A DNA stretch of 45,000 nt, from the NCBI RefSeq assembly GCF_900114585.1, contig NZ_FOTL01000013.1, forward strand, positions 1-45,000. Reading direction: 5' to 3'. Positions 1 to 45,000 of the stretch are shown here, one piece after another (the stretch's first letter is position 1; each line of letters opens with the position of its first letter). The translations under genes were made by a program, and so were the position numbers. The notes beneath the pieces were generated by a model, which did no database searches, had not been told where the DNA came from, and saw nothing but the letters and a program-made list of their open reading frames with translations. This DNA comes from Methanobrevibacter olleyae. Lineage in GTDB: Archaea > Methanobacteriota > Methanobacteria > Methanobacteriales > Methanobacteriaceae.

Positions 1-359
1 ATGGTTATGCAAGCTTAAAAATATCACTGAAACCAAGAGCCAAAAAGTATACAATAACAACAGAATACGGTAAATTTATCAAAAAGAATAAAATCACTGT
101 TAAACCTGTATTGACTGTTAAAACTATTGTAATGAAAAAAGGAAAGAGAATCAAATTCTATGTTAAGCTGGTAAACACTAAAGGAGAACCACGAGCTAAA
201 AAGAGAATAATATTTAGATTTGATGGAAAAAAATATAAAATCAAAACAAATAAAAACGGAATTGCAACACTAAAAATCAAATACCTAAGAAAAGGCAAAC
301 ACAGGATTTACACACAATACGGTAAAGCAAAAATAAAAAACACAATAAGAATTAAATAA
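1..359 (+). CDS. C-terminal end of an adhesin-like surface protein (partial)
   Basis: The reading frame is open from the left edge (first full codon at 3), so this is the tail of a larger protein. About 118 residues are visible. They are very Lys-rich and contain two similar modules, each ending in a tyrosine-glycine-lysine turn followed by a short beta-strand and a terminal Lys (YGKFIKKNKITVK near 61-107, YGKAKIKNTIRIK near 318-356). The second module contains the NTKGEPRAKKRIIFRFDGKKY / TNKNGIATLKI pattern of bacterial Ig-like (Big_1/invasin-type) repeats common in Methanobrevibacter adhesin-like proteins. No C-terminal membrane anchor is visible. The methionine at 111 is internal, not a start. 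The family call is inferred from the pattern; ligand and size are unknown. Confidence 0.7.
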   Translation, partial: GYASLKISLKPRAKKYTITTEYGKFIKKNKITVKPVLTVKTIVMKKGKRIKFYVKLVNTKGEPRAKKRIIFRFDGKKYKIKTNKNGIATLKIKYLRKGKHRIYTQYGKAKIKNTIRIK

Positions 360-360
360 A

Positions 361-392
361 AAAAGATAAGAGGCAAACCCTTATCTTTTTTT
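361..392 (+). terminator. Hairpin terminator after the adhesin-like gene
   Basis: A perfect 10-bp inverted repeat (AAAAGATAAG at 361-370, CTTATCTTTT at 380-389) with a 9-nt loop runs into a T-tract immediately after the stop codon. Confidence 0.75.
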
Positions 393-875
393 CCTTATTT
401 TTTAAAATTAAATCTATTTTTTTAAACAATAATAGCTTTATTTAAATTCTATTCACTTAAAAACCCTATTTATCTTTAAAAAGATTTTAAATTAGCTTAA
501 ATTCATTTTTACAATTAATCTAAAGTTCCTGATTTTTGCAGAAATACTTTAAAAAACATATATTTCATGATTTAAATAAGCTTTGTTTTTTAAGTAAAAT
601 CTTATACAAAAAATGTGTGAATACTATTACTTTTAGAATTATTTCCAGATTTACTTGCATATTATACAGCTATTTAGAAAAGAAGCAAAAAAGCTAGAAA
701 AATATCAATATCACACCTAATGTTTACATTCATAAACCAATACCAATTAATTATAAAATAAGATTTAAACAAAGCCAAAAATTTAAATGTCAAAAAATAT
801 TAAAAAAAGATTTTTTAAGTGTCTATAAATGATTTCAATAATTATATGGGATTAATTTTTTAATATAATTTTTCG

Positions 876-1028
876 AGTATTACTTCTAGTTTCATATGGC
901 TCAATAAGTAATAAATAATTATAAATATGTATTACAATAAATTTATTATTACTACTTTGTTAATTAGTATTACTAGGTTGTTAAAAAATTCGTTTTTGTA
1001 TTACTTGCTTAGTTTAACTTAGTAATTT
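876..1028. promoter_or_regulatory. Cluster of GTATTAC / AGTAAT elements upstream of hmd
   Basis: AGTATTACT occurs at 876-884, GTATTAC at 929-935, AGTATTACT at 966-974 and TGTATTACT at 997-1005. AGTAATA at 907-913 and AGTAATT at 1021-1027 lie in the opposite orientation. The pairs 998-1005/1021-1028 (15-nt gap) and 877-884/907-914 (22-nt gap) are inverted repeats. The same heptamer recurs upstream of the Ni/Co transporter genes at 16-17.5 kb. I infer a shared regulator, possibly NikR-like; the protein is not in this window. Confidence 0.45.
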
Positions 1029-1064
1029 AAAAGCTTTTTAATGGAATTTATCAAGCTTCAAAGG

Positions 1065-1175
1065 GTTATAAAGCTGATTAAGGCTTTAAAAAATTATATG
1101 GTGATTAAAATTTTAAGGGATTATAAAGCTGTTTAAGGCTTTAAGAGATTATAAAGCTGATTAAAGCTTTAAGAG
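1065..1175 (+). repeat. Short direct repeats (about 28 bp, 3 copies)
   Basis: Three near copies of TTATAAAGCTG(A/T)TTAA(G/A)GCTTTAA(G/A) begin near 1066, 1121 and 1149. The last two are directly adjacent. No ORF is present. Confidence 0.65.
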
Positions 1176-1405
1176 ATCATGATTTATAATTTCATATATT
1201 GCCTAAAACTTAATTAAAGCTCAACTCCATTATTCTATAGCTTAAGTTATACAATATTGTAATAAAATTTTCTAAGTAAAAATGTATATAAATGATTTAA
1301 GAATTTTGAATTAGTTAGAATTTCTAATATTTTAACTATCTTTATTTTTTTAAACTTTTTATATATTTTTTTAACAAGGTGGTATAATATAAAGGAGATT
1401 TAAAA

Positions 1406-2422
1406 ATGAAAGTAGCAATTTTAGGTGCTGGCTGTTATAGAACTCATGCAGCTAGTGGTATTACAAATTTTTCTAGAGCTTGTGAAGTTGCAGAGATAAG
1501 TGGAAAAGAAAACATTGCAATGACTCATTCCACTATTGAAATGGGTGCAGAACTTTTAGAATTAGCTGGAGTAGATGAAATAGTTGTATCTGATCCGGTA
1601 TTTGATGGAGAATTTACTGTTGTAGATGACTTTGATTATGCAGAAGTAATCGCTGCACACAAAGCAGGAAATCCGGAAGATGTAATGCCTGCAATCAGAG
1701 CAAAAGTAGGGGAATTAGCTGAAACTATTCCTAAACCATCCAATGGTGCAATTCACTTTACCCACCCTGAAGATTTGGGAATGAAAGTAACTACTGATGA
1801 TTGTGAAGCAGTAGCTGATGCAGATTGGATTATGACTTGGTTACCTGAAGGAGGTATGCAACCAGCTATCATTGAAAAATTCGTAGACTCTATTAAAGAG
1901 GGTGCAATTGTAACCCATGCATGTACCATTCCAACTCCAGGCTTAAACAAGATCTTTGAAGATTTAGGTAAAAATGTAAATGTAGCTTCTTACCACCCAG
2001 GTGCAGTACCTGAAATGAAAGGTCAAGTATACATTGCAGAAGGTTTTGCTGATCAGGCATCTATTGATACTTTAATGGAATTAGGTCTAAAAGCAAGAGG
2101 CTCCGCATTCACACTACCTGCAAACATGGTAGGTCCGGTATGTGATATGTGTTCTGCAGTAACTGCTATTACTTATGCAGGTATCTTATCTTACAGAGAC
2201 ACTGTAACCCAAATCTTAGGTGCACCAGCAGGATTTGCACAAAGTATGGCTAATGAAGCATTGACTAATGTAGTGGCATTAATGCAAAATGAAGGTATCG
2301 ACAAAATGGATGATGCTTTAAATCCTGGTGCATTATTAGGTACTGCAGACTCAATGAACTTTGGTCCTTTATCTGAAATTGTACCTACTGTATTGGAATC
2401 TTTAGAGAAAAGGTCAAAATAA
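1406..2422 (+). CDS. hmd: [Fe]-hydrogenase, H2-forming methylene-H4MPT dehydrogenase
   Basis: Cytoplasmic homodimeric enzyme that reduces methenyl-H4MPT+ with H2 to methylene-H4MPT in CO2-reducing methanogenesis, using the iron-guanylylpyridinol (FeGP) cofactor. At 338 residues it is close to the usual 340-360. The N-terminal Rossmann domain starts MKVAILGAGCYRTH; His14 matches the catalytic His14 of characterised Hmd. Cys173 in THACTIP is the expected iron-ligand cysteine (Cys176 in the M. jannaschii enzyme), and His197 in SYHPG is the second conserved active-site histidine. The C-terminal helical segment holds PVCDMCSAVTA. The ATG has a strong ribosome binding site (AAAGGAG, 1391-1397). The cofactor genes hcgA-F follow on the same strand after 540 bp. 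The upstream GTATTAC cluster suggests metal-responsive control; Hmd is known to rise under nickel limitation in relatives. Confidence 0.97.
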   Translation: MKVAILGAGCYRTHAASGITNFSRACEVAEISGKENIAMTHSTIEMGAELLELAGVDEIVVSDPVFDGEFTVVDDFDYAEVIAAHKAGNPEDVMPAIRAKVGELAETIPKPSNGAIHFTHPEDLGMKVTTDDCEAVADADWIMTWLPEGGMQPAIIEKFVDSIKEGAIVTHACTIPTPGLNKIFEDLGKNVNVASYHPGAVPEMKGQVYIAEGFADQASIDTLMELGLKARGSAFTLPANMVGPVCDMCSAVTAITYAGILSYRDTVTQILGAPAGFAQSMANEALTNVVALMQNEGIDKMDDALNPGALLGTADSMNFGPLSEIVPTVLESLEKRSK

Positions 2423-2962
2423 GCTTTATAACTTTATAAGTTATAATGGTTGAAATAGCACTTGAAGAATAATTTTAGCTACCAAAACTAAAGAAATTAA
2501 ATTTAAGGCATTAACCTTTTTTATGAGTTTTAGGTTTAATGCTATTAATTTAATTCTTTAGTGTTTCTATTAAATAATAAGCTATTATTTAATTCATGAG
2601 GAAAATTTGATTCATTTAAATTCATGGATAAATTATAATAACAAATTATCTAATAATTCAATATTTATTAATGTTATTATTTATTTATTGTTATATTTTT
2701 TAAAATTTTTAATATATTATTTAAAGCTTGCTTTTTATAATTATTTTTTTAAAAAATGAGGTAGTTATATTATTCTTTATTCATAAATTTTTATTATTTT
2801 TATAATTATCTTTGATGTAATCAGATTAATATTTTTGATCTAATAGGATTAATATTTTTAATCTAATCCGATTATATATTTTGTAAAATTTCTAAAATCT
2901 AAAATATTAATCTAATTATTATTAATCATTTAATTTTAATTATAAGTAGTTAAGGTGTTAAC
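2423..2962 (+). other. hmd-hcgA spacer with a long 3' stem-loop
   Basis: This 540-bp gap has no ORF. A 9-bp perfect hairpin with a 3-nt loop follows hmd at 2426-2446. A much longer imperfect hairpin spans 2487-2562: the arms beginning ACTAAAGAAATTAAAT and ending ATTTAATTCTTTAGT pair over nearly 30 positions and continue inward through GCATTAACC / GGTTTAATGC. At 2815-2880 there are three AATC-GATTA-type repeats (GTAATCAGATTAATATTTTT and two relatives), including GGATTA-N12-TAATCC. The region probably holds the hmd transcript end and the hcgA promoter. Confidence 0.55.
2487..2562 (+). ncRNA. Long imperfect stem-loop in the hmd 3' region
   Basis: The two arms (about 2487-2518 and 2530-2562) are complementary over roughly 30 positions with small bulges, around a T-rich loop. 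It could be a 3'-UTR stabiliser or part of transcription termination, although the following T-run is weak. Either strand would fold; I place it on + because it follows hmd. Confidence 0.4.
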
Positions 2963-3964
2963 TTGATAGAAGCTATCTTAGAAAAGGCTAAAAATAGAGA
3001 AAAATTAAGTAAAAATGAACTGATTCAATTGTTTGAAATAGATGATGATGAAAATTTAAAAAAACTATATAAAATTGCTTCAGACATTCGTAATGAATGC
3101 TCTGATATGATTAAATTAACATCTACCATTCATCTTACAAATAAATGTCAAGTTCAACCAAGATGTAAATACTGTGGTTTTGCTGCTAAAACTTCATCTA
3201 TTGGATATTATGATGCTTTCTATAGATCTGATGATGAAATACGTGATGTTGCAATCTGTGTTGAGAAATCAGGCATTCCAAGAATAAGTTGCTCTGGAGG
3301 ACATGGTTACAGGGGTAAACAAGCAATTAATGCTACAAAGATTGTAAAAGGAGAAACTTCACTGGAAATATTAGTTAATGTAGGTGCTGACTTAACTCAA
3401 GATGCAATAGATGAATTAAAAAAATATAATGTTGATACAATTTGTTGTAATTTAGAAACGATTAATGAAGAGATTTTTAATTTTGTCAAACCTGGTGAGA
3501 AATTATTTAATCGTATCAATATATGTAAAATGGTATCTGATAGAGGTGTTGGCCTATCTTCTGGCTTATTGATAGGCATTGGGGAGTCTTATGAAGATAG
3601 GGTTAATCATTTATTGTTTTTAAGAGCTTTTGATAGCTTGGAAGAAATCCCAATAATGGGCTTTAATCCTTATGTAAATACTCCAATGGAAAGTTATCCT
3701 CCCTGCTCAATTGAAGAGCAATTAAAAACAATAGCTATTACAAGAATTATCTATCCCCATATTAGAATTACTGTTCCAACACCAACTATTGGTCCTAAAA
3801 ATGTTGAACTTCCTTTAATTGCCGGAGCAAATAATTTAGCAACTGTTATTCCTGAAGACTATCCATTATTTGTTAAAGGAGTGGGATCTCCAGATTATGG
3901 CAATTTAGATGAGGTTATTTCAGTAGTTGAAGATCTAGGCCTTGAAGTTCAACTTCATGCTTAA
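2963..3964 (+). CDS. hcgA: FeGP-cofactor biosynthesis radical SAM protein HcgA (HmdB)
   Basis: Radical SAM enzyme of the BioB/ThiH-like group thought to act early in making the pyridinol of the FeGP cofactor. The cluster-binding motif is the unusual CX5CX2C (Cys62, Cys68, Cys71), the hallmark of HmdB/HcgA, rather than CX3CX2C. Other radical SAM landmarks are ISCSGGHGYRG (the GGE-like SAM-binding strand), LEILVNVGADL and SSGLLIGIGES. Length is 333 residues, usual for the family. The start is TTG at 2963, preceded by AAGGTG (2952-2957); no in-frame ATG offers the complete N-terminus. It is first of the hcgA-F series, separated from hcgB by 110 bp. The exact reaction is not settled in the family. 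Confidence 0.93.
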   Translation: MIEAILEKAKNREKLSKNELIQLFEIDDDENLKKLYKIASDIRNECSDMIKLTSTIHLTNKCQVQPRCKYCGFAAKTSSIGYYDAFYRSDDEIRDVAICVEKSGIPRISCSGGHGYRGKQAINATKIVKGETSLEILVNVGADLTQDAIDELKKYNVDTICCNLETINEEIFNFVKPGEKLFNRINICKMVSDRGVGLSSGLLIGIGESYEDRVNHLLFLRAFDSLEEIPIMGFNPYVNTPMESYPPCSIEEQLKTIAITRIIYPHIRITVPTPTIGPKNVELPLIAGANNLATVIPEDYPLFVKGVGSPDYGNLDEVISVVEDLGLEVQLHA

Positions 3965-4074
3965 GCATTCTTAATTTATAAAAAGATTTTAAGTGTAATT
4001 TATTTTAAAAAGATTTTAAATGCATTATTTGTATTAGATATGACATCATTATTTTACTATTATTTGGTGATAAA

Positions 4075-4551
4075 ATGGCCTTTGAAGAAAGCATTAAAAA
4101 GGCTTCTATTCAATCTTATGAAGGTAGCCGTAAGGGAGATACAGAAGAAGAGATTAAGGAAATTCAGAATTATATTAGAAATGCAAAGATTGTAGTTCCA
4201 AATAAAAATGGGATTAAAGTAGAAGTTATTAATGAAGTTCTTAAAAGATTTAAGATTCCTCCTGCAGAGCATTTAGATGTAAATACTAATTATGCAGATT
4301 TTAGTAGAACTCCTGCTATTTCAAAGGCTAAAATAGCTATAGATCAATCAGATGCTGATTTGGTTATTGCAAGAGGTCGTTTAGGAATCCCTGGTTCTGG
4401 CTCTTTTTTAGTTTTTATGGATAATAAATCTAGAATTCTAACTGCGGCATCCTCTCCTTCCCATATTATTCATAAGCAATCATTAGAAAAAACAGTTTAT
4501 AGAGAAACTTTAGATGCATTAAAAAAAGTTGGGTTTAAAGAGGAAATGTGA
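4075..4551 (+). CDS. hcgB: Pyridinol guanylyltransferase HcgB
   Basis: Small (158 aa) protein of the DUF3236 family. HcgB couples GMP from GTP to the 4-hydroxyl of the pyridinol precursor, forming guanylylpyridinol in FeGP-cofactor synthesis. Visible signatures are the RGRLGIPGSGSFLVF segment (about residues 101-115) and the following SRILTAASSPSHIIH segment, both typical of this family. The length matches the known 150-160 residues. The ATG follows a GGTGATAAA ribosome binding site. Its last codons are the first unit of the tandem repeat at 4529-4712, so the array looks like amplification of this gene's 3' end. Confidence 0.92.
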   Translation: MAFEESIKKASIQSYEGSRKGDTEEEIKEIQNYIRNAKIVVPNKNGIKVEVINEVLKRFKIPPAEHLDVNTNYADFSRTPAISKAKIAIDQSDADLVIARGRLGIPGSGSFLVFMDNKSRILTAASSPSHIIHKQSLEKTVYRETLDALKKVGFKEEM

Positions 4552-4712
4552 ATTTTTTTTCTGTTTAAATAGGAAATATGGGTTTTTTATTATTTAAATG
4601 GGAAATGTGAGTTTTTTATTGTTTAAATAGGAAATATGGGTTTTTTATTATTTAAATGGGGAATGTGAGTTTTTTTTCTGTTTAAATAGGAAATATGGGT
4701 TTTTTATTTTTA
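4529..4712 (+). repeat. Tandem array (about 30 bp, 6 copies) growing out of the hcgB 3' end
   Basis: Units of the form GTTTAAA-GGAAAT-TG-GTTTTTT repeat about six times with two alternating variants (AGGAAATATGGG and GGGAAATGTGAG). The first unit contains the hcgB stop codon (GAGGAAATGTGA). It fills nearly the whole hcgB-hcgC gap. Confidence 0.9.
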
Positions 4713-4736
4713 AAATAATTTCTTTGAATGATTTAG

Positions 4737-5621
4737 ATGAACAATCAAGACTATGACACTGGAATAAGTTTAGAGGTTTTTACAGTAAAATCAAATATTA
4801 AATTAATAGATATCTTTAATTTAATTTTAGATAAAAAAGCAAGTGCTGTACTTGATTTATTTGATAGCTTAACAAATAAAGAAATAATTGGTAAAGAAAG
4901 TTCGATTGTAATTATTGGCACTTATTTTACAGGAATAGCTATTGCAAAATATTTATCAAATGCTAATTTTAAGGACATAACTATCGTTGATATTTATCCT
5001 CATTTAGAGGGTTTAATAAATTCTAAATTAGGAGATCCTATAAATTTCAAAGATGAAAATGGAAATTTCATTAAACCTAAAGGGGAAAGCAAGCTTAAAG
5101 AATCTGAATTTAAATATGATATAAAGTTTTCATCAGATTTAGATTTAATAAAAAATGCTGATGTTGTAGTTGATACAACTGGTTTAGGTGGAATAAATGA
5201 AGATCAGTCTGAATCTATTCATACAAAGGTATTTTTAATTGAAGATCCTATAGCTGAAGAAAATGATCCTTTTTTAAAAAATAAAAACAATATATACAGT
5301 CGAGTTAATTTAGTTAAGTCCTATTATCGATTTGTTCTTAAAACTAAAGGATTAAATACAAAAACTTCTGGAACTATGACTTTGGCATTAGATATTTTAA
5401 GACAATCAATGAATAAGATATTAACTAAAGATGGTGTTCTTTATTGTTCTTTTGAAATGACATTTTTTGAAGAGATTATCTTTAAAGAAAAGGACTTAAA
5501 TAAATTCTTAAAGTTAATTGAATCTCCAGTTATTAAAGTTTCAACTATCCTACCTTTTGACTGTGATGATTTCATTGAAAAGTTTATCGATGAAATTTAT
5601 TCAGAAATCTTAATTAGATGA
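4737..5621 (+). CDS. hcgC: SAM-dependent pyridinol methyltransferase HcgC
   Basis: HcgC transfers the C3 methyl group from S-adenosylmethionine to the pyridinol ring of the FeGP cofactor. The 294-residue protein has a Rossmann-like dinucleotide fold segment, SSIVIIGTYFTGIAIAKYL (about residues 55-73), followed by the acidic strand end ITIVDIYPHLEGLI. A second strand reads ADVVVDTTGLGGIN and the C-terminal part includes SGTMTLALDILRQS. The ATG at 4737 is the first possible start because an in-frame TAG directly precedes it. It sits between hcgB and hcgD, as expected. Its final codons lie in the tandem repeat that runs into hcgD. Confidence 0.9.
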   Translation: MNNQDYDTGISLEVFTVKSNIKLIDIFNLILDKKASAVLDLFDSLTNKEIIGKESSIVIIGTYFTGIAIAKYLSNANFKDITIVDIYPHLEGLINSKLGDPINFKDENGNFIKPKGESKLKESEFKYDIKFSSDLDLIKNADVVVDTTGLGGINEDQSESIHTKVFLIEDPIAEENDPFLKNKNNIYSRVNLVKSYYRFVLKTKGLNTKTSGTMTLALDILRQSMNKILTKDGVLYCSFEMTFFEEIIFKEKDLNKFLKLIESPVIKVSTILPFDCDDFIEKFIDEIYSEILIR

Positions 5622-5745
5622 TAATGGCTATGCAACTGATATTTAATTAGGTGATAGTAGGTATGCAACTGATATTTTTAATTAGGTGATAATGGCTATG
5701 CAACTGATATTTAATTAGGTGATAATATGTATGCAAATGATATTT
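5608..5745 (+). repeat. Tandem array (3-4 copies) spanning hcgC stop to hcgD start
   Basis: The unit TTAATTAGGTGATAATGGCTATGCAACTGATATTT recurs with small changes from the hcgC 3' end (ATTAGATGATAATGG) to the hcgD start (AATTAGGTGATAATATG, then TATGCAAATGATATTT). Each unit carries a ribosome-binding-site-like AGGTGAT and an ATG, so earlier copies duplicate the hcgD initiation region. Confidence 0.9.
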
Positions 5746-6455
5746 TTAATATTATAGATGAGATGATACCTCGCAAATTCGCATTGAAAAATGATAAAAT
5801 TGGCTATTTTGGAAAGAATTTTGATAATTTGGATATTAAAAATATTAAAATCGTAATGGATTTATTACCTGAGGATGATTTAAAATTTAATAAGGAGGAT
5901 TTAGTTATTTCTCATCATCCTCCATTATTCATGCCAAAAACTCCTACATATGTTGTTCATTCTAATTGGGACATAATTGGAGGAGGCTCTAATGATGCTT
6001 TAGCTTATTATTTAGGTTTAAAACCTATTTCTATTTTTCATAAGCAAACAGGTATAGGTAGGATTTGCTCTTCAGCTAAGACATTAGATGAATTTTTAAC
6101 TTTGGTTTCTTATAAATTTGGTCCTGAGAATCTTAGACTTGTTAGTGATGGAAACTTTAATAAAATTCTTAGAAAGATAGCTATTGTTTCAGGTTTTGGT
6201 TTAAGCAATAAAGAATTTATTAAATTAGCTAAAGATAGATCTGTTGATGCATTTTTATCTGGAGATTTAAACCATTCAAATGCAATTTTAGCTAGAAAGT
6301 TAGGGCTTACTTTAGTAGATGTTTCACATCATATTATAGAGATTCCTGGATTGTTTGCCTTGAAAGAATTAATTGAAAATAATGAAAAGATTGATGTTCC
6401 TGTAGAACTGATTGATACTGGCATTCCGTGGAGATATATCTCTGCGGAGTTCTAG
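5727..6455 (+). CDS. hcgD: Nif3-like FeGP-cofactor biosynthesis protein HcgD
   Basis: Member of the NIF3/YbgI dinuclear-metal family. HcgD is proposed to supply or traffic iron for the FeGP cofactor. Metal-site residues are visible: SHHPPLF (about residues 62-68), the SGDLNHSNA segment, and VSHHIIEIPG near the C-terminus. Length is 242 residues, typical. The chosen ATG at 5727 is preceded by AGGTGATA; identical decoy AGGTGAT-ATG units lie just upstream in the tandem array, and this is the copy in frame with the full protein. An acceptor for iron delivery has not been proven in the family. Confidence 0.92.
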   Translation: MYANDIFNIIDEMIPRKFALKNDKIGYFGKNFDNLDIKNIKIVMDLLPEDDLKFNKEDLVISHHPPLFMPKTPTYVVHSNWDIIGGGSNDALAYYLGLKPISIFHKQTGIGRICSSAKTLDEFLTLVSYKFGPENLRLVSDGNFNKILRKIAIVSGFGLSNKEFIKLAKDRSVDAFLSGDLNHSNAILARKLGLTLVDVSHHIIEIPGLFALKELIENNEKIDVPVELIDTGIPWRYISAEF

Positions 6456-6566
6456 TTTTTTAATTTCTTTTGTTTATATTAAGTTTTAAATTTTTTTATT
6501 TATATATAATTTTTAAATTTTTTGATTTATATTAACTATAGATTTTATGGATAATGGTTTGATAGA

Positions 6567-7214
6567 ATGATTCAAGAGATGGAAAATAGTTTAATTCCAA
6601 AAGGAAGTATAGATTTAGTAGGCTTTGGTAGATTAGGCTTAAGAACTGGCATTAATCTTATACAAGTTCATAGGGGAGGTCCTTCCAAAATCACTGTTTT
6701 TGATGGTCAGAAGATCTCAGGGTCTGATATAATTTTTTTATTGTATGGCGCTAAATTAGGAAGCTATAAGGCTGACTTTTTAAAGGAAATTTCTACTCAT
6801 TCAAAAGATTTTAGAGAGGTTATTTCTATTAATGAGTATATCTCTAAAGATAATTTGGACTTAATCACTGGTGATGTGGTTGTTATTGAAATAGCTGGAG
6901 GCAATACCATACCTACTGCTGCAGATATTATTAAAAAAGCACATGAAAATGGTTCTAAAACAATAGGAACCGCTGGAATTTTTGGCATTGGGGATGAAGA
7001 AATTATCATAGGGGATATTTCTGAATTTGATGATTCAAATCCAGCTATTGAAGAATTAAGAAAAGAGGGGATTGTAGAAAATCATTTGATTGTAACTACT
7101 AATAAATTTATTCGTGATTCAATTCCAATCACTTCTTGTGTTTTAGATAATATCGCTAATGTCATTACAAGAGAAACTTTAAAATTATTGATTGAAAAAA
7201 ATAGGGAATCTTGA
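6567..7214 (+). CDS. hcgE: E1/ThiF-like adenylyltransferase HcgE
   Basis: HcgE activates the carboxyl group of guanylylpyridinol by adenylylation, before thioester formation on HcgF. The 215-residue protein has the ATP-binding Rossmann start IDLVGFGRLGLRTGINL (about residues 15-31) and the strand KITVFDGQKISGSDI, as in ThiF/E1 proteins, but lacks the CXXC zinc pairs of longer ThiF members. ATG at 6567 was chosen; a second in-frame ATG lies at 6579. It lies 111 bp after hcgD. Its last codons (AGG GAA TCT TGA) begin the 42-bp tandem array that separates it from hcgF. Confidence 0.91.
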   Translation: MIQEMENSLIPKGSIDLVGFGRLGLRTGINLIQVHRGGPSKITVFDGQKISGSDIIFLLYGAKLGSYKADFLKEISTHSKDFREVISINEYISKDNLDLITGDVVVIEIAGGNTIPTAADIIKKAHENGSKTIGTAGIFGIGDEEIIIGDISEFDDSNPAIEELRKEGIVENHLIVTTNKFIRDSIPITSCVLDNIANVITRETLKLLIEKNRES

Positions 7215-7395
7215 TATTTTTTTATAGATTCAAAGTCATTTAATTGGAATCTTGATATTTTTTTTATAGATTCAAAGTCATTTAATTGGAATCTTGATAT
7301 TTTTTTTATAGATTCAAAGTCATTTAATTGGAATCTTGATATTTTTTTTATAGATTCAAAGTCATTTAATTGGAATCTTGATATTTTTATATATA
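7204..7395 (+). repeat. 42-bp tandem array, 4-5 copies, from the hcgE 3' end
   Basis: Near-identical 42-bp units (GGAATCTTGATATTTTTTTT, then ATAGATTCAAAGTCATTTAATT) begin at about 7204, 7246, 7288, 7330 and 7372 (last partial). The first contains the hcgE stop codon. Because 42 is divisible by 3, the minus strand shows a false repeat protein. Confidence 0.95.
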
Positions 7396-7436
7396 AAGTC
7401 ATTTTATTTAATTTTCTTCTACTTAAAGGTGTTTAT

Positions 7437-8039
7437 ATGGTTACTATTGCTACTGCAGAATGTTTTACTCATGGGATTTTAGCTCGTGAAATACATGCTT
7501 TTGCTCAAGGTTATGAGGATAATTTTGCATCTTCCTATTTAAATTTAGTTAATACTAGTCAAAAGGATTGTTTAAAAGATGCAATATTAGAAAATAAATG
7601 TTCTATTTTTGATTTAAGAGATTTAAGTGTTACATGTGGTTTATTCATACCTACTTTAGATGCTGTAAAATCTATTTTAAAAATTGAAAATCCTTTAGAG
7701 CCTTTAAAGTTAATCGATGGGATTAAAGTTTATGATGACATTGGGGATATTGAAATGTCTATACTGATGGCAGAAGCTGTTAAAAAAATATCAAATGCAG
7801 ATATAGGAATAGGTACAACTGCAGGAATTGGCTATGGTGCTATGGCTATTGTAGATGATGATATGATTATTAGCACAAGCTCTGATGTTAATGCTAATTT
7901 AATTAAACCTAATTCTAATAATTTGTACAATCGCCAAAAGAGTGGTATAGAGAAAACTTTAAAAATATTAATTTATTATCTAAATGATAATCTGGATAAA
8001 ATTAAAGATATGAGCAATGTTAAAATATATTATAAATAA
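7437..8039 (+). CDS. hcgF: Guanylylpyridinol thioesterification protein HcgF
   Basis: UPF0254-type protein. HcgF binds guanylylpyridinol and forms a thioester with a conserved cysteine, preparing the carboxyl carbon for the acyl-iron ligand of the FeGP cofactor. Cys9 in ATAECFTHG is exactly the residue known to carry the thioester. Other conserved blocks are GIGTTAGIGYGAMAIV (about residues 122-137) and the TSSDVNANL segment. Length is 200 residues, typical. ATG at 7437 follows AAAGGTGTTTAT. It is the last hcg gene; the convergent P-type ATPase gene ends 180 bp downstream. No hcgG follows. Confidence 0.92.
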   Translation: MVTIATAECFTHGILAREIHAFAQGYEDNFASSYLNLVNTSQKDCLKDAILENKCSIFDLRDLSVTCGLFIPTLDAVKSILKIENPLEPLKLIDGIKVYDDIGDIEMSILMAEAVKKISNADIGIGTTAGIGYGAMAIVDDDMIISTSSDVNANLIKPNSNNLYNRQKSGIEKTLKILIYYLNDNLDKIKDMSNVKIYYK

Positions 8040-8165
8040 TATTTTGATTAAAAAATGATAAATTATTATAATAATAAAAATAGTAAAAATAGTAAAATTA
8101 GTAAATTTAGTAAATTTAATAAAATTATTAAATTAAAAAATGTAAATTTATAGAATTTATCTATA

Positions 8166-8228
8166 ATATTTACATAAATCTTTGTTTAAATTTAGTTCTA
8201 TGATGTTTGCATAAATCTTTGTTTACTT
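8166..8228 (-). repeat. Duplicated 3' end of the P-type ATPase gene (2 copies)
   Basis: CATAAATCTTTGTTTA occurs at about 8174-8189 and 8211-8226; the second copy contains the ATPase stop codon. Between hcgF and here the convergent spacer is plain A+T with short GTAAA repeats. Confidence 0.75.
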
Positions 8229-10391
8229 TGCAGGCTCACCAATTAGTGCATCATCATTATTAACTGCCTCTCTATTAATAGCAATTTGCTTTTTTTCATC
8301 TAGAACAGTTCTAGTGCTTCTCAGGCCAAATATCATAGTAGATAAATTGTGTAATGATGAACTTGTAGTTGGTGAAATAAGTCCAAGTAATCCTAGTCCA
8401 ATTAAAGACCCATTAAACATTACAATATCTCTATAGTTAGCATTGATTTTATCAATCATTCCGGTTGATAAGTTTCTAAGGGTTACTAAATCATGTAAAT
8501 CATCTGAAAGTAAAGAGATGTCTGCAACTTCTCTTGCAATATCTGATGAATTTCTCATAGCTACTGAAACATCAGCAGTAGACAGTGCTGGAGAGTCGTT
8601 AATTCCATCACCAACCATGATTACTTGATGTCCTTCTTCTTTAATTTCTTCTATGATGCTTGCTTTATCTTCAGGAAGAACCTGTGATTTATACCTTGTA
8701 ATATCTAAATCATTAGCTATTTTATTTGCGGCATTTTCACTGTCTCCTGTTAACATAACTATATTAGTAATCCCTAACTCTTTAAGTTGGCTAATTACAT
8801 CATGGGCTTCATCTCTTAGAGGGTCTGCAATACATAGGATTCCTTGAAGTTTTTTACCAATTGCAAGATAGATTACTGAATATTCATCTACATTTTCTTC
8901 AATAATTTTTTCCTGCTTTTTAGTGAATTTGATTCCTTCATCTTCTTCTACAAAGTGTCTACTTCCGATGATTGCCTTTTTGCCATCATAAGTAGTTGAA
9001 ATCCCATGTGCAACAATGTACTCTACTTCGCTGTGAAGCTCTTCATGGTGTAAACCCTCTTTTTCAGCTTGTTTTACAATAGCTGTTGCTACGCTGTGGG
9101 CAAAATGCTCTTCAATACATGCTGCAATTCGTAGCACTTCATCTCTTTCATATTTTCCACAGGGAATAACCTTTTCTAAAACTGGATGGGCATTAGTTAA
9201 AGTGCCTGTTTTATCAAATACTATGGTATCTGCATTAGCATATGCTTCCAGGTGTTTTCCACCTTTTACCATCATCCTATTGTCTGAAGCTTCTTTCATT
9301 GCAGATATAACTGAAATTGGAGTGGTCAATTTAATTGCACATGAAAAGTCTACCATCAATACCGCCAATGCTTTTGTAGTATTTCTAGTAAGTAAGTATG
9401 TGATTGCAGTTGCAAGTAAGCTGTAAGGGACAATTGAATCTGCTAGTTTTTCTGCTTTACTTTGAATACCTGCTTTTAATTCTTCTGAATCTTCAATCAT
9501 ATCGATAATCTTATTTAATCTAGTTTCATCATTAACAGAATGCACTTCAATAACTACTGATCCTTCTTCAACTACTGTTCCTGCATGTACAGCTTTTCCT
9601 TCAACTTTATGTACTGCCAATGATTCTCCAGTCATTGATGCTTCATTGATCATGGCATCCCCATATCTAATAACTCCATCAATAGGAATGATTGCACCTG
9701 TTCTTATTCTTATTTTATCTCCTTTTTTAATTTCAGATAGTGGGGATTGCCTTTCAACTTCATTTCCTTCACCATCTTCTTCAACTAGCCATACACTATC
9801 AATGTTTAATGCTAAACTACTTTTTAATGTACTTTTAGTTTTTTGTATAGTATAATCTTCTAACATATCTGAGATAGATAGTAAGAACATCATTGAAGCT
9901 ACAGATTTGAAGTTTCTTCTAACTAATGATGCAGCTATGGCAGTTCCATCAAGAAGCTGGACATCCACACGAAAACTTGTTAAGCTGTCAAGCCCTCTAA
10001 GTATATATCCTGCTGCATGATAGAACATTATTATTTTTCTAAATGGAATTGGTAAAATTACTTTAAATAAATATCTTTTAAGGATATGCTTAGCTAATCT
10101 TAAGAAGAAATCATCTGATAGTTCTTTTAAAGTAGTTTTATCAGTTGCTTTAGTTTCATAAAGATCTGCTTGACTTATTCTGTTTAAGATATTAAGAATT
10201 TCTTCTCTTTTACTAGAAGCCTTATAGTAAATTAATATACTTCCATTTCTATGTGAAATGCAAACTGCATCTATGAAATCATATTCTAGTAATGTTTCAG
10301 TTAAGCCATAGCTTTCTTCTTTGGTAAATGCTTCTTTACCTGCACGTACTCTTAAACGAGTACCCTTATCATAAACTATATCGTAAATCAT
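8223..10391 (-). CDS. P1B-type heavy-metal-translocating ATPase
   Basis: Membrane pump that exports or imports a transition metal at the cost of ATP. Visible P-type landmarks are the actuator motif TGES (about residue 254), the phosphorylation motif DKTGT (Asp about 393) and GDGINDSP near the end of the P-domain. The membrane metal motif is DFSCAIKLTTP (about 348) instead of the usual CPC/CPH, and the nucleotide-binding domain has EEHFAHSVATA where HP-type P1B pumps have SEHP. The N-terminal 85 residues have an HMA-like layout without a CXXC. These features match the CtpC-like/SCA group seen with DUF1490-type partners, so Zn, Mn or Fe are all possible. I chose ATG at 10391 over TTG at 10400; the start region is itself tandemly repeated. 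A partner gene lies upstream. Confidence 0.92.
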   Translation of the reverse strand: MIYDIVYDKGTRLRVRAGKEAFTKEESYGLTETLLEYDFIDAVCISHRNGSILIYYKASSKREEILNILNRISQADLYETKATDKTTLKELSDDFFLRLAKHILKRYLFKVILPIPFRKIIMFYHAAGYILRGLDSLTSFRVDVQLLDGTAIAASLVRRNFKSVASMMFLLSISDMLEDYTIQKTKSTLKSSLALNIDSVWLVEEDGEGNEVERQSPLSEIKKGDKIRIRTGAIIPIDGVIRYGDAMINEASMTGESLAVHKVEGKAVHAGTVVEEGSVVIEVHSVNDETRLNKIIDMIEDSEELKAGIQSKAEKLADSIVPYSLLATAITYLLTRNTTKALAVLMVDFSCAIKLTTPISVISAMKEASDNRMMVKGGKHLEAYANADTIVFDKTGTLTNAHPVLEKVIPCGKYERDEVLRIAACIEEHFAHSVATAIVKQAEKEGLHHEELHSEVEYIVAHGISTTYDGKKAIIGSRHFVEEDEGIKFTKKQEKIIEENVDEYSVIYLAIGKKLQGILCIADPLRDEAHDVISQLKELGITNIVMLTGDSENAANKIANDLDITRYKSQVLPEDKASIIEEIKEEGHQVIMVGDGINDSPALSTADVSVAMRNSSDIAREVADISLLSDDLHDLVTLRNLSTGMIDKINANYRDIVMFNGSLIGLGLLGLISPTTSSSLHNLSTMIFGLRSTRTVLDEKKQIAINREAVNNDDALIGEPAK

Positions 10392-10440
10392 GGCTATCAA
10401 TAATTGTAAATCATGCTTAATAATCGTAAATCAGGGTTAT
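10392..10440 (-). repeat. Repeated copies of the P-type ATPase start region
   Basis: On the minus strand (C)ATGATTTAC(G/A)AT(A/T)(A/T)T appears three times: the true start at 10391, a copy at about 10414, and a copy with TGATTTACGATTATT at about 10434. The middle copy makes a decoy mini-ORF of five codons. Confidence 0.7.
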
Positions 10441-10589
10441 CAATATTAGTTACAAAATATATTTTTTTATTAATAAAATATTATAAATCCTCTAAATTAT
10501 AAATAAAAATAGAATATTAAAATTAAATTTAAAAAATATTTGTAAATTTGTTGGTATAAAATTTGTAAAAATAAAAAATTGAATAAATA

Positions 10590-10716
10590 TGGATAATATT
10601 TATTCTCAAGAACCTAATATAAATAACATTATAGATAATATTTATTCCTAAGAACTTAATAGGACTAATATTTATTCTCAAGAACCTAATATGGACAGTA
10701 TTTATTCTTCAGAACT
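10590..10716 (-). repeat. Tandem array (about 31-43 bp, 4 copies) from the small gene's 3' end
   Basis: The unit AATATTTATTCTCAAGAACCTAATATGGA recurs near 10594, 10637, 10668 and 10697. The last copy includes the final codons and stop of the 10702-10971 gene (TTCTTCAGAACTTAC on +). Confidence 0.88.
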
Positions 10717-10971
10717 TACATCAACACATACTGCTTCTTTTTTAGAGGATTTTGCATCGGTGTAAATGTCTTCTGCATTGTCTTTAATATCTTGTATAGA
10801 TTCTTCAAGTTCACCTTTACAGGTTAATACTTTTGCCATACCTTTTGTAGCATAATCTTTAGTAGTTTGAGATTCCAAGATTTTTTTACCAACAATTGCA
10901 GTTGCAACTCCACCAACAAAAATTAAAGCATGTTTATGTTCTATCATTTTTCTTACAATATTTCTGTGCAT
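10702..10971 (-). CDS. Small one-helix membrane protein, PacL/DUF1490-like ATPase partner
   Basis: This 89-residue protein begins with a short basic segment (MHRNIVRKMIEHKH), then a single hydrophobic helix ALIFVGGVATAIVGKKIL (about residues 15-32), then an acidic amphipathic tail with two cysteines (one in LTCKGELEE, one near the end in AVCVDVSSEE). The arrangement helix-GKKILES-T-KDYA-KGMAK matches the DUF1490/DUF6110 type proteins found next to CtpC-like P-type ATPases. In mycobacteria such PacL proteins assemble with and stabilise the pump. It lies directly upstream of the ATPase gene on the same strand, which supports the same role. The ribosome binding site is AAGGTGA. Similarity is judged by eye; metal binding by the tail is inference. 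Confidence 0.7.
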   Translation of the reverse strand: MHRNIVRKMIEHKHALIFVGGVATAIVGKKILESQTTKDYATKGMAKVLTCKGELEESIQDIKDNAEDIYTDAKSSKKEAVCVDVSSEE

Positions 10972-10984
10972 TTTTTCACCTTTT

Positions 10985-11120
10985 TAATTTTATTCCTAAA
11001 ATAATGGATATAATATTTTTTATTCCTGTTTGGAATTAATGTAATATTTTCCTATTCCTAAATAATGGAATTAATATAATATTTTTTATTCCTGTTTGGA
11101 ATTAATATAATATTTTTTTT
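10985..11120 (-). repeat. Tandem array upstream of the PacL-like gene
   Basis: Units with TTTTTATTCCTGTTTGGAAT followed by TAATATAATA occur twice completely, alternating with TATTCCTAAA-ATAATGGA units, giving a higher-order unit of about 67 bp. TTCC/GGAA makes each unit a small hairpin. Confidence 0.75.
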
Positions 11121-11201
11121 TAATTCTATGATAGCTAGAATTAGAAATTTTTTCCAACTATTAGGATTAATAATATTTTTTGAATTAATTTTATTTAAGT
11201 C

Positions 11202-11217
11202 TTTAGGTTTACCTAAA
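11202..11217. promoter_or_regulatory. DtxR-type palindrome, feo region site 1
   Basis: TTTAGG-TTTA-CCTAAA, perfect 6-bp half-sites with a 4-bp spacer. A TATA-like GTTTATACTA lies 8 bp to the right, and on the minus strand TTTATAAG near 11264 lies to its left. It could serve a plus-strand transcript or the PacL-like/ATPase operon. Confidence 0.7.
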
Positions 11218-11601
11218 GGATAAATGTTTATACTACTGTATTTTTTTAGGAATAACTTATAAATTTTTTATTTTTCAATCCCTACAAGATTTATCTCAAT
11301 TTGAAGCAATTATTTTTATATATCTATTATTATATCAATGCTACAATTTATTTATCATTTATATTGAAAATAAAGTTTAATTATTTAGTTATATCTGATT
11401 TAAATTTAGTTAATGGCAGATTTTATTTGGTTGCTCTTAAAATGTTTGCTGTTTCAATCTTATCTTAGTTTCGCATGGCTTTGAAATTTGCTTTTTTTCT
11501 TTTAATTTTATTTTTTTTAAATATTTTTATATTTTCACCTTTTTATCATATTGCTAATTTTTTCATTTTTTTAAAAAGAAATGCTATTGAATCTATTTAT
11601 C

Positions 11602-11668
11602 ATTAGGTAAACCTAAACTTTATATATTATGAAGACTAAAATAGTATTAGGTTTTAGGCATGCCTAAT
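11602..11668 (+). promoter_or_regulatory. feo promoter: palindrome - TATA - palindrome
   Basis: Palindrome ATTAGG-TAAA-CCTAAA at 11602-11617, TATA box CTTTATATAT at 11618-11627, then a perfect 14-bp palindrome TTAGGCATGCCTAA at 11654-11667, which would sit near the transcription start. The segment TATGAAGACTAAA between them is shared with the two RNA promoters at 18.65 and 19.08 kb. The DtxR/IdeR/MntR superfamily recognises TTAGG-type half-sites, so iron- or manganese-dependent repression is likely. Confidence 0.75.
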
Positions 11669-11836
11669 TAATCTATCCATGGTAGTCTTTTTATTTTCAT
11701 TTTAATTAACAATCCAAAAATATTTTTAAAAACCAATGTAATTAATTTTAAAAATATCCCCATTTTTAAAACTAAATTTTAAAAATTTTAATTAAACTAC
11801 AAATACCTCAAAATATGAAGATTATGGCGAAATAGT

Positions 11837-11852
11837 TTTAGGTGTGCCTAAA
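11837..11852 (+). promoter_or_regulatory. DtxR-type palindrome, feo region site 4
   Basis: TTTAGG-TGTG-CCTAAA. It is preceded by ATGAAGATTATGGCGAAATAG, which aligns with the ATGAAGACTAAAATAG of the upstream feo promoter, so this looks like a decayed third promoter copy without a clear TATA box. Confidence 0.65.
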
Positions 11853-12058
11853 TTTCCTACTTATTAGTTAAAAACCTACTATTCTTTGATAAATATCTAT
11901 ATTTTATTTAGATGGAATAGTTAGTTTAGATAGTTTAAGATAGTCTAATGGTTTAAGATAGTCTATCTACAATTTATTAGTTAGATTTACCTATTTTATA
12001 GTTTATCTACAATTTATCAGATAATTATTTTATAAAAATTTCTTGAGAGGTTATATAA

Positions 12059-12292
12059 ATGATAAAAAAATTAAGTGAACTTAAATCTGGAGAATCAGGA
12101 ATCTTAAATTCTTATGGTTCTGGTGGTGACTTAGAGTTAAAAAGACATTTACTCGGTATGGGTTTTGTTAAAGGTGCAGATGTAATAGTAGAAAAAGTAG
12201 CACCTCTTGGAGATCCTATGCAAATTAAAGTAAAAGGATACTCTGTATGTCTTAGAAAAAAAGAAGCGAAAAATATTGACATAGATGTATAA
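12059..12292 (+). CDS. feoA: Ferrous iron transport protein FeoA
   Basis: Small cytoplasmic SH3-like protein (77 aa) that supports the FeoB ferrous-iron channel. Recognisable features are the opening LSELKSGESGIL, the LKRHLLGMGFVKGADVIVEKVAPLGDP core (about residues 27-53) and the closing VCLRKKEAKNI strand, all standard for FeoA. The ATG follows GAGGTTATATAA. It is 247 bp upstream of feoB, with a four-copy repeat filling the gap. The metal-regulated promoter at 11602-11668 probably drives both genes through a roughly 400-nt leader. Confidence 0.95.
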   Translation: MIKKLSELKSGESGILNSYGSGGDLELKRHLLGMGFVKGADVIVEKVAPLGDPMQIKVKGYSVCLRKKEAKNIDIDV

Positions 12293-12320
12293 TTTTCATT
12301 TTTATTATATGATATAATGA

Positions 12321-12478
12321 TTTTACAAGTTTTTAATTATAGATTTCTTATTAAATAGCTTTTACAAGTTTTTAATTATAGATTTCTAATTAAATAACTT
12401 TTACAAGTTTTTAATTAGAGATTTCTTATTAAATAACTTTTACAAATTTTTAATTATGGATTTTTAATCAAATAACTT
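12321..12478 (+). repeat. 39-bp tandem array (4 copies) between feoA and feoB
   Basis: Units TTTTACAAGTTTTTAATTAT followed by AGATTTCTTATTAAATA begin at about 12321, 12360, 12399 and 12438. The last is the most diverged. It does not overlap either coding region. Confidence 0.92.
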
Positions 12479-12539
12479 TTAATTAAATTTTATTTAACTC
12501 ATTTAAAATTTATTTAAACAAAATTTTAAAGGTATAAAC

Positions 12540-14555
12540 ATGGCAAATCTTAAAATAGGTCTAGCAGGTAACCCTAATGTAGGTAAAACCACTTTATTCA
12601 ATACTTTAACTGGTTTGAATCAACATGTAGGTAATTGGCCTGGTAAAACCGTAGCACAAGCGAAAGGTCATTATAAACATAGTGACAATGAAGTTGAAGT
12701 AATAGATTTACCTGGTAACTATGCTTTAAGTGCTCATTCAATTGAAGAAATTGTATCAAGGGACTTTATAGTAGATGAAGACTCTGATGTAATTGTGAAC
12801 ATTATAGATGCAGCGAATATTGAAAGAAACCTGTATCTTACTGTTCAGATGATGGAGCTTGGGGCTAATTTAGTAATAGCTTTAAACATGAATAAGTATG
12901 CCCAAGATAAAGGGTATACTATTGATGCAACTAAGCTTTCTGAATTATTAGGAGTTCCTGTAGTTGAAATTGAAGCAAATAGTGATATAGGTAAAGAAGA
13001 ATTACTCAAAACTATTGAACAAGCAGCTCTAAATCCAGTGGATTCTTCTAAAAAGTTAGTTTATCATAGTGAACTTAAAGAACATCTCACTGAACTTCAA
13101 GCTGTTATAGAGGAGGATAAAAATTTACTTGATGTTCCTTCATCCTGGACTGCAATTAAATTACTTGAAAATGATGAGATTGTTGAGGAGAAAATTGAAG
13201 GGTCTTCAAAGAGAAACAATATTGTAAATGAATCTCAAAAAGTTAAAGATCACTTAAAAGGTATTTTTGGAGAAGGTAGTGAAGAAGTAATTGCAAATGC
13301 AAGATATGCATTTATTGAAGGCTTGTTAAAAGAATCTCTTACTAAACCTGCTTCTGCAAAAGCAACTATGAGTGAAAAGATTGATAGGATCCTTACAAAC
13401 AGAATATTAGGTTTACCAATATTCGTTATTATCATGTATTTAATGTTTGATATTGTTGCAAATCAAGTTGGCCCATTACAGGACTTTGTTGCAGGATTAT
13501 TTGAAATGATTGGTGAATGGATAATTGCAACACTTGGGGAGACTATGCTATCTTCATTCCTCGTAGATGGTCTTATCGGAGGAGTGGGAGGGGTACTGGA
13601 ATTTGTACCTCAAATTATGATGCTGTTTTTAATCATCAGTTTCCTTGAAGACTGTGGTTACTTAGCAAGGGCAGCATTTGTCATTGATAGAATCATGCAT
13701 AAATTTGTTGGATTACATGGTAAAGCATTTATTCCGATGCTTTTAGGATTTGGTTGTGGAATACCTGGTATTATGGCAACCAGAGCGATGGAAAATGAAA
13801 AAGATAGATTAATCACCATGATGATTATACCATTCATGTCTTGCTCTGCAAGATTACCTGTATATGTAATGTTGGTAGGTGTATTCTTTAGTGCAAATCA
13901 AGGGCTAGTTATTACATCTTTATACTGGATTGGTATTCTTGTAGCAATGATTGTTGCATTCATCTTAAGAAAAACTGTATTTAAGGAAATGGAAGCTCCA
14001 TTTGTTATGGAATTGCCAGACTATAAATTACCTACCATTAGAGGTATATTAATGCACACCCTTGAGAAGTCTTGGGGATTCATTAAAAAAGCAGGTACCA
14101 TTATTCTTCTAGCAGCTATCGTTATTTGGATTTTAAGTTACTTCCCAGCTGGAGTAGAGTATGGATCTGAACAAAGTTTAATCGGTAGCGTAGGTAAAGT
14201 AGCTGCTCCTGTATTTGCTCCTCTTGGATTTGGTGAATGGCAACCTGCTGTAGCACTTGTATTTGGTCTTGTTGCTAAAGAGGTTGTAGTAAGTACTTTC
14301 AGCTCACTCTTCGGAGTGGCCGAGGAAGGAGCCGGAATAGCCGCTGCAATGCAAGGTATTTTTACTCCACTTACAGCTTTTGTATTTATGGTATTCGTAT
14401 TGCTTTATATTCCTTGTTTTGCAGCAATTGGGGCAATCAAAGAAGAAACTGGCGGATACAAATATCCATTGATGATGTGTGGAGTTACTTTAGTTACTGC
14501 ATATATCGTTAGTTTCTTTATTTACATGGTTGGATTAGCTTTAGGATTCGGTTAA
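12540..14555 (+). CDS. feoB: Ferrous iron transporter FeoB
   Basis: Inner-membrane Fe(II) importer with an N-terminal G-domain. G1 is GNPNVGKT (residues 10-17), G2 is T37 in WPGKTVAQ, and G3 is DLPG (56-59). The G4 position reads NMNK (116-119), so the usual NXXD aspartate is replaced by lysine. A helical insert follows to about residue 290, then two Gate motifs: [19 protein letters not shown] with [16 protein letters not shown], and later [17 protein letters not shown]. Length is 671 residues, normal for archaeal FeoB. The ATG follows AAAGGTATAAAC. It lies downstream of feoA under probable DtxR-family control. Confidence 0.96.
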
Positions 14556-14590
14556 ATCTTTAACCTTTCCTAATTTTTTATTTTTTTTTC
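14550..14590 (+). terminator. feoB terminator
   Basis: GGTTAAATCTTTAACC (14550-14565) overlaps the feoB stop codon and forms a 6-7 bp hairpin followed by CTTTCC and T-runs. Confidence 0.55.
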
Positions 14591-14689
14591 TTTATTTGAT
14601 TTAATATTAGATTATATTTATCTGTTTTTTTAGATTTATCACTATAATTTTAAAAATATATGGATTTCAGATTATTAAATGAAATAAAG

Positions 14690-14867
14690 AAATTGATTAA
14701 GGTTCATAGGTTGATTAGGTCTTATTAGGAAATGAGAAATTGATTAAGGTTCATAGGTTGATTAGGTCTTATTAGGAAATGAGAAATTGATTAAAGTTTA
14801 TAGGTTGATTAGGTCTTATTAGGAAATGAGAATTTGATTAAAGTTTATAGATTGATTAGGTCTTTAT
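14690..14867 (+). repeat. 47-bp tandem array (4 copies) before the YnfA-like gene
   Basis: Units GATTAAGGTTCATAGGTTGA followed by TTAGGTCTTATTAGGAAATGAGAAATT repeat at about 47-bp intervals from 14695. The last unit ends in TTGATTAGGTCTTTATATG, giving the ribosome binding site and start codon of the next gene, so the array looks like amplification of its 5' region. This 312-bp gap contains nothing else. Confidence 0.92.
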
Positions 14868-15206
14868 ATGATTGATACATTAAAATCTATTATATTTTTT
14901 ATTATTGCCGGCTTTTTTGAAATCGGTGGGGGATACTTAATTTGGTTATACATAAGAGAAGCTAAGGGAATAGAATTTGCTATTTTAGGTGGAATTATTC
15001 TAATCCTTTATGGTATTGTTCCAACATTCCAACCAGCTACATTTGGTAAAACTTATGCGGCTTATGGAGGAGTATTTATAGTGCTGTCCCTTTTATGGGG
15101 CTGGAAAATAGATAATATTCTGCCTGATCAGCTTGATATAATTGGTGCATCTATTGCATTAATTGGAGTATTTGTGATTATGTATTGGCCAAGAGCTATT
15201 GCATAA
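14868..15206 (+). CDS. YnfA/UPF0060 family membrane protein
   Basis: 112-residue, four-helix inner-membrane protein of the UPF0060 (YnfA) family, related in size and topology to small multidrug resistance transporters. Signatures are FFIIAGFFEIGGGYLIWLYIRE near the start and YAAYGGVFIVLSLLWGW (about residues 64-80), with LIGVFVIMYWPR closing the protein. The transported compound, if any, is unknown in the family. It follows feoB by 312 bp and precedes the Cys-rich mini-protein by 59 bp; whether it belongs functionally to iron uptake is unclear. Confidence 0.88.
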   Translation: MIDTLKSIIFFIIAGFFEIGGGYLIWLYIREAKGIEFAILGGIILILYGIVPTFQPATFGKTYAAYGGVFIVLSLLWGWKIDNILPDQLDIIGASIALIGVFVIMYWPRAIA

Positions 15207-15265
15207 CTTATTATTTGTTTAAAGAATTATATTTATTTAAAGAATCAGTTTAGTGAGGTGATATC

Positions 15266-15472
15266 ATGCAATGTAGAATGTGTGGCTATGAGTTTGATCC
15301 CTTATCTGAAGGGCTTTGTTCTAGTTGTAGTGGTTGTAAAGGATGTAATAAAGCAGAATGTCCAAGATGCGGATATAAAAATGATTTGTCCTATGAAAAA
15401 GAATTTGATTATATCAGCAGACTTCAAGCTAAAATAAAGGCTTATAAAGCTAGAAAAGCAAGAGGAAAATAA
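15266..15472 (+). CDS. Cys-rich small protein, zinc-ribbon or rubredoxin-like
   Basis: 68 residues with ten cysteines in the first 36. They form two CXXCGYEFD/CPRCGYKN-type knuckles (Cys3-Cys6 and Cys33-Cys36) that flank a dense CSSCSGCKGCNKAEC stretch. The C-terminal third is a basic helix (RLQAKIKAYKARKARGK). Similar two-knuckle mini-proteins are often seen beside feoAB in archaea and clostridia, so an iron or zinc role in iron uptake is a reasonable inference, but no function is established. The ATG follows a strong GAGGTGAT site. Confidence 0.8.
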   Translation: MQCRMCGYEFDPLSEGLCSSCSGCKGCNKAECPRCGYKNDLSYEKEFDYISRLQAKIKAYKARKARGK

Positions 15473-16401
15473 TAATTTTTCTCAATTTTTTTATTTTATT
15501 ATTTTTATTTATTGTTATTAATTTTCATTCAATATTTTTATTATATTTTTTATCATATTTTCAGATTTCATTATTGTTTTTTTATTTAAAAATTGGCCAT
15601 ATTACTCATTTTAATTAATGAATGCTTATATCATTATATTTTATCTTTCATTGTGTTTAACTGTAATCATATTTTGATGATTCTAATTTCAATCAATATT
15701 TATGAAAATAAGAATTATATGATATTTAAATGCTTATTTAAAGATTTTTTATCTCTTTTTCTCTAATTTTTTATTAATTTTTTATTTTTTATTTCTTCAT
15801 TAAGCTTATTTTTAAGAATAATCTTTTGTTTTATTTTATTTTTTTTATATTAATTTAATTTTTATTTTATTTTTATTTTATTTTTAAATACTTTTTTGTT
15901 TTTTTATTTTTATCTTTATTCATTGCTTTTTAAAGCAAATGAATCATTAATAAAAAGTTTTAATTTTTTATTACTGGAAAAAAGTATTACTTTTTTAATT
16001 GAATTTTATTTATTAGTAATACAAAAGAAAGATTTATAAATGTTCCTTATATAAATATTATTGTTTATTTGTTTTAAATGAGAATTACTATATTTTATTC
16101 TATTTAATTGTCAAATAAAGGAATATATCACTTTATAGTAATACTTAATCTATAATTGGATTCTTAATACGTATTACTAAATTATTACTTTAATTAGGGA
16201 TTATATTAAAAAAGTATTACTTTTTATATATTAATTATTAGAATTATTGTTGTTGATTTTTTTAAAGTAATAATCAGTATTAACTTTTAATAATAATTTA
16301 TAATAATTCATAATAATTTTAATATTTTTATTAGTATTTTTAAAAGTAAACTTTTATAGTGTGATTTATTTATTCAAAACTAAAATTGGAGGAAAAATAA
16401 T
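15473..16401. other. Long AT-rich leader/promoter region of the Ni/Co transporter genes
   Basis: No ORF with coding character was found. A two-part hairpin (TTCATT-GCTTT / AAAGC-AATGAA) lies at 15919-15943. Between 15982 and 16280 there are six GTATTAC/GTAATA elements (listed separately). Candidate TATA boxes are GATTTATAAA near 16031 and TTTTTATATATT near 16221; the second is only 1 bp from a GTATTAC element. The predicted leader is 140-350 nt. I see no cobalamin or other known riboswitch. Confidence 0.6.
15982..16283. promoter_or_regulatory. GTATTAC / GTAATAC element cluster upstream of cbiM/nikM
   Basis: GTATTAC at 15984-15990 and GTAATAC at 16016-16022 form an inverted pair with a 25-nt gap. 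GTAATAC recurs at 16138-16144. TAATACGTATTA (perfect palindrome) is at 16165-16176, GTATTAC at 16214-16220 next to a TATA box, and GTAATAA/GTATTAA at 16267-16283. The same heptamers sit upstream of hmd and of cbiQ. Confidence 0.5.
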
Positions 16402-17028
16402 ATGCATATACCTGATGGTTTTATACCTCTTGCTCAATGTGCAATCTATTATGTAATTTTAATTGTTGCATTATACTTCTCAGGAAAATGGGCAAGAGAA
16501 AATCTTGATGAAAAACGTATACCTTTACTTGCAGTTTTAGCTGCAGGTATTTTTGCAATCATGTCTATGAATATACCAATTCCATTTGGTACAAGTGGAC
16601 ACATGGTTGGTGGAGCATTAGTTGCTATAGTATTTATGGCTCCTGAAGCTGCTATTCTTGTATTTACTGCAGTATTACTTATACAAGCTTTATTCTTTGG
16701 AGATGGTGGAATTACTGCTTTAGGTGCAAATGTATTTAACATGGCTATTGTTGGAGGATTTACTGGTCTTTTCACCTACAAGGGATTAAATGGAATTCTT
16801 GGAAAATATCCTTCTGTATTTTTAGCAGCATGGCTTGCGACTTTAGTTGCAGCAGTTGTTGCAGCTATTGAAATGGCTATTGCAGGAACTTTCCCATTGA
16901 CTGTAGGAATTGCTTCTATGGCACTTTACCATGCGTTTATCGGTATAATTGAAGGAGTATTAACTGTAATTGTTATCTATGCCCTTGAAAAATTCAGACC
17001 AGATTTATTGGCATGGAACAGAGATTAG
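16402..17028 (+). CDS. cbiM: CbiM/NikM-type substrate-binding membrane subunit of a Ni/Co ECF transporter
   Basis: Integral membrane S component that binds Co(II) or Ni(II) and passes it into the cell. The N-terminus MHIPDGFIP is diagnostic: after Met removal is excluded, His2 and the free N-terminus chelate the metal. A second metal ligand, His67, lies in [11 protein letters not shown]. Six or seven hydrophobic helices follow, with [13 protein letters not shown] conserved. Length is 208 residues, typical. The ribosome binding site is TTGGAGG. The next gene encodes a PDGLE-domain protein, usual for nickel systems (NikMN), so I favour nickel over cobalt without proof. Upstream GTATTAC elements link its control to hmd. 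Confidence 0.93.
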
Positions 17029-17039
17029 ATGGTGAGAAT

Positions 17040-17333
17040 ATGGAATTAAGTCAAAGTGATAAATATTTAATTGTAATAGGAATTATATTTTGTATTGCAT
17101 TAGCAGTATTATCTCCTTATATTGCATCTGGTGATCCTGACGGGCTAGAAAAATCTGCTGAAGATGCTGCAGTTGGCGAAGATCTTGAATCTGCAGTAAT
17201 TGAGTCACCATTTCCAGACTATAGCTATGAACCTTTAGACAAATTAGGTGAAATCGGTGTTTTAATATTCGGCGGTCTGATAACACTGGCTCTTGGTTTA
17301 GGTATAGGTTATGCATTAAAAAAGTCTGAATAA
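17040..17333 (+). CDS. PDGLE-domain NikN/CbiN-like accessory subunit of the Ni/Co transporter
   Basis: 97-residue membrane protein with an N-terminal helix (YLIVIGIIFCIALAVLSPYIA), the extracytoplasmic motif DPDGLEKSAED (about residues 31-41), a PDYSY segment and a C-terminal helix LIFGGLITLALGLGIGYAL. This is the PDGLE domain architecture found with NikM/CbiM proteins, especially nickel systems. An in-frame ATG exists at 17013 inside the cbiM end, but GGTGA (17032-17036) points to ATG 17040, which I use. It starts 11 bp after cbiM and is surely co-transcribed. A strong terminator follows. Confidence 0.88.
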   Translation: MELSQSDKYLIVIGIIFCIALAVLSPYIASGDPDGLEKSAEDAAVGEDLESAVIESPFPDYSYEPLDKLGEIGVLIFGGLITLALGLGIGYALKKSE

Positions 17334-17356
17334 ACTTATATATTTCTTCATTCAAA

Positions 17357-17420
17357 ATAATCTTAGGTTAATTATATTTTAATATATTTTAATCTAAGAT
17401 TATCCTACTTTTTTTCTTTT
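17357..17420 (+). terminator. Intrinsic terminator after the NikN-like gene
   Basis: Perfect 10-bp arms ATAATCTTAG (17357-17366) and CTAAGATTAT (17394-17403), extendable inward, followed by CCTAC and a long T-tract. It separates cbiM/nikN from cbiQ. Confidence 0.75.
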
Positions 17421-17656
17421 TTATTCTTTTTATTCTATTTTTTTAATTTTGGATATTTTATTTTTCTTGTTTTTTTAATTTTAAATAATTCACTTTAAAC
17501 TTTATTAGTAATACTTTTTAGCTTTTATTTAGCTAATTAGTAATAATTATTGATTTAAATGAATAAATATTTATAATTAAAAGGGAATATTTTATATTAG
17601 AAATTTTTTTAGATTTTGTATTTTTTTTAAAAAATTTTTAATCTGGTTGGGATAAA
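17421..17656 (+). promoter_or_regulatory. cbiQ promoter region with GTAATAC element
   Basis: GTAATAC at 17508-17514 and GTAATAA at 17540-17546 form a direct repeat with 32-bp spacing. A TATA-like ATTTATAATT follows near 17568-17577, so cbiQ may have its own promoter under the same control as cbiM. The ribosome binding site is GGTTGGGATAAA. Confidence 0.4.
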
Positions 17657-18487
17657 ATGGTTATAGAACAAGTTAGAACATTAGAATTTATTTCTTCTAA
17701 AGATACTATCATTCATAATTTAGAAGGTAGGGTAAAACTTGTTGCTATTTTATTGATTATCCTTTTTACTGTTTTTTCAGATAGATTAATTGTTCCAGTT
17801 GTATTGGAAGTATTCTTATTAATTATTATGTACTTGGCGAAATTATCTTTTAAATATAGCTTTAAAAGAGTAGTTCTTCTTTTGCCATTCGGTGGTTTTA
17901 TTATAGCACTTCAACCATTTATACACTCCGGTAATATTATTTGGCAAGGCCCTTATTCTTGGTTGTTTATAACAGACACGGGTTTAAATTGGACAGTTCT
18001 TTTATTTGCTAGGTTGATTGTTTGTTTAACAGCTATTGTTATTCTGTCATCTACATCTCCTATGCAAGAAGTGGTACAATCATTTAGAAAACTTGGAATG
18101 CCAAGAGATCTAGCTATGATTTTAGCTATTATGGTAAGGTTTTTATTTATTTTTGTAGAGGAATTAAGAGATATCCACCAATCAATGGCATCTAGAAACT
18201 TTGATCCTTTTAATTCTAATATTTCTTATAAGTGGAGATTGAAACAGGTAGGTTATAGCATAGCTATGATGTTTCTAAAAGCCTATGAGAAGGGAGAGAA
18301 CATTTATCTAAGTATGGCAAGTAGATGTTTTTCAGACAATTCTAATTTATACCATGCTAAAACTATTATAGGAAAACCAGAATATATTTATTTAGCTTTT
18401 ATAATTGCCATTATCCTTCTTTTAGAATTAATTGTATTGTTTTATTCTAATGATTTAGCTTACTTTGGCATTTCTTTATCTTTATAG
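17657..18487 (+). CDS. cbiQ: CbiQ/NikQ-type transmembrane (EcfT) component of a Ni/Co ECF transporter
   Basis: T component that couples the S component to ATPase subunits. The 276-residue protein has 5-6 hydrophobic helices and, in the cytoplasmic loops, the two coupling motifs that contact the ATPases: SMASRNFD (about residues 177-184) and SMASRCFS (about 215-222), both with the Ala-X-Arg core. The N-terminal KDTIIHNLEGRVKLVAILLI is typical of CbiQ. It is 323 bp behind the NikN-like gene, with a terminator and a promoter between. A CbiO/NikO ATPase gene would normally follow but none is present; instead the tandem RNA units begin about 130 bp downstream. Confidence 0.92.
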   Translation: MVIEQVRTLEFISSKDTIIHNLEGRVKLVAILLIILFTVFSDRLIVPVVLEVFLLIIMYLAKLSFKYSFKRVVLLLPFGGFIIALQPFIHSGNIIWQGPYSWLFITDTGLNWTVLLFARLIVCLTAIVILSSTSPMQEVVQSFRKLGMPRDLAMILAIMVRFLFIFVEELRDIHQSMASRNFDPFNSNISYKWRLKQVGYSIAMMFLKAYEKGENIYLSMASRCFSDNSNLYHAKTIIGKPEYIYLAFIIAIILLLELIVLFYSNDLAYFGISLSL

Positions 18488-18613
18488 ATTTAGAAATTTT
18501 CTTTTCTTAATTTTAAAGATTGTTTTCATTATTTATCTTTTAGCTTTGTTGAAATATTTTTTTCATTCTCTTTTTTTATTTTATTTTATTTTATTTTTAT
18601 ACACCCTTTAAAA

Positions 18614-18696
18614 TTTAGGTATGCCTAAAAATTTAGAAAGATTTATATACTATGAAGGTCAAATTATAATTAACAATAAATTTAGGTAAACCTAAA
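18614..18696 (+). promoter_or_regulatory. Promoter of RNA unit 1: DtxR-type palindrome - TATA - palindrome
   Basis: TTTAGG-TATG-CCTAAA (18614-18629), archaeal TATA box ATTTATATAC (18641-18650) preceded by a purine-rich GAAAG, then TTTAGG-TAAA-CCTAAA (18681-18696). Palindrome centres are 67 bp apart. The expected start is near 18670, so the second palindrome lies at about +10 to +26. Confidence 0.8.
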
Positions 18697-19030
18697 TATT
18701 ATTGTTTCTTTAAAAATCTTAATTATGTTGTTTATTAGTTCAGTTAATAGTGGTCTAAAGTTTTTATAAATAACTATATTATTTGATCTTCCTCCCTTTC
18801 TTTAGATTATTGTTAACTTCTAAAATGATTTTCACAAAGAGGCATCATTTTCTTTTGCAGATTATGATTCTTTTTATGAAATTCATTGTTGAATTAATAA
18901 GGACATTTTATGATTATTAAGGACCATTTTAAAAAATAACTTAATGTTATTTAGCAATCTCCAAAGTTGGTACATAGTATTCTTTAATCCCAGGTTTGCT
19001 ATGTACTGCCTCTTATTTTATTATTTTTTT
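18670..19030 (+). ncRNA. Putative iron-regulated small RNA 1 (tandem pair)
   Basis: Predicted transcript of about 350 nt with no ORF above a few codons. Elements in order: a C-rich segment CTTCCTCCC (18788-18796); the core CATCATTTTCTTTTGCA (18843-18859), shared with unit 2; a hairpin AAATAAC-TTAAT-GTTATTT (18934-18952); an unpaired CTCCAAAGTTGG (18959-18970); and a terminator hairpin (GTACATAG 18970-18977 with CTATGTAC 18999-19006) followed by T-rich DNA. CUCC and CCUCCC can pair with Shine-Dalgarno sequences. A 9-codon ORF at 18910-18939 (MIIKDHFKK) has an AAGGA site but no counterpart in unit 2. The promoter is of the metal-repressed type. Boundaries are inferred. Confidence 0.65.
18970..19030 (+). 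terminator. Terminator hairpin of RNA unit 1
   Basis: 8-bp stem GTACATAG/CTATGTAC with a 21-nt loop, followed by TGCCTCTTATTTTATTATTTTTTT. Confidence 0.55.
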
Positions 19031-19048
19031 ATATATATTTTTAAATAT

Positions 19049-19131
19049 TTTAGGTATGCCTAAAAATTTAGAAAGATTTATATACTATGAAGACTAAATT
19101 ATAATTAACAATAAATTTAGGTAAACCTAAA
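19049..19131 (+). promoter_or_regulatory. Promoter of RNA unit 2: DtxR-type palindrome - TATA - palindrome
   Basis: TTTAGG-TATG-CCTAAA (19049-19064), TATA box ATTTATATAC (19076-19085), TTTAGG-TAAA-CCTAAA (19116-19131). Centre spacing is 67 bp, as in unit 1. The whole 83-bp block differs from unit 1 at only about two positions. Expected start is near 19105. Confidence 0.8.
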
Positions 19132-19460
19132 TTATTGTGTTATTGAATAAAAATCTGTAATAATCTTATTAATGATAAGTTCTTAAATTCAAGTTAAATT
19201 CTAGATAGTATTAGTTTAATCATAAGAATCTAAATTCCTTGAATTTAGAATTTATTATTAATTGTTTAGTTAATGAATTTTACTTTAAACACACATCATT
19301 TTCTTCTGCATATAATCGCTTTTAAAAAGTAAAATTTAGGGTCCAACTAACAAAGGTTATACTTAAATCTTCAAATACTAGTAAATAATATTTGGTTTAT
19401 TATTTACCTCAACCTCCAAAGTTAGTTCATAGCATTGCTATGAATTTTCTTTTCTTTTTT
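19105..19460 (+). ncRNA. Putative iron-regulated small RNA 2 (tandem pair)
   Basis: Predicted transcript of about 345 nt, paralogous to unit 1 and offset by 435 bp. Elements: a 9-bp hairpin TCTAAATTC-CTT-GAATTTAGA (19229-19249); the shared core CATCATTTTCTTCTGCA (19294-19310); a perfect 10-bp hairpin GTAAATAATA / TATTATTTAC (19381-19407); an unpaired CTCAACCTCCAAAGTTAG (19408-19425); and a terminator hairpin TTCATAG-CATTG-CTATGAA (19426-19444) with a T-tract. The hairpin before CTCCAAAG differs in sequence from unit 1 but keeps the shape. No ORF of note is present and none is shared with unit 1. Function by base-pairing is inference. Confidence 0.65.
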
Positions 19461-19462
19461 TA
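19426..19462 (+). terminator. Terminator hairpin of RNA unit 2
   Basis: 7-bp stem TTCATAG/CTATGAA with a 5-nt loop, followed by TTTTCTTTTCTTTTTTTA. Confidence 0.7.
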
Positions 19463-19531
19463 TTTATTTTTAGCATGTTTTATTATTCTATTTTATATTC
19501 TATATATCTCTGATTTAATTGTTTTATTTTT

Positions 19532-20854
19532 TTAATAAATTCTTATACCTTTATCCTTTAGAATTAGCGCTAGATAAATAAAGCTTGCTATAAAAAAGTA
19601 GAATAAAACTTGTATGTCTAATATTCCAGTTTCTACTCCTAAAATAGAATAGGTTAAAATTAAGCTGTATAGAACAATATAAAATGAGTCTTTTGTAATT
19701 TTAATGATCTTATATCCAGTTCCTAATATAAATCCCAGTAGAGACATTTCTACAACTACACCGATTTTACCAAAATCTACAATCATCTGACCTAATAGTG
19801 TAGGAGTTACAGTTACCTCTGTTCTCCAAGCTATTAATTTCCCCACTAACATTCTAGGTCCAAGAGGGCTTCCAGGCATTGAACTTGCTATCATTTTACC
19901 TTTTAAAAGCCCAAAGTTTCCAGAGATTTCATTTAATAAGTTTAAAACATGCATTGTAAAGTTTGCTCTAGATTCTAAAGTAGAAAAAGGATTTGTATTT
20001 GAACTAATTGCAAGTTCATTTAAAGATCTTAGATAACCAATTCCTATAATTGCTCCAACACCTAATAGTGTAGCTATAATCACTTCCCAAACAGATAATA
20101 TCCTAGCATAATAAGCAATTATAACCATCATAAGCAAAATAGCAATAATCGGTGTTCTATATTGTAGTGTAAGGACAGTTATAATTCCTATACTTGTTAA
20201 AACTAAAAATCTAAATCTTGCTTGGCTGCGACTAATTTCATTATTTTTAAATTGATTTAAATAGTGTGATGCGATTAGGCCAATTCCAGGAATTATTAAA
20301 AAAACAGGCATTGTAAGTGCTGGCTTAAGGGAGTATCTTAAAGAGGATTTTAATATTGGCAATCCTCCAACAGATGCAATGCTTATAAATAAAAATATAA
20401 TTCCAATTAAACTAAGACAAAAACCAATTGAATATATGTCTTTTGTGTTGAATAATGGAATACTATTGTCATTATCTCTGTTTTTACTGTCTTCAGTGTT
20501 TTGATTATTTAAAATAAATCTTGGAAATATTATTGATCCAATAAAAAAACTAATAAATGCAATAACTATGGTATTTTGCAAATCTTTTGATATAGGGTCT
20601 GTAGCAAGAAGTAAAAAAAGAGTAAATGTAAATAAAACAATAAGAGGTGAAAATAATTCTTCTTTTAATATTTTACTTTTATCTACAAATGATAAAAATT
20701 TTTCACTTGGATATAATCTCTTAAAATAGCTATTAATCCATTTATTTTCAATAAATCCAAGTATTTTGAATATGCTTGTAAATAAAAATGAGTTTCTAAG
20801 TGTATTTTCTATATTTCTAGTTATTGTGCTAATAATAGAATATATCAAGCTCAT
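19532..20854 (-). CDS. Polytopic membrane protein, oligosaccharide repeat unit polymerase-like
   Basis: 440 residues with about 11-12 hydrophobic helices, a short basic N-terminus and a long external loop before the last helices. The loop carries NFTMHVLNLLNEISGNFGLLKGKMIASSMPGSPLGPRMLVGK and WRTEVTVTPTLLGQMIVDFG, a pattern (large loop with conserved Arg/Pro/Gly, then FGKIG-V-E) typical of Wzy-like O-antigen or archaeal surface-polysaccharide polymerases. The likely role is joining oligosaccharide units outside the membrane for pseudomurein-associated or surface glycans. Assignment is by topology and pattern only. The ATG follows AAAGTGAAAAT. It is last of a minus-strand group with 21020-21811 and the ferredoxin. 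Confidence 0.65.
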   Translation of the reverse strand: MSLIYSIISTITRNIENTLRNSFLFTSIFKILGFIENKWINSYFKRLYPSEKFLSFVDKSKILKEELFSPLIVLFTFTLFLLLATDPISKDLQNTIVIAFISFFIGSIIFPRFILNNQNTEDSKNRDNDNSIPLFNTKDIYSIGFCLSLIGIIFLFISIASVGGLPILKSSLRYSLKPALTMPVFLIIPGIGLIASHYLNQFKNNEISRSQARFRFLVLTSIGIITVLTLQYRTPIIAILLMMVIIAYYARILSVWEVIIATLLGVGAIIGIGYLRSLNELAISSNTNPFSTLESRANFTMHVLNLLNEISGNFGLLKGKMIASSMPGSPLGPRMLVGKLIAWRTEVTVTPTLLGQMIVDFGKIGVVVEMSLLGFILGTGYKIIKITKDSFYIVLYSLILTYSILGVETGILDIQVLFYFFIASFIYLALILKDKGIRIY

Positions 20855-20904
20855 ATTTTCACTTTATTATTTTAATTAGTTTTTTTTTAAAATATTTATA
20901 AAAA

Positions 20905-21030
20905 TTATTGTTTTTAATAATTTTAATGAGTAGTTTTTTTAATGTTTTAAGTTTGTTGTTTTTAATAATTTTAATGAGTAGTTTTTTTTAATGTTTTAAG
21001 TTTGTTGTTTTTAATAATTTTAATTAGTTG
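20905..21030 (-). repeat. 50-bp tandem array (3 copies) from the 3' end of the upstream minus gene
   Basis: TTTTTAATAATTTTAAT(G/T)AGT(A/T)GTTTT recurs near 20910, 20960 and 21010. The third copy contains the stop codon of the 21020-21811 gene. Confidence 0.9.
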
Positions 21031-21811
21031 TTTTAACGATATTTAAAGTATTAAAAGATGATTGAATAGCTACAGAATCATTAGGAGTTGAATTATAAAT
21101 TCTAATTTGGATTTCACTTGTTTGGCCATTAAAGTCTCCTAATACATTGCTAACTATTTCAAAATCAGTTTTATTAGCTCTATTGATCTCAAGTACCTCC
21201 TCTTTACCACTTTTTAAAACAATGCAGGGTTTTTTATTTTTATTTAAAGCATTTAATAATTTCTGATATTTTACACTATCTAAGTTATCTATAGCTAAGG
21301 CTGTACTGATTTCATAGTCAGTTCCATTAGGTATTTCGGATATTAAGTCATTAAAATTATTTATTTCTTTTGGTGCAACTAAAAAATCTGTAATATTTGT
21401 ATAAGTATCACCATTTGTTTCTAAGCTTATTTGATCGATGAATACATCTGCATTTGGCATGTCTTTGTAGAATCCAGCAATTAATTTTTTACCATTATTA
21501 TCTATTAAAATGTTTACTTTATCATTCTCAGCTTCTCCAAGCCATAGGACTGTACCATTTATCTGAACTTTCTCACCTGTATTTGATTTAGTACCAACTA
21601 CAGTGCTTGAAACTTTATTTCCATTTTGATAATAATCTAAATAGGTTTCAAGTATTTTATTATGGGTTGATAAATCAAAAGAAGTAGCAGATGCATTTGA
21701 TGAATCATCATCTGCCATATGGTAAATAGCAAATCCTACTGCACCAATGATGCAGATTATTATTAAAATATCAATAATTGTAATTTTATTTAAAAATTTT
21801 GGTTTTTTCAT
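21020..21811 (-). CDS. Membrane-anchored extracytoplasmic protein of unknown function
   Basis: 263 residues. An N-terminal basic segment (MKKPKFLNK) precedes one hydrophobic helix, ITIIDILIIICIIGAVGFAIYHM (about residues 10-32), which probably acts as an uncleaved signal-anchor. The rest is polar, rich in Asn, Asp, Ser and Thr, with alternating beta-like strands, as expected for an extracellular domain. The I-D-I-L-I-I start resembles DUF4330-type anchored proteins, but I cannot assign a family with confidence. The ribosome binding site is AGGTTAAAAC. It lies 137 bp after the ferredoxin gene and before the polymerase-like gene on the same strand. Confidence 0.75.
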   Translation of the reverse strand: MKKPKFLNKITIIDILIIICIIGAVGFAIYHMADDDSSNASATSFDLSTHNKILETYLDYYQNGNKVSSTVVGTKSNTGEKVQINGTVLWLGEAENDKVNILIDNNGKKLIAGFYKDMPNADVFIDQISLETNGDTYTNITDFLVAPKEINNFNDLISEIPNGTDYEISTALAIDNLDSVKYQKLLNALNKNKKPCIVLKSGKEEVLEINRANKTDFEIVSNVLGDFNGQTSEIQIRIYNSTPNDSVAIQSSFNTLNIVKTTN

Positions 21812-21947
21812 AGTTTTAACCTATATTTGATTTTTATTGAATTATTAGCATTATCAGCACTATCAGTATTATTAGCACCGTTAGCATGTTATTATCCTTA
21901 GTATTGGCCTTGTTTTATTCCCATTTTATTACTATTTTATTTCTATT

Positions 21948-22118
21948 TTATTCTTCTTCGTATATTGCACCTAAAGGACAGATATCTAAGCATATACCAC
22001 AATCATCGCAACCATCTTTAATTATCATTGCATATCCTTTTTTTTCAATTAATTCTTTTGGACAGATAGGTATACATTTTTCACACACTCCACATTCCTC
22101 TAAATCAATTACTATCAA
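21948..22118 (-). CDS. Small 2[4Fe-4S] ferredoxin
   Basis: A 56-residue protein with two complete CX2CX2CX3CP motifs (Cys9, 12, 15, 19 and Cys37, 40, 43, 47). It is a bacterial-type two-cluster electron carrier in the cytoplasm. The start is TTG (plus-strand position 22118) behind GAGGCGATAAA; there is no better start. It falls just below common ORF length cut-offs and is easy to miss. Donor and acceptor are unknown. It lies upstream of an anchored protein and a polymerase-like protein on the same strand, which is not an obvious functional group. Confidence 0.92.
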   Translation of the reverse strand: MIVIDLEECGVCEKCIPICPKELIEKKGYAMIIKDGCDDCGICLDICPLGAIYEEE

Positions 22119-22380
22119 TTTATCGCCTCATAAAATATAAAAATAAATTTTATAATTAATTTACTATAATAATATTTTTTATAATAGAGCTATTTTTTTA
22201 TTATAATAAAATTTTTTATAATAGAACTATTTTAGTTAATTAATACTATTTTAAATTATAATTATTTTTCTTTATATAATTTTGTAATATTTAGCTAAAA
22301 TTTTATCTTTTTTCTTTGAAGATACTCTTTTTTCTATTTATTTTTAATATTTATTATCGAATTCTCTAGTTATCCACAAC

Positions 22381-22392
22381 CTTTATATATAA
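22381..22392 (+). promoter_or_regulatory. TATA box of tRNA-Leu
   Basis: CTTTATATATAA lies about 30-40 bp upstream of the mature tRNA 5' end, a good archaeal TATA element. Confidence 0.6.
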
Positions 22393-22422
22393 TAAGGTTC
22401 AACATTATATTGTTGTTATTAT

Positions 22423-22505
22423 GCAAGGGTGCCCGAGCGGCCAAAGGGGAAGGACTTAAGATCCTTTGGTGTAGGCCTTCGAGGGTTCAAATCCCTTCCC
22501 TTGCA
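22423..22505 (+). tRNA. tRNA-Leu (anticodon UAA)
   Basis: 83 nt with a 7-bp acceptor (GCAAGGG/CCCTTGC), discriminator A, an anticodon stem AAGGA/TCCTT with loop CTTAAGA (anticodon TAA), a long variable arm (GTGTAGGCCTTC) and a T-arm GAGGGTTCAAATCCCTT. This is a class II leucine tRNA. CCA is not encoded. Confidence 0.96.
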
Positions 22506-22590
22506 CTTAAATTATTATATTTTCGCGTTCTTAAATTTTTAAGAAATAATAACTTTTTTTAGAATTTATTCTATCTTTATTTAATTTTTT

Positions 22591-22663
22591 GCCTTAGTGG
22601 CTCAGCCGGTAGAGCGCCACCTTGGTAAGGTGGAAGTCGGGGGTTCGAATCCCCCCTAAGGCT
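22591..22663 (+). tRNA. tRNA-Thr (anticodon GGU)
   Basis: 73 nt with acceptor GCCTTAG/CTAAGGC, discriminator T, anticodon stem CCACC/GGTGG with loop TTGGTAA (anticodon GGT), and T-arm GGGGGTTCGAATCCCCC. It lies 85 bp after tRNA-Leu; no clear separate TATA box is seen, so co-transcription is possible. CCA is not encoded. Confidence 0.96.
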
Positions 22664-22963
22664 TTTTTTCTAATTAATTTAAATTAATTAGTTTTTTTTT
22701 AATGCAAGATAAGTTGTTTTTTTAATCTAGTCTATTTAAGGTATCATTACTTAAATAGTAATTTTTAAGTTTTTTTTAAATCAAGAGATTATTTTTTCTT
22801 TTTTTCATCTAAATCGTAAAATTTTATAATCAATTAATTTAAATATAAGAATAAGTATATTTTATTTAGAGTTTAGAAAAATATAAAGATTTAAAATATA
22901 AAATTAATATAAATTTTAATTGTAAATATGCAAATTTATAAATGAAATAATGTGGGTGATACA

Positions 22964-23923
22964 TTGGTTAAACATTTTAATATTATAATGGCAGCACTTA
23001 TTTCTGGAACTGTAGCATTATTTACCTCTGTTTTAGGAGTTTCAGGTACTGTTATTGGAGCTGTATTAAGTTCATTTCTCTATCAATTACTTTCAGGATA
23101 TTCAGAAGAAAAATATGATGCAGGTGCTTTGAGAAAACCTAAATTAGCTAATGAAATAGTTTACATATTTCCATTAGTTGTTATAGGAATTATAGAATTA
23201 ATATTTTTACTATCAGCATTACATTATAGATTTTATATGATTTTTGATATTTTAGAAGCTGCTGTAGCAAATAATTTATTTAGATTGATGGGTATTGGCT
23301 TAATCATTTTAGGAGCTTATCCATATTTTGATTCAAATAATATTGATAAACGTAATGGTACCGTTGTTTTATCAATAGGAGTATTGTTACTTTTAAGAGG
23401 TTTAATGGACATAACTGATATAACATCAAAGATATTCTATGCATTGTTCTATAGATTTGATTACTTATTCGCTTTATTTGTAGTTATTGCACTGATAGTT
23501 GTTATATTAAATATTTTAATATCTTCTGGTAATTTAAAAATACTTGGCTCAGATGGTTTTATTAATAATCATAAACCTAAAACTGGTGCAAGAAAAGTAG
23601 ATACTTCATTTAATGAGGATGCTTCTTCAGATACTTCATTTAATAAAGATGTTTCTTTAAATGGAGATATGGAACACGATACTCCAAATTATGATGATTA
23701 TGGTAATTTCTATGATGATTCTAATTATGATGATTCATATATTAATCATAAAAAAAATCCTAAGCAACCTCCAATTTATAAAGAGGAAATTATTCTTGTA
23801 AACAATCCAGATGATCCTAATAATCCAATTAAAAAAAGAATTTTAAAAAGAGTTAAACAAGATAATGATTATAATGATCATGGGGATTATGATGATATGT
23901 ATATTGTTGATGAGATAGATTAA
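22964..23923 (+). CDS. Membrane protein of unknown function with acidic tail
   Basis: About 319 residues. The N-terminal half has a glycine-rich hydrophobic opening (ALISGTVALFTSVLGVSGTVIGAVLSSFLYQLL, residues about 10-42) that may be a helical hairpin, then four more hydrophobic helices to about residue 190. The C-terminal third is polar and rich in Asp, Asn and Tyr, ending in a mixed-charge segment (NNPDDPNNPIKKRILKRVKQ). I do not recognise the family. The start was chosen as TTG 22964 because GTGGGTGAT (22952-22960) then serves as ribosome binding site; a GTG at 22952 would put that site inside the gene. Confidence 0.75.
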   Translation: MVKHFNIIMAALISGTVALFTSVLGVSGTVIGAVLSSFLYQLLSGYSEEKYDAGALRKPKLANEIVYIFPLVVIGIIELIFLLSALHYRFYMIFDILEAAVANNLFRLMGIGLIILGAYPYFDSNNIDKRNGTVVLSIGVLLLLRGLMDITDITSKIFYALFYRFDYLFALFVVIALIVVILNILISSGNLKILGSDGFINNHKPKTGARKVDTSFNEDASSDTSFNKDVSLNGDMEHDTPNYDDYGNFYDDSNYDDSYINHKKNPKQPPIYKEEIILVNNPDDPNNPIKKRILKRVKQDNDYNDHGDYDDMYIVDEID

Positions 23924-24100
23924 TTTTCTTAATTTTACTAATTTTTTTATTTTTTTAATATTATTTGGTGGTTTTTCTTAATTTTACTAATTTTTTTATT
24001 TTTTTAATATTATTTGGTGGTTTTTCTTAATTTTACTAATTTTTTTATTTTTTTAATATTATTAGATTGATTTTCTTAATTTTATCAATTTTTTAATATT
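23921..24100 (+). repeat. 50-bp tandem array (3-4 copies) from the membrane protein gene's 3' end
   Basis: TTTTTCTTAATTTTACTAATTTTTTTATTTTTTTAATATTATTTGGTGG units begin near 23924, 23973, 24022 and 24070 (last partial). The first overlaps the stop codon; the array fills the convergent gap to tfs. Confidence 0.93.
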
Positions 24101-24104
24101 TTAT

Positions 24105-24422
24105 TTAATTAGACCGTCTCCATGTGTTTCCACATTTAGCACATCTGATAAAATAAGTTGGAGCTTCATCAGCAGATCTTGTTTGAACAGTCCACCAGTA
24201 ACCCTTTGTTCCTCCACATTTGTAACAAGTAATTTCTTTTGTTGGCAGAGCAAGATCATTGTTATCAGTTACAATAACTTCTATTTCTTTTTTTCGCTCC
24301 CCTTCAAACTTATATTCCTTTGATATATCTTCATCAGATATTTCTTCATCATATCCGCAGATACATTCAATTTTATTGTTTTTAGGTATTAGAACTTTAC
24401 CACAGCTAGGACAAAATCTCAT
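24105..24422 (-). CDS. tfs: Transcription factor S (TFIIS/RPB9-like)
   Basis: 105 residues. The N-terminal zinc knuckle MRFCPSCGKVL...CICGY (Cys4, 7, 20, 22) and C-terminal ribbon CYKCGG...CAKCGNTWRR flank a charged linker. The C-terminal domain carries the catalytic hairpin QTRSADEAPTYFIRC; the Asp-Glu pair stimulates RNA polymerase to cleave backtracked transcripts. This is the archaeal TFS of standard length. ATG at 24422 has GGAG eight bases upstream; a GTG at 24431 would absorb that site and is rejected. It appears monocistronic. Confidence 0.95.
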   Translation of the reverse strand: MRFCPSCGKVLIPKNNKIECICGYDEEISDEDISKEYKFEGERKKEIEVIVTDNNDLALPTKEITCYKCGGTKGYWWTVQTRSADEAPTYFIRCAKCGNTWRRSN

Positions 24423-24811
24423 AATATTCACTCCAAACTAATGATTTAATAATTATTTTTGATGATTTTTTTATCACTTTATAATCATTTTATTTGATGA
24501 TTTTTTTTATCGCTTTATTAGTATTTTATTCGATATTTTTTTACTATTTTATTAATCAATTTATCATTATTTATAATGATTTATTTTATTTTTTTTAAAT
24601 AGAAAATTTTAAAATTCTTATTTATTTTAGAATATTTTTTTAAAATTTTAAAATTCTTATTTATTTTAGAATATTTTTTTTAAAAAATTTATGAATAACT
24701 CTAAATAATTTTATAAAAATTTTTACTAGATTCTTTATAAACTTTATATGATATAAATTTTTAGATTTTTTATACTTTTGACTAAAGCTATAGACTTAAT
24801 TTAATTAATAA

Positions 24812-24856
24812 TGTCTTATAATATCTTATAATATCTTATAATATCTTATAATATAT
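24812..24856 (+). repeat. Decamer tandem repeat
   Basis: TCTTATAATA repeated four to five times without interruption upstream of the por operon. Confidence 0.85.
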
Positions 24857-25081
24857 GTTTTTTATTATGAATGTTTTCTTAATATTTTCTTCAAAAGAAG
24901 TTTTTAACTAATTCTTTAGCCTATTTTATTAGCCTGAAATTTTTAAAAAACTCAGTTTTTTCATTTTGTAAAATAAATAAATCTATAATTTTAAATAGGC
25001 TAATTTCATCAACAATAAAAAATTATAAAAATTATAAGAATCTTATAATAATTTGTAATAATTTATCATGATAAATCAACA

Positions 25082-25095
25082 TGTTTATATATAAT
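25082..25095 (+). promoter_or_regulatory. por operon TATA box
   Basis: GTTTATATATAATG is the best archaeal TATA match before porC, 42-55 bp from its start codon. Confidence 0.6.
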
Positions 25096-25136
25096 GTACA
25101 TTAAATTAATAATATGAAAGAATGGAGGAAATATCA

Positions 25137-25658
25137 ATGATTGAAATTCGCTTTCACGGACGTGGAGGACAAGGTGCTGTAACTGCAGCAGAAATTTTAG
25201 CTAAAGCAGCATTTAAAGATGGTAAATACTCTCAAGCCTTCCCATTCTTCGGTGTAGAAAGAAGAGGGGCTCCTGTTATGGCATTTACTAGAATTGATGC
25301 AGAACCTATCAATTTAAGATATCAGGTATATAATCCTGATTATGTGGTAGTTCTTGATGATGGTCTTTTAAGTGTTGCTGATGTTTATTTTGGATTGAAG
25401 GAAAATGGTGAAGTTATTATAAATACTCATGAAGAAGTTAAATCTGAAAACCATACAGTTTTTGATATCGATGCTACAGGTATTGCATTAGAATATCTAG
25501 GTGTAAATATTGTTAATACTATTATTTTAGGATACTTTGCTAAAAGGACTGGTGAAGTAAGTATTGAATCACTTCTTGAAGTAATTAAAGAAACTTTCCC
25601 AGGTCCAATAGGAGAAAAAAATGCAGCAGCAGCTCAGAAAGCTTATGACATTGCTTAA
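25137..25658 (+). CDS. porC: Pyruvate:ferredoxin oxidoreductase, gamma subunit
   Basis: Gamma subunit of the cytoplasmic complex that makes pyruvate from acetyl-CoA, CO2 and reduced ferredoxin (or the reverse), the entry to biosynthesis in these methanogens. The 173-residue protein starts [21 protein letters not shown], the GRGGQG motif of the gamma domain, and contains the GVERRGAPV segment (about residues 39-47). ATG 25137 follows GGAGGAAATATCA; the earlier ATG at 25122 lies inside that ribosome binding site. It is first in the order porC-D-A-B-E-F. Confidence 0.96.
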
Positions 25659-25709
25659 TTTAACTGTTGAATAAAATTTACATATTTAATTTATAAAAAA
25701 GGTGATTAA

Positions 25710-25952
25710 ATGGTTTCTATGGGATGTGCAATTAGTGAACCTGGAAGTAGTCGTAAAAATAAAACAGGTGGTTGGAGAACTTTTAAACCAATCCTTGATA
25801 AAGATGCTTGTGTAGATTGTGATAACTGTATCATGTTCTGTCCAGAAGGATGTATAAACAAGGACCATGATATTGATTATGATTATTGTAAAGGTTGCGG
25901 TATTTGCAATGTAGAATGCCCAGTTCAAGCTATTAAAATGGAAATAGAATAG
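25710..25952 (+). CDS. porD: Pyruvate:ferredoxin oxidoreductase, delta subunit (2[4Fe-4S])
   Basis: 80-residue ferredoxin-like delta subunit that carries electrons between the TPP site of PorB and external ferredoxin. Two cluster motifs are seen, CVDCDNCIMFCPEGC and CKGCGICNVECPVQA; the N-terminal SRKNKTGGWRTFKPILDKDAC is typical of PorD. The ATG follows AAAGGTGATTAA, 51 bp after porC. Confidence 0.95.
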   Translation: MVSMGCAISEPGSSRKNKTGGWRTFKPILDKDACVDCDNCIMFCPEGCINKDHDIDYDYCKGCGICNVECPVQAIKMEIE

Positions 25953-26122
25953 ATTGATTAATGATTGATAAACTAATAATTAGCTTATTGGTTAATAATG
26001 ATTTAGTTTTCGATAATAATAATTAATTATTCTTCTGGTAATAATAATTAATTATTCTTAAGCTGATAATTGGATAGAGAATATCTATCATTTAATAAAA
26101 TAAGATAAGTGGAGAAAATTTT
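25953..26122 (+). repeat. porD-porA spacer with short repeats
   Basis: GGTAATAATAATTAATTATTCTT-type units occur twice (about 26010-26060); TAATTAATTA makes each self-complementary. The ribosome binding site of porA, GTGGAGAAAATTTT, ends the spacer. Confidence 0.6.
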
Positions 26123-27271
26123 ATGGCAAAAGAAATTATGACAACAAATAGAGCAGTTGCTGAAGCTGTAAAGTTAGCTAAACCAAAAGTTGTTCCTGTT
26201 TACCCTATTACTCCTCAAACTACTATATCTGAATATCTTGCACAGTTTGTTGCAGATGGTGATTTAGATGCAGAGTATATTAGAGTAGAATCTGAACACA
26301 GTGCGATTAGTGCTACTTTAGGAGCATCTGAGGCAGGGGTAAGAGTGTTTACTGCTACTTCATCTCAAGGATTGATGTTAATGCATGAAATATTATTTGC
26401 AGCTGCAGGTATGAGAGCTCCAATAGTAATGGCAAATGCAAATAGGGCAATTTCTGCTCCATTGAATATTTGGAATGATCAACAAGATTCCATCGCACAA
26501 AGGGATGCGGGATGGATTCAAATTTATGTAGAAAATGCACAGGAAGCATTTGATACCATTCTTCAATCATACAAGATTGCTGAAAATGAAGAAGTTATGT
26601 TACCTGTTATGGTATGTTTAGATGGATTTATTTTAACTCATACTGTTGAACCAGTGGATTTACTAGATCAAAAAGATGTAGATACCTTCTTAGGACCATA
26701 TGTTCCTAAATTTGCATATTTAGACCCTGAAAGACCAATGTCTTTAGGTAACTTTGCAGATCCTGGATATTATACCGAAGCAAGATATGACATGCAAGTA
26801 GCTATGGATAAATCTATGGATTTAATTAAGGAAGTAGGTGCAGAATTTGGTGAAAAATTCGGCAGGGATTATGGTCTTGTAGAACCATACTTATGTGAAG
26901 ATGCCGAAATTATTATTATAGCTATGGGTTCAATGTGTAGTACAGTAAGACATGTTGTAGATGAATTAAGAGCTAAAGGTGAAAAAGTAGGTCTTCTAAA
27001 AGTTAGATCTTACAGGCCATTCCCCTTTGAAGAAATTGATGAAATTGTTAAAAATGCTGATAAATTAGCAGTACTTGATAAGAACTTCTCATTTGGTATT
27101 GGTGGAGCACTTTTCGCAGACTTAAAAACTAAATGTCACAAAGAAGCTTATGGCTTTATTTTAGGATTAGGTGGAAGAGATGTAATTCCTGAATACATTG
27201 AAGAAGCTGTAGAATTAACTAAAAACCCAGTTAAAGAAGTTACTTGGTTAGGCTTAAAGGAGGATGAATAG
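26123..27271 (+). CDS. porA: Pyruvate:ferredoxin oxidoreductase, alpha subunit
   Basis: 382-residue alpha subunit with the pyrimidine-binding domain I of the TPP enzyme and the central transketolase-like domain. Landmarks are [17 protein letters not shown] (about residues 23-39), [18 protein letters not shown] (about 56-73) and [15 protein letters not shown], then the C-terminal domain with [20 protein letters not shown]. It pairs with PorB, whose gene starts one base after this stop codon, indicating translational coupling. Confidence 0.97.
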
Positions 27272-27272
27272 G

Positions 27273-28139
27273 ATGAAAATTCCTGAAGAAGAATTATTGG
27301 CACCTGGACACAGAGGTTGTGCTGGTTGTGGAGCTTCAATTGGTGTTAGACTTGCTCTTAAAGTATTAGGAAGAAACACTGTTGTTGTTTGTGCAACTGG
27401 TTGTTTAGATGTTATGACATCTCCTTATCCTGAAACTGCATGGGAAGTCCCATGGATTCATGTTGCTTTTGAAAATGCAGGGGCAGTTGCTTCTGGTGTA
27501 GAAAGAGCATTAAAAACACAAGGAAAAGAAGATGTAAATATCGTTGCTTTTGGTGGTGACGGTGGTACTGCAGATATTGGTTTACAATCTTTATCTGGAG
27601 CTATGGAAAGAGGGCATAATATGACTTATATCTGTTATGATAATGAAGCTTATATGAATACTGGTATTCAAAGAAGTGGAGCTACACCTTTTGGTGCATC
27701 AACAACTACTTCTCCAGCAGGAAACTTAAGTTTTGGTGAAGATAAACCTAAGAAAAATATGGCTTTCATTATGGCAGCTCATGGAATTCCATATGTGGCA
27801 ACAGCTTCTATAGCTTATCCTGAGGACTTTATGAAAAAAGTTAAAAAAGCAGCTGAAACTAAAGGTCCTGCTTATATTCACTTACAACAACCATGTACCA
27901 CTGGTTGGGGATTCAAACCTGATCAAACTATTCAACTTGGAAGACTTGCAGTTGAAACTGGTGCTTGGGGATTATTTGAAATTGAAAATGGTGAATTTAG
28001 AGTAACTTACAGACCTCAAGAAAGAAAACAGGTAATAGAATACTTATCTGCTCAAAAAAGATTCAAACATCTTAAAGAAGAACAAATTAATGAAATACAA
28101 GAATTCGTTGATAATCAATGTGAAGAATTAGGTATCTAA
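27273..28139 (+). CDS. porB: Pyruvate:ferredoxin oxidoreductase, beta subunit
   Basis: 288-residue TPP-binding subunit. [19 protein letters not shown] near the start supplies the first two cysteines of a [4Fe-4S] site; CATGCLDVM and the C-terminal LQQPCTTGW add others. The TPP/Mg motif is [13 protein letters not shown] ... [10 protein letters not shown] (about residues 96-134). AAGGAGG inside the porA end gives good spacing to ATG 27273, so the ATG at 27264 is rejected. Confidence 0.97.
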
Positions 28140-28151
28140 GGAGGGTCTCTT

Positions 28152-28652
28152 TTGGAGAAATTAATAGTAGATAATGAATTATGTGATGGATGCTTAGATT
28201 GTGAAAAAGCATGTGAAGGAGTTCATGGAGTTCCTAGAATCACTATTCATGAATTAGACGGTTCTTATTTCCCTATTCGCTGTCAACAATGTGAAGATGC
28301 TCCTTGTGAGATTATTTGTCCAACTGGTGCAATGAGTAATTTAGGAGTGGATGTTACTAAATGTATTGCTTGCGGTTTCTGTGCAATGGCTTGTCCATTT
28401 GGTGCAATTACTATTCAATATAGTAATTCTCATAAATGTAATCACTGTGTAGAAAGAGAAGAAGGTCCTGCATGTGTTCAAGCTTGTTCTAAAAGAGCAA
28501 TTGCGGTTCATGATATTTCAAATGTTATTAAAAGAAAACAAAGAGAACACATTGAAAAAATTAGCAGTTTGGATGAACCTGCTAAGAAAAAAGGTCTTCT
28601 CAGTGTTATTACAACTGATACAAGAGCTAGAAAATCATTAGATGGAGATTAA
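28152..28652 (+). CDS. porE: Por-associated polyferredoxin PorE
   Basis: 166-residue iron-sulfur protein of the Por operon, needed in methanococci to link Por to its electron carrier. Cysteine motifs: CDGCLDCEKACEGVHG near the N-terminus, CQQCEDAPCEIICP, CIACGFCAMACP and CNHCVEREEGPACVQACSKRA, the HycB/DMSO-reductase-type four-cluster arrangement. The C-terminal 40 residues are charged and cluster-free. The start is TTG 28152 after AAGGAGGG. Coupled to porB by a 12-bp gap. Confidence 0.93.
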   Translation: MEKLIVDNELCDGCLDCEKACEGVHGVPRITIHELDGSYFPIRCQQCEDAPCEIICPTGAMSNLGVDVTKCIACGFCAMACPFGAITIQYSNSHKCNHCVEREEGPACVQACSKRAIAVHDISNVIKRKQREHIEKISSLDEPAKKKGLLSVITTDTRARKSLDGD

Positions 28653-28663
28653 GAGGTGTGAAA

Positions 28664-29092
28664 ATGGATGAATTAAAAGTTACTCCCGAACTTTGTGTAG
28701 ATTGTGGACTTTGTGAACGTAATTGTCCAAATAATGCAATTCGTGTTCATGATGGGGTCCCTTTATTCTGTATGCATTGTAGTCCTGAAAAAGCACCTTG
28801 TCTTGCAGTATGCCCTAAAGGAGCTATTGTCGCTTTAGGTGGTGCTATTACAATTAAGCAAGAAAAATGTATTGGTTGTGGATTATGCCATAGTGTATGT
28901 CCCATTGGAGCTATTACCATCAATGAAATAGGTCAAGCTACTAAATGCGATCTTTGTGAAAATTATGATACCCAAAAATGTGTTGAAGCTTGTCCAACTC
29001 ATGCACTTACAAATGATGCAGAAAAAATAATTCATGATAAACAAGAAAAAATGTCTGAGGGATTTAAGAAAATTCAAGCTTTATTAAAATAG
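28664..29092 (+). CDS. porF: Por-associated polyferredoxin PorF
   Basis: 142-residue companion of PorE with the same cluster layout: CVDCGLCERNCPNNA, CMHCSPEKAPCLAVCP, CIGCGLCHSVCP and CDLCENYDTQKCVEACP. It probably works with PorE in electron delivery to or from PorCDAB. GAGGTG sits just before ATG 28664; a GTG at 28658 overlaps that site and is less likely. It is last in the operon; a terminator array follows. Confidence 0.93.
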   Translation: MDELKVTPELCVDCGLCERNCPNNAIRVHDGVPLFCMHCSPEKAPCLAVCPKGAIVALGGAITIKQEKCIGCGLCHSVCPIGAITINEIGQATKCDLCENYDTQKCVEACPTHALTNDAEKIIHDKQEKMSEGFKKIQALLK

Positions 29093-29125
29093 GCTAGTTT
29101 TGTTTATTCAAAATTTAACTAAAGA

Positions 29126-29280
29126 TTTTTAAAGATTCATTCTTTAAAAATTCTTATTTTTTATTTATTTTAATCTAGCTATTTTTAAATCTTTAAAAAT
29201 TCTTATTTTTTATTTATTTTAATCTAGCTATTTTTAAATCTTTAAAAATTCTTATTTTTTATTTATTTTTAATCTTTACT
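29126..29280 (+). terminator. Tandem terminator array after the por operon (3 copies)
   Basis: The first unit has a perfect 10-bp stem TTTTTAAAGA (29126-29135) / TCTTTAAAAA (29141-29150) followed by TTCTTATTTTTTATTTATTTT. Two further 49-bp copies (from about 29181 and 29230) keep the hairpin TTTTTAAATC-TTTAAAAA and the T-rich tail, with TAATCTAGCTA between. The rest of the gap to 29472 is plain A+T. Confidence 0.75.
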
Positions 29281-29472
29281 ATTTTTTTTAAACTATTTTT
29301 ATTTCTATTTTAATTAATGATTTTTATATTTTTTTTAATGATTTTGTTATAAATTTTAATAAACTATTTTAATAAATTATTTAAATAAATAAATTAAATA
29401 GTTTTATATGAGATTTATTTAGAAAATTTAAAATTTAATTATTATTCTTTAAATGTCAATTTATGTGATTTT

Positions 29473-30312
29473 ATGATAAGAGAAAAACAAATTGAAGATA
29501 CTATTTATCAACTTTATAAACAAGCGGCAATCGTTCTTGGAGATGATGTTAAATCTGCACTTGAAGAGGCTCTTATTCGAGAGGATAGTGAGCTTGGTCA
29601 ACTGAATATTAAGGCTATCTTAAAGAATATTGAACTTGCTGAAGAAAAGTCAATTCCAATGTGTCAAGATACAGGTCTTCCTATAATTTTTGTAAAACTT
29701 GGTAATGTCAGGGTAGAAAACCTTTATGAAGGAATCAAAAAAGGTGTAGCAAAAGCAACTTCAGAAGTACCTTTAAGACCAAATGTAGTAGATTCAATTA
29801 CACGAAAAAACTCAGGTAATGTGGGAGATAAAGTACCTATTATAGATATTGAACTAATTGATGAAGATTATGTAGAATTTACTATCATGCCAAAAGGCTT
29901 TGGTTCAGAAAACAACAATGCCCTTAAAATGGCATTACCTGCAGAAGGAATTGAAGGTGTTAAAGACTTTGTTGTAGAAACTGCATTAAAGGCAGGTGGT
30001 AAGCCATGTCCTCCTATTGTTGTAGGTGTAGGAATTGGTGGAAGTTCTGATATGGCTTTAAAATTAGGTAAAAAGGCACTTTTAGGAAAAGTAGGAGAGC
30101 GTAATCCAGACCCAACAATTGCAGAAATGGAAATTGAATGCCTTGAAAGGATAAATAAGGATGGAAAAGGGCCAATGGGTCTTGGTGGTAGGACAACTGC
30201 ACTTGATGTTAAGATTTTAAAAATGGATACTCATACTGCAGGGCTTCCAATTGGTGTGGTAATTCAATGTTGGGCAGATAGACATGCAAACGCTCGTTTA
30301 GAGGATAATTAA
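29473..30312 (+). CDS. Class I fumarate hydratase, alpha (N-terminal) subunit
   Basis: Iron-sulfur fumarase/tartrate-dehydratase-type alpha subunit (279 aa) that interconverts fumarate and malate in the incomplete reductive TCA branch, together with a separate beta subunit that is not in this window. The three cluster cysteines are visible: Cys64 in [10 protein letters not shown], Cys179 in GGKPCPP and Cys266 in VIQCWADRH. Other conserved blocks are [13 protein letters not shown] and [13 protein letters not shown]. It lies just after por, which fits a pathway starting from pyruvate. The start ATG 29473 has only a weak ribosome binding site (GTGATTTT). Confidence 0.93.
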
Positions 30313-30412
30313 GAATTCATGAATTTTTTGATTTTCAAAAGATTTAATATAAATAAAATTTATAGTATCATTAAATAAGATTTTTAAAATTTATTTCCCT
30401 TAGGTGATTATG

Positions 30413-30712
30413 ATGGTAGTTACTGTTGAAGATATTCAAAAAAGGATTATTCCAATTGTTATGAAATACGGTATTAATAGCATCAGTCTTTTTGGTTCTT
30501 ATGCGAAAGGAAATGCAAATGAGGATAGTGATTTGGATTTCGTAATGGATAAAGGGGAATTAAGAGGTTTAATTCAATATATGTCCCTAGTTGAGGATTT
30601 AGAAGAAGAATTCAATTGTCATGTCGATTTGGTATCTAAAGGAAGTTCTAATAAAAATTTTTTAAATGCCATTAAAAAGGATGAGGTATTATTGTATGAA
30701 CGAGAAAGATAA
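30413..30712 (+). CDS. mntA: MntA-type nucleotidyltransferase antitoxin
   Basis: Minimal nucleotidyltransferase of the MntA/HepT toxin-antitoxin type (99 aa from ATG 30413). The catalytic GSX10DXD motif is intact: GSYAKGNANEDSDLD (about residues 26-40), followed by the third acidic residue in HVDLV. In characterised systems MntA AMPylates the partner HEPN toxin on a tyrosine. AGGTGATT precedes two adjacent ATGs at 30410 and 30413. The gene overlaps the start of hepT by 17 bp, as usual for this pair. It differs from its neighbours in being a probable mobile defence or stabilisation module. Confidence 0.9.
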   Translation: MVVTVEDIQKRIIPIVMKYGINSISLFGSYAKGNANEDSDLDFVMDKGELRGLIQYMSLVEDLEEEFNCHVDLVSKGSSNKNFLNAIKKDEVLLYERER

Positions 30713-31036
30713 AAAGACAGTTGAAAGCATTATTTTCTATTGTAATCGTATGCAGGCCCATGTGGATCGCTTTGGGGATGACAAAGGGATTTATTTATCT
30801 GATATTCAATTTCAAGATGCTTGTTCTTCAGTTATAATAAATATTGGTGAATTTGTTGGAAGATTGTCTGATGAATTCAAATCAGAATATCCTGATATTC
30901 TTGGAGCAAGATTATTTGTATGAGAAATATACACGCTCATAATTATGAATCCGTCATTGATGAAATTATTTGGGAAACTATTCAAGAAGACATACCTTAT
31001 CTTAAACAATATCTCGAAAATGTTTTAAATGAATGA
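30696..31036 (+). pseudogene. hepT: HepT-type HEPN toxin, frameshifted
   Basis: HEPN-domain partner of MntA. The first 75 codons (30696-30923) read MNEKDKKTVESIIFYCNRM... to YPDIL, then run into a stop. The rest of the family domain continues in the +2 frame: W-S-K-I-I-C-M followed by RNIHAHNYESVIDEIIWE to a stop at 31034-31036. The break lies in GATATTCTTGGAGC near 30897-30902, where one missing base (ATTCCTTGG expected for IPW) explains the shift. The lost part contains the catalytic and AMPylated RX4HXY motif (Arg in codon 30923-30925). So the toxin is probably inactive unless frameshifting or a sequencing error applies. Confidence 0.85.
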
Positions 31037-31069
31037 ATTTTTACTTTTTTTATATTTCTGAGGAATTTT

Positions 31070-32665
31070 ATGATACTTATTATAACTGGACACTTGGCTT
31101 ATCCTTTAGTAAAGGAAATGGCTGATAAATCAAGTAAAGAAACGGTAGTTCATATAGCAGAAACACAAATAGCTGCTTTTTTAACTCCTAATCAAATAAT
31201 AAAAGAAATACATGAGTATTTCTCAGATAGGTTAGATGATATTGACTTGATTTTAGTTCCTGGTTTAATAAGAAAAGATACTTTTTTAATTGCAGAGGAA
31301 TTTAAAATTCCTTGTTATAAGGCATCTACTGATGCAGCTGACCTTGCTATGGTTTTAGACCTTGTAGATGATTTAGAATTATCGCAGTCCACTCCTGCAG
31401 ATAAACTCATTATTGAAGAGAAGAAAAAACAAGCTTTAAAATTCATTGAAGACTTTGAAAATGATATGGAAAAAAGAGATGAACTCTTAAAGAAGGAAAA
31501 TAATATTCTTGTTAGAAACCTTCCAGTAGGTGAGGATTTCCCAATGAGAGTATTATCTGAAATAGCAAGTGCCCCTATTTTATCAAAAGAAGAATTAATC
31601 AGAAAAGCAGAGTTCTTTGTTGCTTCTGGTTCTGATATGATAGATATTGGTATGATTGCAGGTGAAGATAGATCTGATGAAATACCAGATTTAATAGATA
31701 CATTAAGACCTATTGTTGGAGATAGGCCTTTAAGTATTGACACCTTAAATCCTAAAGAAATTGAAGCTGCTGTAAATCATGGGATTGACTTGGTTTTAAG
31801 TTTAGATAATGGTAATTATGCAGAAATTCTTCCATTATTGAAAGAGAAGAATGTTCCAGCTGTGATTTTGCCAACCAATTTCTCTGAAGGCTTTGTGCCT
31901 CATAGTCCAGAAGAGCGTGTTGAATCTATGAAAAAACTAGTTTCAAATTGTGAAGGTATTGATCTAGTATGTGATTTGATACTTGATCCGGTAAATAGTG
32001 CAAGTATTGTAGATTCTATTATTTCATTTTATGATTTTCATAAACTTGATAAAAAACCAATGTTCTTTGGAATTGGCAATGTTATTGAACTTATGGATAC
32101 GGATTCTGTAGGTGCAAATGCATTACTTGCAGGTATAGCTATGGAACTTGGTGCAAGTATTCTATTTACTCCTGAAGAAAGTGGAAAAACTCATGGTAGT
32201 GTAAGAGAATTGGCTATTGCTTCTAAAATGATGTTTTTAGCTAAAAATAGACAATCTATTCCAAAGGATTTAGGAATTGATCTTCTTGTATTTAAGGATA
32301 AAAGGAAAAGATTTGATTTAAAACAAGAGGATTATGAAGTTCAGATAGTTAAACAGGAAGAACCGATGAAATTTATAAGGGATAAAGCAGGTAGTTTTAA
32401 AATAAGAGCAGAACATGCAACATCTGTTAAAGATTCTTTTCTTCTAGTAACTCACTTTAAGAGAAATCAAGCAGATATAACTTTTAAAGGGAAAACAGCT
32501 CGTGAAATCTATGAAGAAATCATTAAAAAAGGATTAGTTACAAGGATGGAACATGCTGCATATTTAGGTAGTGAATTACAAAAAGCAGAAATAGCTATCT
32601 TAACTGGAAAGGAATATGTTCAAGACTTTGACTTATTCAAAGATCCAGAGGAATTTATCCAATAA
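31070..32665 (+). CDS. Dihydropteroate synthase-like protein (methanogen TIGR00284 type)
   Basis: 531-residue protein with a methanogen-specific N-terminal domain ([19 protein letters not shown]...), a central TIM-barrel of the pterin-binding/DHPS superfamily ([25 protein letters not shown], then [22 protein letters not shown] and [11 protein letters not shown]) and a C-terminal extension. Pterin-binding barrels in methanogens are linked to tetrahydromethanopterin synthesis or use, which fits an organism with Hmd and Mer, but the reaction of this long version is not established. The ATG follows GAGGAATTTT, 33 bp after the hepT remnant. Confidence 0.82.
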
Positions 32666-32674
32666 TATTATTTA

Positions 32675-32765
32675 CTGATTTTTTACTATTTTTCATGAAA
32701 CTTTTACTGTTTTTCATGAAACTTTCACTGTTTTTCGAAATTTTTTACTATTTTTCAAAATTTCT
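32675..32765 (+). repeat. Short tandem array (about 25 bp, 4 copies)
   Basis: TTTTTACTATTTTTCATGAAAC and variants (ACTGTTTTTCATGAAAC, ACTGTTTTTCGAAAT, ACTATTTTTCAAAAT) repeat directly after the DHPS-like gene. Confidence 0.75.
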
Positions 32766-32971
32766 TATAATTTTCATTAATTTATTAATTTTTTCTAATC
32801 TATTTTTTTAAAATAAGAGCACTCTAATGATTTTTTTATTCCTAATTAATTTAAGGTAAAATGAATTAAGTTGAAATGAATCTAAATTTAAAATGTTTTT
32901 TAATTAAACTTTTTTTAATTAAACTAATTGTATTAGAAAAAGTAATTATCTATTAATAGTTTTAAGATTAT

Positions 32972-33055
32972 TTAAATATACATGGTGCAAATGCAAATCC
33001 CTCCAAAAAGGAGGGTAAAAACAAAAAATAATGCAATTAATTTTTTAATTTTCAT
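32972..33055 (-). CDS. Possible 27-residue membrane peptide
   Basis: The minus strand encodes an ATG ORF: a basic start (MKIKK) and one hydrophobic helix (LIALFFVFTLLFGGICIC), then TMYI and stop. GTGAT precedes the ATG by 3 bases. It has the form of a small membrane peptide or a signal-like segment. An internal CCCTCC/GGAGGG hairpin lies in codons 14-19. It may be chance; no family is recognised. Confidence 0.35.
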   Translation of the reverse strand: MKIKKLIALFFVFTLLFGGICICTMYI

Positions 33056-33318
33056 TCTATCACATGATTATTTCTTTTTAATGGATTATTTTAATAATTA
33101 TTATTTTACAATCCAAATCAATTAAATCATTGAAATCTATTAGTTTTTATAGTATAAAACAATAAATTATTTATATAAATTAAACAAATATTTAATATAC
33201 TATATACTACAATATATATTTTTTATATTTTTTTAATTAAAAATTTGTTATGTATTTAAATATTTTCTTAAAATCTATTATAATTTTATATATTAAATTA
33301 ACTAAAAAAGGTTTTTAA

Positions 33319-34191
33319 ATGACAGATGAAGAATTAGCTATAAATGAGATAGAAAAAAAGCTTGAAAGTACTGGATATATCTCTAATAATGAAATTAGTA
33401 CTGCAGTCTTTTTGTCTTTATCTTTAAATAAACCGGTCTTAATTGAAGGACCTCCTGGTGTAGGTAAAACAGAACTTGCAAAGGCTGTAGCTCAATCTTT
33501 AGGTAGGGACTTCTTTAGGATTCAATGTTATGAAGGAATTACATTCGAGCAAATTGTTGGAGAATGGAATTATCAAAAACAATTATTACATCTAGAAGCT
33601 TTTAAAGGAAGTAAAAAAGGTGAAGATTCAATATTTGAAAATGATTTCTTTATAAGAAGACCACTTTTAACTTCTTTTATGAATAACAACCCGTCCCTTC
33701 TTCTTATTGATGAAATTGATAAGGCTGATGAAGAAGTTGAAAGTTTCTTACTTCAAGCTTTAGGTGAAAAACAAATTACTGTAAATGATTTAGGTACTTT
33801 TGATTTGCAAAATGATTTAGTAGTAATGTTAACTTCAAATGCTCAAAGAAATTTACTTGAAGAAACAAAGGACAGATGTTTGTTTTTATATATTTCTTAT
33901 CCTTCAGTTGAGCGTGAAATTGCTATTGTTAAAGCGAGATTGCCAGATGCAGAAAATGGTTTAGTTAAAAAAGTTGTTAATATTGTTCAAAGAATTAGAT
34001 CATTTAACTTAAATAAAAAACCATCTGTAAGAGCTTCAATTGATTGGGTTCACTCTGTAATGCATTTAGATAAAGATTATAAAAATGTAGATGGTGCACT
34101 TCAAGAAAGTATTGGAGTAGCTATTAAAACAGAACCAGACAAAGCAAAAGTTATGAAAGAAATTTTTAATAATGAGTTTGTAAATGACTAG
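33319..34191 (+). CDS. MoxR-family AAA+ ATPase
   Basis: 290-residue AAA+ chaperone-like ATPase. Walker A is [14 protein letters not shown] (about residues 43-56), Walker [12 protein letters not shown] (about 131-141), sensor 1 MLTSNAQRN, and an arginine-finger region [12 protein letters not shown] follows. MoxR proteins work with VWA-domain partners to activate or remodel target enzymes, often inserting metal cofactors (CoxD/CoxE, NorQ/NorD). The next gene is exactly such a partner. The ATG follows AAAAAAGGTTTTTAA. The gene's last 40 bp are duplicated in the spacer. Confidence 0.93.
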
Positions 34192-34247
34192 AATTTAGTT
34201 AAATATTTTAATAATGAGTTTGTAAATGACTAGAATTTAGTTAAATA
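34164..34247 (+). repeat. Duplicated 3' end of the MoxR gene (2 copies of about 42 bp)
   Basis: TTTTTAATAATGAGTTTGTA followed by AATGACTAGAATTTAGTTAAAT occurs at 34164-34203 (including the stop codon) and again at 34206-34247. Confidence 0.95.
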
Positions 34248-34312
34248 ATTCTAATCAGTTTAACTAGTTTAAAAATATCTTGATTATTAATCTATTAGTT
34301 AAAGGTTTTAAC

Positions 34313-35473
34313 ATGAAAGAGAGAATAGTAAGATTATCAAATGATTTAAGAGGTCAAGGAATGCCTGTAAGTATTAGGTCTACTCAATCTGCTATAGATA
34401 CCTATAATATCCTTGGAGATGATGATTTAGACATTTTAAAAAATGCCTTTAGATCCATTTATGTTAAAAGTAAATATGATATTCCTAAATTTGATGAATC
34501 CTTTGATGGCTTTTTTGTTAAAAAACAAGTGAAATCTTTAACTGATGAACTGAATAGAGCTAGCAAACCTAGTAGTATGAAGGGTAAACTTTCTCAACAT
34601 GAATGGAAAATCACTAAGCAAAATGGTTTAGGTGGACAAAAAATTCAAATGGGTGCAGAACAAGCTATGGAATACTTTGCAGGAACACCAGTTCTTGAAG
34701 AGAGAAATAAAGATTTGGCTCGTGATAATGATATTTTAAACAGTGAATTATCTAAACTAAATAAATATGATGAAAGAATATTTGAACTTTGTGTAGAACT
34801 TGGTCGTAAAATTGCAAATAAACAATCAAGAAGAAAAAGATTAGCTCGTTCAAATAAGATTGACATTCGCCGTACTATGAGACAAAATATGAAGTATGGT
34901 GGAGTACCAATAGACTTAGTTCATGTTAAAAAGAAGCCACATAAGAAACAACATTTATTCTTAAATGATGTCAGTGGATCTTGTGAATGGATTAGTAGCT
35001 GGTTTTTCATGTTGATGTTTGCATGTCAAAAATCATTTAAAGACTCACGTATGTTTGAATTTGATAATAAAACAATAGAAACAACTGAGTTTCTTAAAGA
35101 AAAATATATGGTAAATGCTTTTGCTGAGATTAGATTACTACGTATGCGTAATATGATGGTTAGAGGAACATCTAATATGTTTACTGCATTTGAATCATTT
35201 ATGAAACAGGTGGATATAAGTAACAAATCTTATATAATTCTTCTTTCAGACTGTAGAGATTGGGCAGGTCCAAAAGTTAATGGTATACCTGCAAGTGTTG
35301 AACTTATTTCTAAAATGTCAACTATGGCTAAAAAAATAATTATTTTAAATCCAGAAGATAAAAAGAAATGGGATGTAGTAGATAGCTGTGTTTCATTGTA
35401 TAGGGGAGCAGGTGCTCAGGTTTATGAAGTAAGTACACTAAATCAGTTAGCAGAGTTTGTAGCTGATATGTAA
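34313..35473 (+). CDS. CoxE-like VWA-domain protein
   Basis: 386-residue partner of the MoxR ATPase. The C-terminal von Willebrand A domain has an intact MIDAS: DVSGSCEW (about residues 220-227), the threonine in RGTSNMFTAF and the aspartate in LLSDCRDW. The N-terminal half is helical and basic and ends in RRTMRQNMKYGGVPIDLV, typical of CoxE/DUF58-like VWA proteins. The probable role is to couple MoxR ATP hydrolysis to remodelling of an enzyme, unknown here. ATG 34313 follows AAAGGTTTTAAC; an upstream in-frame TTG at 34280 has no site. Confidence 0.9.
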   Translation: MKERIVRLSNDLRGQGMPVSIRSTQSAIDTYNILGDDDLDILKNAFRSIYVKSKYDIPKFDESFDGFFVKKQVKSLTDELNRASKPSSMKGKLSQHEWKITKQNGLGGQKIQMGAEQAMEYFAGTPVLEERNKDLARDNDILNSELSKLNKYDERIFELCVELGRKIANKQSRRKRLARSNKIDIRRTMRQNMKYGGVPIDLVHVKKKPHKKQHLFLNDVSGSCEWISSWFFMLMFACQKSFKDSRMFEFDNKTIETTEFLKEKYMVNAFAEIRLLRMRNMMVRGTSNMFTAFESFMKQVDISNKSYIILLSDCRDWAGPKVNGIPASVELISKMSTMAKKIIILNPEDKKKWDVVDSCVSLYRGAGAQVYEVSTLNQLAEFVADM

Positions 35474-35521
35474 TTAAGAATTATTTTGAATAGTTTAAAA
35501 ACCATTTAAAATATTTCAGAT

Positions 35522-35618
35522 TTAAAAAATATATACAAAAATATTATTAATCTTATAAAGGATGACTTTAAAAAATACCTATAAAAATATTATTAATCTT
35601 ATAAAGGATGACTTTATT
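35522..35618 (+). repeat. 48-bp duplication of the ncsA leader
   Basis: ACAAAAATATTATTAATCTT followed by ATAAAGGATGACTTTA is present twice (about 35534-35570 and 35582-35616). Each copy has AAAGGATGACTTT; only the second leads to the real start. The first creates a false in-frame ATG at 35562. Confidence 0.93.
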
Positions 35619-36539
35619 ATGGAATCTTGTACTAAATGTGGAAATCCAAATGTTATTATTAAAAGAAAGGCCTCTGGACAAGCTTTATGTAAAGATTGTT
35701 TTATAAAAAGCATTGAAAAAAAGGTTATTCAAACCATAAAGAAAGAAAACTTTATTGAAAAAGGAGATAAGGTTTTAGTTGCTTTATCTGGAGGAAAAGA
35801 TAGTGTAGTAACTCTTGAAATTCTTAATTCTTATGCTGAAAGACATATTATAGAATTATGTGCAGTAACTATTGATGAAGGAATTGCAGGTTATAGAGAA
35901 GAAGGGGTTGAAATAGCTAAAGCCCATGCTAAAAGATTAGGAATTCCACATAAAGTTGTATCATTTAAAGAAAGTTTTGGAATTGACTTAGATGAGATTA
36001 TGGCTCGTGATGACCATAGAGGATCTTGTACCTACTGCGGTGTATTTAGACGTTGGATAATTAATAGAGCTGCAAGAGAATTTAAAGCAACAAAAATTGC
36101 TACAGGTCATAATTTAGATGATGAAACTCAAGCTATTTTAATGAATTATTTAGAGGGAAATACTGAAAATTTAGCAAAAATAGGTCCTAAAACTGAATCT
36201 AAAAGTGAATTGTTTACTGTAAAAATTAAACCACTTAGAGAAATTCCAGAAAAAGAAATTGGTCTTTATGCATTAGCCAAAGGTTTGGATATTCATTTAG
36301 CAGCTTGCCCTTATGCTCAAGAATCTTTTAGAATGGAAGTTTCTAATATTTTAAAAGATTTAACTAAAGAACATCCGACAATAATGTATTCTACACTTAG
36401 AGGATTTGATAAAATAAGGCCAGCTATTCGTCAAGAATTAGCTCATGATTATGAATTTGATAGATGCAAACGTTGTGGAGAACCATCATCTAATAAGCTA
36501 TGTAGAGCTTGTACATTCTTAGAAGAATTGGGAAAATGA
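35619..36539 (+). CDS. ncsA: tRNA 2-thiolation protein NcsA (CTU1/TtuA family)
   Basis: 306-residue PP-loop enzyme that adenylates and thiolates U34 of tRNAs for Lys, Glu and Gln. Zinc-finger cysteines are at both ends (Cys4, Cys7, Cys24, Cys27 and CKRCGEP...CRAC). The PP-loop is ALSGGKDS (about residues 55-62), and [10 protein letters not shown] plus HLAACPYAQ hold the catalytic or cluster cysteines. ATHNLDDE-like [12 protein letters not shown] is conserved. The start is ATG 35619 with AAAGGATG upstream; the upstream ATG 35562 comes from a duplicated leader. A GG-ended ubiquitin-like carrier gene follows, its probable sulfur donor. Confidence 0.94.
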
Positions 36540-36582
36540 TATTTTGTGGAGATTGTACATTTTTAGAAGAATTGGGAAAATA
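36503..36582 (+). repeat. Duplicated 3' end of ncsA (2 copies)
   Basis: AGCTTGTACATTCTTAGAAG followed by AATTGGGAAAATGA is repeated, as GATTGTACATTTTTAGAAGAATTGGGAAAATAA, 44 bp downstream of the true end. Confidence 0.93.
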
Positions 36583-36610
36583 ATTTTAAAAACTTATAAA
36601 AGTGATTCAT

Positions 36611-36811
36611 ATGAATTTTAAATTTACTATTAAAGACAAAACAGAAGAAAGGTCAACTGATAAAAAAATAACCATTAAAGACCTTTTAGATGATTTAGAT
36701 TTATCTTCAGAAACTATGGTATCTAAAAAGAATGGAAATATTGTAGTTGAAGATGCTTTAATTGAAGATGAAGATGAAATAGAATTTATTCAAATTATCT
36801 ATGGAGGATAA
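36611..36811 (+). CDS. Ubiquitin-like sulfur carrier (MoaD/ThiS/SAMP family)
   Basis: 66-residue beta-grasp protein ending in the diagnostic diglycine (IIYGG). Core features are the opening strand MNFKFTIKD, the helix ITIKDLLDDLDLS and the acidic LIEDEDEIEFIQIIYGG tail. In archaea such proteins (SAMP2-type, Urm1-like) are activated as thiocarboxylates by an E1-like enzyme and supply sulfur to NcsA for tRNA thiolation. Its position 72 bp after ncsA supports that partnership. ATG 36611 is preceded by AAGTGATTC; a GTG at 36602 would add three residues. Confidence 0.88.
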   Translation: MNFKFTIKDKTEERSTDKKITIKDLLDDLDLSSETMVSKKNGNIVVEDALIEDEDEIEFIQIIYGG

Positions 36812-36819
36812 TGGGATTT

Positions 36820-36905
36820 TTTAAAATATTTAAATTAGTTTTTGGATATTTTGATTATTATCATAAATATTTAAATTAGTTTTTGGATATTTTGATTATT
36901 GTTAT
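36820..36905 (+). repeat. 43-bp duplication after the sulfur carrier gene
   Basis: AATATTTAAATTAGTTTTTGGATATTTTGATTATT occurs twice (about 36825-36860 and 36867-36900). Confidence 0.88.
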
Positions 36906-36944
36906 GATTTAAAAATTTTATTCTAATTTATTGGTAGTGATACT

Positions 36945-37805
36945 ATTAAAGTTTATTACGAATGTGGGGCCTGTTTTTTAAGACAAGCTAAAGAGGCCAT
37001 TGAACTTGCAACAGATGATGAAGAGTTAAAATTTAAATTAATTAAAGATATTTTATCCTTTGTTGGAGAAAATTTCTCTAAAGAATTGTCTTCAAATGCT
37101 ACTGGAACTAGGATTCATCAGTACATTAAAAAGGAAACTGGATGCTTTGATCCTTATATTAATGAAAAAAAGCAAGGAAATGAAATTGCACTTTCTTTAA
37201 TGCCGAAGGTAAGAGAAATTTTAAAAGAAGATGATAGCTTGGAAACTTATGTTAAAATAGCTATTGTAGGTAATATTCTTGATTTTGGCGCCTTTGATTT
37301 AGGTACTGATATTGAATCATTAATATTTGAAGGATTAGAAAAAGAATTAATAATAAACAAGATTGATGAATTTGAAGAGGCTTTAAAAAAATATGATAAA
37401 GTTCTTTATTTGGTAGATAATACTGGAGAGATTGTTTTCGATAAGCTTTTACTTGAAAAAATCAAAGATTACGGTGTTGATATTACAGTAGCAGTTAAAG
37501 AGAATCCTATTTTAAATGATGCTTGTATGGAAGAAGCATTAGAAGCAGGTCTTGATGAAGTAGCTAATTTAATAACTACTGGATCTGATTCTGTTGGTGT
37601 TGTAGAATCTATGATTTCCGATGATTTTAAAGAATATTTGAAAAATTCTCCTTTTATTATTTCTAAAGGAATGGGAAATTATGAAGGATTAACCGAGATG
37701 AACTTAGAAGGGCAAGATGTTTTTGTATTGTTCTGTACTAAATGTAATGCTATTTCAAAAGATTTAGGTGTTAAAGAAGGTTCTCATATTTTAACTACAT
37801 TATAA
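36945..37805 (+). CDS. DUF89/ARMT1-like metal-dependent phosphatase with an ATT start
   Basis: Archaeal DUF89 protein, related to damage-control phosphatases that hydrolyse harmful phosphometabolites. The usual N-terminus KVYYECGACFLRQAKEA is present, but the codon that should be the initiator is ATT (36945-36947); the first recognisable ATG/GTG/TTG lies 47 codons later at TTG 37086, inside the conserved domain, and an in-frame stop lies at 36924. GGTAGTGAT upstream resembles a ribosome binding site. Metal and phosphate landmarks: VGNILDFGAFD, LYLVDNTGEIVFDKLL (the DN-GE signature) and ISKGMGNYEGL. Whether ATT is used or the gene lost its start is undecided. Length from ATT is 286 residues, normal. 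Confidence 0.82.
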   Translation: MKVYYECGACFLRQAKEAIELATDDEELKFKLIKDILSFVGENFSKELSSNATGTRIHQYIKKETGCFDPYINEKKQGNEIALSLMPKVREILKEDDSLETYVKIAIVGNILDFGAFDLGTDIESLIFEGLEKELIINKIDEFEEALKKYDKVLYLVDNTGEIVFDKLLLEKIKDYGVDITVAVKENPILNDACMEEALEAGLDEVANLITTGSDSVGVVESMISDDFKEYLKNSPFIISKGMGNYEGLTEMNLEGQDVFVLFCTKCNAISKDLGVKEGSHILTTL

Positions 37806-37815
37806 ACTTTCAAAT

Positions 37816-37998
37816 AAATAAATTATAGTTTTAAATATGCAGGTTATTTAATTATTATTTAATAATAAATTATAGTTTTAAATATGCAGGTTATTTAATT
37901 ATTATTTAATAATAAATTATAGTTTTAAATATGCAGGTTATTTAATTATTATTTAATAATAAATTATAGTTTTAAATATGCTGATTATTTAATTATTT
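37816..37998 (+). repeat. 47-bp tandem array (4 copies)
   Basis: AATAAATTATAGTTTTAAAT followed by ATGCAGGTTATTTAATTATTATTT repeats with the TATAG element at 37824, 37871, 37918 and 37965. It fills the gap between the DUF89 and DUF1932 genes. Confidence 0.95.
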
Positions 37999-38025
37999 AA
38001 TCATTTTATACATAATGGTGATGGT

Positions 38026-38835
38026 ATGAAATTTGGATTTATAGGTTTTGGTGAAGTATCCTACACTTTATCAAAAATATTATTATCTAAAGGTTTTGAA
38101 GTTTTAACTTCAACTGAAGGTAGGTCTAGTAAAACAAAAGAGTTAGCTAATGCACTTGATATAACTGTTCTAGATAATTTTGAAGAGGTAGCTAATAATT
38201 CAGATATTTTAATTTCAGCTAACACTCCTCAAAGTGCTTTAGCTATTGCTTTAAAATATGGTTCATTAACAAATGGAATATTTTTAGATTTTAATAATAT
38301 ATCCCCAAACACTGCAAAACAAATTGGAAATTATCTTGGTGATGAGCATTTTATTGATTCAGCTATTATGGGAAAAGTAAAATCAGAGGAATTAAACATA
38401 TTTTTTTCAGGTAAACGTGCTCAAGAACTTGCAGATGTTATTGAAAGGGTTAGAACTAAACCTCCACATAATGATAATGTAAAAATAAATATTAAAGTTG
38501 TTAGTGAGGAAATAGGGGATGTTTCTAAATTAAAAACTCTTAGAAGCTCTTATACAAAAGGAGTTTCAGCACTTCTTATAGAAACATTTGAAACAGCTCA
38601 AAAATTAGGATTAAGTGAAGATTTATGGCAAATATTATCCTTAACTGAAAATAGAGATTTTGAAACCTCTGCTAAGTCACGTATATCTAGCTCATATAAT
38701 TCATCTAAACGTAAATATGAAGAGCTAATAGAAGTTTTAGAATTTTTAGATGACGTTGATGAGAGAAGAAAAACTAAGATTATGGCTTTAGCTACTAAAG
38801 AAAAATTTGAAAAATTAAAAAATAGAGAAAAATAA
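38026..38835 (+). CDS. NAD(P)-binding dehydrogenase-like protein with DUF1932 C-terminus
   Basis: 269 residues in two domains. The N-terminal Rossmann fold begins MKFGFIGFGEVSYTLSKILLSKGFEV with GXGXXS/A-type nucleotide binding, and continues LISANTPQSALAIAL and FLDFNNISPNTAKQIG as in 6-phosphogluconate/3-hydroxyisobutyrate dehydrogenases. The C-terminal helical domain (KLKTLRSSYTKGVSALLIETFETAQKLG) is the DUF1932 type. The substrate is unknown. GGTGATGGT precedes the ATG. It stands alone; the convergent nucleotidyltransferase gene ends 108 bp downstream. Confidence 0.85.
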   Translation: MKFGFIGFGEVSYTLSKILLSKGFEVLTSTEGRSSKTKELANALDITVLDNFEEVANNSDILISANTPQSALAIALKYGSLTNGIFLDFNNISPNTAKQIGNYLGDEHFIDSAIMGKVKSEELNIFFSGKRAQELADVIERVRTKPPHNDNVKINIKVVSEEIGDVSKLKTLRSSYTKGVSALLIETFETAQKLGLSEDLWQILSLTENRDFETSAKSRISSSYNSSKRKYEELIEVLEFLDDVDERRKTKIMALATKEKFEKLKNREK

Positions 38836-38841
38836 GAAATA

Positions 38842-38988
38842 ATTTAATAATTATGGATAGTTATTTTTACTCTATAATCATTTCTTTTTTTTTTAATAAT
38901 TATGGATAGTTATTTTTACTCTATAATCATTTCTTTTTTTTTTTAATAATTATGGATAGTTATTTTTACTCTATAATCATTTCTTTTA
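38842..38988 (-). repeat. 50-bp tandem array (3 copies) from the nucleotidyltransferase 3' end
   Basis: TTTAATAATTATGGATAGTT followed by ATTTTTACTCTATAATCATTTCTTTT begins near 38843, 38892 and 38942. The third copy is the coding end of the minus-strand gene (its last 13 codons and stop). Confidence 0.95.
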
Positions 38989-40241
38989 TTTTTAATCAAT
39001 TCTCCACTTACTGGAATATATCTAGAATCTAAAATATATCTTAAATATGTAACTTCTTTGGATGGTAGTTTTAAATTAGTTTTTATTTTAATCTTTTTTT
39101 CTTTTATCTCACATGAGATTTTATTATCTTTATCAATGAATACATTAGCATCAAGTCCTTCATGAACTTTTTTTGCCTCGAATTTAGTAAGATTAAGGCC
39201 TGCTTCAAGTGTCATTAGAGGATTCAATTTTAAATCGTGTTTTTTTCTGAATTTTTCGTTAGCTTCTTTTGCAGATACTCCTTTATCCACTTCTTCAGCT
39301 ACATACCATGCTCTTTCAATGATTTTATCAACATTCTGTTCACTTGGAATAACTCCTTTTTCTTCGTAATCCCTCATTAACTTTAAAACTTCCTCTTTTC
39401 TAACTTCTTCTTCAATACAAGTTGCTGCAAGACGAGTCATTACTGGACCATAATCTGCTCTTCTAAAGCTTGCCCAAATGGATTCTTCATCCTCTTTATA
39501 GAATCTACCTTCCACAATTTTATTAATTACTTTACCATTTAAATAAGCAATGTTTGCCAGACTGGACCTAGAATAAGTATTCATTTTATGTTTTAAGACT
39601 TTCATATTCCTTTTTCCAGGAATTGTACCATTATCGATTTCTCTTTCTAAAATTTCAATCGTTGTTTTAGGAAGTAATTTTTTTATATCATCACTTATAA
39701 CTAAGTTATTTTTAAGAATATCTTTTCTAATAAATCTTCCAGAGATTTTTCTTGGAGATGTGACTTCTGGAATAAGATGGAAATCAATTTTACGATTAAA
39801 CTTCTTTGATAAAAATTCATTTATGGCATACCATCTAATTACATTACGGTTAGGAAAATCTTGAGGCATTCCAAGAAAACTACCTTCATCAATAAATCTT
39901 TGAGCATAACTTTTAACTTGATTTAAACTAATATCTGCTGCTGTAATGTAGTCTGTAACTCCATCTTCATGCATTTTAGCAAGTCTTATTGGAACGCTAT
40001 AAGATAAAATAAGTCTGTGGTGTAATCCTTCAATAGCAATTACTTTATCTGCACCTAATGCAAGAGCCATTTCCTCTCTTGCTTCAAAAGGTGTGAAAAA
40101 AGGGGCATGATTTGCACTATATCCTTTGTTCATATAGATAACTACCTCGCTACCTTTTTTATCAGCTATTTCCTTAGCTTTTTTAATTAATTCTTCATGT
40201 CCTTTATGAACTGGATCAAAGTCTGCACTGATTGATATCAT
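38943..40241 (-). CDS. Nucleotidyltransferase-superfamily protein (TmcAL/cytidylyltransferase-like)
   Basis: 432 residues. The N-terminus carries the nucleotidylyltransferase motif DFDPVHKGHEELI (His12, His15), and PFFTPFEAREEMALALGADKVIAIEG resembles the corresponding part of TmcAL/YlbM-type proteins. SGRFIRKDIL (about residues 174-183) could be the ISSTXXR-like nucleotide-binding signature. The C-terminal half is basic and helical, possibly RNA-binding. In bacteria TmcAL acetylates C34 of tRNA-Met with acetate and ATP; a tRNA-modifying role here is inference. The ATG follows AGGAAATAAACT. Its 3' end is triplicated. Confidence 0.78.
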   Translation of the reverse strand: MISISADFDPVHKGHEELIKKAKEIADKKGSEVVIYMNKGYSANHAPFFTPFEAREEMALALGADKVIAIEGLHHRLILSYSVPIRLAKMHEDGVTDYITAADISLNQVKSYAQRFIDEGSFLGMPQDFPNRNVIRWYAINEFLSKKFNRKIDFHLIPEVTSPRKISGRFIRKDILKNNLVISDDIKKLLPKTTIEILEREIDNGTIPGKRNMKVLKHKMNTYSRSSLANIAYLNGKVINKIVEGRFYKEDEESIWASFRRADYGPVMTRLAATCIEEEVRKEEVLKLMRDYEEKGVIPSEQNVDKIIERAWYVAEEVDKGVSAKEANEKFRKKHDLKLNPLMTLEAGLNLTKFEAKKVHEGLDANVFIDKDNKISCEIKEKKIKIKTNLKLPSKEVTYLRYILDSRYIPVSGELIKNKRNDYRVKITIHNY

Positions 40242-40405
40242 AGTTTATTTCCTAATAGCTTAATTTAAAAATAATTAATTTTAATAAGTTTCTACTATAA
40301 AAAAAGATTTTTAATTTTTAAGATAATTTATAAAGAAGTAGTTTATGAATGAATAATAGTTTAATTATTATTCATTTATTATTCATATCAAAATTTTATT
40401 GATGA

Positions 40406-40897
40406 TTAATAACCATCATTTAATAGGTTTAATACTCCAGTTACTAATAACCAGATTCCGATTAATGAACCAAGAATAAGTGGATTGTTAATGTAGGTTC
40501 CAATAATTATGTATATTACACCTAAGACTATTCCTAATATTCCCATCCAGAATCCATACTTGTTGTCTCTGTTTCCAACGATGATGATTAAACCAATTAT
40601 AATTAGGAATATTCCTGCTAAATAAATAGTTAAAGCAGTTAAAAATGTAAATATGCTTGGATTAAAGATTAACCCTAAACTTATTATTAACATTATTATT
40701 CCTAAGATGGTATTTAATAATCCTTTTGTTGTATTATATTCTACTTCACTAACTCCATTGGTTAATAAGAAGATTGCAAGTAGTAAAACAGATAATCCGA
40801 GAATATTAGATGCTGCAATTACTCCAAGCATTGGGAATGAAATGATAATAATTCCTAAAATAATTGCAATTATGCTTATTGTAGTTTGTTTATGCAA
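40406..40897 (-). CDS. DUF308/HdeD-like membrane protein
   Basis: 163 residues with six hydrophobic helices in three tandem hairpins, each with a glycine-rich turn (ILGIIIISFP, ILGIIMLIISLGLIFNP, ILGIVLGVIYIIIG), the DUF308 repeat seen in HdeD acid-resistance proteins. The function in archaea is unknown. The start is TTG at plus position 40897, behind a strong GGAGG. Confidence 0.88.
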   Translation of the reverse strand: MHKQTTISIIAIILGIIIISFPMLGVIAASNILGLSVLLLAIFLLTNGVSEVEYNTTKGLLNTILGIIMLIISLGLIFNPSIFTFLTALTIYLAGIFLIIIGLIIIVGNRDNKYGFWMGILGIVLGVIYIIIGTYINNPLILGSLIGIWLLVTGVLNLLNDGY

Positions 40898-41019
40898 GGT
40901 TTTTCCTCCTTATTTTTTTTTTAATTTGGCTAAAATTTATTATATTTATTAATATATTTTATTATACCTATTTTAAATTTTATAATTTTTATTATTTATA
41001 AATATTTGAATATTTTTAA

Positions 41020-41157
41020 TATAATCATTTTTAGAATATTTTTCAATATAATTATTTATGAAATATTTTTAATATAATCATTTTTAGAATATTTCTTAAT
41101 ATATTATTTTTAGAATATTTCTTAATATATTATTTTTAGAATATTTCTTAATATAAT
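41020..41157 (-). repeat. Tandem array (about 26-43 bp units, 5 copies) from the RaSEA 3' end
   Basis: TTTTTAGAATATTTCTTAATATA units repeat five times, with longer alternates TTTATGAAATATTTTTAATATAATCA. The last unit contains the stop codon of the 41148-42236 gene. Confidence 0.9.
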
Positions 41158-42236
41158 GGCAAATGTTTTATAGGGGTTTTAGATTTATTTAAATCTGAGA
41201 ATTTTACTTCTGCTACCCATTCCTTTTTACATTCACAATCATATTCAATTTGGCTTTGGTCAAAGTTTGAATCAATTATTCTGTATTTTAATTCTTTATT
41301 ACATTTCTTACAGTTGTAAGGGCCTCTTCTAGAACCAAATCCTGAAGTATCCATTAGTGCTGGAATTTTTACATTTTGCCTAATTCTGTTAATTACCTCA
41401 ATAGTTGACCAAATCCAAGGAGGTTGATAAGACCCTCTTCTCCAAAGTCTTTCAATCAATGTTCCTCTATGGATTGTTGCAGGACAACATGAAACTCTAT
41501 CCATACCTATATTTTCACAGTAACTTGCTGTTTCAATTGCTTCTTCGATTGCTTCTTGTTCGGAGGTTAATATAGGTTTAACAAATATATATCCTTTAGA
41601 TTTAATATTATAGTTTTTTTTATATTCTTTGATTAGCTTTATTGCTTTTTCAAAGCTTTTATTACTAAATCCTTTGTTAATTTTATTTAACCTAGTTTCT
41701 TCATTAGAACTTTCTAAACCGATACTAATTTCAAATAATTTATCATTTATAATATCGAAGATTTCATCTAAAACTTCTTCTTTAACATATTCCGGTCTAG
41801 ATTCTACAACAATTTCGCTGATTTCTTCCATATTAGCTAATTTGTTTAATATATGATCTCTTGCTTCCTTTGGAACTTCTTTAGGATTAAGAAAGCTTCC
41901 ACTTGCAAAGAGCTTTATAGCTATTTTATCACCGTTTTTATAATCTTCACCATAATCCCATTTATTTAATTCTTTTTCAAATAATTCAATTATTTTAGAA
42001 TTTTCAATTGGCTTAAGATAACAATCTGAGATATAACTGCACATGGTACATCCACCACTTGGTCCAAGTGCCCATGAACAACCAGGTGTAGGTAAGATTA
42101 AAAATATGGTTTTTCCTTTTCCAGAATATAAAAGATCTTCCTGATACCAGCTTGTAGAAAGCCTATCTAATTCTTTAGGTTTAGCATATTTTATTGACTT
42201 ATCCCTTATTTCTTTTGTTAATTCTCTAATTTCCAT
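41148..42236 (-). CDS. Archaeosine-forming radical SAM protein (RaSEA/TIGR01210-like)
   Basis: 362-residue radical SAM protein. The cluster motif is CX9CX2C (Cys53, Cys63, Cys66 in PGCSWALGPSGGCTMCSY), as in RaSEA, the lyase partner of ArcS that completes archaeosine at tRNA position 15. Further blocks are KLFASGSFLNPKEVP, EIVVESRPEYV and ISIGLESSNEETR. The C-terminus has a CXXC...CEC metal-binding pair (CKKCNKEL, YDCECKKEW). AGGTTAG precedes ATG 42236. It is on the minus strand, 250 bp beyond the DUF308 gene. Confidence 0.87.
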   Translation of the reverse strand: MEIRELTKEIRDKSIKYAKPKELDRLSTSWYQEDLLYSGKGKTIFLILPTPGCSWALGPSGGCTMCSYISDCYLKPIENSKIIELFEKELNKWDYGEDYKNGDKIAIKLFASGSFLNPKEVPKEARDHILNKLANMEEISEIVVESRPEYVKEEVLDEIFDIINDKLFEISIGLESSNEETRLNKINKGFSNKSFEKAIKLIKEYKKNYNIKSKGYIFVKPILTSEQEAIEEAIETASYCENIGMDRVSCCPATIHRGTLIERLWRRGSYQPPWIWSTIEVINRIRQNVKIPALMDTSGFGSRRGPYNCKKCNKELKYRIIDSNFDQSQIEYDCECKKEWVAEVKFSDLNKSKTPIKHLPLY

Positions 42237-42310
42237 TTTTTCTAACCTAATTTTTTATAATTAACATTCACATTAATACATTACTAATAAAAACATTTTA
42301 TTTAATAATT

Positions 42311-42375
42311 ACATTTTAATAATAGTATTTTAATAATTGTATCTTAATAATTGTATTTTAATGATAGTATTTTTA
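42311..42375 (+). repeat. 14-bp tandem repeat (about 5 copies)
   Basis: ATTTTAATAATAGT, ATTTTAATAATTGT, ATCTTAATAATTGT and ATTTTAATGATAGT are directly adjacent. Confidence 0.85.
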
Positions 42376-42856
42376 TAACACTATAATTTAATTGTTGTTT
42401 TTTATTTATATTTTTTATTAATTTCAATAATTTCTTATCTTTTATTTTTCTTTTTAATTAATCAGATAAACTTTTAATTTATTAGAAGATTTTATTAATA
42501 GAAGATTTTATTAATTTTATTTTTATTTCTAAACTATCGCATAATCTTTTAAATCAAGATATATTATTAATAATTTAATTAATATTTTCTTGGAATAATA
42601 TTAAATATTCTATTCTATTGAAATTAATTATTTATATTTTAATTTTAATTTCATTATTAAAATGTAGTTTATTTTAATATTCTATAAGAATTATTATTTA
42701 TTTTGTATATTCTATTAAGTCTTATCAATTTTTTAATAAGATTTTTCCACTTTTATATTTTTTAATTTTTTTTTAAAAAAATTAATTTTGCACTAATTTT
42801 TATAAAAAAATTTATTATTTGTTTATTATTTTAATAAAAAATCAAACAGTTATGAT

Positions 42857-42870
42857 TTAATATATAAATC
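42857..42870 (+). promoter_or_regulatory. mer TATA box candidate
   Basis: TTAATATATAAATC lies 67-80 bp before the mer start codon and is the best archaeal TATA match there. Confidence 0.5.
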
Positions 42871-42921
42871 TTTCTATATTTTTTAAATAACAAATACTTT
42901 ATAAGCTAGATAACATAATAA

Positions 42922-43940
<1,019 letters not shown>

Positions 43941-44852
43941 CATTGATTTAACAATTGTTATATTTTCTTAAATCTTATTTCCCTTTTTATCAATTTCTAT
44001 TTTTTTAAAAAGATAGCTTTAATTAATATTTTATAATATAAGTTATAGTTTATAGTTATATTTTACATTTAATTTATATTAATTTGAATTATTTTAGATT
44101 GAAGAGTCTATAAATTAAATAATAATTATTTAGTGACAAATAATAGTGACTAAATATTAGTGATTAAATACTAGTAAAATTTTCACTTTTTAAATAGTGT
44201 CTAATACGTTTTTAAATGGTATCTAATAAAAATAGTTAAATTTATATATTAGATGTTATTTTCTTTTTTTTAAAAAATTCATAAACTTTAATTTTGCATT
44301 GAATTTTTTTCTTATTTTTTAATAATAGTTTTTATTATTTTAAATTTAATCAGATATTATTCGTTAATTTTATATATTAACTATAAATATCAATTCTTTT
44401 TTTTAAAATATAAATATTAAATAGTTATATTAATTTTAATTATATTTGTATTTTCTATTTCAAATTTAACTTTCGATATGCTTATTATTTTAAATTATAA
44501 TATACCTATAAGCTTATATTCATATATGATGGATTATTATTCATTTAATTAGTTATTTTTTCTTCATTTGATTTTTTTAATTTTTTAATATTTTTTCTAC
44601 TATTCTTCATATTTATTAAATTTTTTAAAATTAGTAATACTTTTTAATAATTGATTATTTTTTTTATTTGTCTTATTTTTTTAAATTAATATATTTGGCC
44701 AATTCAAACTTTATATTTAATTTTATAGATATTGATTTATTTATTAAATAAAGAATTATTTTTTGCAATTGTTTATTTTTATTTTTGTAAATGTTGTAAC
44801 TTTCTTTATTAACTGTGCCATGTGTTTATGGCGTTGGTCTAAGTATATGTAT
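43941..44852. other. AT-rich intergenic region after mer
   Basis: No convincing ORF is present. AGTGAC/AGTGAT-AAATA-type direct repeats occur at about 44131-44175, followed by TTTTTAAATAGTGTCTAATACG and TTTTTAAATGGTATCTAATAA (44193-44230), then a TATA-like TTTATATATTAGATG near 44240. One GTAATAC element is at 44634-44640. A small hairpin, GCCAT-GTGTTT-ATGGC, is at about 44817-44832. The purpose of these elements is unclear. Confidence 0.5.
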
Positions 44853-45000
44853 TTACATTACTATGATGACTGCTTTTCCACATATGGCTAAATTTATGTT
44901 TATAAATTTATTATTATAAAATATTAATCTCGTATTAATAGCATTATATATATTCGTGAGAACCTGAGTTTTTTTTACTTGGTGTTTGATGTTGGTAGAA
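44853..45000 (-). CDS. Possible C-terminal end of a minus-strand gene (partial)
   Basis: A minus-strand frame is open from the right edge (first full codon ends at 44999) for 48 codons to a TAA at 44853-44855. The peptide is basic and then hydrophobic, ending LAICGKAVIIVM. In DNA this AT-rich, 48 codons without a stop is unlikely but not decisive. No family is recognised. On the other strand the same DNA has TTATATATATTC (about 44944-44955), which could be a TATA box for a gene to the right. Confidence 0.3.
   Translation of the reverse strand, partial: STNIKHQVKKTQVLTNIYNAINTRLIFYNNKFININLAICGKAVIIVM

Follow-up and report, generated by a model that had tools for sequence, protein, structure and literature searches.

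The DNA analysed here, referred to as the window, comprises 45,000 nucleotides of Methanobrevibacter olleyae (contig NZ_FOTL01000013.1, positions 1 to 45,000). Two tandem noncoding units, RNA1 and RNA2, lie in it, with cbiQ on one side and on the other a gene of the opposite strand (19532-20854). The cbiMNQ genes (16402-18487) directly precede these units, and feoB is located at 12540-14555. RNA1 and RNA2 have in common a 93-nt promoter block, 92% of which is shared, as well as three shorter blocks, and each unit ends in a hairpin followed by a T-run. No open reading frame is kept among the orthologues of either unit, as it would be in a translated small gene. An Rfam search of the window returned two tRNAs only; RNA1 and RNA2 had no match above the gathering score, and the best weak match (E 0.51) was far under its cut-off. 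The features of the locus are collected in Table 1.

Table 1. Features of the RNA1/RNA2 locus and related palindromes (positions in the window)
Feature	Position	Strand	Remark
RNA1 upstream operator TTTAGGTATGCCTAAA, DtxR/IdeR-like palindrome	18614-18629	+	in genus, kept 67 nt from partner
RNA1 TATA box TTTATATA	18642-18649	+	conserved in RNA1 and RNA2 alignments
RNA1 transcript	about 18672-19030	+	both ends predicted: start about 30 nt past TATA, end in T-rich run; z -7.6
RNA1 downstream operator TTTAGGTAAACCTAAA	18681-18696	+	also apical part of 5' terminal hairpin
RNA1 loop hairpin, arms 18743-18760 and 18800-18817	18743-18817	+	double changes at 6 pairs
RNA1 anti-Shine-Dalgarno loop segment CTTCCTCCC	18788-18796	+	apical loop of long hairpin (predicted)
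Motif common to RNA1 and RNA2, RNA1 copy CATCATTTTCTTTTGCA	18843-18859	+	conservation equal to seeds
RNA1 conserved segment GGACCATTTTA, genus form GAACCATTTTA	18921-18931	+	complement of fdhA start codon region
RNA1 hairpin AAATAAC/GTTATTT preceding seed	18934-18952	+	
RNA1 seed GCAATCTCCAAAG	18954-18966	+	predicted unpaired
RNA1 3' hairpin GTACATAGTA/TGCTATGTAC, then T-rich end	18970-19006	+	
RNA2 upstream operator	19049-19064	+	
RNA2 TATA box	19077-19084	+	
RNA2 transcript	about 19107-19465	+	ends predicted; z -5.4
RNA2 downstream operator	19116-19131	+	
Motif common to RNA1 and RNA2, RNA2 copy ACACATCATTTTCTTCTGCA	19291-19310	+	
RNA2 hairpin preceding seed	19381-19407	+	
RNA2 seed CTCAACCTCCAAAG	19408-19421	+	predicted unpaired
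RNA2 3' hairpin TTCATAGCA/TGCTATGAA, then T-rich end	19426-19444	+	
Same palindrome at 11202, 11602, 11653 and 11837	11202-11852	.	upstream of feoB region

In each unit, the TATA box is flanked by two DtxR/IdeR-like palindromes 67 nt apart, and the pairing of boxes is kept across the genus. The palindrome, TTTAGGTnnnCCTAAA, which we take to resemble the DtxR/IdeR boxes of bacteria, occurs 22 times in the window where 3.6 occurrences would be expected (up to two mismatches, both strands), and these cluster at the two RNAs and upstream of feoB. Because the same palindrome stands upstream of the feoB region, the operator can be tied to iron; with two palindromes per RNA, in common with the feo region, both promoters appear to carry the operator of an iron-responsive repressor, as expected of iron-sparing small RNAs (sRNAs). 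Two DtxR-family proteins (PF02742) are encoded in the genome. The dtxR orthologue of related families has this palindrome across its start codon, as expected of dtxR's own operator and consistent with autoregulation. In Methanococcus voltae, iron-loaded DtxR has been proposed as a repressor of feoAB (PMC8516115). Taken with the boxes, this proposal makes repression of RNA1 and RNA2 by iron the natural reading of the promoters.

Boxes of this kind were also seen elsewhere. Double-box promoters in other genera drive other genes, including an apparent archaeal histone-fold protein gene (L394 in G034, L389 in G028). Two boxes lie upstream of an apparent F420-reducing hydrogenase large subunit gene (L014:1403-1514 = G000:C27:7587-7698), and the hydrogenase may be under direct DtxR control. 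Two LCM-like methyltransferase genes (L001, L002) have boxes in their promoters, and boxes also lie near an AraC-type regulator (L010); all of these are unexplained members of the regulon. In G014 (L391, L399), tiny Cys-containing proteins, MGIRGGICGKKQIEDKRKEKEKREK and MAGCCCANCKNPNCKCKKQKKNSKE, follow straight after double DtxR-like boxes and are possibly small metal-related proteins. A third box-driven locus, in which ATATCTCCAAATAAAG is followed by a hairpin (L011:1500-1760; G000:C16 about 38511-38771), is a possible third RNA of the family; on its opposite strand a tiny protein (M.GRSKSGICGKKQIKP...) starts beside the same boxes.

Both RNAs are predicted to fold far more stably than dinucleotide shuffles (z scores in Table 1), and compensatory double changes were found at 6 of the 19 pairs of the RNA1 loop hairpin and 3 of the 17 pairs of the RNA1 3' domain. 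The original prediction had named three anti-Shine-Dalgarno (anti-SD) segments, CTTCCTCCC, CTCCAAAG (18959-18966) and ACCTCCAAAG (19412-19421), all of which are present at these positions. Its view that the final segments are exposed between two hairpins, in what would be two regulatory RNAs, agrees with the modelled folds and with conservation: minimum-energy and centroid structures alike leave both CTCCAAA segments unpaired between two hairpins and place CTTCCTCCC in the loop that caps a long hairpin. RNA1 and RNA2 are thereby predicted to be structured noncoding RNAs with a conserved unpaired seed, as iron-sparing sRNAs are. The locus might instead represent a cis-acting leader, a small-protein gene or an untranscribed repeat rather than trans-acting RNAs. 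Tandem duplication and the position of operators within the transcribed region would suit such a reading, but the lack of a conserved open reading frame, the next gene being on the other strand, the hairpin and T-run ends, and the strong folding with covariation make it very improbable.

Within the genus, RNA1 and RNA2 are present in most genomes. A DNA search recovered the RNA1 unit over most of its length in 11 other genomes, and RNA2-type or partial copies in more. In the alignments, conservation is concentrated at the boxes, at the TATA box, in the stems and in four unpaired segments, namely CTTCCTCCC(TTT) in the RNA1 loop, ACCATTTTA in RNA1, ACACATCATTTTCTTCTGC in both RNAs, and CAATCTCCAAA (RNA1) or CTCAACCTCCAAA (RNA2). 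In particular, CAATCTCCAAA is invariant in 14 of 14 RNA1 orthologues and 14 of 15 RNA2 orthologues retain CTCAA(C/T)CTCCAAA, while the final G of CTCCAAAG varies. All 12 RNA1s that have the loop hairpin, which G006 and G013 lack, retain CTTCCTCCC or TCCTCC. As judged from these alignments, conservation of the anti-SD segments is far beyond chance. A further motif, ACACATCATTTTCTTCTGC...AATCGCTCTC, occurs in both RNAs (common motif in Table 1) and equals the seeds in conservation; its complement holds AAAATGATG, yet no target stands out among the sampled gene starts. No motif of the RNA1/RNA2 type was found in other genera. On the sequence evidence, RNA1 and RNA2 represent a real and conserved family of RNAs with DtxR boxes and exposed anti-SD seeds that had not been catalogued before.

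Loci near cbiQ in other Methanobrevibacter species hold a shorter RNA, which has the box-TATA-box promoter of RNA1 and RNA2 and the arrangement hairpin-ACAATCTCCAAAA-hairpin. A covariance model search found copies of this short form in 62 of 139 genomes of the family, all in the sister genus g5, with one to five per genome; the model does not score the RNA1/RNA2 form. One carrier, G076, is presumably M. smithii PS, while G011, which belongs to the genus of RNA1 and RNA2, is taken to be M. ruminantium M1. The 44 distinct copies have a promoter spacing of 68-73 nt and show almost no variation in CTCCAAA. The segment common to both forms is CTCCAAA between two hairpins; thus, across genera, no part of the family is better conserved than the segment that the original prediction picked out. 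This bears on whether the RNAs are general anti-SD decoys that damp translation broadly under stress with no specific mRNAs. The C-rich CCUCC would match any GGAGG Shine-Dalgarno (SD) sequence, and many genes do pair moderately; however, the cross-genus conserved part is CUCCAAA with specific flanks rather than the CCUCC core, and the sister-genus copies carry UCUCC, a poorer general anti-SD, so that we regard decoys as improbable.

The sister-genus copies also bear on the metal. RNA1 and RNA2 could answer to manganese, cobalt or nickel instead of iron and serve the homeostasis of that metal. cbiMNQ adjoins the units, FdhA, Mvh and HypC (see below) are also tied to W/Mo/Ni enzymes, and the DtxR family includes manganese sensors (PMC9294342), which counts for this alternative. 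Against it, the same palindromes stand upstream of the feoB region, and the short-form copies examined adjoin feoAB (identified by eye) and do not directly follow cbi genes. Overall, control by another metal appears unlikely.

For target prediction, duplex energies were computed between five unpaired RNA segments and 674 gene starts, drawn from 40 stretches (38% of the genome) and the window; proteins were classed as Fe-S by their cysteine motifs. Strong pairings over these starts were no more numerous than with flank-shuffled segments. For the RNA1 seed, one of the five segments tested, Fe-S proteins ranked better (p 3e-4, or 0.003 once SD strength and G content are corrected for) and supplied four of the top 10 against 0.6 expected. 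Over the same 674 starts, the RNA2 seed and the RNA1 loop alone gave no significant Fe-S enrichment (loop p 0.11), nor did the shared motif or GACCATTTTA when each was taken alone. In the sister-genus genome G022, searched with its own seed against 791 starts, Fe-S proteins were again four of the top 10 against 0.6 expected (p 0.0018), with a whole-rank p of 0.13 after correction; the best pairings there were with an FdhA-like protein, UPF0147, FdhA, FwdF, methanogenesis marker 9 and a HypC-like protein. Across 312 reciprocal best ortholog pairs, 25 of them Fe-S proteins, the best four combined energies belong to FdhA-like, FwdF, MvhB and FdhA, all Fe-S (p 3e-5), and the mean of the top three cross-genus energies was matched by 1 of 100 flank-shuffled seed sets. 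Short ribosome-binding words such as AAAGGAG are likewise conserved between the two genera. NCBIfam and Pfam models confirm FwdF, Fdh-alpha, the molybdopterin Fe4S4 protein, the formate transporter and TfrB; for the MvhB candidate, the match is to the VhuB polyferredoxin model and falls under that model's cut-off. A whole-genome search with the extended seed complement TTTGGAGRTTG gave perfect matches only at the RNAs themselves, and one-mismatch counts equalled those of the reversed control.

The enrichment of Fe-S genes among the top pairings that had been expected at the outset is seen with the RNA1 seed, in G022 and in the cross-genus top four, and not with the RNA2 seed or the RNA1 loop. 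As for superiority over shuffled controls, raw counts of strong pairings are at chance, whereas the top targets, by what they are and how well they are conserved, go beyond the controls. The targets originally proposed lay in the window, and the better candidates, fdhA-like, fwdF, fdhA, mvhB and fdhC, are all outside it. The complementarities to tfs and porC are as described; that to TTGGAGG before cbiM also holds, one base lower than given, at 16386-16392. However, ranks were mediocre for cbiM (39, RNA2 seed), tfs (110) and hmd (91 of 674), and at cbiM, rejected as a target, the SD is conserved and the seed-matching flank is not. Fumarase, ranked 573-609 of 674 and without an SD in its upstream region, is not borne out. 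The Por genes stand higher, with porC 10th for the RNA1 loop and porB 8th for the RNA2 seed of 674, though the loop itself shows no Fe-S enrichment. The dtxR mRNA has a 10-nt match, TTTGGAGGTT, to the RNA2 seed (L357:1280-1310) in this genome only, its TTT not being conserved in relatives, and feedback on dtxR is therefore not supported.

At fwdF, TTTTGGAGG is the form kept in the genus and TTTTGGAGATT the form in G022, whose seed is AATCTCCAAAA; one or the other is present in every Methanobacteriaceae genome in which the start was read, and in sister families GAGGAGG or AAGGAGG stands there instead. Since this site extends over the end of the upstream open reading frame, coding constraint may conserve it. 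All 13 copies of the FdhA-like gene that were found have TTGGAGA or a longer match, which in G007 reaches 12 nt against that genome's own RNA1, and fdhC keeps GAGGTTGAG, the complement of CTCAACCTC in RNA2, in most of the genus. No such match was found in neighbouring genes of the same operons. Some genomes in which no such RNA was detected, incomplete assemblies among them, still retain motifs: in G019 and G021 it is TTTTGGAGG at fwdF, in G014 and G017 those of fdhC and fdhA. The motifs may thus predate the RNAs or be independent of them, which weakens the case for co-evolution.

At fdhA, two conserved sites of RNA1 match the ribosome-binding site and the start codon in the correct order. fdhA reads TGGAGATTATAAAATGGTT in the genus, and RNA1 has AACCATTTTA, a hairpin and AATCTCCA, an order that would allow pairing on either side of a looped-out hairpin. 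GGAGATT together with AAAATGGT occurs at fdhA and at no other of the 674 and 791 starts sampled. With the hairpin removed, fdhA ranked 3rd of 674 for the genus consensus RNA and 10th for the RNA of this genome. An equally good two-site match anywhere was given by 1 of 40 shuffled RNAs, a figure to be read with the two-site match having been noticed after the fact.

What the sequence shows is the RNA units with their conservation, folds, boxes and complementarities; from these we infer transcription, the regulator, the iron signal and repression. RNA1 and RNA2 are probably DtxR-controlled, trans-acting iron-sparing sRNAs that repress translation of Fe-S and formate/CO2-reduction genes. An iron-loaded regulator of the DtxR/IdeR type would repress both, and iron shortage would release them. 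The unpaired CTCCAAA seeds, together with the CTTCCTCCC loop of RNA1, would then pair with the SD region of a few mRNAs for iron-sulfur and formate- or CO2-reducing enzymes (fdhA-like, fwdF, fdhA, mvhB and probably fdhC), which would block the 30S subunit and save iron. fdhA would probably be bound at two sites, with AAUCUCCA of RNA1 on the SD, AACCAUUUUA across the start codon and the hairpin between them looped out. A metal-regulated RNA could, however, use CTCCAAA to bind a protein or titrate something else, such as an Sm-like protein or another RNA, the SD match being a by-product of a C-rich unpaired patch. Strong-pairing counts equal to shuffled controls fit this alternative, as does the equal conservation of ACACATCATTTTCTTCTGC, which has no evident mRNA partner; the wholly Fe-S composition of the cross-genus top targets and the two-site match to fdhA do not, and we give it a small but real chance. 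Whether the iron-sparing sRNAs form an archaeal regulon, that is, a multicopy DtxR-controlled family in host-associated Methanobrevibacter that shuts off the translation of components of formate dehydrogenase and formylmethanofuran dehydrogenase and so adjusts the entry steps of methanogenesis to iron supply, is in our judgement evenly balanced. Such a regulon, if true, would connect the supply of iron with formate use and CO2 reduction in the principal methanogens of rumen and human gut, and it offers named RNA-mRNA pairs in completely sequenced strains (G076, G011).

Several known sRNAs resemble RNA1 and RNA2. In the literature searched, no iron-responsive sRNA has been reported for archaea; archaea are absent from a 2022 review of metal-responsive regulatory RNAs, which gives none for iron-sensing DtxR, though MrsI qualifies. 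The archaeal sRNA162 of Methanosarcina mazei is likewise trans-acting and masks a ribosome-binding site, but it concerns methylamine use rather than metals, and the parts of its description consulted report no DtxR boxes (PMC3510493, PMC3600222). RyhB, PrrF1/2 and FsrA share the logic of metal-sensor-controlled RNAs with convergent targets; PrrF1/2 are a pair, like RNA1 and RNA2, and FsrA places a C-rich motif on the SD. They differ in belonging to the Fur regulon and in using bacterial chaperones, whereas RNA1 and RNA2 have no Rfam match. IsrR of Staphylococcus aureus is iron-repressed and impairs translation through C-rich segments on the SD and start codon of iron-sulfur enzyme mRNAs, including fdhA (PMC9410917). 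It is, however, bacterial and Fur-controlled, unlike RNA1 and RNA2 with their archaeal promoters, DtxR-type boxes around the TATA box and tandem or multicopy occurrence; a check of sequence relation through Rfam gave no match. MrsI of Mycobacterium tuberculosis has a box for IdeR, a DtxR-family regulator, in its promoter, a short seed and iron-sparing targets (PMC8628891), and RNA1 and RNA2 likewise have DtxR-family boxes in their promoters. MrsI, likened here by description, is a single bacterial RNA of about 100 nt, while RNA1 and RNA2 are longer, duplicated and of the box-TATA-box type. By analogy, RNA1 and RNA2 would work like IsrR, FsrA and MrsI, a likeness of action and not evidence of membership in any family tested. 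If confirmed, they would be an archaeal counterpart of the RNAs with which bacteria save iron under starvation. Iron-sparing sRNAs are a recurrent bacterial solution, and a conserved archaeal family, if true, would follow the same logic with archaeal promoters and a different regulator.
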